Shown here: positions 1 through 64,000 of the stretch, piece after piece | Layout of the letters: each line of letters opens with the position of its first letter | Position numbering within the stretch: position 1 is the stretch's first letter | DNA from: Desulfosporosinus acidiphilus SJ4 | Lineage (GTDB): Bacteria; Bacillota; Desulfitobacteriia; Desulfitobacteriales; Desulfitobacteriaceae | Assembly (NCBI RefSeq): GCF_000255115.2 | Contig: NC_018068.1 | Span: 4,497,977 to 4,561,976, forward strand | DNA length: 64,000 bases | Direction: 5' to 3' | Program-made: the position numbers and the translations under genes | The notes under the pieces: model-generated | Databases searched by the model: none | Told to the model about the DNA's origin: nothing | Seen by the model: only the letters and a program-made list of their open reading frames with translations

Positions 1-1105
1 TTAACGATTTTGTAAATCCTACATCGATGGTTGTGCTTGCAGGACTCAAGGCTATGTTTGTCGCAGAATTAGGGACAGTAACGTGACAAGAGGCAGATTT
101 ATTACCGTCTTGAGTTGTAACAGTAATTGTTGCCGTTCCACCATTAATCGCTAAAACCTTACCGTTCTGGTCAACCGTTGCCACCGAAGGATTACTTGAT
201 TTCCACGTAACGGCTTGATTGGTCGCATTACTGGGGGTAATGGTTGTAACTAAAGTATCGTTGCTTCCAACTGCAATTGTATCCATTGTTTTGCTGAGAG
301 CTATGCCAATGACTGAACCTGATGATGAATATAGAGTTGCTGCTTGTGGAAATTTTGTTTTATCCCAAGTAAAACCATGTTGTGACAAAAATATGTCAGT
401 AACATTGTAAAACAAATTATTTAGGACACCGTCATTTGTCGCATCAACTTGATACCAAAATCCATTAAGTTGAACCATATTCCAGGCATGAAAATCCTCC
501 GGCTGATTACCATTGAGATAGCCCTTAATTATTATCGTTTTAATTCCTGCGTCATTCAGCATTTTTTCCATTAACATAGCATATCCTTGACATACAGCTC
601 TCCCATATGTTAAAGCATCATATGCGCTATGATATTGAAGACTGTAATCATAAGATACGTGACTCGTTATGTAATCGTGAATCGCTTTTTCCTTTTCGTC
701 AGGAGTCATGCCAGGAGTAATAATGCTTGATACTATGGATTGTGCTTGACTAGTAACAAAGTCCTCCTCAGCCTTTGTCGTAATGTAGCTTACCGTGAAG
801 GTTAAAACAGTATCATATTTACTTATGACATTTGCGTTATATTGTATATCTGAGAAAGAAAGAGCAAGATAATCATCTTGAGTAGACGCTTTATTCATCG
901 TAGACATTAGGTTCCCGTTTTCTAATGTTTGGACATCTCCCGTATACTTAATTTCAAAAGGAGTCTCTCTGTCTACCATATCCTGATAGATTAAGCTTTG
1001 AAGGTCAGTCAAATTTGCCGCTGTTTGCATTGTATCTGCCAATGTCACACCTGGAAATGCGAATATACTCAATAATACTATTAACCCAAGTAGTAATTTT
1101 CTCAA
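1..1105 (-). CDS. Secreted transglutaminase-like protein with Big2 domains (3' end off window)
   Basis: An open minus-strand frame begins at a TTG (1103-1105) behind the ribosome site GGTGAGGAG and runs off the left edge, giving 368 residues. Residues 1-23 form a signal peptide ending TLA-DT. A transglutaminase-like core follows, with the expected triad visible: Cys172 in AVCQGYA, His206 in FHAWNMV and Asp221 in QVDATND. From about residue 266 there is a bacterial Ig-like (Big2) domain (VTWKSSNPSVATVD), and a second one starts at the window edge. Such proteins act outside the membrane as peptide crosslinkers or cysteine peptidases on the wall; the substrate is unknown. A cyclic-di-GMP riboswitch precedes it, so expression should follow cellular c-di-GMP. 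The C-terminus, possibly with a wall anchor, is outside the window. Confidence 0.85.
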   Translation of the reverse strand, partial: MRKLLLGLIVLLSIFAFPGVTLADTMQTAANLTDLQSLIYQDMVDRETPFEIKYTGDVQTLENGNLMSTMNKASTQDDYLALSFSDIQYNANVISKYDTVLTFTVSYITTKAEEDFVTSQAQSIVSSIITPGMTPDEKEKAIHDYITSHVSYDYSLQYHSAYDALTYGRAVCQGYAMLMEKMLNDAGIKTIIIKGYLNGNQPEDFHAWNMVQLNGFWYQVDATNDGVLNNLFYNVTDIFLSQHGFTWDKTKFPQAATLYSSSGSVIGIALSKTMDTIAVGSNDTLVTTITPSNATNQAVTWKSSNPSVATVDQNGKVLAINGGTATITVTTQDGNKSASCHVTVPNSATNIALSPASTTIDVGFTKSL

Positions 1106-1751
1106 TATATTCTCCTCACCTTCTCTTAATATAAATAGTCACTATTTAAACAATAGCGGCCAATTTCCTTACTGTTCGGTAGCTTGGCAATCATCAGCAA
1201 TGACTGGAAGACCCATAGCTTTGCGTCCTTGGCCTTCGCCAAGTTTGCCTTTGCTGCTAGTCTAAAATCCTTATCTGCCTTATTGTAACATCTGCAAATT
1301 GAATATTCTGTCGAAATTTAGAGCATTAACAAGTTACAAAGAATAATCAATAGGGGAATAGCTAATTTCTGCAAATTAGGAGTTTCGATGGTTGATCTAA
1401 CATAAATTAATCTTGAAATCAATGTTGCAGTTACCTGACTAATTAGCGAAATTAACCACACCATTAATTGTTGCTTTTTTGCGCCTCAGTGCTTTCTTCA
1501 TGGCTAAGAAAATATTAGACATCTTCCCATCAAAAATCCTTATTAAGTTTTTGATTCGTATAGACACAAAAAATCCTCCTTTTAGCCCGTCTAAATCCAA
1601 ACGGTTAAAAGAAGGATACTATTTTTTTAAATTAACGAAATCTCATTCAGTACTCCGCTGGATTACTAAAACCAACTTCGCTAGATTTGCCCATAAATCC
1701 CTTTCAAATTCTAATTTAAAATCCCACAAACCCTTGTGCCATAAGCCTTAC
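1106..1751. other. Long non-coding stretch holding the riboswitch
   Basis: Apart from the c-di-GMP riboswitch at 1176-1257 and the leader leading to the gene at 1105, this AT-rich stretch shows no supportable gene. The promoter of the riboswitch transcript is presumably between about 1260 and 1350, but I could not fix a convincing -35/-10 pair. From about 1480 a plus-strand frame stays open, yet its first ~90 codons match nothing I recognise. Confidence 0.5.
1176..1257 (-). promoter_or_regulatory. Cyclic-di-GMP class I riboswitch (GEMM-I)
   Basis: Read on the minus strand, the region holds the conserved GEMM-I blocks in order: GGCAAAC, a P2 stem capped by a GNRA-type loop (TTGGC-GAAG-GCCAA), the invariant GGACGCAAAGC, then the GGGTCT side of the second stem and the closing GCTACCG. 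It ends about 70 nt before the TTG start of the transglutaminase-like gene. Small hairpins (for example AAATAG-TGA-CTATTT) lie between aptamer and ribosome site and may form the expression platform; no clear terminator is visible, so translational control or antitermination cannot be told apart. Confidence 0.93.
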
Positions 1752-1968
1752 TTTCGCAAAAATAATGCAAAGGCTATTAAATATGTCTTTAAGGCGTTTG
1801 TCAAAGTATATATCGACCTGAAACTCTACGAACGCGAGCTGATTGCCGTCGATGGTTCGAAATTCCGGGCGGTTTATGGGCGAAAGAAAATGTATAACAA
1901 AAAAAATCTTAACTAAGAAGCTCCAGCGAATTGATGAAAATATGACCAACTACCTGAACGAACTTGAT
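1752..1968 (+). pseudogene. IS1182-family transposase fragment, frameshifted
   Basis: The plus strand encodes a short recognisable piece of an IS1182-type DDE transposase: YFRKNNAKAIKYVFKAFVK, then LIAVDGSKFRAV, which carries the first catalytic Asp context of this family. The frame then stops just after an A8 run near 1890-1900. The continuation (KKLQRIDENMTNYLNELD) lies in the +1-shifted frame, so one base has been gained or lost in the homopolymer. No transposase sequence follows 1968 and no catalytic C-terminal half or terminal repeats are present, so this is a dead remnant. Confidence 0.75.
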
Positions 1969-2000
1969 CATGCCTTCTTTTTATGTATTTGGTCAAAAAT

Positions 2001-2051
2001 GAGGCTTAAAAAGCCTCTAAAAAAAGTTAAACCCGCATGAAATGCGGGTTT
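2001..2051 (-). terminator. Double hairpin terminator after tRNA-Leu
   Basis: On the minus strand a perfect 10-bp stem (AAACCCGCAT, loop TTC, arms at 2029-2038 and 2042-2051) is followed by AACTTTTTTT. A second hairpin (GAGGCTT/AAGCCTC, 2001-2017) is followed by ATTTTT. Both suit Rho-independent termination of the tRNA-Leu transcript. Confidence 0.85.
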
Positions 2052-2063
2052 ACAGACAAATTA

Positions 2064-2146
2064 TGGTGCGGGAGACAGGACTTGAACCTGCACGGTTGCC
2101 CGCTGGAACCTAAATCCAGTGCGTCTGCCAGTTCCGCCACTCCCGC
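2064..2146 (-). tRNA. tRNA-Leu (anticodon TAG)
   Basis: The minus strand folds as a class II tRNA: acceptor GCGGGAG/CTCCCGC, anticodon arm CTGGA-TTTAGGT-TCCAG with anticodon TAG (reads CUA/CUN leucine), a variable arm, T arm GCAGGTTCAAGTCCTGT and an encoded CCA end. A terminator follows directly. Confidence 0.96.
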
Positions 2147-2225
2147 ATGTCATATAATCATATAACGAATGGTATCATATCATAAATCTCACGGGAAGGC
2201 AAGTACTAAGTATCCGCCCCTATGT

Positions 2226-2522
2226 TTACCCCATGCTCTGCAGCAGCCAAAAATACTCTAAAAGCAATATGATCAGATCAATTCCAATGAGAGCGAACAA
2301 ATTCTTCAGCCAATCCTTTGGATATTCCCAATAGTAGAAGACGACATTGATTAGGACAAGGACTGCCGAGCTTATGCCCCAACGCCAATATAAACCCGGA
2401 TCGTTGGAAAACAGATGAATAAACCAAATGATCGGCAAAAAAATGAAAACACTCATAAAGGTGATCATATTATATCCAATGGAACGACGCAGGTCATTCT
2501 GATTTGGTTTAGCTCTGCTCAA
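2226..2522 (-). CDS. Small hypothetical membrane protein
   Basis: A 98-residue protein starting at TTG with a strong ribosome site (AAGGAGG, 7 nt upstream). Three hydrophobic segments, at roughly residues 18-40, 46-65 and 72-95, suggest a small integral membrane protein with a positively charged N-terminus. I do not recognise the family and no catalytic motif is visible. It stands alone between tRNA-Leu and a region with a dispersed hairpin repeat. Confidence 0.7.
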   Translation of the reverse strand: MSRAKPNQNDLRRSIGYNMITFMSVFIFLPIIWFIHLFSNDPGLYWRWGISSAVLVLINVVFYYWEYPKDWLKNLFALIGIDLIILLLEYFWLLQSMG

Positions 2523-2599
2523 AGGTGTTCCTCCTTAAAGGTCTAAGTCTTGGACACCAGTATACCATGGTTTATCCAAGTCCGAGAACCATTCCGTAA

Positions 2600-2680
2600 A
2601 GAAAACTTAGCTGGCGCTCGAAGACACTGTCTTCGCACGAATTAATGCTTCTTGCAGTATACAACCGAAGGTTATACTTT
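2600..2680. repeat. Dispersed two-hairpin repeat, copy 1
   Basis: This intergenic unit begins with AGAAAACTTAGCTGGCGCT (2600-2618, identical to 16841-16859), then a perfect palindrome CGAAGACA-C-TGTCTTCG (2619-2635), then an inverted repeat centred on ACAACCGAAGGTTAT (about 2656-2678). The part from 2619 onward is nearly identical to 18642-18704. The arrangement resembles REP/BIME-type intergenic elements. Confidence 0.75.
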
Positions 2681-2693
2681 CTAATAGTACGAC

Positions 2694-2729
2694 AAATCTC
2701 CCGCACCCTCAGTGTGGTGTGGGAGATTT
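2694..2729 (-). terminator. Probable terminator after the 2796-3800 gene
   Basis: A 14-bp stem (AAATCTCCCGCACC, 2694-2707, against GGTGTGGGAGATTT, 2716-2729, with one G-T pair) encloses an 8-nt loop. It lies 66 nt past the stop of the minus-strand gene at 2796. The U-tract is short, so efficiency is uncertain. Confidence 0.55.
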
Positions 2730-2795
2730 ATGGACAATTGCTTGGGAACAATTTCTCAGAGCCAACCTAATTCAGGGAACTTTCTCTGTGGTTGA

Positions 2796-3800
2796 TTAAT
2801 CGTCCCGATGGTTTTCTTTTCCGTTCTTACCCTTTGCCTCATCGCGATGCTCTGAATTTGCCGAACCTTTTATCGTCATCATGGTTCCTCGGGTTACTGA
2901 AGCTTGCGGAGCAATCTGAACTTGTTGAGTCCCATGATTATCCTCATCCTGGTCTTGATCATCCCGAGGTAGCGTTTTCTTTTGTTTCAGGGATTTCTTA
3001 AAGTTTTCTAAAGCTGTATCGGCTTGCTTTTCTAAAGCCTTGGTATTGCTTGTAACCGCTGAAGTACTTGTAGTATTAGAATTCACGGCAGCAGGGTCAG
3101 CAGTTGTTTGAGACGTTGATGCAGCAGCAGGTGCAGTGGTAGTTGTATTAGATGCAGAAGATGCTTTTGAAACAGCCTTTTCCATAGAACTTACAATATT
3201 TAGAGCCAGCCTCTGGGCCGCTTGAGGAGGAAGCTTATCTAATAAACCGCTTAACACCTTAATATTGTTAGTATTCACGTTAGATAAGGCTATTGCCAGA
3301 GTTTTAGCTTCCTGAGAATTTGGATCTTTAACTTGATTAATAAAATTCTGGGCTTGTGTAATTTTATCCGTATATTGAGACAAAGAGGCTTCAGCGGCAT
3401 CCGGCTTTCCTTGCTGCAGTAGTTTATTAGCTTCAGCCAATTTTGCCAAAGCATGGTGTTCTTCAATTGAAGCCTTATTGATTGGATTAAAAGTTAATAG
3501 GAGCTGAATTTTACCTATGAGATCTGTAAACCAGTTTTCAGGTGCAACGGTGTTGCCATTGCTGTCAACAACGGGCGGGATCGTGATGGAAGAAGATGTT
3601 GTAGAATCTGAAGTCGCAGGAGATACGGTTGTGGGTACAGTCGGATTCAAAGGAGGTGCGACCGTTGTAGTTCCTGTCGTTGCAGACGAAGAAGAAACGG
3701 TATCTGCAAGTGTTAGGCTTGAACCCACAGGAAGAGTTAATAATGCTAACGTCAAAGCGAAAACCATTTTCTTTTTCATATGCTGCTGTTTGTTAATCAT
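2796..3800 (-). CDS. Secreted Ser/Thr-rich protein, DUF5667-like
   Basis: A 334-residue exported protein. A signal peptide (core about residues 10-30, cleaved near TLADT) is followed by a Ser/Thr/Pro-rich low-complexity stretch to about residue 85. A helical region (about 90-210; ALAKLAEANKLLQQGKPDAAEAS) resembles the DUF5667 helical domain found in exported proteins of Firmicutes. A second Ser/Thr/Ala-rich linker and a highly charged tail (DDQDQDEDNH, HRDEAKGKNGKENHRDD) close the protein. The chosen ATG has AAGGGG about 12 nt upstream; an internal ATG at codon 8 is the alternative start. The function is not known; an extracytoplasmic structural or envelope-stress role is possible. Confidence 0.75.
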   Translation of the reverse strand: MINKQQHMKKKMVFALTLALLTLPVGSSLTLADTVSSSSATTGTTTVAPPLNPTVPTTVSPATSDSTTSSSITIPPVVDSNGNTVAPENWFTDLIGKIQLLLTFNPINKASIEEHHALAKLAEANKLLQQGKPDAAEASLSQYTDKITQAQNFINQVKDPNSQEAKTLAIALSNVNTNNIKVLSGLLDKLPPQAAQRLALNIVSSMEKAVSKASSASNTTTTAPAAASTSQTTADPAAVNSNTTSTSAVTSNTKALEKQADTALENFKKSLKQKKTLPRDDQDQDEDNHGTQQVQIAPQASVTRGTMMTIKGSANSEHRDEAKGKNGKENHRDD

Positions 3801-3914
3801 GTTGTTATAATTCCCCTTTTCTTTGTCTTTAGTACGTACTATTATTACTTACGCAGCAAAGGAAAATTTTAAGGGGGCTCGATTAATTATTTTGTCGAAA
3901 AATGGGACACCTTC

Positions 3915-4559
3915 TTAAATTGCAGCTTTCCTCTTGTTTAGAAAATATCCCGTTCCCCAGAATAAAACTAGAGCGCATATACCTAATACAAGCCAAAGCC
4001 AAGTCGCTCGTGCAATACCTGTGAAAACAAGAGCAGTCCCTACGTAATAGGGAATCATAGAAACCGCAGCAGTCCAGAGATAGGTCCAGAGCTTCATTGA
4101 GGGCATAGCTCCCGCTATATAATTCACCGCAAAGGCTGGTATAGGAAGAAGCCGAGCCACCAATAAACCGAACGACCCTTTGCCTTCAACCCAGTTGTCG
4201 ACCGTTTTGAACCGTTCCGGGGAAATAAGCTTTTTCAATAAGGTTTGGCCATAGAAGCGCACTAGAATAAAGATAACCAGAGAGCTTAACGTAGAACCAA
4301 TCCAGGCAAAAAAAACCCCTTCATACACTCCGAAGATTTTCAAAAACATGACAACAAGTCCTTCAGAGGGAATCGGAGTCATACAAATTGCTGTCATCAA
4401 TAAAATCGCGAAAGCAACTCCCCAGATGCCCCAAGCTTGAATAATATCAGAAATCTGATTCCGCCGGTCATAGTAAAAAAAAGCTGCAATTAAAATTATG
4501 AAAACCAGCGTAATAAGAGCGGTCAATCCGTATTTGCGAAGATTATGTTGGTCTCCCAT
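3915..4559 (-). CDS. TVP38/TMEM64 (VTT/DedA-superfamily) membrane protein
   Basis: A 214-residue integral membrane protein of the SNARE-associated/VTT family. It shows an N-terminal membrane helix (residues 10-30), the re-entrant loop region FFAWIGSTLSSLVIFILVR and the second conserved block GLLVARLLPIPAFAVNYIAG, where the Arg and Pro residues are family hallmarks. Proteins of this superfamily are linked to lipid scrambling or undecaprenyl-phosphate recycling; which applies here cannot be read from sequence. A 22-bp motif upstream (4725-4746) also occurs upstream of the YhgE pair, suggesting joint control. Confidence 0.88.
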   Translation of the reverse strand: MGDQHNLRKYGLTALITLVFIILIAAFFYYDRRNQISDIIQAWGIWGVAFAILLMTAICMTPIPSEGLVVMFLKIFGVYEGVFFAWIGSTLSSLVIFILVRFYGQTLLKKLISPERFKTVDNWVEGKGSFGLLVARLLPIPAFAVNYIAGAMPSMKLWTYLWTAAVSMIPYYVGTALVFTGIARATWLWLVLGICALVLFWGTGYFLNKRKAAI

Positions 4560-4724
4560 TGATCACCAGTCCTTCCCTTTTATCCCCTCGCCATTAACTA
4601 TCTGCCAGTCCCTCCATCTGCGCACCTTGTTATAGTAACCAATTTAGTATTGTCCTTAATCGAGTCATGTTATAACTTCTTAATCTTCTTGAAGATAGCT
4701 CTTAATTAGCAAATAGGTATTTAA

Positions 4725-4746
4725 AAGTTTCTAGGCAATTATATAT
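4725..4746 (-). promoter_or_regulatory. Candidate operator shared with 9244-9265
   Basis: The plus-strand sequence AAGTTTCTA, three variable bases, then AATTATATAT matches 9244-9265 at 20 of 22 positions. This copy lies upstream of the TVP38-type gene, the other upstream of the first YhgE gene, in the same orientation. It could be a promoter-overlapping operator; no regulator is identified. Confidence 0.4.
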
Positions 4747-4787
4747 GGAGGAGAGTACGAAACCAGGAGGAAGGTTTTCCTGAACAG

Positions 4788-6950
4788 CTATAGTCCGGTT
4801 TCTCTGAATTTTCGTTCCACAAATTCCGTCACTTTGTGGAACGGCTTCTTTAGAATTGCCAAACACAAGAAAACGACGCTAAAACCCAACAAAGCGGCGG
4901 CGTAATTTATCACGTTACCCCAGATCGGACCTCCAATGGCTTCACGAAATCCTCCAATAGCATAGGTAAATGGCCAGAGAGGCTCCAGGGTTCCAAAGAT
5001 TCTGGGGTTTGTTTGAATTGGATAGATTCCACCGGAACCTGCGATTTGAAATACCATCATTACCACAACAATGGCCTTCCCGACGTTTCCAAAAATCGAT
5101 ACCAACGTGAAAATGATCGTGGTAAAGCAAATTCCGGAAAGTATAGCGAAGCCTATCATCAGCGGCATATTTGCGGGATTAACTCCTAGGATATACTTGT
5201 CACCTAGAGTAACAATTACGGCTTGAATGATGGAAACAACAATGAATAACATCATTTTGCCAAAATGTTTTTGGATTAATGTCAAAGACCGTTTACCTGC
5301 ATCCTCAAAACGGGTATGTTCGACACTTAATAATGAAGAGGACAACAGACCTCCTACCCAAATCGCCAAAACCGTATAGAAAGGAGTTAAGCCTACTCCA
5401 AACGTCCCCATATTGTAAATATCGATTTCCTTCACGTCGATGGGTGAGGAGAGAAAATCTGCAACCTTGCCCGGATTCATTTTCATGAGATTAATGAGGG
5501 TATCGATGTTATTTTCATTTAAATCCTTTAGCTTTCCGCTTAAGAGATTCAATTCATTCCGAAGATTTGAGAGTTTATTGCTTAAATCATCAGCCTCTTG
5601 TACAGATAGTTCGCTGCTGGCGATTCCATAGTTAGCTAGGGCATTTAGTTGAGGCACAATCACTTTTGTGGACTCTAGTACCGCATCGATATTATCTAAA
5701 CTGCTCGTTAAATTATCCTCTAGATTATTAAATACCTTTAAATCTGCCGAATAAAAGTCATTAGTTATGGTGACAAGATCATTAGCAATCTCTTGATTAA
5801 GGGCAGAAATTTGGTCAAGCGCTGAACTAACGGCCTCCTTTGAGGAACTGTTATCTAAAAGTCCCTTTAGAGCGGTTATTTTAGTCTCTTCATCATTCAT
5901 GAGTCCCTTCAGCCCATTGAGCAGGTTTATAAGCTGTGCTAATGAACTGTTTGGATAACTCTGATTGATTGCCTCTAAGCTCTGAATATCCGCATCTGTT
6001 AAATTAATCGCCCTATTCAAGGGATCGGACAACTGGTTGATAATATTAATCAGGTCTCCGGTATTTGAGGCAGCATTTGTTTCCTTCAACGTTGAAAGTA
6101 AGAGCTGAGTTTGTTGATTAATTGCTTCAAGTTGAATCAAATCATTATTAAGATCCGCGGCTGTATTATTGATCGATTGCTTTGTAGATAAAACCAGAGA
6201 TTTATTAGCTTCCGTGGCATTTTGCAAACTGCTGATCTGGTCATTAATTTTAGGAAGTGTATTTTGGACACTTTTCAAATAACCTTGTAATGATTCTGAA
6301 TTAGAATTTGCCTTATCAATAAATCCTTGGATGGCTTCAACATTAGTACTAGCCTGGGTCACTGTGTCCTTTAGCTGAAGAATTTTGGCCTTGTTCGTCT
6401 GAAGGTTTTCGGCCACGGGATTCAACGCCTCTAAAACTTCTTTTGTCACGGTAGCCAAAAAGTTACGCTTTATATTATCGGCTAATTCCTGAGTCGCAGC
6501 GTTAGATATTTTGGAGGCAATGGCATTCAATTTTTCATTGACTCGATAAATAATATCCGGTTTCTGGGCAGTAACCGTTGTCAAGCTTACTAACTTCTGA
6601 GAAAAATCTCTGGGGATCTCTATGAGCGCATAATAGTTGCCTTCATTCAGCCCATAGTTTCCTTGCCAGGAATCGATGATGATCCAATGAATAGATTTAT
6701 TCTTTTTTAGGTCGGTAATGATCTGATTCCCGACATTAATTTCCCTGCCATTGAAAAAAGCTCCCTCATCATTGTTTGTTACTGCTATAGGAAGGTTTCC
6801 TGTGTTGGCATATGGATTCCAACTGGCTCGGATATTTATCCAGGCGTATAAGGAGGGCAAAATGCATAAGCCCATAATAATAACAATTGCTGCTTTACTT
6901 TTAAAAATACTTTGCAAATCTTGCCGAAATACTCCGAAAACCTTCTTCAT
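4788..6950 (-). CDS. YhgE/Pip-family membrane protein (second of tandem pair)
   Basis: A 720-residue protein of the YhgE/Pip (phage infection protein) family, related to ABC-2-type permeases. One membrane helix lies near residues 18-38. A long extracytoplasmic region (about 40-510) follows, rich in Asn/Gln/Leu heptads and predicted to form coiled coils. A C-terminal permease-like block has about five helices (510-710) with the family segment GSGGIYPIQTNP and PLWPFTYAIGGFREA. Members are implicated in export or as phage receptors, and the substrate is unknown. The ribosome site AAGGAG precedes the ATG. It begins 32 bp after a paralogue of nearly equal length with the same architecture, so the two are likely co-transcribed and may form a heteromer. 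Confidence 0.9.
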   Translation of the reverse strand: MKKVFGVFRQDLQSIFKSKAAIVIIMGLCILPSLYAWINIRASWNPYANTGNLPIAVTNNDEGAFFNGREINVGNQIITDLKKNKSIHWIIIDSWQGNYGLNEGNYYALIEIPRDFSQKLVSLTTVTAQKPDIIYRVNEKLNAIASKISNAATQELADNIKRNFLATVTKEVLEALNPVAENLQTNKAKILQLKDTVTQASTNVEAIQGFIDKANSNSESLQGYLKSVQNTLPKINDQISSLQNATEANKSLVLSTKQSINNTAADLNNDLIQLEAINQQTQLLLSTLKETNAASNTGDLINIINQLSDPLNRAINLTDADIQSLEAINQSYPNSSLAQLINLLNGLKGLMNDEETKITALKGLLDNSSSKEAVSSALDQISALNQEIANDLVTITNDFYSADLKVFNNLEDNLTSSLDNIDAVLESTKVIVPQLNALANYGIASSELSVQEADDLSNKLSNLRNELNLLSGKLKDLNENNIDTLINLMKMNPGKVADFLSSPIDVKEIDIYNMGTFGVGLTPFYTVLAIWVGGLLSSSLLSVEHTRFEDAGKRSLTLIQKHFGKMMLFIVVSIIQAVIVTLGDKYILGVNPANMPLMIGFAILSGICFTTIIFTLVSIFGNVGKAIVVVMMVFQIAGSGGIYPIQTNPRIFGTLEPLWPFTYAIGGFREAIGGPIWGNVINYAAALLGFSVVFLCLAILKKPFHKVTEFVERKFRETGL

Positions 6951-6982
6951 TCTCTGCTCCTTAAAAAGGATTTGCTTAAAGC

Positions 6983-9136
6983 CTATTCCCCTATTCCCGA
7001 TAATTCAAAATTTTTTTCAAACCTATGAACCCGCTCATATAAAGGTTTTTTCAGGAAGAAACCCAGCAGAATAAAAATCACTGCAATAACCATCAGCATA
7101 AAAAAGTCCAAAGCAACACTGCTTATCAGAGGGCCGGCCATTGCCTCCCTAAAGGCCGCAATAGCATAGGTAAAGGGGAACGTTGGCTGAAGTATTCTCA
7201 GGATAAGCGGATCAACTTGGATAGGATAGGTGCCGCCGCTTCCAGCCAATTGGATAATCATATAGACGATAGCCAGGGCCTTCCCAAAATTACCCAAAAG
7301 AGCAACTAAGGTATAGGTAATGATAACAAACGTTAAAGATGAAATCAGGGCAGCTATAATCATTAACGTTGTGTTTACTGAATATACCCCTAAAAGCAAC
7401 TTATCACCTATAGAAATAATTAATCCCTGGATAAGTGCTAAGGTGATAAACGTCAGCATTTTTCCAAAGTGTTTTTCTCGGATCGTCAAAGTTTCTATTC
7501 CCTCGAAATAGGCTGCTTCCGTCTTAAGCAGGGAGGTCAAAATAAGGGTTCCAACCCACAGTGCCAGGACTGAATAGACCGGGGTCATAGCAGAGCCATA
7601 GTTTGGCACCCCATAAATGGACTCCTCCCGTAAATTAAAGGGCGAAGCTATATAACTCCCCATAAGTTCGGGATTACTCTGTAATATGGTAATGATCTGC
7701 GCTAAGTCATTATTGCTGACCATCTGGAGTTTATCACTTAACTTAGCGATAATATCTTGATACTCGAGAAGTCTGTCTTTTAAATCCCCAGATACTTTAG
7801 CAGCCAATTGGCTTCCTTCGATCGCCGTTCCCATTAAACTATCGATTTGATCCTGAAGTCCCTGGGCTGAAGTTATTAGGTCGGCGGCTTGGTTTGTGGC
7901 TGCCGCCAAATTATCAGCTATGGAGTTCAAATCATTTCTTGCCTTCGAATTATATAACTTTGTTGCCTTAATGAGCTGTAAGTTTAGATTAGTGATCGTA
8001 TCGTTTATTTGTCCCCATAAGGCTTGGTTGATTGTATTCGTCTTATTTACTTGCTGCTGCAGTGAATTCAGTTGATTCGTTTCATTGGATAACGAGCCCT
8101 CGATGCTTTGCAAAGAGGCTATTAAATTGGCAAGCTGAGTCGTTGGCATGACGTTATTAAGTTTCTGTAAGTAATTACTTATGCCGGTTAACTGGCTATT
8201 GAGCGCCCCTATTTCCAGATTGATCTGTCCTATAGCGGAATTTAATTGAGAAGTATTTGCCAGAGATGAATTAAGGCTTTGAACTAAATCGTGAATTCTG
8301 TTCACTGAGGCCTGAGCATTATTCAGACCCGTTTCAATAGTGTCAAAGGACTGATTTAAAGTCGTCTTAGTAGATTTAATTGTGTTTGTATTGTTTTGAT
8401 TCACCTGTGCCAGGGTGGTTAATTGATTATTGACTCCCGGCATGGTGGATTTAATTTCTGTCAGGAATGAGCTCAAATTGCCGGACCTGCTGTTGATATC
8501 CTGGAGCATGCTTAGGATTAAGCCCATATTTCTATTGGCAAGGATTATTTGGTCTTTCCATTGAATTAGTTTGGTTCGATTGGCTTCAGCATCTTTTCCT
8601 ATTTTGTTGAACGAAGTAAAGAGACTTTCGTTAACTGCAGCAATGAAATTGGAAGAAATCTGATCAACCAGCGAATTTTTGGCCGCCTCCGTTATTTTAC
8701 CGGCAACTGGATTATCCTTCGTATCCACCTTATAGATAATTTCCGGTTTCTTGGTTGCATCCGTTAGAACACTCACAAAGCTTTCCGAAAAATTACCCGG
8801 GATTTCTATCACAGCAAAATAGGTTCCATCTACAACCCCTAAATTGGCCTCGGTATCATTCACGAATTTCCAGCCGATCTGTTTGTTTGTTTTTAACTTA
8901 TTGACAATGGTATTCCCCATATTAATCGGTTTTCCTTGATATGTAATCCCCTTGTCCTGATTGACCACCGCCACCGGAATTGTACTGGTGTTTTCGTAAG
9001 GATTCCAACAAGCGAGAATATTTACCCAAGCATAGAGGGCAGGCAAGATACACAGTCCTGCAATGATCATTAAAGCAATGGGATTTCTTCTCATGCGTTT
9101 TAGGTCATTTTGGTATAGTTTTAAAGCATTCTTCAA
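6983..9136 (-). CDS. YhgE/Pip-family membrane protein (first of tandem pair)
   Basis: A 717-residue paralogue of the next gene: N-terminal helix (about residues 18-38) followed by the shared N-terminal motif NPYENTSTIPVAVVNQDKG, a long helical extracytoplasmic region (about 45-510) and a C-terminal permease domain with GSGGTYPIQVDP and PTFPFTYAIAAFREAMAGP. It starts at TTG with GAGGAG 8 nt upstream. It is the promoter-proximal gene of the pair; a 22-bp motif shared with the TVP38 gene lies about 110 bp upstream. The family is related to ABC-2 permeases, but no ATPase gene is adjacent. A role in exporting or assembling an envelope polymer is inference. Confidence 0.9.
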   Translation of the reverse strand: MKNALKLYQNDLKRMRRNPIALMIIAGLCILPALYAWVNILACWNPYENTSTIPVAVVNQDKGITYQGKPINMGNTIVNKLKTNKQIGWKFVNDTEANLGVVDGTYFAVIEIPGNFSESFVSVLTDATKKPEIIYKVDTKDNPVAGKITEAAKNSLVDQISSNFIAAVNESLFTSFNKIGKDAEANRTKLIQWKDQIILANRNMGLILSMLQDINSRSGNLSSFLTEIKSTMPGVNNQLTTLAQVNQNNTNTIKSTKTTLNQSFDTIETGLNNAQASVNRIHDLVQSLNSSLANTSQLNSAIGQINLEIGALNSQLTGISNYLQKLNNVMPTTQLANLIASLQSIEGSLSNETNQLNSLQQQVNKTNTINQALWGQINDTITNLNLQLIKATKLYNSKARNDLNSIADNLAAATNQAADLITSAQGLQDQIDSLMGTAIEGSQLAAKVSGDLKDRLLEYQDIIAKLSDKLQMVSNNDLAQIITILQSNPELMGSYIASPFNLREESIYGVPNYGSAMTPVYSVLALWVGTLILTSLLKTEAAYFEGIETLTIREKHFGKMLTFITLALIQGLIISIGDKLLLGVYSVNTTLMIIAALISSLTFVIITYTLVALLGNFGKALAIVYMIIQLAGSGGTYPIQVDPLILRILQPTFPFTYAIAAFREAMAGPLISSVALDFFMLMVIAVIFILLGFFLKKPLYERVHRFEKNFELSGIGE

Positions 9137-9243
9137 ATGATCTACTCCTCATGCAGCAAATTACACCTTATAGAAACAGTATTTCCCAGGCCCATATTGC
9201 TTATCACGATAGTTATCCATTGATTACTATAAAAAATATTCGC

Positions 9244-9265
9244 AAGTTTCTACGTAATTATATAT
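9244..9265 (-). promoter_or_regulatory. Candidate operator shared with 4725-4746
   Basis: Second copy of the 22-bp motif (AAGTTTCTA - NNN - AATTATATAT on the plus strand), about 110 bp upstream of the TTG start of the first YhgE gene. It differs from the copy at 4725 at two positions only. Confidence 0.4.
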
Positions 9266-9304
9266 TGCTGCGAACAACTTTTCCAGATAACGAACTATAA
9301 AAAA

Positions 9305-9343
9305 ACCTTCCCCATGTTTTGCTTGAGAAAACATGGGGAAGGT
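9305..9343 (-). terminator. Terminator of the tRNA His-Arg-Pro cluster
   Basis: A perfect 16-bp stem (ACCTTCCCCATGTTTT, 9305-9320, with 9328-9343) followed on the minus strand by seven T residues. It sits 15 nt past the tRNA-His CCA end. Confidence 0.93.
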
Positions 9344-9358
9344 ACGCATTTCTTAATA

Positions 9359-9435
9359 TGGGGTGGGTGATGGGTTTCGAACCCACGAATGCCGGAACCA
9401 CAACCCGGTGCGTTAACCGCTTCGCCACACCCACC
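9359..9435 (-). tRNA. tRNA-His (anticodon GTG)
   Basis: Minus-strand cloverleaf with anticodon arm CCGGG-TTGTGGT-TCCGG (anticodon GTG), an acceptor that includes the extra G-1 opposite C73 typical of histidine tRNA, a T arm GTGGGTTCGAAACCCAT and an encoded CCA. Confidence 0.96.
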
Positions 9436-9454
9436 ATAGGAACTATAATTTTGT

Positions 9455-9531
9455 TGGTGCGCCTGGAGAGACTCGAACCCCCGACAACCTGCTTAGAAGG
9501 CAGATGCTCTATCCAACTGAGCTACAGGCGC
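9455..9531 (-). tRNA. tRNA-Arg (anticodon TCT)
   Basis: Minus-strand cloverleaf: acceptor GCGCCTG/CAGGCGC, anticodon arm CTGCC-TTCTAAG with anticodon TCT (reads AGA/AGG), T arm with GGTTCGAGTC and an encoded CCA. It is the middle gene of the cluster. Confidence 0.96.
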
Positions 9532-9592
9532 AGTTTGAGAGATCACGATTGTCAACCCAGGTTACTCCTAAACCTAGACAAGTTGGGAATAA

Positions 9593-9670
9593 TGGTCGGG
9601 GCAGAGGGATTCGAACCCCCGGCCTCCTGCTCCCAAGGCAGGCGCGCTAGCCAAGCTGCGCTATGCCCCG
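9593..9670 (-). tRNA. tRNA-Pro (anticodon TGG)
   Basis: Minus-strand cloverleaf: acceptor CGGGGCA/TGCCCCG, anticodon arm CTGCC-TTGGGAG with anticodon TGG, T arm GGTTCGAATC and an encoded CCA. It is the promoter-proximal gene of the three-tRNA cluster. Confidence 0.96.
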
Positions 9671-9864
9671 ATTGGTGACTTGATTAGTATAGCTCATCTC
9701 AAGTTATTCGTCAAGAATCTAATTTGAATTTTTTATTGTATGGTTTGAAACCCTCCGCAGGTTTTTTTGTCCCTAACTGGCCTATTATCAGATGTCCTTG
9801 AGTTTACTTAAAATGGCCTATAACTTTGTCAATGAGGCAAGCAAAAGTCCAGCGATCCAGGCTT

Positions 9865-10467
9865 TTAAGGATGTTCTGCTTTTAAGTCTTTTAATATCGG
9901 AATCGCCTTGCGGAAAGCTTGGGCTCTGTGACTTAAATTATTCTTCTCGGTTAAGGTTAATTCTGCCAATGTTCTTCCTAATTCCGGGACTAAAAACAGC
10001 GGATCATAACCGAAACCATCCGTCCCTCGAGGCTGTCTTAGAATTTTCCCTTCGACTCTTCCCTCTGTGAGATATTCTTCCCCATTTGGGGCTGCAATAA
10101 CCAGAGCGCAGCGAAAGCGTGCAGTTCTCTTGTCTTCTGGAATTGTCTCCAAAAGCTCTAGGAGTTTTTCATTGTTGCGCTCATCGTCTTTAGGCTCCCC
10201 GGCAAATCGTGCAGAGAAAACACCGGGAGCACCTTTCAAGGCATCAACTTCTAAGCCTGAATCATCCGCCAGGGCTATAAGACCTGTCCTTTGAACTGCG
10301 GCCCTTGCTTTAATGGCCGCGTTCTCAGCGAAGGTTTCTCCGTTTTCCTCAACCTCTTCCGATTCCGGGAGATCCCGCAGCGAAACCACCTCTATCTCTT
10401 CGTCGGCTATTAAATCTCTCAGTTCTCTCACTTTACCCTCATTTTGGGTGGCTAAAATTATCTTCAT
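9865..10467 (-). CDS. rdgB: XTP/dITP diphosphatase (RdgB/HAM1 family)
   Basis: A 200-residue cytosolic house-cleaning pyrophosphatase that hydrolyses dITP, XTP and related non-canonical purine nucleotides to monophosphates, keeping them out of DNA and RNA. The hallmarks are present: [11 protein letters not shown] at the N-terminus (nucleotide loop), [11 protein letters not shown] with the metal/catalytic acidic residues, [11 protein letters not shown] and the C-terminal [10 protein letters not shown]. Length is typical. Its ATG overlaps the stop of rph by 4 bp, a common and presumably translationally coupled rph-rdgB arrangement in Firmicutes. Confidence 0.97.
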
Positions 10468-11192
10468 GAGGTTGTCTCCAAGGCTGTCTTTTGAACTTCC
10501 ATCAATGTACGGATTCCCTTTTCAGCGAGCTCCAGAAATACATTCAAATCCGCTCGATCAAAAGGAATTTCTTCAGCAGTTCCTTGAATTTCCACGAATT
10601 TTCCTGACCCGGTCATAACTACGTTCATATCGACTTCTGCTTTGGAATCTTCCACATAGTCCAAGTCCAATATTTGATTTCCCAGAACCTTGCCAACCGA
10701 AACAGCGGCTAAGGTGTCAGTAATGGGGTTTGTTTTTAATAGTTTGTTATTCATTAAATATTGCACTGCGTCGGTTAAGGCAACATATGCTCCGGTAATA
10801 GAAGCAGTCCGTGTCCCGCCGTCTGCCTGCAGCACATCACAGTCCAGCCAGATTGTGCGTTCACCTAGCTTTTTCAGGTCAACAACCGAACGCAGTGCGC
10901 GGCCGATTAAGCGCTGGATTTCCATAGTTCGACCGGTAAGCTTCCCTTTAGTCGCCTCACGCTGAGTTCGACTCTGAGTAGCCCTGGGAATCATTGAATA
11001 TTCCGCGGTTACCCAGCCTTTTCCCGTCCCTTTTTGAAAAGGAGGCACCTTTTCTTCTACACTGGCAGTACATAAAACCCGCGTGTCCCCAATTTCAATG
11101 AGTACCGAACCTTCCGGGGCCTTAGTAAAGCGTCGCGAAATTTTAACAGGGCGCAGAACATCTGCAGCCCGATCATATGAACGTTCCATCAT
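10464..11192 (-). CDS. rph: Ribonuclease PH
   Basis: A 242-residue phosphorolytic 3'-5' exoribonuclease that trims tRNA 3' ends. The N-terminal region shows the Arg-rich RNA/phosphate-binding segment ([20 protein letters not shown]), then [12 protein letters not shown], the [17 protein letters not shown] core and [20 protein letters not shown]-like signature ([13 protein letters not shown]). Length and order are those of full-length RNase PH, which acts as a hexamer. It heads the rph-rdgB pair with a 4-bp overlap. Confidence 0.97.
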
Positions 11193-11294
11193 GAAACCTA
11201 ACCTTTCTTAGCCATAGTCTGTTAGTTTAGTTTACCAGAAGAATTGAAGAAATGCCAATATTACACAAGTGAAATATTGTTTGCTATTTGACTC

Positions 11295-12227
11295 TTATAA
11301 ATTTTGATCCCTGCCGCCAAATAAATCAATAGAACGCGAAGGCATGGCTGCCTCGCCAACGATACCGGCAATAGTATAAAGGCGGGCGATCGGATCAAAA
11401 CGAAATTCTTTCAAGAGCTGAAAACCCTTTATCTCACTTGTCCTGCGAATATGAATGCGCGGACCGGTACAAGGGTACATCATTTCCCCGACTCGAATGT
11501 GTTCATCATCTGCAGAACAAATGGGCAGGTCTGCTTTGATTAAATCCAAGACACGCTGTTCCACCAAATCTAAATCAATATCCGGTTTTTCAGGAAGTTC
11601 CAGCACAAAACCGTGTTTGATATCACTATGCACTTCGGGCTTTTCCAAACCCATTTCCTCCAGAATCATCGAAGTGATGTCCTCGGCACTGTGGGCCATA
11701 CGGCGAAATTTTATGGAGTCAAAGACAATATCTGCGATGCTTTGTGGTTCCGGCCCGAATACTGTTGGCCGTGTAACAATAACCTCTTCTCCTACTCCGA
11801 TTAAAACCTCTGCATTCGTACCCAAATGAGGATAGACAAGATCAAAATGTTCTACAATTACTCTGCGGCCGCGGGCGATTGCCTTTTGTATAGCCTCGGC
11901 GATTTGCCAAGGTTGTGTAAAGGCAGACTCAAAACGGACATCCAAATGATAAGTATGGCAGCGAAAATGGTCGCGATCCGCATCTTCCATTAAGGGTAAC
12001 GGACGGATATTGATACCGTCATCATCGTTGGTCAATTCCAGTCCGGGAAACATACCGCGAATAAGCAGTGATTTACCGGCACCGGCATCGCCGACAAATC
12101 CAATTAACTTATCCTCAGGGCTTAGGTAACGTTGTTGAATATTTGTTCCCAGGAACAATAAGCGTTTTCTTCCTCGTGGGGCAAAATATACTGCCTGCAT
12201 CAGATGCTCGTGCACAAACATCGTCAA
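11295..12227 (-). CDS. P-loop protein with alanyl-tRNA-synthetase SAD-like C-terminus
   Basis: A 310-residue protein with a Walker A motif (FVGDAGAGKSLLIRG, about residues 43-57) near the N-terminus. A mid-region (about 120-180) has the character of an AAA/uridine-kinase-like P-loop fold (GRRVIVEHFDLVYP). The C-terminal ~90 residues include CTGPRIHIRRTSEIKGF, which resembles the zinc/His-Cys motif of the alanyl-tRNA synthetase second additional domain used in tRNA editing. Proteins of this architecture are annotated in Clostridia but their function is not established. It starts at TTG with GGAGGGGAG upstream; an ATG two codons later is possible. It precedes rph, separated by 102 bp. Confidence 0.7.
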   Translation of the reverse strand: MTMFVHEHLMQAVYFAPRGRKRLLFLGTNIQQRYLSPEDKLIGFVGDAGAGKSLLIRGMFPGLELTNDDDGINIRPLPLMEDADRDHFRCHTYHLDVRFESAFTQPWQIAEAIQKAIARGRRVIVEHFDLVYPHLGTNAEVLIGVGEEVIVTRPTVFGPEPQSIADIVFDSIKFRRMAHSAEDITSMILEEMGLEKPEVHSDIKHGFVLELPEKPDIDLDLVEQRVLDLIKADLPICSADDEHIRVGEMMYPCTGPRIHIRRTSEIKGFQLLKEFRFDPIARLYTIAGIVGEAAMPSRSIDLFGGRDQNL

Positions 12228-12271
12228 AACACACTCCCCTCCTACATTTCACTCACTAAGCAAGTTATTCT

Positions 12272-13012
12272 TTATCTTAAAATTTTTAACAGGTAAATAA
12301 ACAGCAAAAGGATCGGTTGATGAATCAGATATATTCCCAAGGAATTCCTGCTTAACCATAGTATCCACGGGGGAGAATGCCATTTCAGTCTTTCCATAGC
12401 TCGAATATGGGATTTTTGAGGGATTCTGATGGTCCTTTGGGCATAAAACGTTCGATATGCAAGAATTCCAATAATCGTTACAGCTAAATAAGGGAACAGC
12501 GGATAATAGTCAATGGTGCTGAAACCTGCATACATGAGACCAAAAGGCAGGAAGAGACTTGTGGAGACCACCAGTGTTTTAAACCAAAACCCTAAGACAG
12601 CGATTAAACCGGCGATGAGCCAGAGGAGTCGTGTCGATAATTTCATGAGCAGCGGAGACAATATCATGGCAACCCCAAGAAAATGTAAAATTCCGAAGCG
12701 AACATACTCCTCTTTCATGATCAGGAACGTTACGACCGTTATCCCCATCCCGTAAAGCAAGACCTTGATTCCCCGCCGTATAGGGGAGGTACTGAAACCG
12801 CATGCCAGTCCGGATACCATAATAAAGAGAAGCGCTGATATCTTGCCAAGAATAAGCCAAAAAGGCGCTTGATAATCGATATTGACTCCAACAAACTCTT
12901 TAAGGTCATAAACCGAATGAAAAATAATCATCAACACGATAGCAATAGCTCTGAGCAGATCGATTTCCTCAAATCGTTGGGAAACCACCCCGAGAGCTTT
13001 CTTTTGTCCCAT
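12272..13012 (-). CDS. DUF1624/HGSNAT-type membrane acetyltransferase-like protein
   Basis: A 246-residue polytopic membrane protein. The N-terminal motif RFEEIDLLRAIAIVLMIIFH is the signature of the heparan-alpha-glucosaminide N-acetyltransferase catalytic domain (DUF1624), with the conserved His at the end of helix 1. About seven hydrophobic helices follow, ending LGIYLIHQPILLLFIYLL. The family is thought to move acyl groups across the membrane; the acceptor here is unknown. I chose the ATG at 13012 because AAAGGTG lies 6 nt upstream; a TTG eight codons earlier lacks such a site. The methyltransferase gene begins upstream with a 36-bp gap, so the two may be co-transcribed. Confidence 0.8.
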   Translation of the reverse strand: MGQKKALGVVSQRFEEIDLLRAIAIVLMIIFHSVYDLKEFVGVNIDYQAPFWLILGKISALLFIMVSGLACGFSTSPIRRGIKVLLYGMGITVVTFLIMKEEYVRFGILHFLGVAMILSPLLMKLSTRLLWLIAGLIAVLGFWFKTLVVSTSLFLPFGLMYAGFSTIDYYPLFPYLAVTIIGILAYRTFYAQRTIRIPQKSHIRAMERLKWHSPPWILWLSRNSLGIYLIHQPILLLFIYLLKILR

Positions 13013-13048
13013 GACTATCACCTTTTCACTTGACAATATGCAAACCTT

Positions 13049-13738
13049 TTACGCCGGGGCAGCCTCAACTTTTCGGCTGACAGATATGCCGTCTCCGAAG
13101 GGCAGTACCGTCGTTACATACTCCGGGTTCTGGCTTAGTTCTTGCAAGAACCTTCTCAATCCGCCTACCATGCGTTCATACTTCGGCGCAAAATTACTTT
13201 CCGGTACTACCCAGCCACGAAACAAGACATTATCGACAACCAGGATTCCTCCCGGGGCGATTAATGGATCAATAAGGTTTAGGTAATCTAAATATTCTCC
13301 CTTAGCGGCATCCACAAAGACAAAATCATACCCGGGAGTTAAGCTGGGGAGTATCTTCCGGGCATCTCCTTTCAGAGGTGTAATAGATTGCAAAAGTCCT
13401 GCACGCTCGAAATATCCTTCAGCTCTGGAGAGACGATCTCTATTCATGTCAATCGTAGTGACATGCCCCCCACACTTTTTTGCGCCACGGGCTAACCAGA
13501 CAGTGGAGTATCCGATAGCTGTACCAATTTCCAAAATTGACTGAGACCTGTTTATGGTCACCATCAGGTTAAGAAAATTTCCCACGGCCGGTGTCACCAC
13601 AGGTATGGTTTCTTGGAGGGCTATTTCTTCCATTTCCCGTAACAAAGAATCTCTCTCTCCCAGCAGTGTTTCAAGATAGCGTTCCATTTCGAAGGGATAA
13701 AACAAAATGATCAGGCCTTTCATATTCATTGTTTCCAC
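13049..13738 (-). CDS. SAM-dependent O-methyltransferase (class I, family 3)
   Basis: A 229-residue Rossmann-fold methyltransferase of the catechol/caffeoyl-CoA O-methyltransferase family. The SAM-binding glycine motif is ILEIGTAIGYSTVWLA, the acidic ribose-binding residue lies in HVTTIDMNRDRL, metal-binding Asp is in DFVFVDAAKGEYLDYL and the second metal-site block is GGILVVDNVLFRGWV. Similar stand-alone enzymes (TrmR-like) in Bacillota modify tRNA U34 derivatives, so a tRNA substrate is one option. The start could be the GTG used here or the ATG three codons on; neither has a strong ribosome site. Confidence 0.85.
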   Translation of the reverse strand: METMNMKGLIILFYPFEMERYLETLLGERDSLLREMEEIALQETIPVVTPAVGNFLNLMVTINRSQSILEIGTAIGYSTVWLARGAKKCGGHVTTIDMNRDRLSRAEGYFERAGLLQSITPLKGDARKILPSLTPGYDFVFVDAAKGEYLDYLNLIDPLIAPGGILVVDNVLFRGWVVPESNFAPKYERMVGGLRRFLQELSQNPEYVTTVLPFGDGISVSRKVEAAPA

Positions 13739-13986
13739 TTTACCACAAATTAAGAGTTAAATCACTTCTCTGCGACTAAACCCTTTCCCTCACTAAACAT
13801 TAATCTATAGACCGATGACCAAAGGACACCCAAATTACAACAAAATAAAAGTATGTACTTTCTTCTTGCATTTATTTGTAAAAAAGTCATGCAGGGACAG
13901 AAAGAAACATACTCTTATGTGTTTATATTCTTTAAGCGAGAAGACTCCCATCCTCTATAGGTGGCGAGATGAATCGCCGCCCCGAT

Positions 13987-14013
13987 GAGACAGAAGAACC
14001 GTCCCCCTTGTCT
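13987..14013. repeat. Dispersed CCGTCCC hairpin motif
   Basis: The sequence GAGACAGAAGAACCGTCCCC with flanking TTGTCT recurs in related form at 30217-30242 and twice at 50802-50858. It overlaps the last codons of the HD-GYP gene by two bases only. The core forms a short imperfect hairpin and appears to be an intergenic mobile or structural repeat. Confidence 0.5.
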
Positions 14014-15253
14014 ATAAGACTTTTCTTGCCAAGGGAAGGAGTTGTTCATCAACGCTTATACCTGAACCGCGCTGAATTATTTCCAGTGCTTCAGCAGCTG
14101 ACATTGCCTTCCGATAGGGCCGATCCTCCGTTAAGGCGGCAAACATATCGGCAATGGTCATGAGTCGGGATCCGGTATCAATTTCTTTGGCTGTTAATGC
14201 AAAAGGATAACCTTTGCCGTCAAGGCGCTCATGATGATGGGCGGCCCATTCAACCATTCTTGTGGGGAATCCGGCTTCCGTCAGCAAACGATGCGTATAA
14301 TAAGTATGGGTACGAATGATATCTGTTTCGGCGACGTCTAAAGGGCCTTGTTTATCCAAAATCTTTTTCGGAATCGAAAGTTTCCCTAAATCATGCAGTA
14401 GACCTGCTACATATAATTCATGCCGTTGCTGATCACTCCAACCTAATCCTTCTGCCAAACGTTCTGCTATTTCAGCCACAGACCGCGAGTGACGGGCTGT
14501 GAATCGGCTCTTTTGGTCAATTAAATCTGCAAAAGTAACTGCAAGGTCGTCCGTAAACCCATGTATTTCCAGTTCTCTTACCGCAGGCAGGTGCCATTTT
14601 CCGCACAATAACCCTAAAGCAATTTGCAGCAAATCCGACTGTTCAATATCCAGCCAAAACGCTTCTTTACGGGCGATTTGTTCAAAGGCAGCGGCTATTT
14701 CAGGAAAAAATAGGACTCCGCTTTCCCAGGACACCCATTGCAATAGTTCATCTCGTTCTTTACGTGTGTACTGCCGGCGAGTCAGACGCAAATCCACCTG
14801 ATCTGCTAACGATAGAATTTTGGCCATGAGGGTGATTTCCTCAGGCCGTACCTTTAAGACATTGCGGCATGAGATAGGCGTTTCATGATGATATTTAATT
14901 GCAGAAGAAAGAATCTCTCCCGCTGGGAAACGTTTAACAAGGTCCGAACCCACAAGACAGTGTTGTCTTAGGATTTTCGGGTTTCCGAAATGGGTCCTGA
15001 AGCAGCCCAATGCTCCAATATCGTGCAGCAGCCCGGCAATCGTTAAATGAACCAGTTCCTTTTTATTGAGACCCAGGCAGCGTCCTAAACGCATGGCAAT
15101 ATAAGCCACTCGTTCGCCATGCCGCTGCCCGATTTTAAATGTTAACCCTCGTTCAATCTCTTCATCCACTAAACCCAGATCAAGCGCACGGGAAAAGCTC
15201 CACATTCTCCGGATGTAAAAGGCATCCTCGGACACAGATATTCTATCCACCAA
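14012..15253 (-). CDS. Double HD-domain protein with C-terminal HD-GYP
   Basis: A 413-residue cytosolic protein with two HD phosphohydrolase domains. The first (about residues 40-150) keeps HGERVAYIAMRLG and the metal motif GLLHDIGALG but lacks the GYP block. The second (about 240-410) is a complete HD-GYP: ARHSRSVAEIAERLA, GLLHDLGKLSIP, the HHERLDGKGYP signature and MTIADMFAALTEDRPYR. HD-GYP domains hydrolyse cyclic-di-GMP to GMP, so this is a likely c-di-GMP phosphodiesterase. It starts at TTG 14 bp after a globin-coupled sensor gene, implying one transcript, and could connect O2 sensing to c-di-GMP; that link is inference. Confidence 0.9.
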   Translation of the reverse strand: MVDRISVSEDAFYIRRMWSFSRALDLGLVDEEIERGLTFKIGQRHGERVAYIAMRLGRCLGLNKKELVHLTIAGLLHDIGALGCFRTHFGNPKILRQHCLVGSDLVKRFPAGEILSSAIKYHHETPISCRNVLKVRPEEITLMAKILSLADQVDLRLTRRQYTRKERDELLQWVSWESGVLFFPEIAAAFEQIARKEAFWLDIEQSDLLQIALGLLCGKWHLPAVRELEIHGFTDDLAVTFADLIDQKSRFTARHSRSVAEIAERLAEGLGWSDQQRHELYVAGLLHDLGKLSIPKKILDKQGPLDVAETDIIRTHTYYTHRLLTEAGFPTRMVEWAAHHHERLDGKGYPFALTAKEIDTGSRLMTIADMFAALTEDRPYRKAMSAAEALEIIQRGSGISVDEQLLPLARKVL

Positions 15254-15267
15254 TTTAATTAATCCCT

Positions 15268-16515
15268 CTATTCTCTGAGGCCCATTTGTGCCAGTGACGT
15301 CGCTGAATTAGCGACATCTTCAGAGGCTGCTCCGATCTGGCTTGCGGTCTGAGCCAAGGCATCAATCTGTTGAGCGATTCCCTGAACCTGTTGGATACTT
15401 GAATTGATCGCCGTCATAATATCTCCAAAGCGATTAACAATCTCTCCGGCCTCCTCAGCCGCACTCTGCATTGCTTGAGTAGTTTCCACAATAGACTTGT
15501 TCACTGCCGTGGTATTTTCTTTGGTCAGGGCAATAAGAGCGCTAATTTCTTGAACAGATTGTTCGGAATGGTTTGCCAGTTTTTTCACTTCTTCAGCGAC
15601 AACTCCAAACCCACGGCCGCTGTCCCCAGCTCGAGCAGCTTCAATGGCTGCGTTTAAGGCCAGTAAGTTGGTCTGAGAAGCAATTTCTTTAATGACATCT
15701 GTAACGGAAGCAATGCGGGCTGAACTATGGTCTAGCTCATTCATTTTATTTTGCATTTCTGAGGTCATGCTTGCTAAATGCATCATCGTTTCAGAAATCA
15801 TTTGGATTTTACGAGCACCTTCTTGTGCCAATGCATCCACTTTTCCCGAAAATTCCGCTGCCTCGGAAGCATTATTGGAAATTTGTGCTGTTGCTTCGTT
15901 CATTTCAGCCGCAGAAGCCGCAGTTTCCTCAGAAGTTGCCGCTAAAGCCTGACTTGCTTCATTTACTCTGCGCTGCAAGCTGTCAATCTCAAATAACGCT
16001 TTTTCTAACTCTGCTTTCTTATCAATCTCGTGCATGTAGGATTGAATATAGCTTGCCATAACAACCTGCTGATCAAAACTCAAAATTCTTTGAAAGGCCA
16101 GGGCTGATCGCATAGCAAGGTCAGTTTTTCTTTTAAAATGCTTGTAGATTAAGGGTATAACTTCATCGCACAAAACCTGATTGGCACTTAAATAATAAAA
16201 CGGAGGCAAGTTAATTCGATTGTGGACATCACCAATCGTCACTCGCCATTCCATGAATTGTTCGTTAATCTTTTCCGGGCAAAGTGACAATAAATATTTC
16301 TTCATGGTGACTTTAAGCTTATCTACTGATGAAAACTGGTCAATAATTGCTTTGAGAGCCGGAATCGTAACAACGTGAGCATAGAAGTTCGTAACAATTT
16401 GATCGACATCCTTTTCGATAATCACCCGAACCTCTCTAAGAAGGTTTAACTGCTCAGCATCAATCTTCAATAATTGGGTGGACTCTGATAAATCAAATTG
16501 GTGTAGTTGTATCAA
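15268..16515 (-). CDS. Globin-coupled methyl-accepting chemotaxis protein (HemAT-like)
   Basis: A 415-residue soluble sensor with no membrane helices. Residues 1-165 form a protoglobin sensor domain with the proximal haem ligand expected at His98 in [18 protein letters not shown] coiled-coil linker leads to an MCP signalling domain (about 200-415) with the conserved hairpin tip [21 protein letters not shown]-type segment (about 285-310) and [15 protein letters not shown]. It should bind O2 through haem and signal to CheA/CheW or to a partner. The start is TTG with AAAGGGTG 7 nt upstream. It is the first gene of a pair with the HD-GYP protein. Confidence 0.93.
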
Positions 16516-16889
16516 TGCTATTCACCCTTTCTAGATTCATTGTAATAGTTGTTTCGTAGCAAGAAGTTTCCAATTTAGCAATTTTGAAATAAAAAATCAG
16601 CCTGAGAATAGCCGTGAGGCCAATAATCGTGAAACCAATAATCTGTGCAGCTATTGGTTTCTTTTCCATCGTAAACTATCAAGGAAAATCCTGACGATTA
16701 TTATTAATACTATTAAGTTCTTAGAATTCTATTATCCCTCGACAAAATCCTGCTTTAAATCTTAATTTACAATTATTATTTTTAAATGAAAATTAGCCGC
16801 AGACTAATGACGCTGAAGCCTTCGGCTTTCTTTCGGATGAAGAAAACTTAGCTGGCGCTGAGCCTCCGGCGAAAGCGGCTGGTTAGTTG
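16516..16889. other. Intergenic region upstream of the globin sensor
   Basis: This stretch holds the inverted repeat at 16631-16661 and a GC-richer hairpin region (16810-16890) that begins with AGAAAACTTAGCTGGCGCT, identical to 2600-2618. It ends at the likely left boundary of the IS110-type element. No supportable gene is visible. Confidence 0.5.
16631..16661. promoter_or_regulatory. Perfect inverted repeat upstream of the globin sensor gene
   Basis: GAAACCAATA and TATTGGTTTC form a perfect 10-bp inverted repeat with an 11-nt spacer, about 115 nt upstream of the TTG start at 16515. It could be an operator or a leader hairpin; on the plus strand it is followed by TTTT but no plus-strand gene ends here. 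Confidence 0.35.
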
Positions 16890-16907
16890 CACTGATATGA
16901 ACGAGAC

Positions 16908-17411
16908 TGTCAACTAGCCCCGTCTTCTTTTTTAAAATTTTATTGGTAAAACCTTATTTTGGGCACATTTTGGTAACACTATAGGTAGCTCTTGCCAATC
17001 TTAGAGGATAGGGCAATGCTGGAGAGCAACCTGAGCGCTAGATTGGTTTCTGCTGCAATGAGGAATTGGGAACAAATTGTTCCCTTCCTTTTTAAATTGC
17101 AGGAGAATTTAAAGCGTTAAACTCTTGGGGCGAAGCCCCAACATTCTTTTCTGCTGATTTAAAAACACGGCACGAAGGCAAACGATTTACATCGACGATG
17201 AGCAGTCTGATATTCGTGGATTTTCACATTTTATCGCTTCGTCTGGGGAGCTGCCACGAACTTATGGCGTGCGTTCAGTTTGTATAACAAACCTAGCAAC
17301 AAGTGCAACTCGTGGATTCTCCTTTACGGACTTTTCCTTTTGCCTACGTGCCCTACTTTTAATTCGCACCTCTTATAATCCAAATTCTTTAATAATCATC
17401 CTTCACCAAAT
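16908..17411 (-). ncRNA. Candidate bridge/seek RNA region of the IS110 element
   Basis: This ~500-bp non-coding stretch downstream of the transposase has several stem candidates, for example TTGGGG-CGAA-GCCCCAA (near 17126-17141) and a loop-rich segment at 16975-17070. In IS1111-group elements the structured guide RNA that pairs with donor and target DNA is encoded here. The RNA boundaries and guide loops cannot be fixed by eye. Confidence 0.4.
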
Positions 17412-18518
17412 TTAGGATGCTTTTTCAACCTCACATGCTATCGCCCAAACAAAACCCGCTAATTCTCTTGCAACGGCTGCAATTACTTTCCCACTTGGTT
17501 TTCCTCGCCCCATTAATCGTTTATATTTCCGATGTAACCGGTCTTGGGCCTTCCATGCAATCATTGTGATCTCTGGCGGTTTCCCTTGCTGCCTTTTACG
17601 AATCTCCCCCTTTATCGCAGGTGTATAACGATAGCTCCAGGCGGCTTCAATCAATATACGTCGTACATGAGCATTTCCCGTTTTGGTCATCTTTCCCTGA
17701 TGACGTGTTTCTCCCGTCGAGCGCTCGCTTGGAACCAACCCAGTATAAGACATTATTCGTCGGGCACTGCCAAACCGTGTAAACGATCCAATCTCAGCAA
17801 CTAAACTGGTCGCTGATAGCTCTGCCACACCTCGCAGGGTTTGCAGCGCTTGAATCATCGGGGCATGAACACTATCTGTCGCCTGGTCATGAATTTCTGC
17901 TTCAAGCCGTTTTATGCGCTGTTCAATCTCGTCTAAATGGTGAAGGTACTCTTGAAATACTGTACTCTGTGCAGCACGGCTGAACTTCAGAGCGTCCAGC
18001 CAATCCCGATAACCTGCTGTCCACTTTTTTATGCCTGCCGGAGGATTTAAGTCATATCGCAATAAGAATTTCGTTAATCGATGCCTTGCTCGAAGCTGAT
18101 CCTCTTTTGAATCCTCTCGAGCACGAACTAAATCTCGCAAAGCTTCATCATCCTCAGTAGGAACATAAATGGGGGTTAATTCTCCAGCACGAAATAATTG
18201 AGATAAGCGAATAGCATCACGACGATCGGTTTTTACACGTTCTCCAGGTTTTGTGGGAATCAAAGAAGGAGCTACAACGCTACATTCGATGCCCAGACTA
18301 AGCAATAATCTATAAAGTGGATACCCCGTAGGGCCAGCTTCATAGCAAACTTTGAGTTGTCCCGGTGTTCCTAACTGTTTCATTAACTTTCTAATCGATT
18401 CAGAGTTATTTTGGCAAACACCCCAGTAGCGTGGGGCTTCTCTGCCCTCATCGGCAATTGCAACTGCTATTTTTTCTTTGGATACGTCTAAACCTACGTA
18501 TTTTGTGTTATCCTTCAT
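17412..18518 (-). CDS. IS110-family transposase (DEDD recombinase)
   Basis: A full-length 368-residue transposase. The N-terminal RuvC-like DEDD domain begins KYVGLDVSKEKIAVAIAD with the first catalytic Asp, continues with CYEAGPTGYPLYRLL (Glu) and ends with KTDRRDAIRLSQLF (Asp-Asp pair). The C-terminal Transposase_20 (IS116/IS110/IS902) domain shows LRGVAELSATSLVAEIGSF, SYTGLVPSERSTGETRHQG and the serine-containing region used in recombination. These enzymes recombine DNA guided by an element-encoded RNA. The frame is intact, so the element may be active. Confidence 0.95.
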   Translation of the reverse strand: MKDNTKYVGLDVSKEKIAVAIADEGREAPRYWGVCQNNSESIRKLMKQLGTPGQLKVCYEAGPTGYPLYRLLLSLGIECSVVAPSLIPTKPGERVKTDRRDAIRLSQLFRAGELTPIYVPTEDDEALRDLVRAREDSKEDQLRARHRLTKFLLRYDLNPPAGIKKWTAGYRDWLDALKFSRAAQSTVFQEYLHHLDEIEQRIKRLEAEIHDQATDSVHAPMIQALQTLRGVAELSATSLVAEIGSFTRFGSARRIMSYTGLVPSERSTGETRHQGKMTKTGNAHVRRILIEAAWSYRYTPAIKGEIRKRQQGKPPEITMIAWKAQDRLHRKYKRLMGRGKPSGKVIAAVARELAGFVWAIACEVEKAS

Positions 18519-18550
18519 AGTAACGGCTCCTTTCGCATTTCAGCTCTGTT

Positions 18551-18587
18551 TTGGTAATCATTAACATGTATAGCATTACCAAAAATA
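18551..18587. repeat. Inverted repeat upstream of the IS110 transposase
   Basis: TTTTGGTAAT and ATTACCAAAA form a perfect inverted repeat with a ~16-nt spacer, about 35 nt upstream of the transposase ATG. TTTTGGTAA also appears once at the other end of the element (about 16974). It may be an operator or part of the left-end structure. Confidence 0.5.
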
Positions 18588-18641
18588 ACCTGTGTGCTGC
18601 GAATTGGGGCCGTCTCGTTCATGATAACTTATGCCAGAGGA

Positions 18642-18704
18642 CGAAGACACTGTCTTCGCACGTATTAACCCTTCTTGCAGTATTTAACCAAAGGTTATAC
18701 TTTT
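18642..18704. repeat. Dispersed two-hairpin repeat, copy 2
   Basis: Nearly identical to 2619-2680: palindrome CGAAGACA-C-TGTCTTCG, spacer CACGTATTAAC, then CTTCTTGCAGTAT and the AACCAAAGGTTATAC inverted repeat. It begins right after the IS110-type element, while the left part of the same repeat family lies at 16841 on the other side. Confidence 0.75.
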
Positions 18705-18720
18705 GATGGTAAAACTAAAA

Positions 18721-18740
18721 GAGAGCTTTATTCAGCTCTC
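18721..18740 (-). terminator. Terminator after the zinc-ribbon gene
   Basis: Stem GAGAGCT/AGCTCTC with a 6-nt loop, followed on the minus strand by TTTTAGTTTT. It lies 80 nt past the stop of the small zinc-ribbon gene. Confidence 0.7.
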
Positions 18741-18820
18741 CTTTAGGAAACTCATGTACTTGTAGAAAAACTAATTAAGTAAAATACTTTGTCTTGGTTT
18801 ATTGGCGGCTAGAAATCATT

Positions 18821-19033
18821 TCATCCGGCTCGGCGCACATCAGAGTGGGATACGATATGAGAAATTGAATCCCGCTCAAGGATTAGGGGTTCAACCGATC
18901 CATCAGACATAACTTCAAAAATTTTAACCTCTCCACCGCCTTTTGTCCATTCATGGCAGCATTCACGGCAATAATATCGTTCTCGACCAATTCGACCAAC
19001 TTCACGCGCTCCACAAAAAGGGCAACTATTCAT
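18821..19033 (-). CDS. Small zinc-ribbon protein
   Basis: A 70-residue protein opening with CPFCGAREVGRIGRERYYCRECCHEW, two Cys-x2-Cys pairs that would bind one zinc ion in a rubredoxin-like ribbon. The rest is a short tail with no recognised motif. The ATG at 19033 has GGAGTG 6 nt upstream and is preferred to an upstream TTG/ATG. It lies 100 bp past the Fe-S hydratase beta gene and may be cotranscribed. The function is unknown; nucleic-acid binding or a regulatory role is typical for such ribbons. Confidence 0.75.
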   Translation of the reverse strand: MNSCPFCGAREVGRIGRERYYCRECCHEWTKGGGEVKIFEVMSDGSVEPLILERDSISHIVSHSDVRRAG

Positions 19034-19133
19034 TTTTAGCACTCCCATCAAGGATTTCCAACAAACTAATTATATCTTAAAATCCTTAATAGTACTTTAA
19101 GAAATTGTGAAGCTTTTGTGACCAATTCTGAAC

Positions 19134-19691
19134 TTAATCCTTTCTATACTGGGCTTTCCCCTTTTCATAAAGGTTCGTGCCTTCATGATCAATGATCACA
19201 ATGGCCGGAAAATCTTTGACAACCAATCTCCGGACTGCTTCGGTTCCCAGTTCAGGATAGGCAATCACTTCAGCTGAAACGATTCGCTTTGCGATAAGGG
19301 CACCTGCCCCGCCGATGGCTCCGAAATAGACGGCACCATGTTCTTTCATGGCTTCTACGACCTCAGAACTACGCAGTCCTTTGCCTATCATTCCCGTCAA
19401 ACCTTGAGCAATAAGCTTAGGGGAATAAGCATCCATGCGCCCGCTTGTGGTCGGTCCGGCCGAACCAATCACCTGACCTTCTTTAGCGGGAGTAGGACCT
19501 ACGAAATAGATAATTTGATCTTTCATATCGAAAGGCAGTTCAACGCCCTGCTCCAGAGCTTCAACCATTTTCTTATGAGCTGCATCCCGCCCGGTATAAA
19601 TAACGCCGCTTATTAAGACATTATCCCCAGCTTTTAAGGTCTTGAGTTTTTCTTGCGTAAGGGGAGTTTCCAGGTGCTTGACGTCACTCAT
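19134..19691 (-). CDS. Class I Fe-S hydratase beta subunit (fumarase/tartrate dehydratase type)
   Basis: A 185-residue small subunit of the two-subunit, oxygen-sensitive class I fumarase/L-tartrate dehydratase family. It carries the swivelling domain signature GDNVLISGVIYTGRDAAHKK, the substrate-binding YFVGPTPAKEGQVIGSAGPTTSGRMD block and GLTGMIGKGLRS. With its alpha partner it adds water across fumarate, tartrate-derived or mesaconate double bonds. The ATG overlaps the alpha stop by 4 bp, showing tight coupling. Substrate specificity cannot be told from sequence; fumarase is the default, mesaconase is plausible given the methylaspartate genes nearby. Confidence 0.93.
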   Translation of the reverse strand: MSDVKHLETPLTQEKLKTLKAGDNVLISGVIYTGRDAAHKKMVEALEQGVELPFDMKDQIIYFVGPTPAKEGQVIGSAGPTTSGRMDAYSPKLIAQGLTGMIGKGLRSSEVVEAMKEHGAVYFGAIGGAGALIAKRIVSAEVIAYPELGTEAVRRLVVKDFPAIVIIDHEGTNLYEKGKAQYRKD

Positions 19692-20548
19692 TGACTCACC
19701 CTCCCTTGTAAAGTTATTTCTTTATGTCGTGTCGCGTGACAGCCAATATTCACGGCGACAGGCATTCCGGCAATATGTGTGGGATAAACCTCTAAGTTAA
19801 CAGCCAGCGCCGTTGTGACTCCGCCAAATCCTTGAGGCCCAATACCCAGTCGATTAATGCGTTCCAATAATTCCTTTTCAATGTTTGCTAAACGATCGTC
19901 TTGGTTATGTTTTCCCACTTCGCGAAGCAAGGCTTTCTTAGCCAAGAAGGTGGCTTTTTCCATAGTTCCACCCACTCCTACCCCGACAATAATCGGAGGA
20001 CATGGATTTCCACCGGCTCGATCAACAGTATCCACCACAAATTGCATGGCGCCTTCCAGACCTTCGGAGGGCTTGCACATTTTTAGGCCGCCCATATTCT
20101 CGCTACCGAACCCCTTAGGGGCAACAACAAGGCGAAGAGTATCCCCTGGTACGATATCATAGTGAATAATAGCAGGAGTATTGTCCCCTGTATTGACCCT
20201 TTCAAAAGGATCTTTAACCACAGATTTGCGGAGATAACCCTCTTCGTAACCCTGTCTTACACCTTCGTTAAGCGCACTCGTTAAGTCTCCGCCTGTTACG
20301 TGCAAATCCTGGCCGATTTCAGCAAAAATGACAGCCATCCCTGTATCTTGGCACATGGGAACCTGTTCGTTATGAGCGATTTCGGCATTTTCAATGAGAC
20401 GTTCTAAAACTTCCTGGCCCAGAGGAGAGGATTCATTTTTCAGTGCCGTTTGAAAGCCAGTCATGATATCTGAAGTCAAGTTATAGTTTGCTTCCATGCA
20501 TAGTGTTCGGATTGCAGAAATAATTTCGTCCACATGAATTTCCTTCAA
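19688..20548 (-). CDS. Class I Fe-S hydratase alpha subunit (fumarase/tartrate dehydratase type)
   Basis: A 286-residue catalytic subunit binding a [4Fe-4S] cluster. Three Cys ligands are visible in family positions: [11 protein letters not shown] (Cys66), [10 protein letters not shown] (near residue 185) and [11 protein letters not shown] near the C-terminus. The block [17 protein letters not shown] and [19 protein letters not shown] complete the signature. It starts at TTG with AAGGAGG 9 nt upstream. The cytosolic reaction is reversible hydration of fumarate to malate, or of mesaconate to citramalate in amino-acid fermenters. It is followed with a 4-bp overlap by the beta subunit. Confidence 0.93.
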
Positions 20549-20694
20549 ATTAACGAACCTCCTTCACAGTAATACTCTAATATTTGGTAAAATGTTACTA
20601 TTGGCGAATCCATTTCTTATCTTACTCCTAAAGTATCCGGAAGACAATCCTCTAAACAGTCACTCATATTATTCCCTTTAAGCGCAAAAGAAAC

Positions 20695-20731
20695 CCGTCT
20701 TCCGCTGCGACTTTGCCTGAGCGGAAGACGG
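20695..20731 (-). terminator. Terminator after the FN3/CWB2 gene
   Basis: Perfect 12-bp stem CCGTCTTCCGCT/AGCGGAAGACGG with a 13-nt loop, followed on the minus strand by GTTTCTTTT. It lies about 75 nt past the stop at 20805. Confidence 0.9.
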
Positions 20732-20804
20732 CAACTGCACATGTGCTCGCAGTATAACGAAGTTTATATTTTCCCCGTCAGAAAGACATATCCTTGGAAG
20801 AACT

Positions 20805-23800
20805 TTAGTTTGTTGTAGCAGCTGAAGCCACCGGGGAATATTGACTTGTACCGGAAGCATTTACTGCCTGTACTTTGTAATAATAGGTTGTATTGGCCCA
20901 GAGACCTGTATTTGAATAACTATTCGTCGTTACAGTCGCTATATGACTGAAGGCACCTGTGGAGGAAGTTGAACCATAAATATAATAGGATGTTGCGCCA
21001 CTTACTGCATCCCAGCTGAGGTTAATTTGATTCGAACTTACAGGAGATGCCGTAACAATTGTCGGCGCAGATATTGTATTTGACACATTGGTTGTACCAT
21101 TTAAACTGGTTAAGACACTGTCCGGAACAACGGCTGTTCCGCCGAAAACTACCTCTTTGGTAATAGTGCCGGAGATACTCCCCGTATAATTAAGTGTTGA
21201 CTGCTCCACAGGATTACTTACCAAGATAAGTGGTGAAGATGTTATGGAAGCCAAGACTGAACCGGCTAAAGCGTCCGCATAATTTTCACCGGTAGAGATA
21301 TAGCAAGTACTGAAATCTAGTTGGCCGGCGAATGCTTTGAGCACACTAATATTTGTATCATATCTATCTTGCCCGCTAAGCCTCGTAGGTGAGGGGAGCT
21401 GGCTAAGAATTGAGTCACTGATAACTCCAGTACCACCCACAACATAAGTGCTTTGAATTCCCTTGAGATAGGTTTTTACGCTGTCCGGAAGAGTATTTTG
21501 GGTAGTCAGCAGGATTGGCATTCCTTTCATTGCGGCAATAGGGGCAATCGACAGGGCATCCGGGAAAGTTTCGCCGCTGGCAACGACTGCTTGAGTGGTT
21601 TGCCCAAGTGCTTGAGCAATTTTAACAGAAGTTTCATAACTATCGTTTCCTGCAATTCTTGTGACTTGTATTCCCATAGATTCAATAGTTTGTTCAACTG
21701 CTGAAGAAATAACACCTGCACCACCCACGATGAAGACGCTTTTGACTTTAAGGCGCGAAAGCTGTTGCTTTGTATCTGCGTTCAAGCTATCCTTGGTGGT
21801 CAGCAGCAATGGGGCATTATATTTATTGGCAAGAGGCGCACTGCACAAAGCATCGGAAAATGTTTCACCACTGACTATGACAGCATAGTAAGAGGTAAGC
21901 CATCCTGCTTTGGCGACCTCCGCTGCAGTTCCGTAGGAGTCTTGCCCAGCTAATCGTTGGGAGGAAATTTGGGAAATATTAGTGGGAGTGGAAGTAGAAG
22001 TTGAGCTGCCGGATCCCGTCGTCGTCGCATTAACGACTGATGAATAGGTGCTCAAGCCGGTACTGCCCGCCGCCTGGATCTTATAATAATAGGTTGTATT
22101 TGGCGAAAGATTGGAGTCTGTATAATTGGTGGTTGAAATTGTTGCAATATTTGTGTACGTATCTGTGGGCGATGTTGCTCTGTACACATAGTAGGAAGTT
22201 GCATTACTAACCAGATCCCAAGTTAAATAGATTTGGTTTGTGCTTAGGGCTGTGGCCGTCGGATTGGTAGGAGCCGTCAAGGCACCGTTAGTAACCGTCG
22301 TTGTGGCGGGAACAATGGCAGAGTCTGCACTGCTGCCAACGCTTCCTACTGCCACCACTTTATAATAATAAGTAATACCTGAGGACAAACCGGAATCTGT
22401 GTAATTTGTGGTTGTCGGTGCACCAATAACTGTGAAACTCCCCAGGGCTGAAGTTGATCTATAAACATTATAATAAGTCGCATTACTTACAGGAGACCAT
22501 GTTAAATATATTTGATTGGTATTTGCAGGTGTTGCGCTAAGATTAGTCGGAGCAGTTATTGCGCCATTAAAATAAGTCGTTGTCGCGGGAACAATGGCTG
22601 AATCCGGGCTGCTGCCCGAGTTTCCTAATGCTTCCACCTTATAATAATAAGTAATACCCGATGACAAGCCGGAATCTGTATAATTTGTAGTTGTCGGTTC
22701 ACCAACGATGGAATATGTTCCGGTAGATGAAGTTGATCTGAACACATAATAACAAGTTGCATTGCTCACAGGGTCCCAGGTTAGGTTAATCTGAGTACTG
22801 CCGGAAACGGTCGCCATTACATCGGTAGGGGCTGACAAAGCGTTATTAGTAAAATTAGCTGACGTGGATGCTATCAGCGAATCTGGACTCGAACCAGCGC
22901 TGTTTACGGCCTGCACTTTATAATAATACGTTGTATACTGTTGCACAGCCGAATCTGTATAATTTGAAGTTGTTGCCGCCGTAATCATGGTAAAAGGTCC
23001 TGAAACCGAGGTAGCTCTGTAAACGGAATAATAGTTTGCGTAGTTAACCGGACTCCAGGTCAGATATACTTGATTGGTGCCTGAAAATGAAGCTGTAAGA
23101 TTTACAGGGGCTGTCAGCGCAATGTTAGCAGTAGTCGTTGTCGCATAAACTATTGCAGATTCTGCACTCGTTCCGGTACTTCCACCCGCCACCACTTTGT
23201 AATAGTAGGTTGTATTTGCTGACACACTGGTATCCGTATATGGCGAAGAGGAAGGGACGCCAACAATAGAATAAGGCCCGGAGTACGAGGTTGATCTATA
23301 TACGTTGTAATAAGTTGCATAACCTACAGGGGCCCAAGTTAAGAATACTTGATTGCTGCTTTGAACCTGAGCCGAGAGATTTGTGGGTGCTGACAGAACA
23401 CCATTAGAATTAGCAGGTATCGCATATACAATTGAAGAATCCGAACTTGTTCCGGCGCTGTTTACTGCCCGAACTTTATAGTAGTATGGGGCGTTTGATG
23501 TCACGCTATAATCCGTGTAATTTGTTGTGGTGGGACCGGCAACAAGGGAATAAGTTCCAGAAACGGACGTTGATCTATAAACATAATAATAGGACGCATT
23601 GCTCACTGGACTCCAGCTTACATAAATTTGATTACTATTTGTTGCTGTTGCAATGAGATTTGTTGGCGCCGCAGGGGCACCACTTGAGCTCGTCGATATT
23701 GTATAAACTATTGAAGAATCCGCACTTGTTCCGGCAGCATTGGCAGCCGTTATTTTGTAATAATAGGCAACGTTCATCGATATACTGGAATCTGTATAAT

Positions 23801-24047
23801 TTGTAGTCGTGGGATTGCCAATAATGGTGTAATATCCATCCGGAGAGGTCGCTCTATAAATATAATACGCGGTTGCACCACTAGCGGGATTCCAAGATAA
23901 GTATATTTGGGTATTATTCAATACTGTGGCGGTAAGATTAGTCGGAGGCAGCGGAATAGTATCCGCCAGAGTGTTCTGGGGAAAAATCACTCCAATAATC
24001 GTTAAACAAATCACTAAAGCCAATAGTTTGTGATAGAACCTTTTCAT
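20805..24047 (-). CDS. Giant surface protein: eight fibronectin III domains and three CWB2 repeats
   Basis: A 1080-residue exported protein. The ATG at 24047 has AGGAGGAGG 8 nt upstream and starts a signal peptide (MKRFYHKLLALVICLTIIG, cleaved near TLADT). Seven fibronectin type III domains follow (each ~92 residues, about 36-680; repeated core YYYKVxAxxSAGTSxDSAIV). Three cell-wall-binding type 2 (PF04122-like) repeats come next (about 695-980; RLAGQDSYGTAAEVAK, VSGETFSDAL, VFIVGGAGVIS), and an eighth FN3 domain ends the protein. CWB2 repeats anchor clostridial proteins to the wall through secondary polymers; FN3 arrays suggest adhesion or substrate display. A strong terminator follows. An IS1634 element has inserted 170 bp upstream of its start. 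Confidence 0.93.
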   Translation of the reverse strand: MKRFYHKLLALVICLTIIGVIFPQNTLADTIPLPPTNLTATVLNNTQIYLSWNPASGATAYYIYRATSPDGYYTIIGNPTTTNYTDSSISMNVAYYYKITAANAAGTSADSSIVYTISTSSSGAPAAPTNLIATATNSNQIYVSWSPVSNASYYYVYRSTSVSGTYSLVAGPTTTNYTDYSVTSNAPYYYKVRAVNSAGTSSDSSIVYAIPANSNGVLSAPTNLSAQVQSSNQVFLTWAPVGYATYYNVYRSTSYSGPYSIVGVPSSSPYTDTSVSANTTYYYKVVAGGSTGTSAESAIVYATTTTANIALTAPVNLTASFSGTNQVYLTWSPVNYANYYSVYRATSVSGPFTMITAATTSNYTDSAVQQYTTYYYKVQAVNSAGSSPDSLIASTSANFTNNALSAPTDVMATVSGSTQINLTWDPVSNATCYYVFRSTSSTGTYSIVGEPTTTNYTDSGLSSGITYYYKVEALGNSGSSPDSAIVPATTTYFNGAITAPTNLSATPANTNQIYLTWSPVSNATYYNVYRSTSALGSFTVIGAPTTTNYTDSGLSSGITYYYKVVAVGSVGSSADSAIVPATTTVTNGALTAPTNPTATALSTNQIYLTWDLVSNATSYYVYRATSPTDTYTNIATISTTNYTDSNLSPNTTYYYKIQAAGSTGLSTYSSVVNATTTGSGSSTSTSTPTNISQISSQRLAGQDSYGTAAEVAKAGWLTSYYAVIVSGETFSDALCSAPLANKYNAPLLLTTKDSLNADTKQQLSRLKVKSVFIVGGAGVISSAVEQTIESMGIQVTRIAGNDSYETSVKIAQALGQTTQAVVASGETFPDALSIAPIAAMKGMPILLTTQNTLPDSVKTYLKGIQSTYVVGGTGVISDSILSQLPSPTRLSGQDRYDTNISVLKAFAGQLDFSTCYISTGENYADALAGSVLASITSSPLILVSNPVEQSTLNYTGSISGTITKEVVFGGTAVVPDSVLTSLNGTTNVSNTISAPTIVTASPVSSNQINLSWDAVSGATSYYIYGSTSSTGAFSHIATVTTNSYSNTGLWANTTYYYKVQAVNASGTSQYSPVASAATTN

Positions 24048-24218
24048 CAATTTTCCTCCTCCTGTATCAAAAAGAGTATCCTTATAATGCTTTAGAGTAA
24101 GTGCCAATTCTTGGCAAATGCAATAAATCGTTTACGACATAAAACTCTCGAATCCGATAGTATATTCTTGTTCAAGTGTTCATTATCCTTCTTATAAATG
24201 GAAACATTTTTCACTAAA

Positions 24219-26223
24219 GCCCGAGTTTGGCGACATTTTTTACCAGTACTGGACGTAGCAAGGCTTTAGACCATGTGTAAATTAATTTTTGTCACTACAA
24301 CGTGTTTTTCAGTAAGAAATCATCAAATTGGTTGATCACTTTTGGTTTCATCATTTTTTCGCAATGAAACAATTTGACCCATTGTTCCTGCTGTTCCGTC
24401 ATCTCCGTAATAGTTAGAGAACGTTGGGTAGAGCTTTTTAAGCCAACCTGATTTAATTGACAACTGCTTACCTGCCTTAGTAGCTCTTCAGATGATAGTG
24501 CGATTCCTGAATTCCTGAGGATTATCTCGATTGAGTTTATCAGCAAGTAAGCTATAATGCATATGCTCACATGGGCTTTTACACGTTCTGGCCGTGTCAA
24601 ATAGATAGGGCGTAGAGCAAGCTGTGATTTCATCTCGCGGAAAGCTTCTTCAATCTTATTTTTCTCTCGATACTTTTGAATCACATCCCTTTGTGGTATG
24701 TTCAAATCGTTCGTAATAAAACAGGTTATTCCGTCCAATCGCCTTTTCTGCTGTTCCTTGTTCTTATCAATCTCGGCCGATAATCGGAAAGATTGTACAA
24801 TTCGTGTCGTCTTATCACTTTTAGTTACTGTCAGTTCAATAGGCGTAACAGTCACGAGAAGTACCGATTTGAGTTTTCGTTTAGCAATCATTGTCTTGAT
24901 ATCTCGCTCAATCGTTTCCTTATTACGCGACTTTTTGGCAACCGCCAGACTGTCATTTTTCTCCGTGATCCAAGCCATGGCCTGAGCTACTCGCTTTTCT
25001 CTTGATTCAATGTCCTCATAAAATCGAGTAACATCAAAAGAGAAAATGAATCGGCGCTGATCAATTTGCCCCTCACGTGTATAAAAAAACTGATTTTCAT
25101 CCGTTGGCTGAAATTCATGAAGTGCTAGTATCTGCTCATAATCATCTTTTGAAGCAGGCTCTGGCATGAATTCGTTGAATAGCGAGTGGCTAGCCATCTC
25201 ATCCTTGTCCATTGCCGACAAATAGGTGAGTTCTTGCCGTTCAAGAAGGTTTAAATGATCATCGGACACCATGCCTCGATCAAATACAAGATGACATCGA
25301 GTCAAACCAAATCGTTTTTTCAATTCTTTGACCACGTCAGGCAGCGTGGTGACGTCCTGAGTGTTACCTTCAAGCACCTTCCAATAGAAAGGAGAACCAA
25401 GAGGAGTAACCATTAATGCGATTACAATTTGTTGCAAGTCGGGGCGGTGATCTCTCGAATAACCCAGCTTGGCAATAACACATTTGCTACCTTCCAAATA
25501 AGTTGAAGTAATGTCATAGAAAAAGCCTTCCCCGACTGAAGGATCAAACTGCAGAAGTTGCTGATAGAGATGAGCCTGTAAGGCAGATTCCCGCTTGTTC
25601 AGATCATCTAATTCACGATAAACAGCAAAATCAGAAGGTTTGGCTGAACTACGGTGTATTGCTGGTAAAACCGTATCTTGAACCCACTCCATGACATGGA
25701 TTTTACTTCGAGGTTCTATACAACGATTGAGGACCATCGCTTCTGTAAGCAAGCCATTAGAGAAAAAGCGATGCAAGTTGAATTTCTCCCACAGCGAATG
25801 TAATAGAAGGATGGGTAGAAACATCCAATGCTTTGTGACTACGATATCGGAACTCTTAGTAAGGGAAAGATCAGCATCCTGCTGAACCTGAAGAATCATT
25901 TTCATCCTTGTGGCATCCTCGTCGGATAAAACACCAAGGTTTTGAATGAGACGGTGCTTGGGTTTTCCATCTTTATCTCGATAAGAAGCAACAATTTTGT
26001 AGTAACTGTAGGTTTTGCCTTCTTTTTTAATGGTAACTTTCTTTAGAAACATTTGTAGCCTCCAAGAGCAATATATTAGGACTACAAATATTATATCACA
26101 AATACCTATAATTAGGTATATTTTTGATTTATTTTGCTAATTATTTAGGACTACATATTTAGAGGTGAGGCCTGAATCCCTTGCGCCGCAAGGGATTGGA
26201 AATATATGTCGCCAAACTCGGGC
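24219..26223 (-). mobile_element. Complete IS1634-family insertion sequence
   Basis: A 2005-bp element bounded by perfect 18-bp terminal inverted repeats (GCCCGAGTTTGGCGACAT at 24219-24236; inverse at 26206-26223). TAAA flanks it directly on both sides (24215-24218 and 26224-26227), a probable target duplication. It contains one intact transposase gene. A perfect 10-bp stem with 3-nt loop (AATCCCTTGC/GCAAGGGATT, 26175-26197) lies just inside the right end. It has landed between the FN3/CWB2 surface gene and the gene at 26262 and may have separated or replaced the surface gene's upstream control region. Confidence 0.93.
24295..26052 (-). CDS. IS1634-family transposase
   Basis: A 585-residue DDE transposase of the IS4-related IS1634 family. 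The N-terminus (FLKKVTIKKEGKTYSYYKIV) is typical. The DDE domain shows FYDITSTYLEG (first Asp), HLVFDRGMVSD (second Asp) and the YREKNKIEEAFREMKSQL signature carrying Glu. The ATG has GGAGG 6 nt upstream. The gene is intact. Confidence 0.95.
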   Translation of the reverse strand: MFLKKVTIKKEGKTYSYYKIVASYRDKDGKPKHRLIQNLGVLSDEDATRMKMILQVQQDADLSLTKSSDIVVTKHWMFLPILLLHSLWEKFNLHRFFSNGLLTEAMVLNRCIEPRSKIHVMEWVQDTVLPAIHRSSAKPSDFAVYRELDDLNKRESALQAHLYQQLLQFDPSVGEGFFYDITSTYLEGSKCVIAKLGYSRDHRPDLQQIVIALMVTPLGSPFYWKVLEGNTQDVTTLPDVVKELKKRFGLTRCHLVFDRGMVSDDHLNLLERQELTYLSAMDKDEMASHSLFNEFMPEPASKDDYEQILALHEFQPTDENQFFYTREGQIDQRRFIFSFDVTRFYEDIESREKRVAQAMAWITEKNDSLAVAKKSRNKETIERDIKTMIAKRKLKSVLLVTVTPIELTVTKSDKTTRIVQSFRLSAEIDKNKEQQKRRLDGITCFITNDLNIPQRDVIQKYREKNKIEEAFREMKSQLALRPIYLTRPERVKAHVSICIIAYLLINSIEIILRNSGIALSSEELLRQVSSCQLNQVGLKSSTQRSLTITEMTEQQEQWVKLFHCEKMMKPKVINQFDDFLLKNTL

Positions 26224-26261
26224 TAAAGTTGTTTCTAAAATGTTAATTTATTCTCAAAAGA

Positions 26262-26732
26262 TTATTTTCGCCTGTGTTTTTTTATCGCGCGGATAAATAT
26301 TACTAATCCAATGTATATCGCAAATGCGACTAAGAAACCCCAGAGTCCTTCCACAATATCTTGGAATTCCATATTTCCCCGACGGGTTATTTTCTGCTCA
26401 ATTTCTATGGCGAAAACTAAAACAACAAGGACTGTAAAGGTATAGACAAAGGAAATTGCAGTAAGGCTATATCGAGCAAGATGCTTAAATAATTTATTAA
26501 CAATAAGAAACAGTACTATTCCGATGAGTCCTATGACCAAAAAATGCAATTGTTTATCGGTATAGTTTAAACCCAAGTAATGAGTCAACAAGATTAATCG
26601 ATCGTGAAAAAAGTTTACAATTCCGGTAAGGTATTTTAGTACCTTAATCAAACCTTTAACCCTCCTACCCCAAAGCGCACCAGTCAATTTGACTCTCCAG
26701 AGCATTGCCATAATATCTTCTAACTTAGTCAA
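26262..26732 (-). CDS. VanZ-like small membrane protein
   Basis: A 156-residue protein with about three to four membrane helices. TDKQLHFLVIGLIG in the first helix region and EIEQKITRRGNMEFQDIVEGLWG further on resemble the DK-x2-HF and E-x2-Q...R...D motifs of VanZ-family proteins (teicoplanin-resistance relatives), with Gly in the usual last-helix position. Catalytic function is unknown in the family. The start is TTG with GGAG 6 nt upstream. It lies 74 bp past the activase gene; its end is 38 bp from the IS1634 right end. Confidence 0.6.
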   Translation of the reverse strand: MTKLEDIMAMLWRVKLTGALWGRRVKGLIKVLKYLTGIVNFFHDRLILLTHYLGLNYTDKQLHFLVIGLIGIVLFLIVNKLFKHLARYSLTAISFVYTFTVLVVLVFAIEIEQKITRRGNMEFQDIVEGLWGFLVAFAIYIGLVIFIRAIKKHRRK

Positions 26733-26806
26733 GCATACTCCATTATGCCATCATTTACTTTTCGCCCGGTGGTTAGTACCTTAAGTACCTTAGTTAAACT
26801 GAGCTA

Positions 26807-27601
26807 CTAAGAAAGAAACTCGCGGCCTTTAACACAGCAACCAATCGCTCCGTTAAACTGGGGTTCCTGCGGAACAACAATCCGCCTGCCCGTACCTTCC
26901 TGCAAAAGCTGCGTAACCGCATGGCTATGGGCAACTCCCCCGGTAAACACTAAAACATCCCCGTCAAAGGACCTCAGGAGCGGCAAAATTCGCTTTACTA
27001 TAGTCGCATTTACTCCGGCGGCGAGTTCATTAAGAGGGAAACCTTCGACAATCTTGCCAATCAGTTCACTTTCTCCAAACACCGCACAAGTAGAATTCAG
27101 CTCTACAGGGGAATCTGCATATCGGCCAAGCTCTTCAACGGATAGATCCAATACCGTCGCCATGTTTTCTAAATAACGTCCCGAGGAGGCGGCACATTTA
27201 TCATTGGTGAGGAAATCAGCCATTTTGCCCTTACGAACTTGTATTATTTTGCTGTCCTGTCCCCCTAGATCGACAAGGGTGAAATCTTGAAGACCCGTCT
27301 GATAAACAGCACCTAAAACATGAGCCTTTAATTCGGGAATTGCTTCTCCTCCGGCAAGCTCCAAAGTATTTCTCCCATAACCTGTTGATATAAGGCAATC
27401 AACCTTGGGCAAACCTAAAGCCGCAAAATTTACAGCCAGTTTTTCGTCTTGCTTGCGCCCGTACTCACGATAAAAACGAATTGTGTCTATACTCTCTAAA
27501 CGTTCAATCGTTAAGTGATCATTTTCCTTTTGAAACTGCATCAGAGCGATCTTTACACTTCGACTTCCTAAATCAATTCCACATATAGTCTCCATTTTCA
27601 T
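26807..27601 (-). CDS. Acyl-CoA dehydratase activase (BadF/BcrA/HgdC family)
   Basis: A 264-residue ASKHA-fold ATPase. Motifs in order: ICGIDLGSRSVKIAL (phosphate 1), LVDLGGQDSKII (phosphate 2), the cluster-ligand Cys in NDKCAASSGRYLE, the second Cys in STCAVFGESE, and VFTGGVAHSHAV (adenosine). A homodimer bridges one [4Fe-4S] cluster and uses ATP hydrolysis to inject a low-potential electron into a 2-hydroxyacyl-CoA dehydratase or double-cubane protein, a step termed archerase activity. The ATG at 27601 has GGAGG about 11 nt upstream. It sits 46 bp after its presumed partner gene. Confidence 0.9.
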   Translation of the reverse strand: MKMETICGIDLGSRSVKIALMQFQKENDHLTIERLESIDTIRFYREYGRKQDEKLAVNFAALGLPKVDCLISTGYGRNTLELAGGEAIPELKAHVLGAVYQTGLQDFTLVDLGGQDSKIIQVRKGKMADFLTNDKCAASSGRYLENMATVLDLSVEELGRYADSPVELNSTCAVFGESELIGKIVEGFPLNELAAGVNATIVKRILPLLRSFDGDVLVFTGGVAHSHAVTQLLQEGTGRRIVVPQEPQFNGAIGCCVKGREFLS

Positions 27602-27647
27602 TTTACCACTAGCCTCCAATGCTGCAAAATCGGCGCAGGGGGTCTCT

Positions 27648-28661
27648 CTAGTCTTCTAGCATACTTAAAAACGATTCTATCCTCATCTTACTTCGCGCAT
27701 CCAACCCCGTCGGATTTTCTCCTTCTAGAGTTAAGATCGGATAGTCTAACTTTTTCCGGATGATTAAATCCTCAATCTGACGATAACAGAAACTCTGAGT
27801 ATAGTGGATAATCCCATCAAGCTGGCGTTGCTCCGCTTCACGACTAATATCATCGATCCTCTGAAAAACTTGATAGGGATAGGTATAAAGGCGGTACTGT
27901 TCAACGACATCATTTGTTTGGAAAGGCATCGTAAACTGTCTTTGAACTTCATTGTAAACGACACGCGCACCATGACTTTCTACAAAATCATATAACTCAG
28001 GAAAAATCGGCGGCACACCGATAAAACCCAACCGTACTTCCCGCGCTTTTTTTCGCCCTGAAAACCGCCCCTTTTCAGACAATGGTTCTCTTTGCCGGGC
28101 CTTGCCAATGAATTCCTCCATCTCACGAGCGAAACCTTCCGGGTCGCCATTGAAATCAGAGCAAGAAACTTGGTAGAGATGATTTTCGAATCCACTGACA
28201 CGGTTTTCTTCCCAGGTCAGCCTGTCAATCTCCCAAGCCAATGCCCTCACTTGATCAAGACGCCTTTTTTGTTGACTAACACCATCCCAGGCAGCCCCTA
28301 AAGAAGTGATTAGCTTATCCATTTGAAGCCTAATCATATCAGAATCACGATCATAAGGAAAAGCAAAAGGAATTATCTCTATGCCCTCAACTTCCCACGT
28401 TTCCATCAAGGCATGGGTATTACTGCAATCTCCTTGTGTGACAGCTATAATTCGGCGGATTTCCGGGTGCTGCAACGCCGTTGAATATAACCCCTTGATC
28501 CATCCGCAAACGCTTCTCGGAAAACCGGCAAGTTCAGCTTCTTCAACGCGATTCATAGCATCTGATCCAGTTATAAAAATATTATTTAAATCAACCGGTA
28601 TTTCACCTGCCGCATAGATAACTTCCACCGGCACTGTCGTCGTTAAACCGATTTTACCCAT
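27648..28661 (-). CDS. 2-hydroxyacyl-CoA dehydratase D-component-like protein (HgdB/BadD family)
   Basis: A 337-residue Fe-S protein of the HgdB/FldC/BcrC family. The N-terminus GLTTTVPVEVIYAAGEIPVDL is family-typical. Candidate cluster Cys residues lie in RSVCGWIKG, QGDCSNTH, VSCSDFNG and QSFCYRQIED. Classical dehydratases need two different subunits of this fold, but only one gene is present here with one activase, as in the stand-alone double-cubane cluster proteins. The ATG at 28661 has AAGGAG upstream and starts exactly at the conserved N-terminus; a longer upstream frame is unlikely. A terminator separates it from methylaspartate ammonia-lyase. Substrate is unknown. Confidence 0.82.
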   Translation of the reverse strand: MGKIGLTTTVPVEVIYAAGEIPVDLNNIFITGSDAMNRVEEAELAGFPRSVCGWIKGLYSTALQHPEIRRIIAVTQGDCSNTHALMETWEVEGIEIIPFAFPYDRDSDMIRLQMDKLITSLGAAWDGVSQQKRRLDQVRALAWEIDRLTWEENRVSGFENHLYQVSCSDFNGDPEGFAREMEEFIGKARQREPLSEKGRFSGRKKAREVRLGFIGVPPIFPELYDFVESHGARVVYNEVQRQFTMPFQTNDVVEQYRLYTYPYQVFQRIDDISREAEQRQLDGIIHYTQSFCYRQIEDLIIRKKLDYPILTLEGENPTGLDARSKMRIESFLSMLED

Positions 28662-28749
28662 AAAGGTATCTTCTCCTTGCTCATTATGTATTACTTGTTC
28701 TTTCTCCCTTCCATTGTAAAGGTTCCGGTTAGAAAAGTAAAAACGAAAG

Positions 28750-28787
28750 ACCAGAACCTTATATGCCAAAGCAGATAAGATTCTGGT
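28750..28787 (-). terminator. Terminator after methylaspartate ammonia-lyase
   Basis: A 13-bp stem (ACCAGAATCTTAT with ATAAGGTTCTGGT, one wobble) followed on the minus strand by CTTTCGTTTTTAC. It separates the mal gene from the downstream dehydratase-like/activase pair. Confidence 0.8.
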
Positions 28788-28857
28788 TTCCGTTATAACC
28801 TTGTTCTTAATCAAGAATCTCTATTTGAGACTTGTTTGCAAAACAAACCTCATTAAA

Positions 28858-30108
28858 TTACCGATTTGAAGCCTTTCTCTTTAACAAGGCGAGTGTCCTG
28901 TTCATTTCATTATGAACGATCATATATCCTTCATCCACACCCATTCCCGGCTTTGCCAGCATTTGGTCAGGACGGGCTGCCAAGGAAACATGAACAGCTG
29001 TACGTCCCCCGGAGTCTGTTTCGTTGCATGATCCGCCGACGTAAGCGCCAACACCGTATTTTTTAGCATAGATAACTGCTTCAATGGTGTTTTGAATTCC
29101 TCCTAAATCGGGGGTTTTAATTTGTACCATATCTGCCGCTTGAGCGTCCACAAACCTCACAATATCTTCATAGGTATTGCACCATTCGTCGGCGACAATT
29201 TCCACATTCACTCCTCGTTTTTTCAAGGCCACCCTCAAAGCCTTCAGCTGATCTATCTGTCCGTCAATACTTCCTGCATCCATAGGACCTTCGATTCTCA
29301 AATGCAGAGGAGCTGCGGCTTTCTCCAGTTCTGCAAAATATTCGACCATTCGTTCTGTATCATCCTTAAAGGCTATTCCGATCGTTCCATAAACATCAAT
29401 ATGAAGCACCGGACGGTAATCCTCTCCTCCGATCGTAAGGATGCGATTTCTCAACCAGATTACATAATCTAAAAGCAGCTCTCCATTGGCTCCAAGCTTT
29501 GTCTCAACATTGTTGATTAAGGCATGGGGCAATACTCCGGCACGCTTAATAATTGCCTTATCGGCATTATCATAACGATCATCCCCGGTTTGAGTAAAGA
29601 TAGGAACAGGTTCAAGCGTCAGCGGCAGATCATATTCTTCCAGAATAACCTCAGTCATCGTTTTCTTCTTCGCTTTAGCAACGGCATCCAGAATTGCTTG
29701 GCTGACTCCATAGCGGATTGCCGTGTGATAACGTTCCCCATTGGGCCGTTTTGAATGTTCCACTAAGCCCACTAATTGGCGGAAAGAGTTCAGTTCCTGA
29801 CCTAAAAGCTTAGGCGCAATTTCCTCCAAAATGATGGGAATAAAATCCTCAGCTAAAAACAACGGATCTCGGCCACCTGCCCCTGAATATTGGACTGCTG
29901 CACAATCTCCAGCAGCTACTTGCCCGTCTTCCAAGATTAACATGACAGAAATGGACTCCCCACGCTGTCTAACCGCTTTAAAACCTGGCGTGATCGGCTC
30001 TCCGGTATAGGAAAAACCATCGTGTCCCGCTCCCGCCTTGATCGCCTGTTGGTCATCAAAATAAAACCCGGTAAGACCTGGTGAAGCAATTATATCAATA
30101 ATTTTCAT
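28858..30108 (-). CDS. mal: Methylaspartate ammonia-lyase
   Basis: A 416-residue enolase-superfamily enzyme converting (2S,3S)-3-methylaspartate to mesaconate and ammonia. The N-terminal MAAL_N capping domain (about residues 1-160) is followed by the barrel domain. VADEWCNTYEDI holds an acidic metal ligand, and MVQIKTPDLGGIQNT contains the catalytic Lys. YVGGSCNETDSGGR near the C-terminus is also diagnostic. The ATG at 30108 has AAAGGAGG 8 nt upstream, so the eight codons before it are discarded. It follows glmE by 145 bp and acts directly on the mutase product. Confidence 0.97.
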   Translation of the reverse strand: MKIIDIIASPGLTGFYFDDQQAIKAGAGHDGFSYTGEPITPGFKAVRQRGESISVMLILEDGQVAAGDCAAVQYSGAGGRDPLFLAEDFIPIILEEIAPKLLGQELNSFRQLVGLVEHSKRPNGERYHTAIRYGVSQAILDAVAKAKKKTMTEVILEEYDLPLTLEPVPIFTQTGDDRYDNADKAIIKRAGVLPHALINNVETKLGANGELLLDYVIWLRNRILTIGGEDYRPVLHIDVYGTIGIAFKDDTERMVEYFAELEKAAAPLHLRIEGPMDAGSIDGQIDQLKALRVALKKRGVNVEIVADEWCNTYEDIVRFVDAQAADMVQIKTPDLGGIQNTIEAVIYAKKYGVGAYVGGSCNETDSGGRTAVHVSLAARPDQMLAKPGMGVDEGYMIVHNEMNRTLALLKRKASNR

Positions 30109-30216
30109 GAATATTTCCTCCTTTAATTTCAATAACTTTGGTTCTCTCTGTGCATCTTACCATCCCAAAACCTGCAAAACTGCACACAAATTATTACTTT
30201 TCAAAATACACCCATC

Positions 30217-30242
30217 TCAGACAGAAGGACCGTCCCTCTGAC
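30217..30242. repeat. Dispersed CCGTCCC hairpin motif
   Basis: CTCAGACAGAAGGACCGTCC plus flanking bases recurs in variant form at 13987 and at 50802-50858. Here it falls in the 145-bp gap between glmE and mal and can form an 8-bp hairpin that could modulate the mRNA. Confidence 0.5.
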
Positions 30243-30253
30243 ACGCTGCGAGT

Positions 30254-31705
30254 TTACCGCGGACGGCCTACGAGCATACCTTTACCGATGGCATAGATAT
30301 CGTCGATAACCATTTGGAATGAGGGATCTCTGCCTTCATCCTGTCCACGTTGTGCAATGCGTTCACGGTGGAAGTCTTTAATCTCATTATCAAAAGGAAG
30401 ATTGCCGAAATCCAGCACTCTTACAGCCCCTGTGGTATCACGAGCCGGCAGAATTTTTCCGGCATTATAGCGGCTTGGTGCAAAGGGTACGTCGATAACG
30501 CCTGCTTGGAAGGCTCTGACTGTACCGACGGCGATATCCCCTTCACCGAGAGTTAAGACTCGATCTAAGATTGCTCTGGTTTCCTTCAGAATCATTTGTT
30601 CTTCTAAGGCAAGTTCCGGAGTCATCGGCAACGTCTGGTCTTTTAACATGCTTAGGACTTGCTTCGTAGCACGAATTCCTGCGGCATTGGCCTCTTTTGT
30701 CGGTATTCCCAGTGCTTCGTGAGGAGTTTTGACAATAACTTTGGTCGCTTTGCCCAAGGCAGCCGTTGCCGCTCCCCAGGAAATAACGCCAAAGGCTTTG
30801 GCTTCATCTTGCGGGAAGCCTCCCATCCACTGGTGGAAAACCGTCGTGATCATGGTTTCCGGATAGCCCAGTTTCTTCAGGTATTCCTCAGTAATTACCG
30901 GAAGGGTATGCAAGGCTGCCACATCTTGAATTAAATTACCGCATTGCCCGTAACCCAGGGTTAAACTGCGAACTCCTTGGGCCACTGCCAGAATTCCTTC
31001 AATGACTGCCACAGCATGAGAAATTGCAGGAGGAACGAGGGTACCGGTAAGAGGTCCGAAAGGCTCACGGTTAATTTTAACGCCTTGTTCTTCGTATAAC
31101 CCAATGAGACGGTCAACATACTGCCAATACTTAATGGTGCTTTCAATTGAAACATCTTTGGAGTACGGAATGTTATATGAAATGCCGCCCCCTTCATAAT
31201 CCGTAAATCCTCCGGCAATGGTGACTTCAGCTAACAAGCGGGCATCCGGAGTTCCATGGCGTACTTGGACAGGGACTTGAACACTCTCTACGACTTGGCG
31301 GCAAGCAGCAACGCCATGGTTTACTGCCGGAAATCCATTGAGCATGGAGCGCCCGAGGGTTCTGCTCTCATCAATTCCGGATTGTGCTTCAGTATAGCGA
31401 TTCTGCCGGGTATAGGAGTCAATGGTGGACGGCAGAAAATCAGCGCCTCCTTCATCCTGGAGAAAACGCAATAACTCAATATGCTCATTGAGCAGCGCGA
31501 CACCGGCCCGAGGCTGAGCAAAGGTGACTCCCTTGGCTTTCCCTTCAGCGAGCTTTTCGGCAAAAATTTTGCTCTTAGGCAGAGACTTATGGTAGGCCAC
31601 TGCTTCTTCAAAATTGACACCCTTGCCTGTCTCCCATTGTCCTAAGACTTCCTGGCGCTGACGCTGAAACTCTTCAGCATCCATTTGCCGGACTGTTAAT
31701 TCCAT
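30254..31705 (-). CDS. glmE: Glutamate mutase epsilon subunit
   Basis: A 483-residue TIM-barrel catalytic subunit of adenosylcobalamin-dependent glutamate mutase, which interconverts L-glutamate and (2S,3S)-3-methylaspartate. Family blocks include [57 protein letters not shown], the [18 protein letters not shown] segment and [17 protein letters not shown]. Length matches the family. The ATG has GGAGGG nearby. It is the last of three tightly packed genes glmS-glmL-glmE (12-14 bp gaps). Confidence 0.97.
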
Positions 31706-31717
31706 CGTTATACCCTC

Positions 31718-33097
31718 CTATAGTTTGACCACATATTTTTTCATCATCCGAAGCGCCGCTTGTGGCGCTGCTTCTCGCAGCAAGCCCATGGCTGCCAGTA
31801 TATAATCTTTATCCAGATAGAAACTTGGATTTTGAGGTTTAAGCAGGGTAGGTTCAGACGTATTAAATAAAGAACCCTTAAGGATTTCCGAAACATTTGG
31901 CTGATGAAGCAATACTCCTCCTGTCCCAATGACAACCGGCAAGGGAGTTAAATCTTTGCCATGCTGGACGTACGTTGCTCCAAACGGCGTATAAATTACT
32001 TCAATGGTTCCCACATGTCGTTCAACCGCTAAGCTGACGGCCATTCGTCCCATAGCTGAATCAAATTTCGCTTCTTCTTCAGTTTGAGGTATTCTCCAGG
32101 GATTTTCTTTAAATAATCGTAATTGACAGGCTACCTGTTCATCCGTCCAACCAAGATAATCATACAATCGTCGGCCCGCAGCTTCTACCAAGGCCTCCGA
32201 ACTATAACGCATGCCCAGATCGCCTTCAACCGTTCGTTTCGCATAGGGTTCAGGCAAGCCTTTGAGTGCAACACTGGGTTTACTGGGATCCCCTTTAGCA
32301 ATGGAATGAACATCTGTTGTCGCACCGCCGACGTCAATAACCATAAGTTCTCCCAGGCCGTGTTCGGACCCATATCCTTCAGCTAATAATTCCGCCGCCG
32401 ACAAGACCGCCGCCGGTGTAGGCATCAAGATCCTCTCTAAAAACTCTTCCGCCTTATCTAATCCTTTGGCATGGATTATATGAGAAAGAAAGATATCACG
32501 TATCGCCAGGCGTGCCGAGTCTACTGCTAAAACTCCAAGGTCAGGCATGACATTGTCGGCAACCACCACAGGATTATGGCGCTTTTTCAGCATCTCTGCG
32601 GCCTGAGCGGACACTGTTTTATTTCCGGCAACCACAATGGGGAGGCTAAAAGGCAATGAACTGAGCATACTCGCATTTTTTAGCAGAATTTCCTTATTTC
32701 CGCCATCCGTACCTCCGGCTAAGAGAAAGATATCCGGTTTGGAAGAAATTATCTTCTCAAGGTCCTGAGCCGTCATTTCGTAACTAAATACCTCAAGCAA
32801 TCTCGCGCCTGCTCCCAAAGCGGCTCTTCGGGCTGCTTCGGCAGTCAATTCCTTGACCAACCCACTGGCCATCATCTTCAGGCCACCCGCAGCACTGCTG
32901 CAAGCTAACTTGCGGACAAAATTCCAGCCTCCCGCCGGCTCAGGAATCTGAGCTAAAGCATTATATAATCCATCCATAATATTCGTTTCAATGGTTGTTC
33001 CGGACCGGGCCGTACCGAGGATAACCTCGGAGTCAAGATCAACGACGGTTACCTTAGTGTAAGTACTGCCGAAATCAATGAGAAGAACTGCTTGCAA
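31718..33097 (-). CDS. glmL: Glutamate mutase accessory protein GlmL/MutL
   Basis: A 459-residue ASKHA-fold ATPase normally placed between glmS and glmE and thought to reactivate the mutase by exchanging damaged cobalamin. The N-terminus AVLLIDFGSTYTKVTVVDL is the phosphate-binding motif; IFLLAGGTDGGNKEI and LMVIDVGGATTDVHSI are the next nucleotide-binding segments, and PVVIGTGGVLLHQ the adenosine motif. It starts at TTG with GGGGGA about 7 nt upstream, 14 bp after glmS. Confidence 0.95.
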   Translation of the reverse strand: MQAVLLIDFGSTYTKVTVVDLDSEVILGTARSGTTIETNIMDGLYNALAQIPEPAGGWNFVRKLACSSAAGGLKMMASGLVKELTAEAARRAALGAGARLLEVFSYEMTAQDLEKIISSKPDIFLLAGGTDGGNKEILLKNASMLSSLPFSLPIVVAGNKTVSAQAAEMLKKRHNPVVVADNVMPDLGVLAVDSARLAIRDIFLSHIIHAKGLDKAEEFLERILMPTPAAVLSAAELLAEGYGSEHGLGELMVIDVGGATTDVHSIAKGDPSKPSVALKGLPEPYAKRTVEGDLGMRYSSEALVEAAGRRLYDYLGWTDEQVACQLRLFKENPWRIPQTEEEAKFDSAMGRMAVSLAVERHVGTIEVIYTPFGATYVQHGKDLTPLPVVIGTGGVLLHQPNVSEILKGSLFNTSEPTLLKPQNPSFYLDKDYILAAMGLLREAAPQAALRMMKKYVVKL

Positions 33098-33111
33098 GGC
33101 TCATTCCCCCT

Positions 33112-33531
33112 TTATTCATCCGCTATCCCTAAATCTTCCCGCAAATCCTTAATAGGAATTTCCGGCATCGTACCCGGTGGGTAAACACGGTTAAACCCCA
33201 TCGCTAAGAAGCGCTCTTTAACCGACTCAAAATCTTGTTTGCCTACAACCAGATTGCCGCCTACATACATTAAAATATTGCCGATACCTTTTTCCTGACA
33301 TTTCTCACGCAACCCCCGGCAATCCATCTCGCCATGCCCATACAAGGATGAAACCATCAAGACATCCGCATTCGTCTCGATGGCAGCATGAATGAACTCC
33401 TCCTGAGTCGCAAGGACCCCAATGTTGATCACTTTGAAACCTGCTTGAGTAAAGGCATAATCCAAGATGCGATTTCCCACGGCATGAACATCCGAACCTA
33501 TTACCCCTAATACCAAGGTCTTTTGCTGCAC
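33112..33531 (-). CDS. glmS: Glutamate mutase sigma subunit (B12-binding)
   Basis: A 139-residue cobalamin-binding subunit. The base-off/His-on motif [14 protein letters not shown] (D-x-H-x2-G) lies at about residue 14, followed by [19 protein letters not shown] and [13 protein letters not shown], which complete the B12 fold. It holds adenosylcobalamin at the interface with GlmE. The start is GTG with GGGAGG 8 nt upstream. First gene of the glmS-glmL-glmE unit, 113 bp after murI; no B12 riboswitch is visible in that gap. Confidence 0.96.
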
Positions 33532-33644
33532 GATAAATTCCTCCCGGTTTTTATGTTGAAGTGATTAATTAAACGAGTCCTGATTTTAATACTTCGAGAT
33601 TCGCAATTAAGGTTAAACACACTTGCTTATTGTCGATGTTCCAC

Positions 33645-34553
33645 TTACAAATGAACTTGCTCAACGAATTCGATCTGTTTCTGAAGGAGAGTATTTCCTA
33701 CCTGTTTGAAAAGTCCCGGATCTCCGCTGACATAATAACGCGCTCGCCATTGACTCTTTCCTGAAACACCGGCAGCCATCGCCAGGTCTGCTGAAGGATC
33801 AAACCTCCTCTCATCCTGTTCATTCATCCGCTTCAGCAATTCTTTGAGTTCTTCTAGAACCGCCAGAGCAGGATCAATGATTAAAACTTCGTCACCTAAA
33901 ATCTCCTTAAGAACCGGCTCCAAGAACGGATAGTGAGTACATCCAAGAATCAGGGCATCAACTCCCGCACTTTGCAGAGGCGCTAAATAGGTTTGGGCAA
34001 TCCCCCGGGCTTCCAAGGAGTTAGCTAACCCGGCCTCGATTAAAGGAACAAATAACGGACAGCCCTGAGCCTTTACCAGGGTAATGGCCTGTTCTCCTTC
34101 CTGCCAGGCCGATCGAAGTGTAGGATCTTCGGGCAGAATCCCCCGGGCTAAGGCACGACTCACTCCGGAGGAGTAGGCTTTGCTTCGCACGGTGGTTTCT
34201 GTAGCGATTAAGCCAATGCGTCCCGCGATGGTCTTTTTAACAGCTAAGCGGGCTCCCGGATCAATCATTCCTATCATCGGAATATCAAACTTTTCCTTCA
34301 AGGCAGGAAGAGCCGTAGCGGAACTGGTGTTGCAGGCGACAACGATTGCTTCGGCGCCTTGTCCAATTAAAAATGTAATACTTTCTTCCCCAAAACGAAT
34401 AAGTTCGTCCTGGGAACGGTTTCCATAAGGCACTCGGGCAGTATCACCAAAATATACTATCCGAACATCCGGGAGCTGCTCTAAAATCTGTTTGGCTACC
34501 GTCAAACCGCCAACTCCAGAGTCGAATAAACCTATGACTCGCTGCTTACTCAA
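33645..34553 (-). CDS. murI: Glutamate racemase
   Basis: A 302-residue cofactor-independent racemase supplying D-glutamate for peptidoglycan. Motifs: GLFDSGVGGLTVAKQ, YFGDTARVPYGNRS, the first catalytic Cys in VACNTSSATAL and the second in LGCTHYPFLEPVL. It is about 35 residues longer than typical enzymes, with a C-terminal extension from about residue 262. The start is TTG with GGAGGG 6 nt upstream, and it overlaps the end of the GntR regulator by 4 bp. It lies directly upstream of glutamate mutase, so a role in feeding or balancing glutamate isomers is possible besides wall synthesis. Confidence 0.95.
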   Translation of the reverse strand: MSKQRVIGLFDSGVGGLTVAKQILEQLPDVRIVYFGDTARVPYGNRSQDELIRFGEESITFLIGQGAEAIVVACNTSSATALPALKEKFDIPMIGMIDPGARLAVKKTIAGRIGLIATETTVRSKAYSSGVSRALARGILPEDPTLRSAWQEGEQAITLVKAQGCPLFVPLIEAGLANSLEARGIAQTYLAPLQSAGVDALILGCTHYPFLEPVLKEILGDEVLIIDPALAVLEELKELLKRMNEQDERRFDPSADLAMAAGVSGKSQWRARYYVSGDPGLFKQVGNTLLQKQIEFVEQVHL

Positions 34554-35503
34554 GACTTTCCCTCCTTTATTTCCAGCAAAGCACCGCGAAGCAAGTTTAG
34601 GCTGCCGGCATCCGGTTCGAAACGAAATTCAATACATTCCATATTTTCCGGAAGCATTTTTTCAACCCGCAGGCGCAGCTTAGGGGCATAAATAACCGCT
34701 CCGCAATCCGGCAGAATCTCACGCAATTTCATTTCATCAGGCTGGACCAAGGTCTTAAACACAGGATGCAGCCCGGCTTGATTTAAGGCGTTTTTCACCT
34801 TTTCAGCGAACTGTATACTTTCACATACTAAAGCTAAGTCACGTCCCGCTGTCAATTTCGCAATGCGCACAATGGTTTCCAATTTTGGTTGAAGGGTCAC
34901 CCCTAAAATCGGCAAACTAACCTTCTCAAATAACCTTTTAATTTCCGATAAATGAGCTGCCCCTGTCACTAGCATATCCATGCCTGCCAACCGTTTTTGA
35001 GCAAGAAGCGAATCATGAAGTTCGGAAAGCAAAAAAGGCAATAACGTAACACCGGGACCAAGATTCCAGTTAGCTTCGTTAAGTTGTTCCGGGTTGCATT
35101 CCACAAAGGCCACTTTGACACGTGAAAGAAGGTGTTTCTTTTCCATCCCCCGCACATGAACAAAAGAGACAAAATCATCGATGGTAAAACCCAGGCCAAC
35201 GGCCTCTTCCATAGCCACATCAATGATACGCAAGACCTTCTCTTTGCGCCCCTCCTGCTGCATAATTAAAAGTGTATCGGCTACGAAAGTCCCTCTTCCC
35301 TGAGCCGAGCTTAATATCCCTTCGCTTTCCAATTCTTTGTAAGCTTGACTTACCGTGTTGCGGCTCACTGACAAACTTCCAGCCAGTTCACGCTCCGTCG
35401 GCAATTTTGTCCCTGCAGCCCATACTCCTTGAGTAATGTTGCGTCTAATTTGTTCTTTGAGTTGTATGTAATAGGGAACTCCACTCTTACGATCGAGATC
35501 CAT
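34550..35503 (-). CDS. GntR-family transcriptional regulator
   Basis: A 317-residue regulator. Residues 1-75 form a GntR winged helix (GVPYYIQLKEQIRRNI, GTKLPTERELAGSLSVSRNT, YKELESEGILSSAQGRGTFV). The remaining 240 residues are an effector domain I cannot assign to a named subfamily; it has a Rossmann-like pattern of beta strands (MLVTGAAHLSEIK, LALVCES, GAVIYAPKL). It overlaps murI by 4 bp and lies upstream of the glutamate mutase unit, so it probably controls this segment in response to a metabolite; ligand unknown. Confidence 0.88.
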   Translation of the reverse strand: MDLDRKSGVPYYIQLKEQIRRNITQGVWAAGTKLPTERELAGSLSVSRNTVSQAYKELESEGILSSAQGRGTFVADTLLIMQQEGRKEKVLRIIDVAMEEAVGLGFTIDDFVSFVHVRGMEKKHLLSRVKVAFVECNPEQLNEANWNLGPGVTLLPFLLSELHDSLLAQKRLAGMDMLVTGAAHLSEIKRLFEKVSLPILGVTLQPKLETIVRIAKLTAGRDLALVCESIQFAEKVKNALNQAGLHPVFKTLVQPDEMKLREILPDCGAVIYAPKLRLRVEKMLPENMECIEFRFEPDAGSLNLLRGALLEIKEGKS

Positions 35504-35745
35504 TTATCCACCTCTTAAACAAATTCACCATTTGGTTTAGTCCTTATTGGCATGGTCAATTAGTCCAATTTGTTCTTAGTTATTTATATTCGTCATCCCC
35601 TTGAAAAATCCTTTCGCCTTTCTTATTATTTTATGAAAATTAATATAAAATTCACTTCTCTTATCTTTTACTCCGGCTTTATCCATGACTGACGACTGCG
35701 CCGCCACAAAAACAACTTCCACCGAGCCTTAGCAAAAGCAGAAAT

Positions 35746-35790
35746 AAAGGTGTTCTCACTTCACATGACTAGTGAAGCGAGAACACCTTT
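35746..35790 (-). terminator. Long hairpin terminator after the CWB2 protein gene
   Basis: A near-perfect 19-bp stem (AAAGGTGTTCTC with GAGAACACCTTT as outer arms) with a 7-nt loop. It lies about 40 nt past the stop at 35829; the outer arm provides TTT followed by ATTTC on the minus strand. Confidence 0.75.
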
Positions 35791-35828
35791 GGCAATCTCC
35801 GGGACAACTTTTCTAAGAGACAACTCTT

Positions 35829-37442
35829 TTAATGAGCTAATAATTGATTCAGTTGATTTTCAAGATCCAGCGAAACACCATTATAATTTCCAACAACCGT
35901 CGATTGTTTGATGTAGCCCTTATTGAACAGCAAGAAATAGTTTAAACTTGAAGGCAGCGAATTTTGAGGAATCATTGCCACAAATCCGCCTTGTTTAGCT
36001 GCCAAGGCCGCTGTCACCAGAGCATCCCCTTTAGGATTCCCTGATGTCACATCACCTTGCCGTACGAGTCCGGAGGCAAAATATAAGGGTGTTTGAGGTT
36101 TTTGCGTATTAAATAAATTTTGGAAGATAATATTTTGGGTGTCATACTGATCATAACCGCCCCAACGTTTGACATTATACTGAGAACCCAATTCATTTTC
36201 CACAGATGTCCCGATCACTGCTGTTCCTCCCAGCAAAACAACGTTGCTGGCCTTAAGGTCTGTCAAGGCTTTCGCCGTCGAGGACGGTACGGAATCTCTT
36301 TCAGTGAGTAAAATCGGACTTCCCTGCTCAGCCGCAAAAGCGCTGATGGCAATAGCATCGGGGATTGCGGCATAATTAGCGATATAGACCGTCTGTGTAG
36401 AATCAATTCCTACTTTCGCGGATATCTGTGCTGCAGTATCATAGGCTTGCTGCCCTGCGATCCGAGTTACAGTGTATTGGCTGCTCAAACTATCTTGGAT
36501 CGTTTGGGATACTGCAACGGTACCACCGACGATGTAGATGTTTTTAGCGCCTAAACTTTGAATCTCCGCTAAGGTTCTGTCATCCAATTTAGAAGAGTTA
36601 GTCATGAGGATCGGAGCATCAAGTTTCTTCGAAAGCGGTGCAGCAGCCAAAGCATCTGAAAACTGGTCGTCTCTTGTTAAGATGACATTTGCAGAACCTG
36701 AAGCCCAACCGGTTTGGGCAACACTAATCGCTAAGGAAACGTTATCCTGTGAAGGCCCACCAATTCTTGTGTTCTGAGTATATGCCTGCTGTACCACGAT
36801 AGTACCAATGATATGTCCGGCATATAGAACATTCACGTTTCCTAATTGTGTCGGAGTCATGGTAAAGGTGAACGTTCCATCACTAAGCGTTGTATAGGAC
36901 GATGACGATGCCCCTACCAGCGAACCATCCACGGTACCTGATCTTTGGGTCAACGGATTTCCGTTCGAATCGGTTACTTTCACAGTAATCGTATTATTAG
37001 CATTGAGAACCAAGGGAGCTGTGGCAAGCGCTTTAGCATTCAAGACTGTGAGAGTTCCTGAAGCCAAGGCTGTTCCCAGAGCACCCTCGCGAATTACTAA
37101 TTGATAATCTCCGGCATTTTGCAACGTCACATTATTAATTGTATAGTTGCCGCTACTTCCGGATACTTGAAACAATTTTGATACCCCATTAGAGTCCGTA
37201 ATGGTGGCGCTAGCTACTGATCCACTAAAAGGATTTGAGTTATTATCCCAAAGCTGAACATTAACGTTCGATGTCTCTCCGGCAATTAGTGTCGAATCAT
37301 CACTGGTCGCAAAGCTGAGCCACGCCAACCAGGTGCTTCCGTCATTCGTGCTCGCAGATGCTATTCCAGGAATCATTCCTATCAGCAAGAACACAATTAC
37401 AAGTACACTCATCACCACTTGTGTCCGTCTCTTTTTACCCAC
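35829..37442 (-). CDS. Cell-wall-binding (CWB2) surface protein with Ig-like N-terminus
   Basis: A 537-residue exported protein. The GTG at 37442 has AAGGGG about 10 nt upstream and opens a signal peptide (KKRRTQVVMSVLVIVFLLIG, cleavage near IASAS). Residues about 35-215 form one or two Ig-like/filamin-type beta domains (VTDSNGNPLTQRSGTVDGS). Three CWB2 repeats follow (about 225-535; RIGGPSQDNVSLAISVA, ILTRDDQFSDALAAAPL, IYIVGGTVAVSQTIQDSL), which bind wall polymers non-covalently. The ligand or enzyme role of the N-terminal part is unknown. It lies downstream of the ABC permease gene but with its own terminator. Confidence 0.9.
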   Translation of the reverse strand: MGKKRRTQVVMSVLVIVFLLIGMIPGIASASTNDGSTWLAWLSFATSDDSTLIAGETSNVNVQLWDNNSNPFSGSVASATITDSNGVSKLFQVSGSSGNYTINNVTLQNAGDYQLVIREGALGTALASGTLTVLNAKALATAPLVLNANNTITVKVTDSNGNPLTQRSGTVDGSLVGASSSSYTTLSDGTFTFTMTPTQLGNVNVLYAGHIIGTIVVQQAYTQNTRIGGPSQDNVSLAISVAQTGWASGSANVILTRDDQFSDALAAAPLSKKLDAPILMTNSSKLDDRTLAEIQSLGAKNIYIVGGTVAVSQTIQDSLSSQYTVTRIAGQQAYDTAAQISAKVGIDSTQTVYIANYAAIPDAIAISAFAAEQGSPILLTERDSVPSSTAKALTDLKASNVVLLGGTAVIGTSVENELGSQYNVKRWGGYDQYDTQNIIFQNLFNTQKPQTPLYFASGLVRQGDVTSGNPKGDALVTAALAAKQGGFVAMIPQNSLPSSLNYFLLFNKGYIKQSTVVGNYNGVSLDLENQLNQLLAH

Positions 37443-37532
37443 TTCTTTTTCCCCTTTCCGGCTTATCAGATGATAAAAAATACACAATCCTAGTTCAACT
37501 CTGGAAACATCACAGGACGCAACGACTTCAGA

Positions 37533-38750
37533 TTACTCATACCTTAAAGCATCAATAGGATCCATAGCCGCCGCCTTTCGAGCAGGGAAAACTCCAAAGA
37601 TTATACCAATGGCGGCAGAGAAACCAAAGGCCACCAACACAGACATCGGAGAGATGCTGGTACTCATCTTTAAGGCCTTCCCTGCCAGCGTAGATCCCCC
37701 GAATCCAAGAACGATACCAATCCCACCGCCTAAAATACTGAGCACAACTGCCTCGATTAGGAATTGCATCATAATATCTAAACCTTTTGCACCGATTGCT
37801 TTCCTGATTCCAATTTCCCGTGTCCGCTCGGTGACTGAAACAAGCATGATATTCATGATTCCGATCCCGCCAACGAGAAGGGATATACCGGCAATGCCTC
37901 CGAGAAGCATCGTCAAAGTCTGAGTCACTCCGGTCATAGTTTGCAGCATATCTGCCTGATTCTGAATCGAGAAGTCATCCGCTTGTCCGGCTTGAATCTT
38001 ATGAGCCTTTTCCAATTCTGCGGTAATCTGGTCTTGAGCTGCCTGCATTTGGTCTGCCGAAGTGGCAGATACCAAAATATTACGAACTGTCTTTTTCCCA
38101 AGCAAGCGTTCCTGAATGGTAGAAATAGGAGCGGTAATCATATCATCACTGCTCATAAAACCGGTGGACCCCGTTGCCGTTGTTACCCCAATAACTTGGA
38201 AAGGTACATTGTTGATTTTAATAACTTTTCCTATCACCGAAGCATTCGCATCACCAAAAAGGTCAGTTACAACCGTTGGACCAAGTACGGCGACTCGTGC
38301 GCCTTTATCAACATCGTCAGAGGTGATGAACCTCCCCGTTGCCATCGTTACATTTTTAATTTCCTGATAGTCTTGGTTCGTACCCATGATCGTTGTCGAG
38401 GTATTCCCGGAACCAAAGACAACTTGTGCATTCGTTTGCGCGACAGGAGCGACTGCTTTCACAAGAGCTCCAGTCTGAATTTTCGAAACATCCGTCATCT
38501 TTAACGTATCTGAACTGCCAAATCCCCCTCTGACTCCTCCGGCGTTGGATTGTCCTGAGCTGATGGTCAAAAGGTTAGAACCAAGTCCTTGAATCTGAGA
38601 GGTGATCGATGCCGTTGCACCGTTTCCGATGCCAACCATGGCTATAACTGCCGCAACCCCGATAATCATACCCAGCATTGTTAAGGCAGACCGCAGCTTG
38701 TTTGCCCGCAGAGCACGGAGAGAGACCCTGATACTTTCCAAGAAGTTCAC
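37533..38750 (-). CDS. MacB-like ABC transporter permease
   Basis: A 405-residue permease of the FtsX/MacB family. One N-terminal helix (LRANKLRSALTMLGMIIGVAAVIAM) precedes a ~220-residue extracytoplasmic MacB core domain. Three C-terminal helices follow, with the FtsX signature LLVGGIGIMNIMLVSVTERTREIGIRKAIGA. The family exports or mechanotransmits rather than imports. Its start overlaps the ATPase gene stop by 4 bp, so these form one complex with the adaptor encoded upstream. Confidence 0.93.
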   Translation of the reverse strand: MNFLESIRVSLRALRANKLRSALTMLGMIIGVAAVIAMVGIGNGATASITSQIQGLGSNLLTISSGQSNAGGVRGGFGSSDTLKMTDVSKIQTGALVKAVAPVAQTNAQVVFGSGNTSTTIMGTNQDYQEIKNVTMATGRFITSDDVDKGARVAVLGPTVVTDLFGDANASVIGKVIKINNVPFQVIGVTTATGSTGFMSSDDMITAPISTIQERLLGKKTVRNILVSATSADQMQAAQDQITAELEKAHKIQAGQADDFSIQNQADMLQTMTGVTQTLTMLLGGIAGISLLVGGIGIMNIMLVSVTERTREIGIRKAIGAKGLDIMMQFLIEAVVLSILGGGIGIVLGFGGSTLAGKALKMSTSISPMSVLVAFGFSAAIGIIFGVFPARKAAAMDPIDALRYE

Positions 38751-39472
38751 TTTTCTGCCCCCTCCTCTTGAATCTGAGCTCGAGCCTTCCGCGGATTAGC
38801 GACTTTTTCATCCCCTTCGATCCGCCCGTCACGGAAATGTACAATTCGCTCCGTAAATTCCGCAATATCCGGTTCGTGCGTTACAAGAACAATGGTATTT
38901 CCCGACTCATGCAGCCGCTGAAAAATAGCCATAACCTCTTCGCTCGACTTACTGTCCAGGTTTCCTGTGGGCTCATCAGCTAAAATAATTGAGGGCCTTG
39001 TGACTAGGGCACGGGCAATTGCCACCCGCTGCTGCTGACCGCCGGAAAGTTCCTTAGGGCGGTGAAAAACCCGACCGCCAAGCCCAACCGATTCTAAGGC
39101 TTCAATAGCGCGAACTCGTCTTTCTTTACTGGGCACTCCGGCATAGAGCATAGGAAGCTCGACATTTTCTACCGCCGTTGTCCGCGGCAACAGGTTAAAG
39201 CCTTGAAAGACAAATCCAATCTTGCGGTTTCTAATCACAGATAACTGATCACCGCTTGCTTTTGCCACATCGGTTCCGTCGAGAAAATATTCTCCTTCAG
39301 TCGGGGTATCCAAGCATCCTAAAATATTCATCATTGATGATTTGCCGGAACCGGAAGGCCCCATAATGGAAACAAACTCACTAGCTCCCACGTGAAGATC
39401 CACTCCGGCTAAGGCAGCAACTTGAATATCACCATTGGCATAGATTTTTTTAATCCCTTTAAGATCTATCAA
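38747..39472 (-). CDS. MacB-like ABC transporter ATP-binding protein
   Basis: A 241-residue ATPase of the LolD/MacB type. Walker [20 protein letters not shown]-loop [10 protein letters not shown], signature [17 protein letters not shown] and Walker [16 protein letters not shown] are all intact, with the switch His in [10 protein letters not shown]. It energises the permease encoded next (4-bp overlap) and lies 42 bp after the membrane fusion protein gene. Confidence 0.95.
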
Positions 39473-39514
39473 ATTGCATCCCTCCTAACGCATTCTTAAA
39501 GCTAGTTGATCTCG

Positions 39515-41116
39515 TTAATTTCCTCTGGGGCCGCCTCCGCCCGTCATCGCTCTGGCAGCACCGCCGCCCAGTTTAAATGACGAGTTGGAGCTGGTATTAG
39601 AACTTGACTTCGTTGTACTCGAAACGGAACCGGTAATAACTTCTTGACCTTCCTGTAAACCGCTCTTGATTTCCACATTCGTTCCGTCATCTAAACCAGT
39701 CACAACCGGAACCATCCTAACATTGGCCGTGGCATTTCTAGCGCCGGTATTTCTGCTGCCAGTGTATCCGCTGCCCGAATAGCCGTTACTCCCGTTCCCG
39801 GATCTATTGTTACCGGTATTAGATTGCGCTTGTGATTGGGACTTAGATTGTGACTGAGATTGGGAATTTCCTGTTCCGGTACTTGTTCCCGGAGCTGCAG
39901 GTACCATAACAAAGGATTGGCTGCCTCTCGTCTTAACCGCTTCGCTCGGTACCGTCAAGACATTATTTGCTTCTGCCACAATGATATTTATATTGGCATT
40001 CATACCTGCCCGCAGCAAGTCACTGTTTTGATCTACCGACGCTGTGACCTGATATGTGGTTACGTTTGAGGTCGTTGTACCTTGCAAAGCCACCGCATTC
40101 ACTGTTCCACTGATATGATTATTCGGATAGGAATCAAGAGTAATATCGACTTTCTGTCCTACTTTACACTGGGTAATATCTGCCTGATCAATGGCAGCAT
40201 CCACTTCAAGCTTATCGCCTACAGGAGTGAGTGTAATGATCGATTTTGAATCCGAGTCCTGTCCCAATTGAAGGGGACAATCAACAACCACAGCGTCTAC
40301 AGGGGCAACAATTGAAGCATCAGCCAAATCTGCCTGGGCACTAGCTAATTGCGCTTGAGCAATTTGAATATTCGCTTGAGCAGATGAAACATCCGCCGGG
40401 TTCGGGCCTTGCTCCTGCTGATTCACTTGATATTGTGCAGCTGTAACATCTGCCTGAGCTGAAGCCAATGCCTGAGCTGCTCCGCCATTCTGGTTATTTT
40501 TAGCCGTTGTTAAGTCATTCAGGGCAGAATTCAAAGCACTTTGAGCTGATTGTATCGATGAAGGATTGTTGCTCATCTGTGCTTTAGCTAAATTATTACT
40601 AGCCTGCTGCACATTCTCGTTGGCTATAGTGACTTGATTTGCTAAATAGCTCGGATCAGCATTTTGCTGGGCGGTTGTTAAATTCTCCTTTGCCTTTTCC
40701 AGGGATGACTCGGCCTGAGCGCGGGTTTGATCATTATAGGAATCCTCAAGTGTCTGGAGCTTGGACTCGGCAGAGGTAACATTAGCCTGTGCCTGTAATA
40801 CAGATGTATTAAGCTTTGTATCGTCAATCTTGGCCAGAACTTCCCCTGCTTTAACCGTATCCCCTGCTTTCACATTGAGTTCTACGATCTTTCCCGCCGA
40901 GGAGGCGCTTCCGGACGTTGGAAAAGTCAAGGTGATCGAATGAGGGTAGTTAACTGTTCCGGTAGCGGTAATCACTTTCTGAACGTCACCCATTGTTGCC
41001 TTCGCCGTTGTATAGGAAGCTGCAGCGGGTTTTGCCGTAAAATGTTTATACCCCCAGTAGCCTCCTCCCAAGATCAGAACACCCACTACCCCAATGGTCA
41101 CCCATTTTTTGTTCAT
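39515..41116 (-). CDS. Membrane fusion (periplasmic adaptor, HlyD/MacA-like) protein
   Basis: A 533-residue adaptor. An N-terminal membrane helix (KKWVTIGVVGVLILGGGYWG) is followed by a split biotinyl-lipoyl half-motif (GKIVELNVKAGDTVKAGEVLAKID), a long alpha-hairpin (about residues 100-240, Ala/Gln-rich coiled coil), the second lipoyl half (ASIVAPVDAVVVDCPLQLG) and a beta-barrel/membrane-proximal region. The Ser/Gln/Gly-rich stretch near 400-470 is a low-complexity linker, and the tail is Gly-rich (GGGAARAMTGGGGPRGN). The ATG at 41116 has AAAGGAG 8 nt upstream. It forms a MacAB-like exporter with the next two genes, possibly with the TolC-like proteins elsewhere in the window. Confidence 0.93.
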   Translation of the reverse strand: MNKKWVTIGVVGVLILGGGYWGYKHFTAKPAAASYTTAKATMGDVQKVITATGTVNYPHSITLTFPTSGSASSAGKIVELNVKAGDTVKAGEVLAKIDDTKLNTSVLQAQANVTSAESKLQTLEDSYNDQTRAQAESSLEKAKENLTTAQQNADPSYLANQVTIANENVQQASNNLAKAQMSNNPSSIQSAQSALNSALNDLTTAKNNQNGGAAQALASAQADVTAAQYQVNQQEQGPNPADVSSAQANIQIAQAQLASAQADLADASIVAPVDAVVVDCPLQLGQDSDSKSIITLTPVGDKLEVDAAIDQADITQCKVGQKVDITLDSYPNNHISGTVNAVALQGTTTSNVTTYQVTASVDQNSDLLRAGMNANINIIVAEANNVLTVPSEAVKTRGSQSFVMVPAAPGTSTGTGNSQSQSQSKSQSQAQSNTGNNRSGNGSNGYSGSGYTGSRNTGARNATANVRMVPVVTGLDDGTNVEIKSGLQEGQEVITGSVSSTTKSSSNTSSNSSFKLGGGAARAMTGGGGPRGN

Positions 41117-41244
41117 ACTCTTTCTCCTTTTCTCCACTTGATTTAAACAACAAATCTTATGATATTTGCTGGATTGCTCAAATAATTCTTGCTCAGAATA
41201 CCATAAACTATTGTTTAAACAGCGAAGGACTTCTTAAGATGTTG

Positions 41245-42777
41245 TTAAGGATTGACATCTGACGTGTTTTTGGGTTTTAAGGGCAGTGAAATGCGGAAAC
41301 TACTTCCTTCACCAAGTTTACTCTTTACCTGAATTGTTCCCCCGTGGGCTTGGATGAATTCTTTAGCAATGGCCAGTCCTAAACCTGTTCCGCCGTTTTC
41401 ACGCTCTCTTGATTTATCAACCCGATAAAAACGGTCAAAAATATGATCAAGTTCTTCTTCAGGAATTCCTTCCCCGGAATCTTTCACGGTGACTTGAACC
41501 CATCTTCCAGTACCTGATTCATCAACAGAAGTCTTTTCTTTAGAACCCGCTTCCTCGGCTTTATCATCTTTTCTTCGAAAAACACCGCGCAAACCTCGGG
41601 CAGCATCCTCATTTGCCATCACATTTTCCTGAGGATTTTCTACTTCATCTAATAAAACTTGCAGAGTCCCCCCTGATGGGGTATGCAAAAGTGCATTGCC
41701 AATTAAGTTGACAAAAACTTGAGTTAGACGGTCGGCATCGCCAATGATCTCCGGAACCTTTTCTCCTTTGATTTCGATGTTTAACCCTCGTTCCTCAAAC
41801 TCTATTTCAAATTGTTCGGTAATTTTCTCAACAATGGCTCTAAGATTAACCTTCCTGAGACTCATAGGCAATTTACCCGCTTCGGCAAGGCTTAATTGCT
41901 GTAGGTCGCGAACCAAGCGAATGAGCCTTAAGGTCTCATCTTGAATGGGCAATATATTTTCCGGCGTTGAAGGCAGCACTCCTTCTTGAATAGATTCCAG
42001 TTTTCCAAGTATAACCGCCAGAGGAGTCCTCAGTTCGTGGGCAATATCTGCCACCATGTTTCGCCTTACTTCTTCATTCCGATTCAATTGTTCCGTCATC
42101 TTGTTAAAATCTCGGGCTAAAAGCGCGATATCCCCATTTCCTACGACCTCGACACGCGAGGACAGATCTCCATTGCCGACTCTGCGCACAGCTTCCATAA
42201 GTTTATTTAAGGGTTTTGTGAAATGCCTGGTTAATAAGAGACCTAATAGCAAGGCAATCAGAGAGGTAATAATCAGGCCAATGATCATCCCCTGAATAAT
42301 TGAGGTTCCGATAGTTTTTGCCAATCTACTGTCTACGACAGGCGAGTGTATAAGCTGCCAATAGTGTCCTACGGTCTTCCCGTTAACCACAATGGCTTGC
42401 CATTGCTTCTCAATTTTATCGGACGAGGGAAGGTTGTCCAACTGCTTCCCGAGATATTGGTTTGTGGGATCAACAATTACTTTATTGTTCTGATCAAATA
42501 CCAAAAAACGTTGAAAATCTCGCGGAGGGCGCGCAACTTTTGGATCAGGCGGGCTCAAGACTTGAGAGACGTGGGACTGAACCCCCTCCCAACTGCTGTG
42601 TCCTTCGTAATAGACGCTGAGCAATTGATTTAAGTGATCTCCAAAGGATTGCTGCACATAGGTTTCGGCATGCCCAATCAATGCTTGCGTTGACGTAAGA
42701 GCGATACCTGCGAAGACAATTGACATAAAAACAACCATGCCTATCAAGGCCAGGATAAATTTACGGCGCAGCGTCAT
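41245..42777 (-). CDS. Sensor histidine kinase
   Basis: A 510-residue membrane kinase. Helices at about 9-29 and 157-181 bracket an extracytoplasmic sensor region. A HAMP domain (about 182-235), HisKA with His247 in VADIAHELRTPLAVILGK, and a HATPase_c domain with N box (FVNLIGNALLHTP), G1 (VKDSGEGIPEEEL) and G2 (GGTGLGLAIAKEFI) follow. Between the N and G1 boxes there is an unusual charged insertion of about 45 residues (GVFRRKDDKAEEAGSKEKTS). It overlaps the response regulator stop by 4 bp and precedes the MacAB-like operon, which it probably controls. Confidence 0.95.
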   Translation of the reverse strand: MTLRRKFILALIGMVVFMSIVFAGIALTSTQALIGHAETYVQQSFGDHLNQLLSVYYEGHSSWEGVQSHVSQVLSPPDPKVARPPRDFQRFLVFDQNNKVIVDPTNQYLGKQLDNLPSSDKIEKQWQAIVVNGKTVGHYWQLIHSPVVDSRLAKTIGTSIIQGMIIGLIITSLIALLLGLLLTRHFTKPLNKLMEAVRRVGNGDLSSRVEVVGNGDIALLARDFNKMTEQLNRNEEVRRNMVADIAHELRTPLAVILGKLESIQEGVLPSTPENILPIQDETLRLIRLVRDLQQLSLAEAGKLPMSLRKVNLRAIVEKITEQFEIEFEERGLNIEIKGEKVPEIIGDADRLTQVFVNLIGNALLHTPSGGTLQVLLDEVENPQENVMANEDAARGLRGVFRRKDDKAEEAGSKEKTSVDESGTGRWVQVTVKDSGEGIPEEELDHIFDRFYRVDKSRERENGGTGLGLAIAKEFIQAHGGTIQVKSKLGEGSSFRISLPLKPKNTSDVNP

Positions 42778-43469
42778 AGGTCCTCACCAAACCGATACCC
42801 GACTCCAAACACCGTTTCGATATATTTGGGATCGCTTGGGTTATCTTCGACTTTTTTACGCAGGTTCGATACATGGGTATCAATGGATCGTTCATAATAA
42901 AGATATTCCTCTCCCATGGCCTGACGTAAAAGCTGAAGCCGGCTGTAAACAGTACCCGGGCGCAAGGCTAATAAATGCAAAATATTAAACTCCGTGGGGG
43001 TAAGGAATAGTTCTTGTCCCCTTTTCGTCACTTTATGACTTGTCACATCTATTGTTAGTTCCCCGCGAATGAGAAGGGAGGAGTTTGATGTCTCCTGAGC
43101 CCCTCCGGAAGATCTCCGCAGCACGGTTTTGATGCGTGCTGCCAACTCCCTTAAACTAAAGGGTTTTACAATATAATCGTCTGCTCCGAACTCAAGACCT
43201 AAAACACGGTCTATCTCCTCTGACTTGGCTGTCAGCATAATGATTGGGATGGTGCTTGTTTCACGCAGACGCTTGCACATCTCTAACCCGCTCATTCCCG
43301 GCAGCATCCAATCAAGCAGCACCAAATCCGGTTTTTCCTTTTCAATCAATTCCATTCCTTCCACTCCATTAAGCGCTGTCACAACCGTAAAACCATCCCG
43401 CGTGAGATAGTCCCGCACGAGGGATAGAATTTCAGCCTCATCATCCACTAATACTATTTTGTTTCCCAC
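42774..43469 (-). CDS. OmpR-family response regulator
   Basis: A 231-residue regulator with a receiver domain (acidic pocket VDDEAE, phospho-acceptor Asp53 in LVLLDWMLPGMSG, Thr in IMLTAKSEE, Lys in DDYIVKPFSLREL) and a winged-helix DNA-binding domain (about 135-231; LTPTEFNILHLLALRPG, SIDTHVSNLRKKVEDNP, VFGVGYRF). It starts at GTG and is first in an operon with the histidine kinase; the adaptor/ABC genes lie 128 bp downstream. Confidence 0.95.
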   Translation of the reverse strand: MGNKIVLVDDEAEILSLVRDYLTRDGFTVVTALNGVEGMELIEKEKPDLVLLDWMLPGMSGLEMCKRLRETSTIPIIMLTAKSEEIDRVLGLEFGADDYIVKPFSLRELAARIKTVLRRSSGGAQETSNSSLLIRGELTIDVTSHKVTKRGQELFLTPTEFNILHLLALRPGTVYSRLQLLRQAMGEEYLYYERSIDTHVSNLRKKVEDNPSDPKYIETVFGVGYRFGEDL

Positions 43470-43594
43470 GTCCTCTGCTCCCTCCAGTAAGGTAGATACC
43501 TTAAAATTTATTAGTTTAAGTATACCGCGTAAGTTTTAGTTGTATTTAAGATTATTTTCAAGATTTTATGGAGATTTTACTCTTTAATATACCA

Positions 43595-43630
43595 AAAAAT
43601 ACCTTCGCTTAGGCAAGCGAAGGTATTTTT
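43595..43630 (-). terminator. Bidirectional-looking terminator after the MarR gene
   Basis: A perfect 16-bp stem (AAAAATACCTTCGCTT with AAGCGAAGGTATTTTT) and a 4-nt loop, giving U-tracts in both directions. It lies just after the MarR-gene stop, insulating it from the two-component genes. Confidence 0.93.
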
Positions 43631-43634
43631 CTTA

Positions 43635-44069
43635 CTATAAATTCATCCGCTGTTCCAGAAGATCTAGGCTCTGAAGCAACTGCTGATATTCATCTTCCGT
43701 ATAATTCTTAAGAACTTCCCCGAGAAAGTTTTGTCGTTCCGTAATGACAGCATCAACTATTTCATTTCCTTTGTCCAACAATCGCAGCCGGACCATTCTT
43801 CGATCATTATTATCCCGAACTCGTTCCACCAACCGCGCTCGTTCCATTCGATCGGCCAAGTCAGTGGCAGTACTGCAGGCTACAAACAAGTGTTTACCCA
43901 GTTCACCCATGGTTAGCGGTCCAAATTCCCGGATACATAATAAAGCATTGAACTGAAGTGAAGAAATTTCCATACTTACTAGAATCGATCGTCCGCGCTT
44001 AAACAATATTGTGTTTGCTCGTCTTAAGCTCTCCTCTAATTGTTTGGTCAGTTCTTCGGTTGATGCCAT
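43635..44069 (-). CDS. MarR-family transcriptional regulator
   Basis: A 144-residue winged-helix regulator. The DNA-binding region shows LQFNALLCIREFGPLTMGELGKHL, the recognition helix VACSTATDLADRMERARLVER and the wing VRDNNDRRMVRLRLLDKG. Flanking helices form the dimer domain. The ATG at 44069 has GGGGGAC 5 nt upstream and is preferred to the one seven codons earlier. Cognate genes are not obvious; a strong terminator isolates it from the two-component operon. Confidence 0.92.
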   Translation of the reverse strand: MASTEELTKQLEESLRRANTILFKRGRSILVSMEISSLQFNALLCIREFGPLTMGELGKHLFVACSTATDLADRMERARLVERVRDNNDRRMVRLRLLDKGNEIVDAVITERQNFLGEVLKNYTEDEYQQLLQSLDLLEQRMNL

Positions 44070-44171
44070 CTCTCGTCCCCCATTCTCCATATAGCTCTAT
44101 TTTAGCATAGATTTTGGGGTTGTACACGGAAAAATTGCCTTTTATTGCTAATTTCCTTGCAATCCATTCCC

Positions 44172-44975
44172 TTAGGTGGAGCTCGGCGGATAATTAAATA
44201 AATTAATTGAACTAGGGGAATTAGGAAGCGCACCATTGCTCGTATCCGATTTAGCTGAGCCGGTTCCGGAAGATTGTCCGGAGGTCTCTCCATTGCCAAT
44301 ACTCTGACTCGTTCCGGTGCCGGACCCCTCTTTTCCAAGACTATTACCGAGACTTGGAATGATTGTGGTCGCGGGATTTGAACCTTTCACTAAACTTGGC
44401 TTATTTTCTAAATTTGCAGCATCGACAGTCCCGTATTTCGTGAGTGTTTTACCCTCGATTCGAATTTGCACTTGTTTAATCGTGGAAAACTGCGTCAGCG
44501 TATTGACGAGGCCATAAAGCGCCACTACCGGTGAGACTTTAGGATTGGGTTGTAAAAATTCTTTACTTAGATCAATAATTACCAAATCGTTTTTAATGGC
44601 TATGTCTAAGAGAGTCGTTGACGTAGGAACAGCAGCCTGTTCCGTTGCTGCTTTCGTTGATGCCGGTCCCTTCAGCCACTCAGTCACTGTTTCTCTGGCA
44701 ACACTCATCGTCTTTGGCAATGTCCGCTGTTCATTAACGAGATATTTCCCTGTTGAATCCGGAAAATATAAGCTAATCACTCTGCTGTCGCTTGCCGTCG
44801 ATGCAGGAGCTGTGGCAGGAAGAGTTGCGTTTTTATCACCGCCGATAAAATTTCCAAATGAGCTGTCAGTACCATCCTTGTTTACCAACGTTTCCAAGGT
44901 CCCACAGCCCATAAGCGACAGCAGACAAAATAATATGACTCCAATTAGTAGTTTGTACCATCTTCTGATTTTCAA
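44172..44975 (-). CDS. GerMN-domain lipoprotein (GerM-like)
   Basis: A 267-residue lipoprotein. The N-terminal signal ends in a lipobox (LSLMGCG, Cys at residue 24). A GerMN domain (about 65-190; RVISLYFPDSTGKYLVNEQR, ETVTEWLKGP, LVIIDLSKEFL, IKQVQIRIEG) follows; this domain occurs in spore germination and sporulation-related envelope proteins. The last 75 residues are Ser/Gly/Thr-rich and disordered. The start is TTG with GGAGGGGG upstream. It has one GerMN copy, while Bacillus GerM has two, so the exact role is uncertain. Confidence 0.85.
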   Translation of the reverse strand: MKIRRWYKLLIGVILFCLLSLMGCGTLETLVNKDGTDSSFGNFIGGDKNATLPATAPASTASDSRVISLYFPDSTGKYLVNEQRTLPKTMSVARETVTEWLKGPASTKAATEQAAVPTSTTLLDIAIKNDLVIIDLSKEFLQPNPKVSPVVALYGLVNTLTQFSTIKQVQIRIEGKTLTKYGTVDAANLENKPSLVKGSNPATTIIPSLGNSLGKEGSGTGTSQSIGNGETSGQSSGTGSAKSDTSNGALPNSPSSINLFNYPPSST

Positions 44976-45186
44976 TGGTTATGCCCCCTCCCAGATCTGT
45001 TACTTATACTTCTGATATGTTTTCCTACCATAAGCCTATGCTTTGTCCTGAAAAATAGTACAAGAACTCAGACATAGGTATGAATTTCACTGAGAGAAAA
45101 ACATTTTCGTATAAAGCAGGAGATCAAACCATAAATATGATAGCGGCAGGTTGGTTGCACTTATAGTATTAGAAAGGAGATCCCGC

Positions 45187-45927
45187 ATGCAGGATCTATT
45201 GGAAATTTTTAAAATCAGCAGCATAGCCGGGTTGGCCACGACTTTGGGGAGTATACTGGTTCTTTTATTTGGAAAGCCTCAAGAGCGTTTCCTTGCTTCC
45301 CTTTTAGCGGGTGCCGGTGGGGTGATGCTGGCGGTGGTAAGCGTTGATTTGCTGCCCAATGCCTGGAAAATAGGACCGCCGCTTCAGGTTGTCATCGGCC
45401 TTGCTTTAGGCCTATTGTTCATGTTTTTGGCTCATCTTCAGTTAAAAATACCTAATGATTCACTTCCCTTGTCGAGACGCCAGCGTCTAAAGCGTGCCGG
45501 TCTTCTCGTTGCTGCGGGGATTGCTTTGCATGATATTCCTGAAGGAATGGCTATTGCAATCAGCCAAGAAGCAGCACCAAGTCTCGGCCTCCTGATAGCT
45601 GTGGCCATTACCCTGCACAATCTCCCTGAAGGAATGGCTACAACAGCACCTCTGACCATGGCAAGAATCCGTTGGTGGAAAATACTACTCTTAAATATCG
45701 GCATCGCTGTCTTCACCCCCTTGGGGGCTATGCTTGGCCTTTTTGCCTTGGAAGGGGTACAAAATTCGCTTGCCTTTTTCTTAGCCTTTGCTGCAGGGGC
45801 TATGGGCTTTCTTGTCTTCGCCGAACTAATACCCCTCTCACGGGAACGCCACCCTCACTATGCACTGCTCGGAGGAACCGTCGGTTTTATCTTCTTCGCC
45901 ATTGTAAGCTTGCTTCTTCCGGCGTGA
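45187..45927 (+). CDS. ZIP-family metal transporter
   Basis: A 246-residue membrane protein with about seven to eight helices. The two ZIP metal-site motifs are present: ALHDIPEGMAIAISQE and TLHNLPEGMATTAPL, whose His, Asn/Asp and Glu residues bind Zn2+ or other divalent ions. The ATG at 45187 has AAAGGAG 8 nt upstream. Uptake of zinc or iron is the usual role; direction and ion cannot be fixed from sequence. Its stop (TGA, 45925-45927) abuts the stop of the convergent hydrolase gene with no gap. Confidence 0.93.
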   Translation: MQDLLEIFKISSIAGLATTLGSILVLLFGKPQERFLASLLAGAGGVMLAVVSVDLLPNAWKIGPPLQVVIGLALGLLFMFLAHLQLKIPNDSLPLSRRQRLKRAGLLVAAGIALHDIPEGMAIAISQEAAPSLGLLIAVAITLHNLPEGMATTAPLTMARIRWWKILLLNIGIAVFTPLGAMLGLFALEGVQNSLAFFLAFAAGAMGFLVFAELIPLSRERHPHYALLGGTVGFIFFAIVSLLLPA

Positions 45928-46635
45928 TCAGGTCTTCAGAAGGTTTGCCGCATAATCCCCCATTTTCTCGTAGCCTTTGGCATTTGGGTACTTTCCATTA
46001 TCAGAGGCTAAACCGGTAAGGTATTTTTGAGAGCTGTCAAATAAAACCGTCGTAAAATCCAAGGTCGTAATCGATTGTTTTTTAGCATAATCAATCTCCC
46101 AATCCCGAATCTCCTGAATACCCTTCTGATAGTTGGGATACCAAATAGGCAAGGCCACTATAGGGATAATATTATTAGCTTTAGCCTTTTCAATCATCGT
46201 TTCAACATTTGCTTGAAAATCCTTCAAAGGAACACTTTGAAGCGCATCCCCGGTCCCGACGAAAATTATGACCCGGCCTGGCTTTTCACTAACCACATCC
46301 GCATCAAAACGCGCCAACAAGTCTTTGGAGGTCTGCCCCCCTTTTCCTTTATTGACGACCCTTATCTTCAAATCATCTGCCAAGCGTTGAGTCCAAGAAT
46401 GAGCGGTATCTAAAGGATATCCAAGGGTGAAGGAGTCACCTAAAGCCACGATCTTCGAATTACTTGGTGTTTGAGTTTGTACTGAAGTCGTCTCCCGAGT
46501 TTCTCCGGCACCGGCTTTTGCTCCCGACGGCTGATCCACCTGTCCCCACAATCCGAGAAATCCGGTAATTAAGACTATTAAAGCAAGCGCGGTTGCTGCT
46601 TGAATCAAACGTATCTCCAATCGATAAGTACGCAT
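45928..46635 (-). CDS. SGNH/GDSL-type hydrolase-like exported protein
   Basis: A 235-residue protein with one N-terminal membrane/signal segment (ATALALIVLITGFLGLWG). Block I is intact (IVALGDSFTLGYPLD with the nucleophile Ser) and block II Gly is in VNKGKGGQTSKDLL. Block III reads VGTGDAL where Asn is expected (GxND), and block V reads DNGKYPNAKGYEKMG where the catalytic His is usually found before Pro-Asn. The missing Asn and His suggest reduced or altered activity. The ATG has AAAGGAGG upstream. It ends flush against the ZIP gene. Confidence 0.82.
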   Translation of the reverse strand: MRTYRLEIRLIQAATALALIVLITGFLGLWGQVDQPSGAKAGAGETRETTSVQTQTPSNSKIVALGDSFTLGYPLDTAHSWTQRLADDLKIRVVNKGKGGQTSKDLLARFDADVVSEKPGRVIIFVGTGDALQSVPLKDFQANVETMIEKAKANNIIPIVALPIWYPNYQKGIQEIRDWEIDYAKKQSITTLDFTTVLFDSSQKYLTGLASDNGKYPNAKGYEKMGDYAANLLKT

Positions 46636-46802
46636 AGATACTTCCTCCTTTTCTTCTAAATTCTAATATTCTACACCGTTTTCTTCTTTCCTTCTCACAT
46701 CTTAGAACTATGTGCGTCCAGGTTTCATACTCATGTACCCCTAGGCATACACCAGAGTGCAATTGAGCGCATATTTTATAGGAGGAAAAAGGAGGTGCCC
46801 CT

Positions 46803-47285
46803 ATGAGTTACATTGACAAGGCCCGTGAATTGGGGGAAGCCCTATCGCAAACCCCAGAACTTCAAGGGTTAAAGACGGCCGAAGCCGCTATTATGGCTGA
46901 TCCTCAGAGCCAAGAAGCATTCAGCCAGTATCAAGAAAAAGAACGCAGTCTCATCACTGCCCAAATGATTAGTAAGGTGGTTCCTGAGAAAGAATCTTTA
47001 GCTCTCTTGGATCTTAAAGTTCGTCTTATGAATAAATATCCTTTGATCAAAAACTACTTTGTTCAACAGCAGAATTACGAAAAACTAATGGCCATGGTCA
47101 ATTTGACCTTAACCACGGCCATGCATGGCTTACCCTCGGCCAGCGACCTTCCTATTCCCGAAGAATTGAAAGGCATGGCTCAACAAATCCTTGACAAAAT
47201 CAGCGGCGGAAACCCTATGGAAAAGATGCAAATCACTCCAGAAATGTTCAAAAACATTAAACTACCACCATTAACTCAGAAATAG
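46803..47285 (+). CDS. YlbF/YmcA-family protein
   Basis: A 160-residue helical cytosolic protein. The N-terminal ~110 residues (DKARELGEALSQTPELQGLK, DPQSQEAFSQYQEKERSL, YPLIKNYFVQQQNYEKLMAMV) match the YlbF/YmcA fold, which in Bacillus acts with YaaT in the Y-complex affecting RNase Y, sporulation and competence. An unusual ~50-residue C-terminal tail follows. The ATG has GGAGG upstream. It heads a plus-strand set of small unknown genes. Confidence 0.82.
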   Translation: MSYIDKARELGEALSQTPELQGLKTAEAAIMADPQSQEAFSQYQEKERSLITAQMISKVVPEKESLALLDLKVRLMNKYPLIKNYFVQQQNYEKLMAMVNLTLTTAMHGLPSASDLPIPEELKGMAQQILDKISGGNPMEKMQITPEMFKNIKLPPLTQK

Positions 47286-47301
47286 TCAGGCAGGGGTTGA
47301 C

Positions 47302-47424
47302 ATGAAGCTCGATGGTTATCGGGGGCCGAGTTTTATCAATGATGTATCACATCCGGTGACATTCATTGCCTTCCTGATTGTCATAATTTTAGGAGGTTGG
47401 GTTACTGTCTGCGCTTGGTTTTAA
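47302..47424 (+). CDS. 40-residue single-pass membrane protein
   Basis: A short frame begins at ATG 16 nt after the YlbF-family stop with AGGGG 6 nt upstream. The product has a polar N-terminus (MKLDGYRGPSFINDVSHP) and one membrane helix (VTFIAFLIVIILGGWVTVCAWF, split here as residues 19-40). Position inside a tight plus-strand gene series and the ribosome site support it. Function unknown. Confidence 0.6.
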   Translation: MKLDGYRGPSFINDVSHPVTFIAFLIVIILGGWVTVCAWF

Positions 47425-47448
47425 ATTGTTTAGGAGAGGAGGAAGGCT

Positions 47449-48048
47449 ATGATTCAACGAACTGAATGCGCTCCCCAGTTACCTGCCACCTCTTTCTCCT
47501 TCTCTATTTTAATAGACAGCCCCATGCGCCGCGATTTACCCTTTAGTCCGGTAAGTGCTATGATTTTGCCTATAGCCTCAACGGAAATTGAATTTGCTTC
47601 TATGATCGTTGCCGGGCTTGATGTGCTGATGACCTTTCTCTTTAAGCGATCATTAGCCCATCCGCCCAACATCAATCGTCCGACGCCCGATCATTATCCT
47701 ATAACGCTTACCCTGCCCCAATTAACTCAACTTATGCAGGCAGCAATATACGGACAAATCCCTGTGCAGTCACCCGCTCAGTTTGTCCCTGGGCAGGGTT
47801 TCGGCCCGGTTGGAACCGACGAACCACTTTTCCCGGATAACTTGAGCGTCTCACTTGTGGTTGCTGCTCCCTTTGCCCCTTTTGACGGAAGTCCCGATAC
47901 TTCTTTCAACGTTCCTTTATTTGAAATTCCAGGAGTTCCCGGTAATTTAATTATTGCCCTGGGAGTCATTATCGCCCAGTTCTATATCGAGCGCAGCGGG
48001 ACAGCTATTACCAACGGAAATGGGGGGAACGGCATTGCCACTTTTTAA
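47449..48048 (+). CDS. Hypothetical protein in YlbF cluster
   Basis: A 199-residue protein with GGAGGAAGG 6 nt before its ATG. It is Pro-, Ile- and Leu-rich, has a moderately hydrophobic patch at about 45-65 (SMIVAGLDVLMTFLFKRS) and another near 165-185 (GNLIIALGVIIAQFYIE), and a Gly/Asn-rich tail. No recognised domain, Cys-pair or catalytic signature is visible. It may be a spore-coat or envelope-associated protein by context, but that is inference only. Confidence 0.7.
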   Translation: MIQRTECAPQLPATSFSFSILIDSPMRRDLPFSPVSAMILPIASTEIEFASMIVAGLDVLMTFLFKRSLAHPPNINRPTPDHYPITLTLPQLTQLMQAAIYGQIPVQSPAQFVPGQGFGPVGTDEPLFPDNLSVSLVVAAPFAPFDGSPDTSFNVPLFEIPGVPGNLIIALGVIIAQFYIERSGTAITNGNGGNGIATF

Positions 48049-48322
48049 TTGGTTTAAAAACGGATGCTCGAAGCCCCCACTTCCTAACCGTCCCACTTCA
48101 GTGTCTTCGGAGGCTTGGGACTATGGTTTTAAACGCCTTGTTCCAATTCTCCAATCTCCACCTGTTGGTGCAGGCATATTAGCCATTTCCTTTTTCTTTT
48201 TCATTGCCTTTTTTTCAAATATTCTTTTAGCACAAGTATCCTTAAAAACTCTCGGTATTGCAGTAACAGTTACAACTTTTAGCCTTATGGCTATGGTTGT
48301 GCTCATTCTGTTTTTACTTTAA
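48020..48322 (+). CDS. Hypothetical small membrane protein in YlbF cluster
   Basis: A ~100-residue protein overlapping the previous gene by 29 bp. A soluble N-terminal half (KNGCSKPPLPNRPTSVSSEA) is followed by two adjacent hydrophobic helices (about 50-72 and 76-99). The start could be ATG 48020 or, with GGGGGG 6-7 nt upstream, TTG 48035. Function unknown. Confidence 0.55.
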   Translation: MGGTALPLFNWFKNGCSKPPLPNRPTSVSSEAWDYGFKRLVPILQSPPVGAGILAISFFFFIAFFSNILLAQVSLKTLGIAVTVTTFSLMAMVVLILFLL

Positions 48323-48370
48323 TCCTACATGTATACTATAGTTCTTAGTAAACTTCGAGGATACAGTAAA

Positions 48371-48415
48371 AAATGGAGCAGGCATTCAAGTAATTCTGAA
48401 TTGCCTGCTCCATTT
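48371..48415. terminator. Bidirectional terminator between convergent genes
   Basis: A long stem (outer arms AAATGGAGCAGGCA and TGCCTGCTCCATTT, inner TTCA/TGAA) between the plus-strand gene ending at 48322 and the minus-strand gene ending at 48537. Confidence 0.75.
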
Positions 48416-48536
48416 ATCGCGACATCTTGGAGTTTCACACGCATTGAATAATTTTGGGCGCTGTTGCTTTTCGTCCTCGGGTACAAAAGGACTTTTTATA
48501 CTCAAAGGGTTACTACACTTGCGAAACAGATTCAGA

Positions 48537-49499
48537 TTATTGAGGAGGCAGAGGGGGAACCACACCTGAGGGCACTTCCATTTGACTCGGAACCGGCAGC
48601 ACCTCTGGGGCGACAGGAGATGGAATAGGAGCTGAAATAGGCGCCGGAACAGAATCCGGACCAATCACCGGGTTCTTTCTGCCGCTGATTAAGTTAGAAA
48701 TCTTACCCCAAAACGATTGCGCTGTGTTTTTTACTGGCGTAAAAAAAGCCATAGGTCCTCTTGGTTCTTTTACTTTTAAAATAATCGGCCCATTGGGAGC
48801 TTGCCCAAGCTGACCGATGCCTTCCAGAGAAACAATCGTTCGGCTGTATGGATACAAGGGAACTGGGCTCTGAAAATGTGTCCTATAAACACCATTTCCT
48901 ACCGGCCGAAGGACCCCCGCTAAAAAACCCATTTTTCCTTTATTATCAACCAGATAAGCTGCATATTGTCCTACTTGCCCTTGTCCCAAGAATGTTTGTG
49001 GCGGCGGGAGATTGGCGACCAAAAGAAAACTATTGTCAGGCGATATGGTGGCCACGCCATTAGCAGCAATCCCCTCTTGAGCCGGTTGAAGAATAAGCTG
49101 CCGTGGTTTCATGACTTGATTTGTCCCTTGTAACTGAGGCTGGTTATACCCGGGATTTGGGTTGAACCCCATGTTCTGACTATATCCCATATTTGGATTA
49201 TTGCCCCCCATTGGCTGTGAGAGAGCACCCATATTCTGCGACAGAGAAGGAGCTTGCCAGGGATTTCCTTGAACCGGACCTGAGAATGGAGTTTGTTTTG
49301 GACCGATAAAACCACCGCGCATATTTTGTAATTGACCATCCTTTTGAAAAATTCCGCTGGCTTTAAGCCTCGACCCCAGCGTGTCACGAATTGTCCCCGG
49401 AGACTGTCCCGGGCCTAATGGAGCACTAGGTAATGTGGGGAACCCTTGGGGACCCATGGGCTCATAGGGATTGGAAGGAGTGTTCCCGCTGAACTTCAC
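48537..49499 (-). CDS. Pro/Gly/Asn-rich protein with anti-sigma-like beta domain
   Basis: A 320-residue protein. Residues 1-125 are low-complexity and rich in Pro, Gly, Asn, Met and Gln (PMGGNNPNMGYSQNMGFNPN). Residues about 135-250 form a beta-rich domain (ISPDNSFLLVANLPPP, YAAYLVDNKGKMGFLAGVL) resembling the C-terminal domain of RskA-type anti-sigma factors, though no membrane helix precedes it. The tail is Pro/Val-rich. The GTG at 49499 has AAAGGAGG 8 nt upstream. A spore-surface or structural role is plausible but unproven. Confidence 0.65.
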   Translation of the reverse strand: MKFSGNTPSNPYEPMGPQGFPTLPSAPLGPGQSPGTIRDTLGSRLKASGIFQKDGQLQNMRGGFIGPKQTPFSGPVQGNPWQAPSLSQNMGALSQPMGGNNPNMGYSQNMGFNPNPGYNQPQLQGTNQVMKPRQLILQPAQEGIAANGVATISPDNSFLLVANLPPPQTFLGQGQVGQYAAYLVDNKGKMGFLAGVLRPVGNGVYRTHFQSPVPLYPYSRTIVSLEGIGQLGQAPNGPIILKVKEPRGPMAFFTPVKNTAQSFWGKISNLISGRKNPVIGPDSVPAPISAPIPSPVAPEVLPVPSQMEVPSGVVPPLPPQ

Positions 49500-49613
49500 C
49501 TTGTTCCCCTCCTTTATCATTTCAAACTAATCTCTTAACATGATATGATTAAAGGAAGGGAAGAGTTCTGATATACTACTGTTATGTGTAAAACTATTCT
49601 TCGGGAGGCCGCT

Positions 49614-50570
49614 ATGCCAGATAAATTAACCACACTGTTTACCAAAAAAATATCCCGCCGTGACTTTTTGCGCAGTACCGGTGGATTCTTTGCCAATCAC
49701 TGGCTGCTTTCCTTGCTGCCCCTAGGCGGGGCCGGACTTCTTGGCTGGGCAGAACATGATACTAAGGAATTACAAAGCGAACTATGGGATCTTTTTTACC
49801 CCAAACTTCCGACAGCCCTCGAGGGAAAAACAATCTGTCAATTAAGCGACTTACATCTGGAATCCCTGCAAATGGATCCCGAACGCATCCGACAAACAGC
49901 CATGGCACAAAAGCCCGACCTTATTGTACTGACGGGCGACATTATTTCTACCCGAATCGATCTCGATAAAGTCAACCCCTATTTAAACAAATTCTCTGCA
50001 CCTTACGGAAACTATGTCGTTCTGGGAAATAACGACTACAGCCACCTATCACATACACTGCTGAAGCGTTTTCTGAAACAGCTTGAAGGTTTAGGATGGA
50101 TTCCCTTACTTAATCAATCAACCTTTCTATCTCCCCTCAACCTATGGATCATCGGAATCGACGACCCAGCCACTGCTCACGACGACGTGGACCGAGCCTA
50201 TCAAAACCTCCTCAGCTCCCAATCATCACACCCAGTTGCCCAAAACCCTTCCTTCCGCCTGGCTTTAGCCCACTCTTCCGATTGCCTTGACGATGTAGCT
50301 TCCTACGGATCCGATCTCTTACTGACAGGCCACACCCACGGCGGCCAAATCCGCCTCCCAGGCTTTAGGCCATTAATTACTAACACTTATCTGGGTGATA
50401 AAGGAATTTATGAAGGTTACCATGTTGTTAACGAAACTCCCTTATACATAAACCGCGGCATTGGAGAAAGCGTTATCCCCCTGCGCTTTAACGTCCCCCC
50501 AGAGATCGCTTTCTTTACTCTCCACCGAGGGAACAAATCACCTCTGCACCAGGTTCGAAACGCTAAATAG
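49614..50570 (+). CDS. Tat-exported metallophosphoesterase (YkuE/YaeI-like)
   Basis: A 318-residue calcineurin-like phosphoesterase. An N-terminal twin-arginine motif SRRDFLRSTGGFF with a hydrophobic stretch indicates Tat export. The five metallophosphoesterase blocks are present: QLSDLHLE, VLTGDIIS, VLGNNDYS (GNND in place of GNHD), ALAHSSD and LLTGHTHGGQIRLPG. Relatives hydrolyse lipid-linked diphosphates such as UDP-diacylglucosamine or act on teichoic acids. The ATG at 49614 has GGGAGG 5 nt upstream. Confidence 0.9.
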   Translation: MPDKLTTLFTKKISRRDFLRSTGGFFANHWLLSLLPLGGAGLLGWAEHDTKELQSELWDLFYPKLPTALEGKTICQLSDLHLESLQMDPERIRQTAMAQKPDLIVLTGDIISTRIDLDKVNPYLNKFSAPYGNYVVLGNNDYSHLSHTLLKRFLKQLEGLGWIPLLNQSTFLSPLNLWIIGIDDPATAHDDVDRAYQNLLSSQSSHPVAQNPSFRLALAHSSDCLDDVASYGSDLLLTGHTHGGQIRLPGFRPLITNTYLGDKGIYEGYHVVNETPLYINRGIGESVIPLRFNVPPEIAFFTLHRGNKSPLHQVRNAK

Positions 50571-50588
50571 CCCCGCATTGCGGGGCTA
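50568..50588 (+). terminator. Terminator of the metallophosphoesterase gene
   Basis: Stem TAGCCCCGC-ATT-GCGGGGCTA beginning at the stop codon, followed by CTTTTTT. Confidence 0.93.
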
Positions 50589-50654
50589 CTTTTTTATTGG
50601 TTTTCACAAATTCGCTCTGTCAAAAAGACTTTTTTTTATCTTACTTTATTCCCG

Positions 50655-51130
50655 AGACAGACGTTGCACATGAAATGTGCCGTCTTCCGAATAAGTCTCT
50701 CATTCCTATTACGTTCTCCAAGGCCTAAGACACGGAATGCAAGAGCACTTATCCCAACAAAAAGAGACGGTTCTTCTCTGATCTACCCATACCTAAGCGG
50801 ACAAAAGAACCGTCCCCGTGTCTTACGAAAAGTGTGTCAAAAGGACCGTCCCCAATGCACGCTCATGCAATACATACTCTCGCTTCCCAGGCCGGACGGT
50901 GCACATGAAATGTGCCGTCACCCAAAAACGTCTCCTATTCCCGTTCCGTTCTCCAAAGCCAGGACGCAGTGTGACAAGAGCGCGAAGTCTCTACGTAAGC
51001 AGCCCAGCAAACTTCGTGAAAGCGACCGACCCCAGATACGGGGCGGCGCATAGGACGTGCGCCGCCGCCATAGCGCCATGGATGGCGCTTATGGCGGGAA
51101 CCCCGCTCCCCAAAGCCAGGAGCTTGAACG
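50655..51130. repeat. Three imperfect tandem structured repeats
   Basis: This gene-free block has three related units, about 50655-50760, 50892-51000 and 51040-51130. Units 1 and 2 share TGCACATGAAATGTGCCGTC (a hairpin) and downstream CGTTCTCCAAGGCC/CGTTCTCCAAAGCC. Unit 3 has a GC-rich version of the hairpin (GGCGGCGCA...TGCGCCGCC), then CTCCCCAAAGCCAGGA. Between them lie CCGTCCCC motifs and an inverted repeat GACGGTTCTT/AAGAACCGTC (50766-50775 and 50805-50814). Reading frames here are short products of the repeats, not genes. Confidence 0.7.
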
Positions 51131-51179
51131 TTAGTTTGCTCTGCGAACGTACGACTGAGCGCTCTGTCACACAAGTCCC

Positions 51180-51851
51180 CTATATGCTAAAAGTATGGTT
51201 CCCAATCCTCTTAATCACAGGCCTGCTCTTAATCCACCGATCTGTCGCAAGCCGTGGATTATAGTAATATATTGCCCCATTGGTGGGATCATCACCTGAA
51301 AGCGCCGCTTCTGCTGCTTTATAAGCCTCGTCATTAGGATCGAGGTGTATCTGTTGATCCTTGACCGCTGTAAAAGCACCAGGTTGATAAACGACACCCC
51401 AAATTGTTTTCGGAAAATGTGGATCCTTAAGGCGATTTAAAACAACTGCTCCAACTGCTACTTGGCCTTCAAAATTCTCTCCCCGTGCTTCCCCGTATAT
51501 TACACGGGACAGCAGATCAACTTCCTCTTCGCTCACTAGGCGCCCCAAACTTCGGGAGAGTACTTGATGTCCAGTCACAGCCTCTGGCGGCGGCATTTCT
51601 TGTGAAGCTTTATTCGTTAGATTCTGATCGTTATTAACAATAATATTATAGGTTGGAATCTTTGTCGTCGACTTTGTGGGTTGAGGCTTTTGGGAACGAG
51701 ACGGATTGGGACTAGTGTTGGAATTGGCAAACATGATTTCATAGACATTATCTTGTCCTAAAACAGGATAAATGCTGGCTTGCCAAAGAAACAAACACAT
51801 CATCCCACAAAGAAAGATCGCCCAGGACTTCCGACATCGTCGGTGTGGCAA
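51180..51851 (-). CDS. SleB-type cell wall hydrolase
   Basis: A 223-residue protein with an N-terminal membrane/signal segment (SWAIFLCGMMCLFLWQASIY). After a polar Ser/Thr/Asn-rich linker it has a Hydrolase_2 domain (about 110-223; LLSRVIYGEARGENFEGQVA with the catalytic Glu, VGAVVLNRLKDPHFP, AIYYYNPRLATDRWI). SleB/CwlJ relatives cleave muramic-lactam peptidoglycan in the spore cortex during germination. It lacks the N-terminal peptidoglycan-binding domain of Bacillus SleB. I chose TTG 51851, which has AGAGGTGA 5-6 nt upstream, over a GTG three codons earlier. Confidence 0.87.
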   Translation of the reverse strand: MPHRRCRKSWAIFLCGMMCLFLWQASIYPVLGQDNVYEIMFANSNTSPNPSRSQKPQPTKSTTKIPTYNIIVNNDQNLTNKASQEMPPPEAVTGHQVLSRSLGRLVSEEEVDLLSRVIYGEARGENFEGQVAVGAVVLNRLKDPHFPKTIWGVVYQPGAFTAVKDQQIHLDPNDEAYKAAEAALSGDDPTNGAIYYYNPRLATDRWIKSRPVIKRIGNHTFSI

Positions 51852-52060
51852 AAAAATCACCTCTTAAGTTCTAAACTATTTCTAGTCTTTCCCAAGAAAG
51901 GCGATTTTTATAACATAATAAATTTTGATGATATAAAGACCCATAATTTCTCTCTTTTCTTAATCATATCTGAACGTTTATCTACATATACTTAGGCAAA
52001 CTGAGCAAAGCTAAAGAGAAGTTTAGGATTTGAGCACGCAGGTAAAGTGAGGGTGATATT

Positions 52061-52456
52061 ATGCGAGCTTTAATTAAAAATCTATTTTCATCGTATTCTT
52101 CAGAGGACGAACCACCACTCAACGAGGCCGAACAATTGCTGGGAGAAATTGAAGAGTCTCGGGAGAAAATTGAATACGCTTGGAATCATTTTTATTATGC
52201 AGATCCAGAGTATGTTGAAATTGCAGTACTTGAACTTCTGTTAGCAGAAACTCAATATTGTATACTTAACAAGCGTTACCGTCTAATGCTTGGAATTCAG
52301 GAAAAGTCTCTGTACTGGGAGGATTACGAAGAAGCATTCCCCTCATTTTCCCTGGAAAGTATGCTCCAACACCACGCTTATTATGGCACATTTTTTACTG
52401 GCCAAAACAAACCGGTCCCCGTGGTATCACAGCTATTAACTCAAAATCCCTCTTAA
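52061..52456 (+). CDS. DUF2508-family protein (YaaL-like)
   Basis: A 131-residue acidic helical protein. The region LLGEIEESREKIEYAWNHFY and IAVLELLLAETQYCILNKRYR matches DUF2508, small proteins found beside recR/sigma-G-type genes in sporulating Firmicutes. Here it stands alone and has an extra ~50-residue C-terminal tail. Ribosome site GAGGGTG precedes the ATG. Confidence 0.8.
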   Translation: MRALIKNLFSSYSSEDEPPLNEAEQLLGEIEESREKIEYAWNHFYYADPEYVEIAVLELLLAETQYCILNKRYRLMLGIQEKSLYWEDYEEAFPSFSLESMLQHHAYYGTFFTGQNKPVPVVSQLLTQNPS

Positions 52457-52494
52457 TCAGCCTTGCCATCATTTTTGAAATATGTTGCTGAAAA

Positions 52495-52528
52495 GAAGTT
52501 GGCCCAAAAATCTATGCGGACCAACTTC
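52495..52528 (+). terminator. Possible terminator of the DUF2508 gene
   Basis: GAAGTTGG and CCAACTTC form an 8-bp stem around an 18-nt loop, followed by CTTTG. Weak U-tract. Confidence 0.4.
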
Positions 52529-52632
52529 CTTTGTGTTATCATTATGGAATTAACTACCAGTTTCTTGGTGATTCAATTTCAAAAAGATTAGACATCTGTT
52601 CCTTAGGCTTGCAATACCTGTGGAGAAGAAAA

Positions 52633-52676
52633 ACGAGGAGGCTTCCGTTTGTTGTATAATAACGGAGCTTCCTCGT
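52633..52676 (-). terminator. Terminator of the TolC-like gene pair
   Basis: A long stem (ACGAGGAGGCTTCCGTT with AACGGAGCTTCCTCGT, one bulge) followed on the minus strand by TTTTTC. It lies about 57 nt past the stop at 52733. Confidence 0.8.
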
Positions 52677-52732
52677 CTCATTACTAGTCAGCTTATGATC
52701 TGCAATGACAGATCCGCTTAGACACTCATTAA

Positions 52733-54004
52733 CTAATCATCTAAACTGTTTTGATAATTAGCCGCAGCAGTCATATAGGAATTAACGTCCTGCTGAAGCG
52801 TAAATTGATCATTAAGAAGCGTATTTTGCAAAGAAATCATATCCAAAATGGTCGATTTTCCGGCATCAATATTTTTCTGCATGACATCAATATTGATTTT
52901 ATCAGCTTCTACAGTTAATTGGTCGGCGGAAACAGTATTTTCCAAGGTCTTTAACGAATTATAATCGGATCTTAATTGTACCAATTGGTTATTTGATATA
53001 TCGGCAAGAGTCGCTTTCTTGTCCTCAATGCTTAATTGTACTTGATCTGCCGACATAGAATCTTCAAAGACCATATCAATTTCATACTCGATTTGTGAAA
53101 TATCAATGTCCTGTTGATACTTTTGCAGATCATAGTTGTTTTGGATTGCTTTTGCAATTTTATTATTCAAATCTGAGTCATCGAATTTCGTGAAAGGAAC
53201 TAAACTTGAAGTCAAAACAACATCTCGGTTAAGGTCAATTCCCAAATCTTGTTTGAGAGTGAGCATCTCACTATTAATGGAATTGAGAACACCTTTTTGT
53301 TTAGCTTCCAAACCACTTTTACCGGCGTTAAGTGCATAAATAGCTGAAGGAATTTGGAGACCAAGTTTTATTTGAAGATTCATTTTATCAATCTGCGTAT
53401 CTAAATTGTTCAGTTGCGTCTGATAATTTTCTGCCTCTTGTTGGTAATTTAGAATATTTTCATACTCGTTGGTTACTTGAACTCTAAGATTTTTCAGGTC
53501 TGTATCTCTTTGGTGCTTGGCATTGTCTAAACTCCATTGAGAACGTTTATAATTTAAATCTTGGTCTTTTCTGGAATCTTCATCAACTACCGGAGCATGA
53601 GCATCATGCCGCGCCAGATCTTGCTGATTTTGCTTATCTAGGACTTTAATCTCACTATCATCTAATTTAATAGTACTGTTGCCGGTTTCAACCATTTTTA
53701 CAGCGTCATCCAGAGAGAGACTCAACGTGGAAGTATCTGCCGGAGCTGCGGAATTAGTTGAAGTACCAGTTGCCGAAGCATCTGAAGTACCTGCAGTACC
53801 GGTTGCAGTTGATGAATCTGAAGAGCCCGTTGATGATGTCCCTGAAGTGCTGGTTGATGTTGAGGCTGCAGGCTGAGTTGTGCCGGTGGAAGACGAACTG
53901 GACGTTGACTGAGCCGCATTGTCAAGGGCCAGTGTACTATTTGAAAATAACATAATCGAAGCAATGGGAACAAAAACAAGCATAGATAAATATTTTTTCT
54001 TCAT
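52733..54004 (-). CDS. TolC-family protein (second of pair)
   Basis: A 423-residue exported protein. A signal peptide (KKKYLSMLVFVPIASIMLFS, cleavage near TLALD) is followed by a ~60-residue Ser/Thr/Gly/Ala low-complexity stretch. The long helical region (about 90-420) has the coiled-coil pattern of the outer membrane efflux protein family (LSLDDAVKMVETGNSTIKL, YQQDIDISQIEYE, NIDAGKSTILDMISLQNTLL). TolC-like domains are expected in diderms; in Clostridia these proteins may span the wall or serve as adaptors. The ATG at 54004 has GGGGGTG 6 nt upstream. It lies 27 bp after its paralogue. Confidence 0.85.
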   Translation of the reverse strand: MKKKYLSMLVFVPIASIMLFSNSTLALDNAAQSTSSSSSTGTTQPAASTSTSTSGTSSTGSSDSSTATGTAGTSDASATGTSTNSAAPADTSTLSLSLDDAVKMVETGNSTIKLDDSEIKVLDKQNQQDLARHDAHAPVVDEDSRKDQDLNYKRSQWSLDNAKHQRDTDLKNLRVQVTNEYENILNYQQEAENYQTQLNNLDTQIDKMNLQIKLGLQIPSAIYALNAGKSGLEAKQKGVLNSINSEMLTLKQDLGIDLNRDVVLTSSLVPFTKFDDSDLNNKIAKAIQNNYDLQKYQQDIDISQIEYEIDMVFEDSMSADQVQLSIEDKKATLADISNNQLVQLRSDYNSLKTLENTVSADQLTVEADKINIDVMQKNIDAGKSTILDMISLQNTLLNDQFTLQQDVNSYMTAAANYQNSLDD

Positions 54005-54031
54005 GTTAAACACCCCCATGTTATTAATGGT

Positions 54032-55207
54032 TTATTTATCGTGTGAAGGGCCAGTTAGAAGCGGCTTATTTACGTGGGTGGAAGAACCCGATGATAAAGA
54101 AAGATTTAAAGGTACATATCCGGCACCGCTTGCCAAATTCATCAATGTTTGCGCTAACCAGGCATCCATTTGAGCATTTTTATAGTTCACATCTGCCTGA
54201 GCTTTACTAACTTTTGCTTTATCAAAATCCTGTATGGAAAGCATGGAGTTTTTATACTGGATTTCTGCCGAGTTAAAATTTGCGGCTGCCATATCTTCAA
54301 GATTTTTCTGGGCTTCCAAAACCTTCATTTTGGCTTGAAGGTTAGCATAAAGTTGAATAATATTTTTCTGAACACCAATTTTAGCAAGGTCCAAATTATT
54401 TTGATCATTGTCTAAGGTTTGTTGCTCTTGATCACAGTACAGATCATAATCAGTCGGTATTGCTGATTTACCGAGTTCAAATCCCTTCTTATCGACATCC
54501 AGCTGACTCTGAGCATTGACAATTTCTAATCGGTTTGCCAAAGCAAGATTAACATAATCATTTAACGTCTTAATCTTGTCAGCAGGGACAATGTTGTAAT
54601 CTTGAAGTGTGGAATATTGTTTAGTAAGATCTTCACCCATGAGATTATTAACATTCATAGAGGCAGAATCAAAAGCTTTTTTAGCACTGTCGTAACCGTA
54701 TTGTGCTTGGAGATAAGCTATCTCAGTCAATCTCATCTGTGACGGCGAAATCAATCCCAAGGACTCTTGTTGCTGTGCTGTTTTATAGTCGGCAGCAAGA
54801 TCATTCATGAGACCTTGTTGAATAGTTTGAGCGTAGTTCGCTTTTAAAAGGGCTATATAAGCTTGATAGGAAGAGAGTCTAAGATAATTTGTCAGTACTG
54901 TTTTGGCATTGGTAACCACTGTCACCATATTCTCCATTTTCAGGGGGGTAAGGATAACAGCTTGTATCGTAGCATACGAGTTTGAATATTGCAGTGTACC
55001 TCTTAGAGTATTTGATAACCCTTCAATATTCTCATAATTTTTCTGAGCTTCGGTTACCTGCCTGTCAACACTTTGAGCTTGTTGGGAATTTTTTATCGAC
55101 TGAATGGCCACTTTTTCTATATCCAAAGAATCGCCTGCCGCCAGGACAGTATTAGTTGAAACTAGTAGCATCAATCCTATTAACAAAATCGACAATACTT
55201 TTTTCAC
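54032..55207 (-). CDS. TolC-family protein (first of pair)
   Basis: A 391-residue exported helical protein. The signal peptide is KKVLSILLIGLMLLVSTNTV with cleavage near VLAAGD. Two TolC-type helical repeats are suggested by SLGLISPSQMRLTEIAYLQAQ and KNSMLSIQDFDKAKVSKAQ, and DYVNLALANRLEIVNAQSQL is the family's N-terminal helix motif repeated. No lipobox is visible. It shares architecture with the following gene, and together they could form a heteromeric tunnel or scaffold; a link to the MacAB-like exporter at 37.5-41.1 kb is inference. Confidence 0.85.
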   Translation of the reverse strand: MKKVLSILLIGLMLLVSTNTVLAAGDSLDIEKVAIQSIKNSQQAQSVDRQVTEAQKNYENIEGLSNTLRGTLQYSNSYATIQAVILTPLKMENMVTVVTNAKTVLTNYLRLSSYQAYIALLKANYAQTIQQGLMNDLAADYKTAQQQESLGLISPSQMRLTEIAYLQAQYGYDSAKKAFDSASMNVNNLMGEDLTKQYSTLQDYNIVPADKIKTLNDYVNLALANRLEIVNAQSQLDVDKKGFELGKSAIPTDYDLYCDQEQQTLDNDQNNLDLAKIGVQKNIIQLYANLQAKMKVLEAQKNLEDMAAANFNSAEIQYKNSMLSIQDFDKAKVSKAQADVNYKNAQMDAWLAQTLMNLASGAGYVPLNLSLSSGSSTHVNKPLLTGPSHDK

Positions 55208-55346
55208 ATATAGTTCCTCCTTTGCTGAAGTATATAAATGATTCTCTATTCATTTGATGATATTACTTATCTCTCCACCCTTCGAAGTTTTGTTGGTAAT
55301 ATGTTAAAATACTTTAAATGTATTAACTATGGAAGGAGAAATCTTC

Positions 55347-55583
55347 ATGGCTAACCAAAAATCTGGGTTGAATAGGACAACTGTAGGTACCATAGTTTTA
55401 GCTGCACTCGTTGGAGGATTTGCCGGAGTTTTGGCCGGCTTATTGTTTGCACCACAACGGGGAAAAGATTTGCGCCATTCACTGAGAAATAATCTTAAGA
55501 ACAGAAATCAAGATTCAGAGAATTTATCACAGGCAAGAAGGCCCGGGTACATAACACTTAATTATCCCAAAGTTACTAATTAA
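55347..55583 (+). CDS. YtxH-domain protein
   Basis: A 78-residue protein with one Gly-rich membrane helix (TIVLAALVGGFAGVLAGLLFAP) followed by the typical RGKDLRHSLRNNLKN segment of YtxH general-stress proteins. The ATG at 55347 has AAGGAG 8 nt upstream. It converges on a DUF948 gene, a common YtxH partner. Confidence 0.88.
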   Translation: MANQKSGLNRTTVGTIVLAALVGGFAGVLAGLLFAPQRGKDLRHSLRNNLKNRNQDSENLSQARRPGYITLNYPKVTN

Positions 55584-55631
55584 AGATTTTCGCGTCTGAC
55601 ATTCATTAGTCCCTGCTGCCTTAGAGGGCAA

Positions 55632-55976
55632 TTATGGGGCTTCTTTTTTTCTTCCGCGAAAGTCCTGCCAAACGCTTATAATTTGCTTAATAGATTCCAA
55701 AACGCTTGTCACGAGATGCAGCGGATTCTTCCTAAAAGCATCTATGCCAACTGCAACCTCGGTAACCGTCTCAGTTACTTGTTCGGTCGTATTTCTTACT
55801 AGACCGGTCATCACTTTTACGTCGTCAAGCATAGAAGGCATATACATATTAAAATCATGTACTGTATGCCTAACCTCATCTGTAAGTTTCCGGATCGAGT
55901 GAATCCAGATTATTAATTCTATGCCCAGCATCCCTAAGATAATCGTAGCTACAAGTGCACATACTTCATAAATCAT
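55632..55976 (-). CDS. DUF948-family protein
   Basis: A 114-residue protein with an N-terminal membrane helix (YEVCALVATIILGMLGIEL) and a heptad-like segment (RKLTDEVRHTVHDFNMYMP, NTTEQVTETVTEVAVG) characteristic of DUF948, often encoded with YtxH. The ATG at 55976 has GGGGTGA 5 nt upstream. Confidence 0.82.
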   Translation of the reverse strand: MIYEVCALVATIILGMLGIELIIWIHSIRKLTDEVRHTVHDFNMYMPSMLDDVKVMTGLVRNTTEQVTETVTEVAVGIDAFRKNPLHLVTSVLESIKQIISVWQDFRGRKKEAP

Positions 55977-56024
55977 AGATTCACCCCTACTAATCCGTAA
56001 CTTCCTCACATTCGGCTATTATAA

Positions 56025-57677
56025 TTACTTTCTGTCAGAACCCCAAATCGCCAATCCATAATCTGTTGCAGAAGGGTCGTTAAACATTCTTTCACCTACA
56101 ACTTTCGGAGTTATCAAGGATTGAATCTTAACCTTTCCTTCTGTTTCGGACGCATTGATTGTATTAATAATTGTTATAGTTCCTTTGTTCAATGTCTTAC
56201 CGGAGGCATCCAGGATAGAGGGATGGACAACCAACCAATAGGTCGTTCCCGGGGATAAAGCTTTCTCCGGAATGACCTGAACATCGGAGGAACCCAGCAT
56301 ATTGAACTTAGTAGGAACCCTCTCCCCGTTCAAACTATTAATTAACTCGATATTTAAATCGTTCACTGTCTGCTGGTTAATCACCCCATCGAAATGAATC
56401 TCAAATTTCCTATCCAGGGAAACCCCTGACAATTCATTGACTTTCTGATAATCAGGATAGAACAAGGAATATGGTTCCTGATTTGTTTCAGATGTCGACG
56501 AGTTTGAAAGTTCACTCCATGCTTGCCAATAATCCGTAGTTCTGGCTTTTATCAGCTCATCCGTTTTATCTGACAGCATAAGTTCCGCCGCTTTTAGGGA
56601 GTCCGCCTTTTCTATTTCTACGTCAGGAGTAATCCCAACTTTGTTGATCTCATGACCGAAAGCAGAGTAGAAATGATCAACAGTCATTTTTAAAACACCG
56701 CCATTAGAAAGAGGAAAGATATCCTGGGCTGTACCCTTACCATACGTCGTTGTCCCAACAATAGTTGCCTTACGGTAATCTTTAACCGCGCTGGTCAGCA
56801 CTTCCGAGGCACTTGCACTATTCCCGTTGGTCAGAAAAACTATAGGTTTGTTTAATGTAAACGGCTGCGGCGGGGCTTGATACAAGTGAAGAATCCCGGA
56901 ACGGTCTTTCACTTGGATCGTAACGTCCGGCCCGATGAAGAAGCCGGCAAGAGAAAGCGCTGAAGTTAAGTATCCGCCGCCATTATCCCGTAAATCAACG
57001 ATCCAAGCGTTAACATGTTGGCTATTTAATTTGATCACTGTGCTGGCAAATTCCAGCGGCGTCTCCTCACCAAACGTTGATATATCAACATAACCGATAT
57101 GTCCATCCAAAACGGAACCTGTCACAGTGGGTTCGGTGATAGCTCGGCGAGTCACCGTAAAATCCTTGGACTCAGACCCGCGTTGTACATTGATCTTTAC
57201 TGTGCTGCCTTCCGGTCCTCTCAAGATGTTTACAGCCTGATCGGTGGATAATCCGGCCAAAGATTGCCCATCCGCGCTAAGAAGCATATCTCCGGCCTTT
57301 AACCCGACTTCATCTGCGGGTGAGCCGGAAACTACTGAAACCACCTTAATGCCCTCGGGAAGTACTTGAATATGTATTCCGATGCCCGTAAAGCTGTTGT
57401 TTACACTTCCTTCAAAATCTTTATATTGCTGCGGAGTAAAATAAACAGTGTGCGGATCCCCAAGGCGCTTTAGCATTTCATCGATGGTGGGAGCGTTCAA
57501 AACATCGGGTGAAACCGGATCCACATACTTGTTCTGCAGTAAGGATCGGACTTCAGACACCGGATCATTTGATGAAGCCCAAACCGAAGTCGAAGTGCTC
57601 AAAATTAAAATCAATGAGAGCATAACATTTGCGAAGATTTTCCCAAAAACTCTCCTCTGGAAAACACTTTTTAACAT
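56025..57677 (-). CDS. S41 (CtpA-like) carboxyl-terminal protease with C-terminal Ig-like domain
   Basis: A 550-residue exported serine protease. A signal peptide (about 1-35) precedes a short helical region, a PDZ domain (about 95-175; GIGIHIQVLPEGIKVVSVV, AGDMLLSADGQSLAGLS) and the S41 catalytic core (about 180-355). The Ser of SASASE (287-291) and Lys314 in TTYGKGTAQ form the expected dyad. From about 410 a Big_5/SbsA-type Ig-like domain (FEIHFDGVINQQTVNDLN, GTTYWLVVHPSILDASGKTL) is appended, which is unusual for CtpA. The ATG at 57677 has GGAGGG upstream with a longer than normal spacer. Confidence 0.9.
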   Translation of the reverse strand: MLKSVFQRRVFGKIFANVMLSLILILSTSTSVWASSNDPVSEVRSLLQNKYVDPVSPDVLNAPTIDEMLKRLGDPHTVYFTPQQYKDFEGSVNNSFTGIGIHIQVLPEGIKVVSVVSGSPADEVGLKAGDMLLSADGQSLAGLSTDQAVNILRGPEGSTVKINVQRGSESKDFTVTRRAITEPTVTGSVLDGHIGYVDISTFGEETPLEFASTVIKLNSQHVNAWIVDLRDNGGGYLTSALSLAGFFIGPDVTIQVKDRSGILHLYQAPPQPFTLNKPIVFLTNGNSASASEVLTSAVKDYRKATIVGTTTYGKGTAQDIFPLSNGGVLKMTVDHFYSAFGHEINKVGITPDVEIEKADSLKAAELMLSDKTDELIKARTTDYWQAWSELSNSSTSETNQEPYSLFYPDYQKVNELSGVSLDRKFEIHFDGVINQQTVNDLNIELINSLNGERVPTKFNMLGSSDVQVIPEKALSPGTTYWLVVHPSILDASGKTLNKGTITIINTINASETEGKVKIQSLITPKVVGERMFNDPSATDYGLAIWGSDRK

Positions 57678-57816
57678 AATTATTCTGTCTCCCTCCAATA
57701 TATAAGAGAACACTATCCCTGAATTATTCGACACATAATTTAATTTACCTTCTAAAATAAAAAAAGCACTAGTGAAATTTATAACATAATCAAAAAATAC
57801 TTTTATTATCAAAAAA

Positions 57817-57846
57817 CAGAAAAGGCCATAAATACGGCCTTTTCTG
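57817..57846 (-). terminator. Terminator of the DEAD-box helicase gene
   Basis: Perfect 11-bp stem CAGAAAAGGCC/GGCCTTTTCTG with an 8-nt loop, followed on the minus strand by TTTTTT. It lies 60 nt past the helicase stop. Confidence 0.9.
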
Positions 57847-57906
57847 AAGCCCTTAAAAATATTTTATAAAACTATACCATTTATGGAACAAATTACACTA
57901 GTCGTT

Positions 57907-59373
57907 TTAGACTAAGCCTTTTCCTCTTGAAGCACCCGCTGTTCCAATTCGTCCATCATGGCTTCTTCTTCTTGACCAAGTATCCGTTCTCTGATTATAG
58001 TTTTTCTTGGGGACCCCACCTTGACGACCTCTCGGATTACCCATACCCTTCACGCGAATCGGCGCAGTCTCTGTTAAACGCACCTCGACGTTTTCCGGTT
58101 CTTTAGTAATAACTTTCAAGGCTGCCGACAGCAGCGTTACAGAATCATTTTCGGCGAGCAGCTCTTCTGCTAGTCCCTTATATTTCTCAATGTCCTCCTC
58201 AGCAATGACTCTTAATATTTCATTCATTGTTAACCGTTGCTGACCCTGAACCGCTTCAACGATCGTTGGAATCGGCTTTCTCAAGACTCTACGCTTAATG
58301 ACAGACTCAATAAGTCTTAACATTCCCATCTCGCGTGGTGTTACAAAGGTAATAGCAAGACCCGTCTTTCCGGCACGACCTGTTCTGCCAACCCGATGGA
58401 CATAGCTTTCTGTATCCTGGGGAATGTCAAAGTTAAAAACATGAGTCACTCCGCTGATATCAAGTCCTCTCGCCGCAACATCGGTAGCTACCAAGACGTC
58501 GATCGTTCCATCTTTAAATTGTCTTAAAACACTATCCCTCTTACTTTGGGTAAGATCACCGTGAATACCTTCAGCAGAATAGCCACGTTTATTTAACCCC
58601 TCTGAAAGTTCGTCCACCCTTCGCTTCGTGCGAGCAAAAACTATGGACAACTCCGGTGATTGAATATCCAAAAGTCTTGTTAAGACATCAAATTTTAACT
58701 TTTCCGGAACTTCAATATAATGCTGTTCGATATCAGAAACCGTTACACCTGTTGCTTTAATTTGAATGAATTCAGGCTCTTTCATGAACCGTTGGGCAAT
58801 ATTCTGAATCTGCTTGGGCATGGTCGCTGAGAAGAGGAGAGTTTGACGAATCTCCGGAATTTCCTTTAGTATCGTCTCTATATCCTCCAAAAAGCCCATA
58901 TTTAACATCTCATCGGCTTCATCTAAAACAACAATCTTTATTTCGTTCAGACGAATTGTTCTTCTCCGCATGTGATCCATTAATCGTCCCGGAGTTGCCA
59001 CAATAATATGAGGCCTCTTTCTCAGGGCGCGAATCTGCCAGTCAATATTTTGCCCCCCATAAATTGGCAAGGAATGAATCCCTTTAAACTGGCCAATTTT
59101 GTTTAACTCCTCTGCGACTTGAACCGCTAATTCCCTGGTAGGAGCCAATACTATCCCCTGAATTTGTTCTGATTGCTCAGCAAATCTTTCTATGAGTGGT
59201 ATTCCATAAGCCGCTGTCTTACCTGTCCCTGTCTGAGCCTGTCCGATCAAATCCCGACCCTGCAAAGCTATGGGTATAGTCATTTCTTGAATGGGTGTAG
59301 TTTCTTCAAACCCCATATTGACAATAGAGCGGATAATCGTTTCACTTAGTCCTAAATCTGTAAAAGATGCCAA
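57907..59373 (-). CDS. DEAD-box RNA helicase (CshA-like)
   Basis: A 488-residue ATP-dependent RNA helicase. All motifs are present: Q motif ([17 protein letters not shown]), I ([12 protein letters not shown]), Ia ([10 protein letters not shown]), II (VLDEADEML), III (LLFSATMP), V ([12 protein letters not shown]) and VI ([12 protein letters not shown]). A ~120-residue C-terminal region ends in a basic Gly/Arg tail ([11 protein letters not shown]). Members aid ribosome assembly and mRNA decay, with cold-related induction. Length matches CshA rather than the longer DeaD. Confidence 0.95.
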
Positions 59374-59689
59374 AGTTTTAATCTCCTTTTTTTGTGTATA
59401 CTATTAAATTTCCCAAATATGCTTCTGTCTATAACTGAATATCATTTATCTGTTCCTAATTAAATTTTAGAAGGAAAAATATTATAGACTTATTTGCATC
59501 TAAAGGTAAGGATTAAAATAATATTATATTATAAAAGTTCTAGGTTCACAATAGTCACTTTACGGAATAGGATATAATTTCGCATGCACGCCTTCCTATT
59601 AATTTCGTATTAATTTTGCTGATTAAATGATGATCCAGCTTAAATTTCTGCCACCCACTATTGCAAAACCAAACTCGCGAGTTAAATAC
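59374..59689. other. Gene-free AT-rich gap
   Basis: About 316 bp between the helicase start and the adenylylsulfate kinase stop. It presumably holds the helicase promoter and leader, but no clear hairpin, riboswitch or ORF is supportable. Confidence 0.4.
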
Positions 59690-60358
59690 TTAATAAAATT
59701 CTCGTTTCTTTAATTTAATAAGAATTCGTTCAATAGCTGCTTCAACTTCTTCTTTATCAGTAGCTACAATTAAATCGGGATTTTCGGGAATTTCATAAGG
59801 ATCAGACACCCCAGTAAACTCGAGAATCTCACCTCGTCGAGCTTTTGCATACAAGCCCTTTGGATCCCTTTTTTCGCATTCTTCTAGGGCGCAATCGACA
59901 AAAACTTCGAAGAAATCGCTCTTACCAATGATATCCCTAGCGGCACATCTATCTGTGTCATAGGGAGATATAAAGGCCGTGAGGACTACAATCCCTGCAT
60001 CCACAAATAGCTTGGCTACCTCTGCAATCCGTCTGATATTTTCCGTTCGATCAATCCTTCGAAACCCTAGATCTCTATTTAGCCCTTGACGTACATTATC
60101 TCCATCCATAAGATATGTTCTTATTCCCATTGCATACAATTGCTTTTCTAAAGCATTCGCTAAAGTCGATTTTCCTGATCCCGATAACCCTGTAAACCAA
60201 ATAACTCCGCCACGATGACCGTTTAATTTTTCTCTGTCATGCCGTATGATAGACATTTTTTGCCATCTAAGATTACGATCCTCAAATAATTCTTTATGAT
60301 TAGCGTCCTCGGCAATCTCGTAATGGTCACAAATAGTTTGCTCTCTTTCTGATCTCAT
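59690..60358 (-). CDS. cysC: Adenylyl-sulfate kinase
   Basis: A 222-residue APS kinase making PAPS from APS and ATP. The P-loop is [18 protein letters not shown], with [15 protein letters not shown], the lid-type segment [15 protein letters not shown], the substrate loop [21 protein letters not shown] and the [12 protein letters not shown] end block. A ~50-residue N-terminal extension precedes the kinase core. The ATG at 60358 has GGAG 7 nt upstream. No ATP sulfurylase or PAPS reductase is adjacent; it lies beside polysaccharide genes, and a 33-codon ORF ends 13 nt upstream. Confidence 0.93.
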
Positions 60359-60371
60359 TATTACGCTCCAT

Positions 60372-60473
60372 TTATATGCTTCGTCGCAGCTTTTGTATAA
60401 CCTTCCTCTTACTACAAAGATCACCTGACCGAAACGCTTCTGCGAATGGATTACTCGCAGCGCCTTTTGTCAT
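60372..60473 (-). CDS. 33-residue putative leader peptide upstream of cysC
   Basis: A short frame starts at ATG 60473 with the perfect ribosome site AGGAGG 8-9 nt upstream and ends 13 nt before the cysC ATG. The product ([18 protein letters not shown], then a basic tail with KRK and RRSI) resembles no family I know. Its ribosome site lies in the 3' arm of a strong hairpin with a following T7 run, so translation may be controlled. It could be a regulatory leader, a small protein or chance. Confidence 0.5.
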
Positions 60474-60476
60474 AAA

Positions 60477-60532
60477 AAAACCTCCTGTCATGTATTCTTT
60501 ATTGTTAACAGAATACCAAGGCAGAAGGTTTT
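60477..60532 (-). terminator. Terminator-like hairpin containing a ribosome binding site
   Basis: On the minus strand the outer arms AAAACCTTCTG (60522-60532) and CAGGAGGTTTT (60477-60487) and inner arms GTATTCT/AGAATAC (510-516 and 492-498 region) form a long hairpin followed by TTTTTTT. It can end the transcript of the O-antigen-ligase-like gene 120 bp upstream, and at the same time buries the AGGAGG of the 33-codon ORF that begins right after the T-run. Confidence 0.75.
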
Positions 60533-60652
60533 TATACAACGATATTTTATCCACCACTTATTCTTCACCTTAAAAGTGAGGGACTCTGTTTCTATGTTTT
60601 TTAGTATTTTCTTATTGCCAATAATCTATTAATAATAAAATGGCTCGCACAA

Positions 60653-62488
60653 TTACTTAACTGCAACTTTTCGAGACTTCAAATTTTTCTGTTCTAACAT
60701 ATAATTAATACTGATCCCCAAACCTAAAAGAATCCAAAATACCGGCGCTACTGAAACGACACTATCGTTAAAGAAGGCTGCCCCAAGATAACCGCATACT
60801 GCAACAAAAACTCCCACTCCAGCTCTCGATGCGAAATCCTCATAATCGTTTCTAAAGTAAAGCTTTGCGCTTCTAATAATATAAAAAATAAATATGGAGA
60901 GAAGTGCTAGAAGAGAAATGATTCCAGTATTAATACCAACCTGCAGATAGAAGTCGTGAGGTTTATCTACAAGTTGCCACATATCTCCAAAATAAGCATA
61001 GAATTTACCGACGAAATCATTTTGAGGAAAATAAGCGGCAAAAGTATCCGGCCCATGACCGATAAATATGGTGTCTTTCAGTAAAGGAATCGATCTGGAC
61101 CAAATATATCCCCGTGAAGATCCTAACAGTTCTTTACCTTGAAACCCCCATCTTGCAACAGGCTGAATGTTTACAACCCGTCCTCTGCTATCAAGTAGGG
61201 AAATCTTACTATTTCCAAGACTAAAATTCAGTTTAAGAATGCCTTTTACTATTTGAAGTTCAGACATATTATTATATTTGCCAGCTGTAATCTGATAATC
61301 TTTGTACAGATTATCCTGCAGCTGAATTTTTCCTGTACTTTTATCCGCTTGGAAAGGGATCGGGTGATTATCTTTGTCCTGAAAGGTAATATTACTTCCA
61401 TTAAGTTCGAATTTAAGCGTCTCAGTTGAGGTCACTAATGTTGCCTGGTTCCCTTTAATATCTAGGCCTTGCAGGAGTGACTTCGATTGACCACCGTCAT
61501 TTCCGGAACCTCCCGAAATATTGACAACATCAGAAATTAAATTGTGCATACGTGAACTTAAATCCTTCGAAATTGAATTTAAACCAACCAAAATTAGACA
61601 TAAGATAACAATACCACCTATGAAATACTTCCAGTTTTTGATTATGTAGCGATTCATCATAATCATTAAAATTACAAGTGCTAAAACGCCACCCAAGATA
61701 CCCGCCCGGGAAGTACATCCTAGCCAGTTTACAGCCATTAGAAGTGAAAAAGCAGCTATGAGGACTTTCATCCAACCTCTTTTGGTTAACAAAAACATGG
61801 TAAACGATAATGGAAAAAGCATAGCCATATAGCTTCCAACATAGTCAAGATGGTAAAGCGTAGCATAAATCATACCCTTGGAAAATTGAAACTGCAATTT
61901 ATCCGCAATTTGTTTATACGCCGCTGGCAAGATAAGGTTTTTGCCAAAAGCTGATTTGAAGAAATCATATCCCAGGTATTGAAAAACGCCAATGATGCCG
62001 ATAATCAGAGCTCCGGTAAACAGGGCTCCGATTAGTACTTTTAGATTCTCCTCATTATTTACAAGGTTAATTGTTACGAACAAAATAACCATATAGGCCA
62101 AGAGTATGTACATACCTTCATAACGATCGGGAAAACCCGTTAGGGAGATATCCGTATACTGAGAAAACTCCGTAGAAAGAATTACAAAGAAGGCATAGAT
62201 AGCCATTGGAATATAATAGACACTGATCTTTATCTTGTCTAAACCATAGGACATTGAGAATAATGCCAGACTAAGGATTGAAATGATACAGCATATAATA
62301 ATAGATACCATTTTGTAGTAAGAAAAGAAATCCAAATTTTCCTTTTGTCCAGTCCAAAATTCAAAGGACGCACCGGATAAAGGAACAACTTTAAGATAAA
62401 CAATTAGAGGTACAACTGATAATAAGAATATTAACGGCACCAATAAATACCAGTTGTAATCTGGTACACGGCCTTCCCTCTTTTCCAT
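60653..62488 (-). CDS. O-antigen ligase/polymerase family membrane protein
   Basis: A 611-residue polytopic membrane protein with about 12 helices. A ~140-residue hydrophilic extracytoplasmic insert (about 315-455) is followed by the Wzy_C/WaaL motif region LGSSRGYIWSRSIPLLKDT, FIGHGPDTF and VDKPHDFYLQVGINTG. These enzymes polymerise or ligate undecaprenyl-linked glycans outside the membrane. In a monoderm, it likely builds a wall-associated polysaccharide or glycosylates surface proteins. The ATG has AAAGGAG 8 nt upstream. Neighbours are a GDP-mannose synthesis enzyme and APS kinase. Confidence 0.9.
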   Translation of the reverse strand: MEKREGRVPDYNWYLLVPLIFLLSVVPLIVYLKVVPLSGASFEFWTGQKENLDFFSYYKMVSIIICCIISILSLALFSMSYGLDKIKISVYYIPMAIYAFFVILSTEFSQYTDISLTGFPDRYEGMYILLAYMVILFVTINLVNNEENLKVLIGALFTGALIIGIIGVFQYLGYDFFKSAFGKNLILPAAYKQIADKLQFQFSKGMIYATLYHLDYVGSYMAMLFPLSFTMFLLTKRGWMKVLIAAFSLLMAVNWLGCTSRAGILGGVLALVILMIMMNRYIIKNWKYFIGGIVILCLILVGLNSISKDLSSRMHNLISDVVNISGGSGNDGGQSKSLLQGLDIKGNQATLVTSTETLKFELNGSNITFQDKDNHPIPFQADKSTGKIQLQDNLYKDYQITAGKYNNMSELQIVKGILKLNFSLGNSKISLLDSRGRVVNIQPVARWGFQGKELLGSSRGYIWSRSIPLLKDTIFIGHGPDTFAAYFPQNDFVGKFYAYFGDMWQLVDKPHDFYLQVGINTGIISLLALLSIFIFYIIRSAKLYFRNDYEDFASRAGVGVFVAVCGYLGAAFFNDSVVSVAPVFWILLGLGISINYMLEQKNLKSRKVAVK

Positions 62489-62546
62489 AAACGTTTCTCC
62501 TTTTTAATTCTCGCACTTTATAGAAATCATTTTTGTTATTATAACA

Positions 62547-63920
62547 TTACTCAGCCCATTTACAATGTTCTTCAACGTCTTCCCAGGTCATAAAAACTCG
62601 GACAATATCTTCTTCTACAAGATTACTTCCCATTTGGACCTCAATAAACTCTAACTCAGTGATGGCGCGAAGTCCATGCTTAGAGCCAACTGGGATATTT
62701 AAAACGTCCCCAGGCTTAACTCTATAAACTACTCCCTCAAAAGCATAAAGTCCTTCACCACTTATTATTGTCCAGACTTCACTTCGCTGGTTATGATATT
62801 GGTAACTAAAGTTTTTCCCTGCCATTAAGCTAAGTCTCTTGGTTAAAACTTCGTTGCCATTCTCAAATACCACCCGATCCAACACACGATACCATCCCCA
62901 ACGTCGTTCTTCATACATCGGACGCAGGTCAAATTTACCCACTATCTCTTTAATGGACGGACTAGACTCTTTGTCCGTGACTAAAATTCCATCTGGGCTC
63001 ACTGCCACTACGGCATCTGAAATACCAAGGACAACGACCGGAATGTCTAGCTCATTGATAACATGGGTATTGTGCGCATCTTCACTCAAAATTGCGTTGC
63101 CCAACAATCCATTTGGCATCTCTTCGGTTAAGGTATTCCATGTTCCTAAGTCCTTCCAATCTCCGTCGTATCTTAGAACAACAATATGTTTAGCTTTTTC
63201 CACTACTTCGTAGTCGAAACTAATTTTAGGCAGTTCACTATAGCGATGCAGCAACTCTTCATACTTTGTTGGAAAACCTTTTTGAGTAAGATGGGAAATT
63301 ATGTAGTCGAGTTTGAAAGCAAATACTCCGCAATTCCAGAGAGCCTGTTGCGCCATAAGCCTCTCGGCATCTGTTTTATTAGGCTTTTCTCTAAAATAAC
63401 TTACTCGAGAATAAAACTTTGTTTCCTGATCTGTTTCAGGAACGATATAACCATATTTCTCCGATGGAAACGATGGTGATACTCCAATGAGAGCCAAATC
63501 AGCGTTTGATTCTGTTAGTACCTGTTCCAATTCTTTAAGTTTATTGAAAAAATCTGCTTCTACGTGAGGATCAACTGGTAAGACAACTATTGTCTCATCC
63601 AATCCCGTCTTTTCCTCTGAGTAAAGATACGAAGCAGCTAACGCAATTGCGGAAAACGTGTCTCTGCGCTCTGGTTCCACAATCGTTGTTACGTTTTGGC
63701 CTAATTGACGTTGAATCATATCCACTTGGGCTTTACTGGTGGCAACCAAAGAAGAATGAGCAATACCCACCGATTCCATCTGTTCCCAAACTCTTTGAAC
63801 CATAGAAACGGGTTCTCCCTGCTCATTTTTTAATACTTTCAAAAATTGTTTAGATCTTGCATCATTTGATAAAGGCCAGAGTCGTTTGCCGGAACCACCC
63901 GAAAGTAAAATTAGCTTCAT
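62547..63920 (-). CDS. Mannose-1-phosphate guanylyltransferase (type II, with cupin domain)
   Basis: A 457-residue bifunctional-type enzyme. The N-terminal nucleotidyltransferase (about 1-280) has the signature LLSGGSGKRLWPLSNDARSK, VVLPVDPHVEAD and ALWNCGVFAFKLDYI. A C-terminal cupin (about 340-450) has YQYHNQRSEVWTIISGEG and PVGSKHGLRAITELEFIEVQ, as in type II phosphomannose isomerase/GMP fusions (ManC/AlgA). It makes GDP-mannose, possibly also converting fructose-6-P to mannose-6-P. It lies 58 bp upstream of the O-antigen-ligase-like gene, likely the same operon. Confidence 0.93.
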   Translation of the reverse strand: MKLILLSGGSGKRLWPLSNDARSKQFLKVLKNEQGEPVSMVQRVWEQMESVGIAHSSLVATSKAQVDMIQRQLGQNVTTIVEPERRDTFSAIALAASYLYSEEKTGLDETIVVLPVDPHVEADFFNKLKELEQVLTESNADLALIGVSPSFPSEKYGYIVPETDQETKFYSRVSYFREKPNKTDAERLMAQQALWNCGVFAFKLDYIISHLTQKGFPTKYEELLHRYSELPKISFDYEVVEKAKHIVVLRYDGDWKDLGTWNTLTEEMPNGLLGNAILSEDAHNTHVINELDIPVVVLGISDAVVAVSPDGILVTDKESSPSIKEIVGKFDLRPMYEERRWGWYRVLDRVVFENGNEVLTKRLSLMAGKNFSYQYHNQRSEVWTIISGEGLYAFEGVVYRVKPGDVLNIPVGSKHGLRAITELEFIEVQMGSNLVEEDIVRVFMTWEDVEEHCKWAE

Positions 63921-64000
63921 TGTCTTTTAAACACTCCTTAAATTCTTATAAATCATGTAATTATAACGAACAAGTTCAATTGGATACTGGGTTAGACAAA

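Follow-up and report, generated by a model that had tools for sequence, protein, structure and literature searches.

A possible series arrangement of Spo0A promoter and c-di-GMP OFF riboswitch in Desulfosporosinus leaders ahead of an FNYGAH-motif peptide and a secreted TglA-like cysteine enzyme

In a 64,000-nucleotide stretch of the Desulfosporosinus acidiphilus SJ4 genome (the window, meaning the whole stretch that was analysed), a c-di-GMP-I (GEMM-I) riboswitch aptamer ahead of a gene for a transglutaminase-like (TG) protein with Big2 repeats is itself preceded by a promoter with a perfect Spo0A (0A) box at its -35 position, and the same arrangement of box and spacer stands before riboswitch-linked genes for a small membrane peptide in this genome and in three sibling genomes. 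Reading the aptamer, its pocket bases, the catalytic triad of the TG protein, the box, its spacing and the terminators of sibling leaders directly from the DNA, we propose that Spo0A and c-di-GMP may act in series on these leaders, and that this control may be eroding at the window copy. We lean modestly towards the view that a Spo0A-type promoter, a c-di-GMP-I OFF switch and a surface or membrane gene form a small unit in part of the genus, with the window copy as an eroded member. We are somewhat more tentative, a little short of even confidence, about the fuller reading, in which a set of Desulfosporosinus leaders would place a Spo0A promoter and a c-di-GMP OFF riboswitch in series and thereby control both the FNYGAH peptide and a secreted TglA-like cysteine enzyme. 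Neither the 0A-box promoter nor the OFF layout of the sibling leaders featured in the first-pass annotation of this DNA.

In promoters activated by Spo0A, the 0A box occupies -35 and is separated from the -10 element by 21-22 nt, and this is the layout found upstream of the window aptamer. The box, at positions 1309-1316 on the minus strand, reads TTTCGACA, the reverse complement of the 0A box, and shows the core TGTCGAA on the plus strand. The -10 element TACAAT (1282-1287, minus strand) lies 21 nt away, counted from TCGACA, and is preceded by TGT, which makes it an extended -10; the promoter as a whole spans 1316-1282 (minus strand). TGTCGAA is given as the core motif of the 0A box in the relevant part of an earlier report (PMC3485338). 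The genome encodes two Spo0A_C proteins, and binding and activation by Spo0A at the window box are putative.

The box TTTCGACA occurs at -56 to -67 in 6/6 leaders that were chosen by protein or aptamer similarity and not by the box itself, namely those of the TG gene and the small gene of this genome, two in genome G011 and one each in G008 and G003. It precedes none of the 11 other riboswitches of this genome and, in that orientation and place, none of 29 further distinct aptamers of the genus (30 were printed, one being the genome's own copy; the regular expression matched no aptamer in L065 or L072). When the two G020 leaders and that of G007 are counted as misses, the comparison becomes 6/9 against 0/40 with the box (Fisher p 6e-6), a count that leaves out the internal second riboswitches of G011 and G028, which have no perfect box, and the first riboswitch of G028, which a contig end truncates. 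Accepting any 0A core within 150 nt changes the counts to 6/9 and 2/40 (p 1.5e-4). Because the leaders are related rather than independent, these p-values are only a guide. Across six leaders the box is 100% identical, compared with 44% for the 18-nt spacer and 31% for the upstream flank, in a comparison that takes in G013, a leader found via the box. The pattern TTCGACA-N20-22-TAYAAT, which was derived from the same leaders, has just two matches in the genome, those at the TG and small-gene loci, and none in the reversed control. The box is absent at the other loci where an aptamer precedes a TG gene in the genus (G020 a and b, G007, and in G011 and G028 the aptamer that immediately precedes TG), as it is at six order-level loci whose TG genes follow tandem aptamers.

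How far the box should be ascribed to Spo0A can be judged against promoters elsewhere in the same genome. By eye, TAGACA-N21-TATAAT was identified as the promoter of the genome's own spoIIE and GCGACA-N22-TATAAT as that of its spoIIGA, and the boxes of both match the 0A core at just five of seven positions, a weaker match than that of the riboswitch-leader box. Such imperfect boxes at sporulation promoters lend some weight to the explanation that the TTTCGACA element is the site of another regulator, or an unusual -35 element, unrelated to Spo0A. So does the loose pattern TTTCGACA-N20-22-TANWAT, which is not enriched in 29 genomes (75 matches against 74 in the reversed control). A 21-nt gap is found in 24 of these 75 loose matches, and half of the 24 (12/24) carry an extended -10, compared with 3/51 at 20 or 22 nt (p 2.6e-5, for a split made after the matches had been seen). 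Among this subset of 12, the only matches of the 75 to be checked, eight have a c-di-GMP-I aptamer downstream (one of them weak, at 38.5 bits), and the other four precede genes for beta-helix-like secreted, secreted repeat, chemoreceptor-like and enoyl-CoA hydratase-like proteins, as judged by eye from the translations; that one subset promoter seems to precede a metabolic gene again favours an unrelated regulator. Against this stand the perfect 0A core, its placement at -35, and the spacing of 21/22 nt that the leaders share with the spoIIE and spoIIGA promoters of the same genome, and we regard an origin unrelated to Spo0A as rather unlikely.

Two further elements were noted in the course of these scans. 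A TTTCGACA-N21-TAAAAT site without an extended -10 lies at 3866-3900 of the window, upstream of a gene for a DUF5667 protein (2796-3800). The weak match at L143:579-661 is a divergent GEMM-I-like element (38.5 bits) with a changed core; a TTTCGACA-N21 promoter lies upstream of it, and the gene that follows encodes a secreted-looking protein.

The window aptamer occupies positions 1174-1258 on the minus strand and matches RF01051 at 70.2 bits (gathering 35, E 1.9e-13) in a covariance search of its own genome, in which it is one of 13 c-di-GMP-I matches. This search bears out the first-pass annotation, which had placed a GEMM-I aptamer upstream of the gene. A model built from 29 aptamers scores it at 92.5 bits, a circular value for the window copy, which is among the 29 sequences. 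No second aptamer was found upstream in the window up to E 0.5 in L015, and none that was credible with the 29-aptamer model. The genes behind other aptamers of the genome appear, by eye from their translations, to encode chemoreceptor-like, CheW-like, HD-GYP-like and response-regulator-like proteins.

The pocket of the window aptamer has a G before the GC pair, an A after GC46 and the canonical ACCGAA 3' end, which we take to be G20, A47 and C92. The clan's winning Rfam label is RF03167 (c-di-GMP-I-GGC; 63.4 bits, gathering 59, E 1.3e-12, cmscan of the window), and this label is what would favour a GGC variant specialized for a different ligand. The RF01051 bit score is higher, however, and the RF03167 consensus has a G after GC46, at the A47 place, where all 29 aligned aptamers, the window copy among them, have A. 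This criterion was taken from the model consensus and the naming rule of the GGC class deduced; the name itself reportedly stems from a paper on variant riboswitch classes. We accordingly rejected the altered-ligand variant, to which we would assign a very small probability. In the part of a simulation paper that deals with the roles of pocket bases, A47 stacks between two ligand guanines and is required (PMC9049102). Since the window copy carries A, and not the G of RF03167, at this ligand-stacking position, we read it as c-di-GMP-binding; judged by its bases, the pocket is an ordinary c-di-GMP pocket. Elsewhere, an A at the G20 position was seen in the aptamers L009, L012, L066 and L027:687-771 and, by eye, in the first aptamer of G011 (L098). 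In L027 the A20 aptamer and a G20 aptamer form a tandem ahead of a TG gene. An A at the G20 position is the cGAMP-type signature.

The remainder of the window leader is less regular. A GNRA tetraloop docks in c-di-GMP-I aptamers, and in its place the window copy has GAAG, the sole non-GNRA loop among the 29 aligned aptamers, GNRA being a usual feature that the RF01051 model does not demand. The genome's own L010 and L011 lie outside this alignment, and their loops read GAAA by eye. At the place of the sibling terminator there is a weak hairpin (1140-1158, minus strand; -5.1 kcal/mol for the core, -6.9 with flank) with a broken U-tract, so that the window leader, with a hairpin of about -5 to -7 kcal/mol and an antiterminator duplex of -7.3, lacks the combination of strong terminator, U-run and competing antiterminator that marks a terminating riboswitch. 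Sibling leaders, by comparison, have eight predicted hairpins in five genomes with energies of -11 to -19 kcal/mol, most of them with a run of at least five U behind, though the U-run of the G008 sibling is also broken. Seven competing duplexes in these leaders range from -8.9 to -18 kcal/mol, the weakest being only slightly stronger than that of the window. The sibling aptamers have a 5' edge (in most, UAGCGAUAA) that complements the 5' arm of the terminator (UUAUCGCUA), a layout from which we infer that these leaders are OFF switches. A purine-rich ribosome-binding region (GAGAAGGTGAGGAG) was located by eye at 1112-1125 (minus strand) of the window, and a fold comparison gave no support for a switch acting on the ribosome site of this leader (mean pairing 0.46 free and 0.36 with the aptamer forced).

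The TG/Big2 gene reads on the minus strand from a TTG start at 1105 to position 2, an in-window part of 368 aa, and runs outside to a total of 545 aa. Its Transglut_core domain (PF01841, E 3.1e-16, 60 bits against a cut-off of 23) covers residues 124-222 (440-736, minus strand) and holds Cys172, His206 and Asp221; the same protein matches Big_2 (E 4.9e-53) and by inspection has a signal peptide. The three residues are invariant in 9/9 aligned genus sequences and in an alignment of 32 sequences, the window protein being counted in each, and the earlier description of an exported protein with an intact Cys-His-Asp triad is thus upheld. As to the extent of the gene, it runs past the left edge of the window and the frame breaks inside the Big2 array, about 0.5 kb beyond that edge and after 545 aa, with a further Big2 stretch of 456 aa in another frame beyond the break. 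The break could be a sequencing error. The Big2 repeats fall outside the conserved unit, the G011 relative being just 282 aa long.

The predicted model of the TG region (mean pLDDT 87.2) finds its best fold match in TglA of S. pyogenes (9crn; Z 19.6, rmsd 3.6, 218 residues), which covers nearly the whole domain, followed by the TGase 4xz7 (Z 12.7, rmsd 3.2, 139 residues). Later matches are to amide synthases, LapG, pseudomurein endoisopeptidases and human transglutaminases (Z 9 to 11, ∼120 to 145 residues). Both triad and fold are transglutaminase-like. The fold is compatible with a protease as well as with a cross-linker, the two roles named in the first-pass annotation, and we propose a putative protease-like role for the protein at the cell surface. 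Elsewhere in the window, the HD-GYP phosphodiesterase of the first-pass annotation was recovered as an HD-GYP-type protein at 14012-15253 (HD_5, E 1.8e-44); its gene adjoins that of a protoglobin chemoreceptor, the two spanning 14012-16515. The window also encodes two CWB2 cell-wall-binding proteins (20805-24107 and 35829-37487), one of them with seven fn3 stretches.

A TG match was found in 31 of the 80 genomes searched, the source genome included. c-di-GMP-I aptamers (Rfam) lie upstream in 9 of 25 relative TG loci, two aptamers being present in eight of the nine; this 25-locus set had 1.5 kb flanks and left out L040, L042-L044 and matches without a fetched locus. Among nine TG loci of the genus, five have an aptamer before TG (that of the window, those of G011 and G028, and two in G020), and with the 29-aptamer model none was found at the loci of G022, G004 and G023. 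The G007 locus has a decayed aptamer before TG, at 26 bits. Across the Bacillota, a model (R1) built from the genus and order aptamers found no aptamer up to E 0.5 in any of the 80 TG loci of named genomes, which were the best 80 of 560 relatives, had flanks of at most 3 kb (some ended by contig ends) and included, as L152, the genus member G004.

These pairings bear on the first-pass explanation of the locus, that a working c-di-GMP riboswitch controls the TG/Big2 gene and that nothing else about it is special. In its favour, a significant aptamer with a canonical pocket lies directly upstream, TG genes follow such aptamers at nine of the 25 relative loci, and the association itself has been published for Bacillota, where c-di-GMP-I riboswitches in tandem precede COG1305 (yebA) (PMC12452182, in the portion concerned with these genes). 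Yet the GAAG loop, the weak terminator, the want of a clear ribosome-site switch and the frame break all speak against it, and it leaves unexplained the 0A-box promoter that the window leader has in common with the small-gene leaders; we think it improbable, more so than an origin of the box unrelated to Spo0A. Of the first-pass statement that the riboswitch controls the gene, the position of the aptamer stands, but the same four features make the claim of control at the window copy weaker than was held, and the 0A-box promoter is the more interesting fact. The state of hairpin, loop and frame points to erosion of the window copy, although its platform might belong to another mechanism.

The small membrane-peptide gene and the TG gene stand together in G011 and G028, where the order is aptamer, terminator, small gene (with the FNYGAH motif), aptamer, two terminators and TG. 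In the source genome it lies behind an aptamer of its own, 98 kb from the window locus (L008). The peptide has a single helix and the FNYGAH motif in L087 (C3:4400533-4400649 of the source genome), L083, L098, L084, L085 and L086. All six of the best-scoring copies of the gene (five genomes, E up to 3.4e-7) have an aptamer upstream, and none of 14 weaker matches that were scanned has one at gathering score, L101 having been left out.

In the arrangement that we propose, each regulatory unit would begin with a sigma-A promoter that has an 0A box as its -35 element, a 21-nt spacer and an extended -10, and would continue with the riboswitch and a surface or membrane gene. The ancestral riboswitch would be an OFF switch: when c-di-GMP is absent, the 5'-edge strand of the aptamer would pair with the 5' arm of the terminator and transcription would go on, and when it is present, the aptamer would fold, the terminator would form and the gene would be silenced. 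If the promoter requires Spo0A~P, expression would be expected as stationary phase or sporulation sets in, and then only while c-di-GMP is low. The window copy would have kept pocket and promoter as tetraloop, terminator and reading frame degraded, so that its control by c-di-GMP has probably been weakened or lost.

The arrangement bears on how commitment to sporulation is linked to c-di-GMP in clostridia. Work on C. difficile, in the part that treats sporulation, reports that c-di-GMP inhibits early sporulation, and that none of the riboswitches appears to affect sporulation-related genes under conditions not favouring sporulation (PMC8653836). With an 0A box and a c-di-GMP riboswitch in one leader, the two signals would meet there directly and physically, and the promoter predicts that a small group of surface genes is under the joint control of Spo0A and c-di-GMP; the window copy would exemplify a riboswitch that loses its output with its pocket kept. 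What is new here is the 0A-box promoter upstream of the riboswitch, c-di-GMP-I riboswitches before TG-like genes being already known from the published tandems (PMC12452182, in the portion cited above), and our literature search found no paper that joins a Spo0A or 0A box with a c-di-GMP riboswitch.

Compared with known systems, the promoters of these riboswitch leaders resemble those of spoIIE and spoIIG in having an 0A-like box at -35 with 21/22 nt to the -10 element, but differ in their perfect 0A core and extended -10, and their activation by Spo0A is putative. Among surface enzymes linked to c-di-GMP, LapG shares its core fold with the TG domain (Z 10.6, rmsd 4.6 to 5.0, 130 residues), although the fold of S. 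pyogenes TglA is a much closer match and LapG, in the LapD/LapG system under c-di-GMP, is controlled by protein sequestration and not by a riboswitch. The window aptamer is like other c-di-GMP-I members (RF01051) in its consensus structure, its pocket bases and the surface-protein gene downstream, and unlike the usual member in its GAAG loop, its weak expression platform and the 0A-box promoter upstream. The class I switches of C. difficile are described, in the relevant part of one study, as off switches, with one downstream gene rising via its promoter instead; among them Cdi-1-12, which precedes the metalloprotease gene zmpI, is a class I OFF switch on a gene for a secreted peptidase, whereas the window gene encodes a TG-like fold and not a zinc protease (PMC6200980). 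The Bc1 riboswitch of the B. cereus group, according to the portion that describes it, binds c-di-GMP and hardly regulates; it joins a c-di-GMP-I aptamer to two successive terminators, as is seen before TG in G011 and G028, but neither strong terminator is present at the window copy (PMC11218506). The published tandems, as far as the cited portion describes them, place the same class before TG-like genes, as do the relatives examined here with their two aptamers at eight of nine loci; the window locus differs in its single aptamer, and those of G011 and G028 in the small membrane-peptide gene set between their aptamers (PMC12452182).
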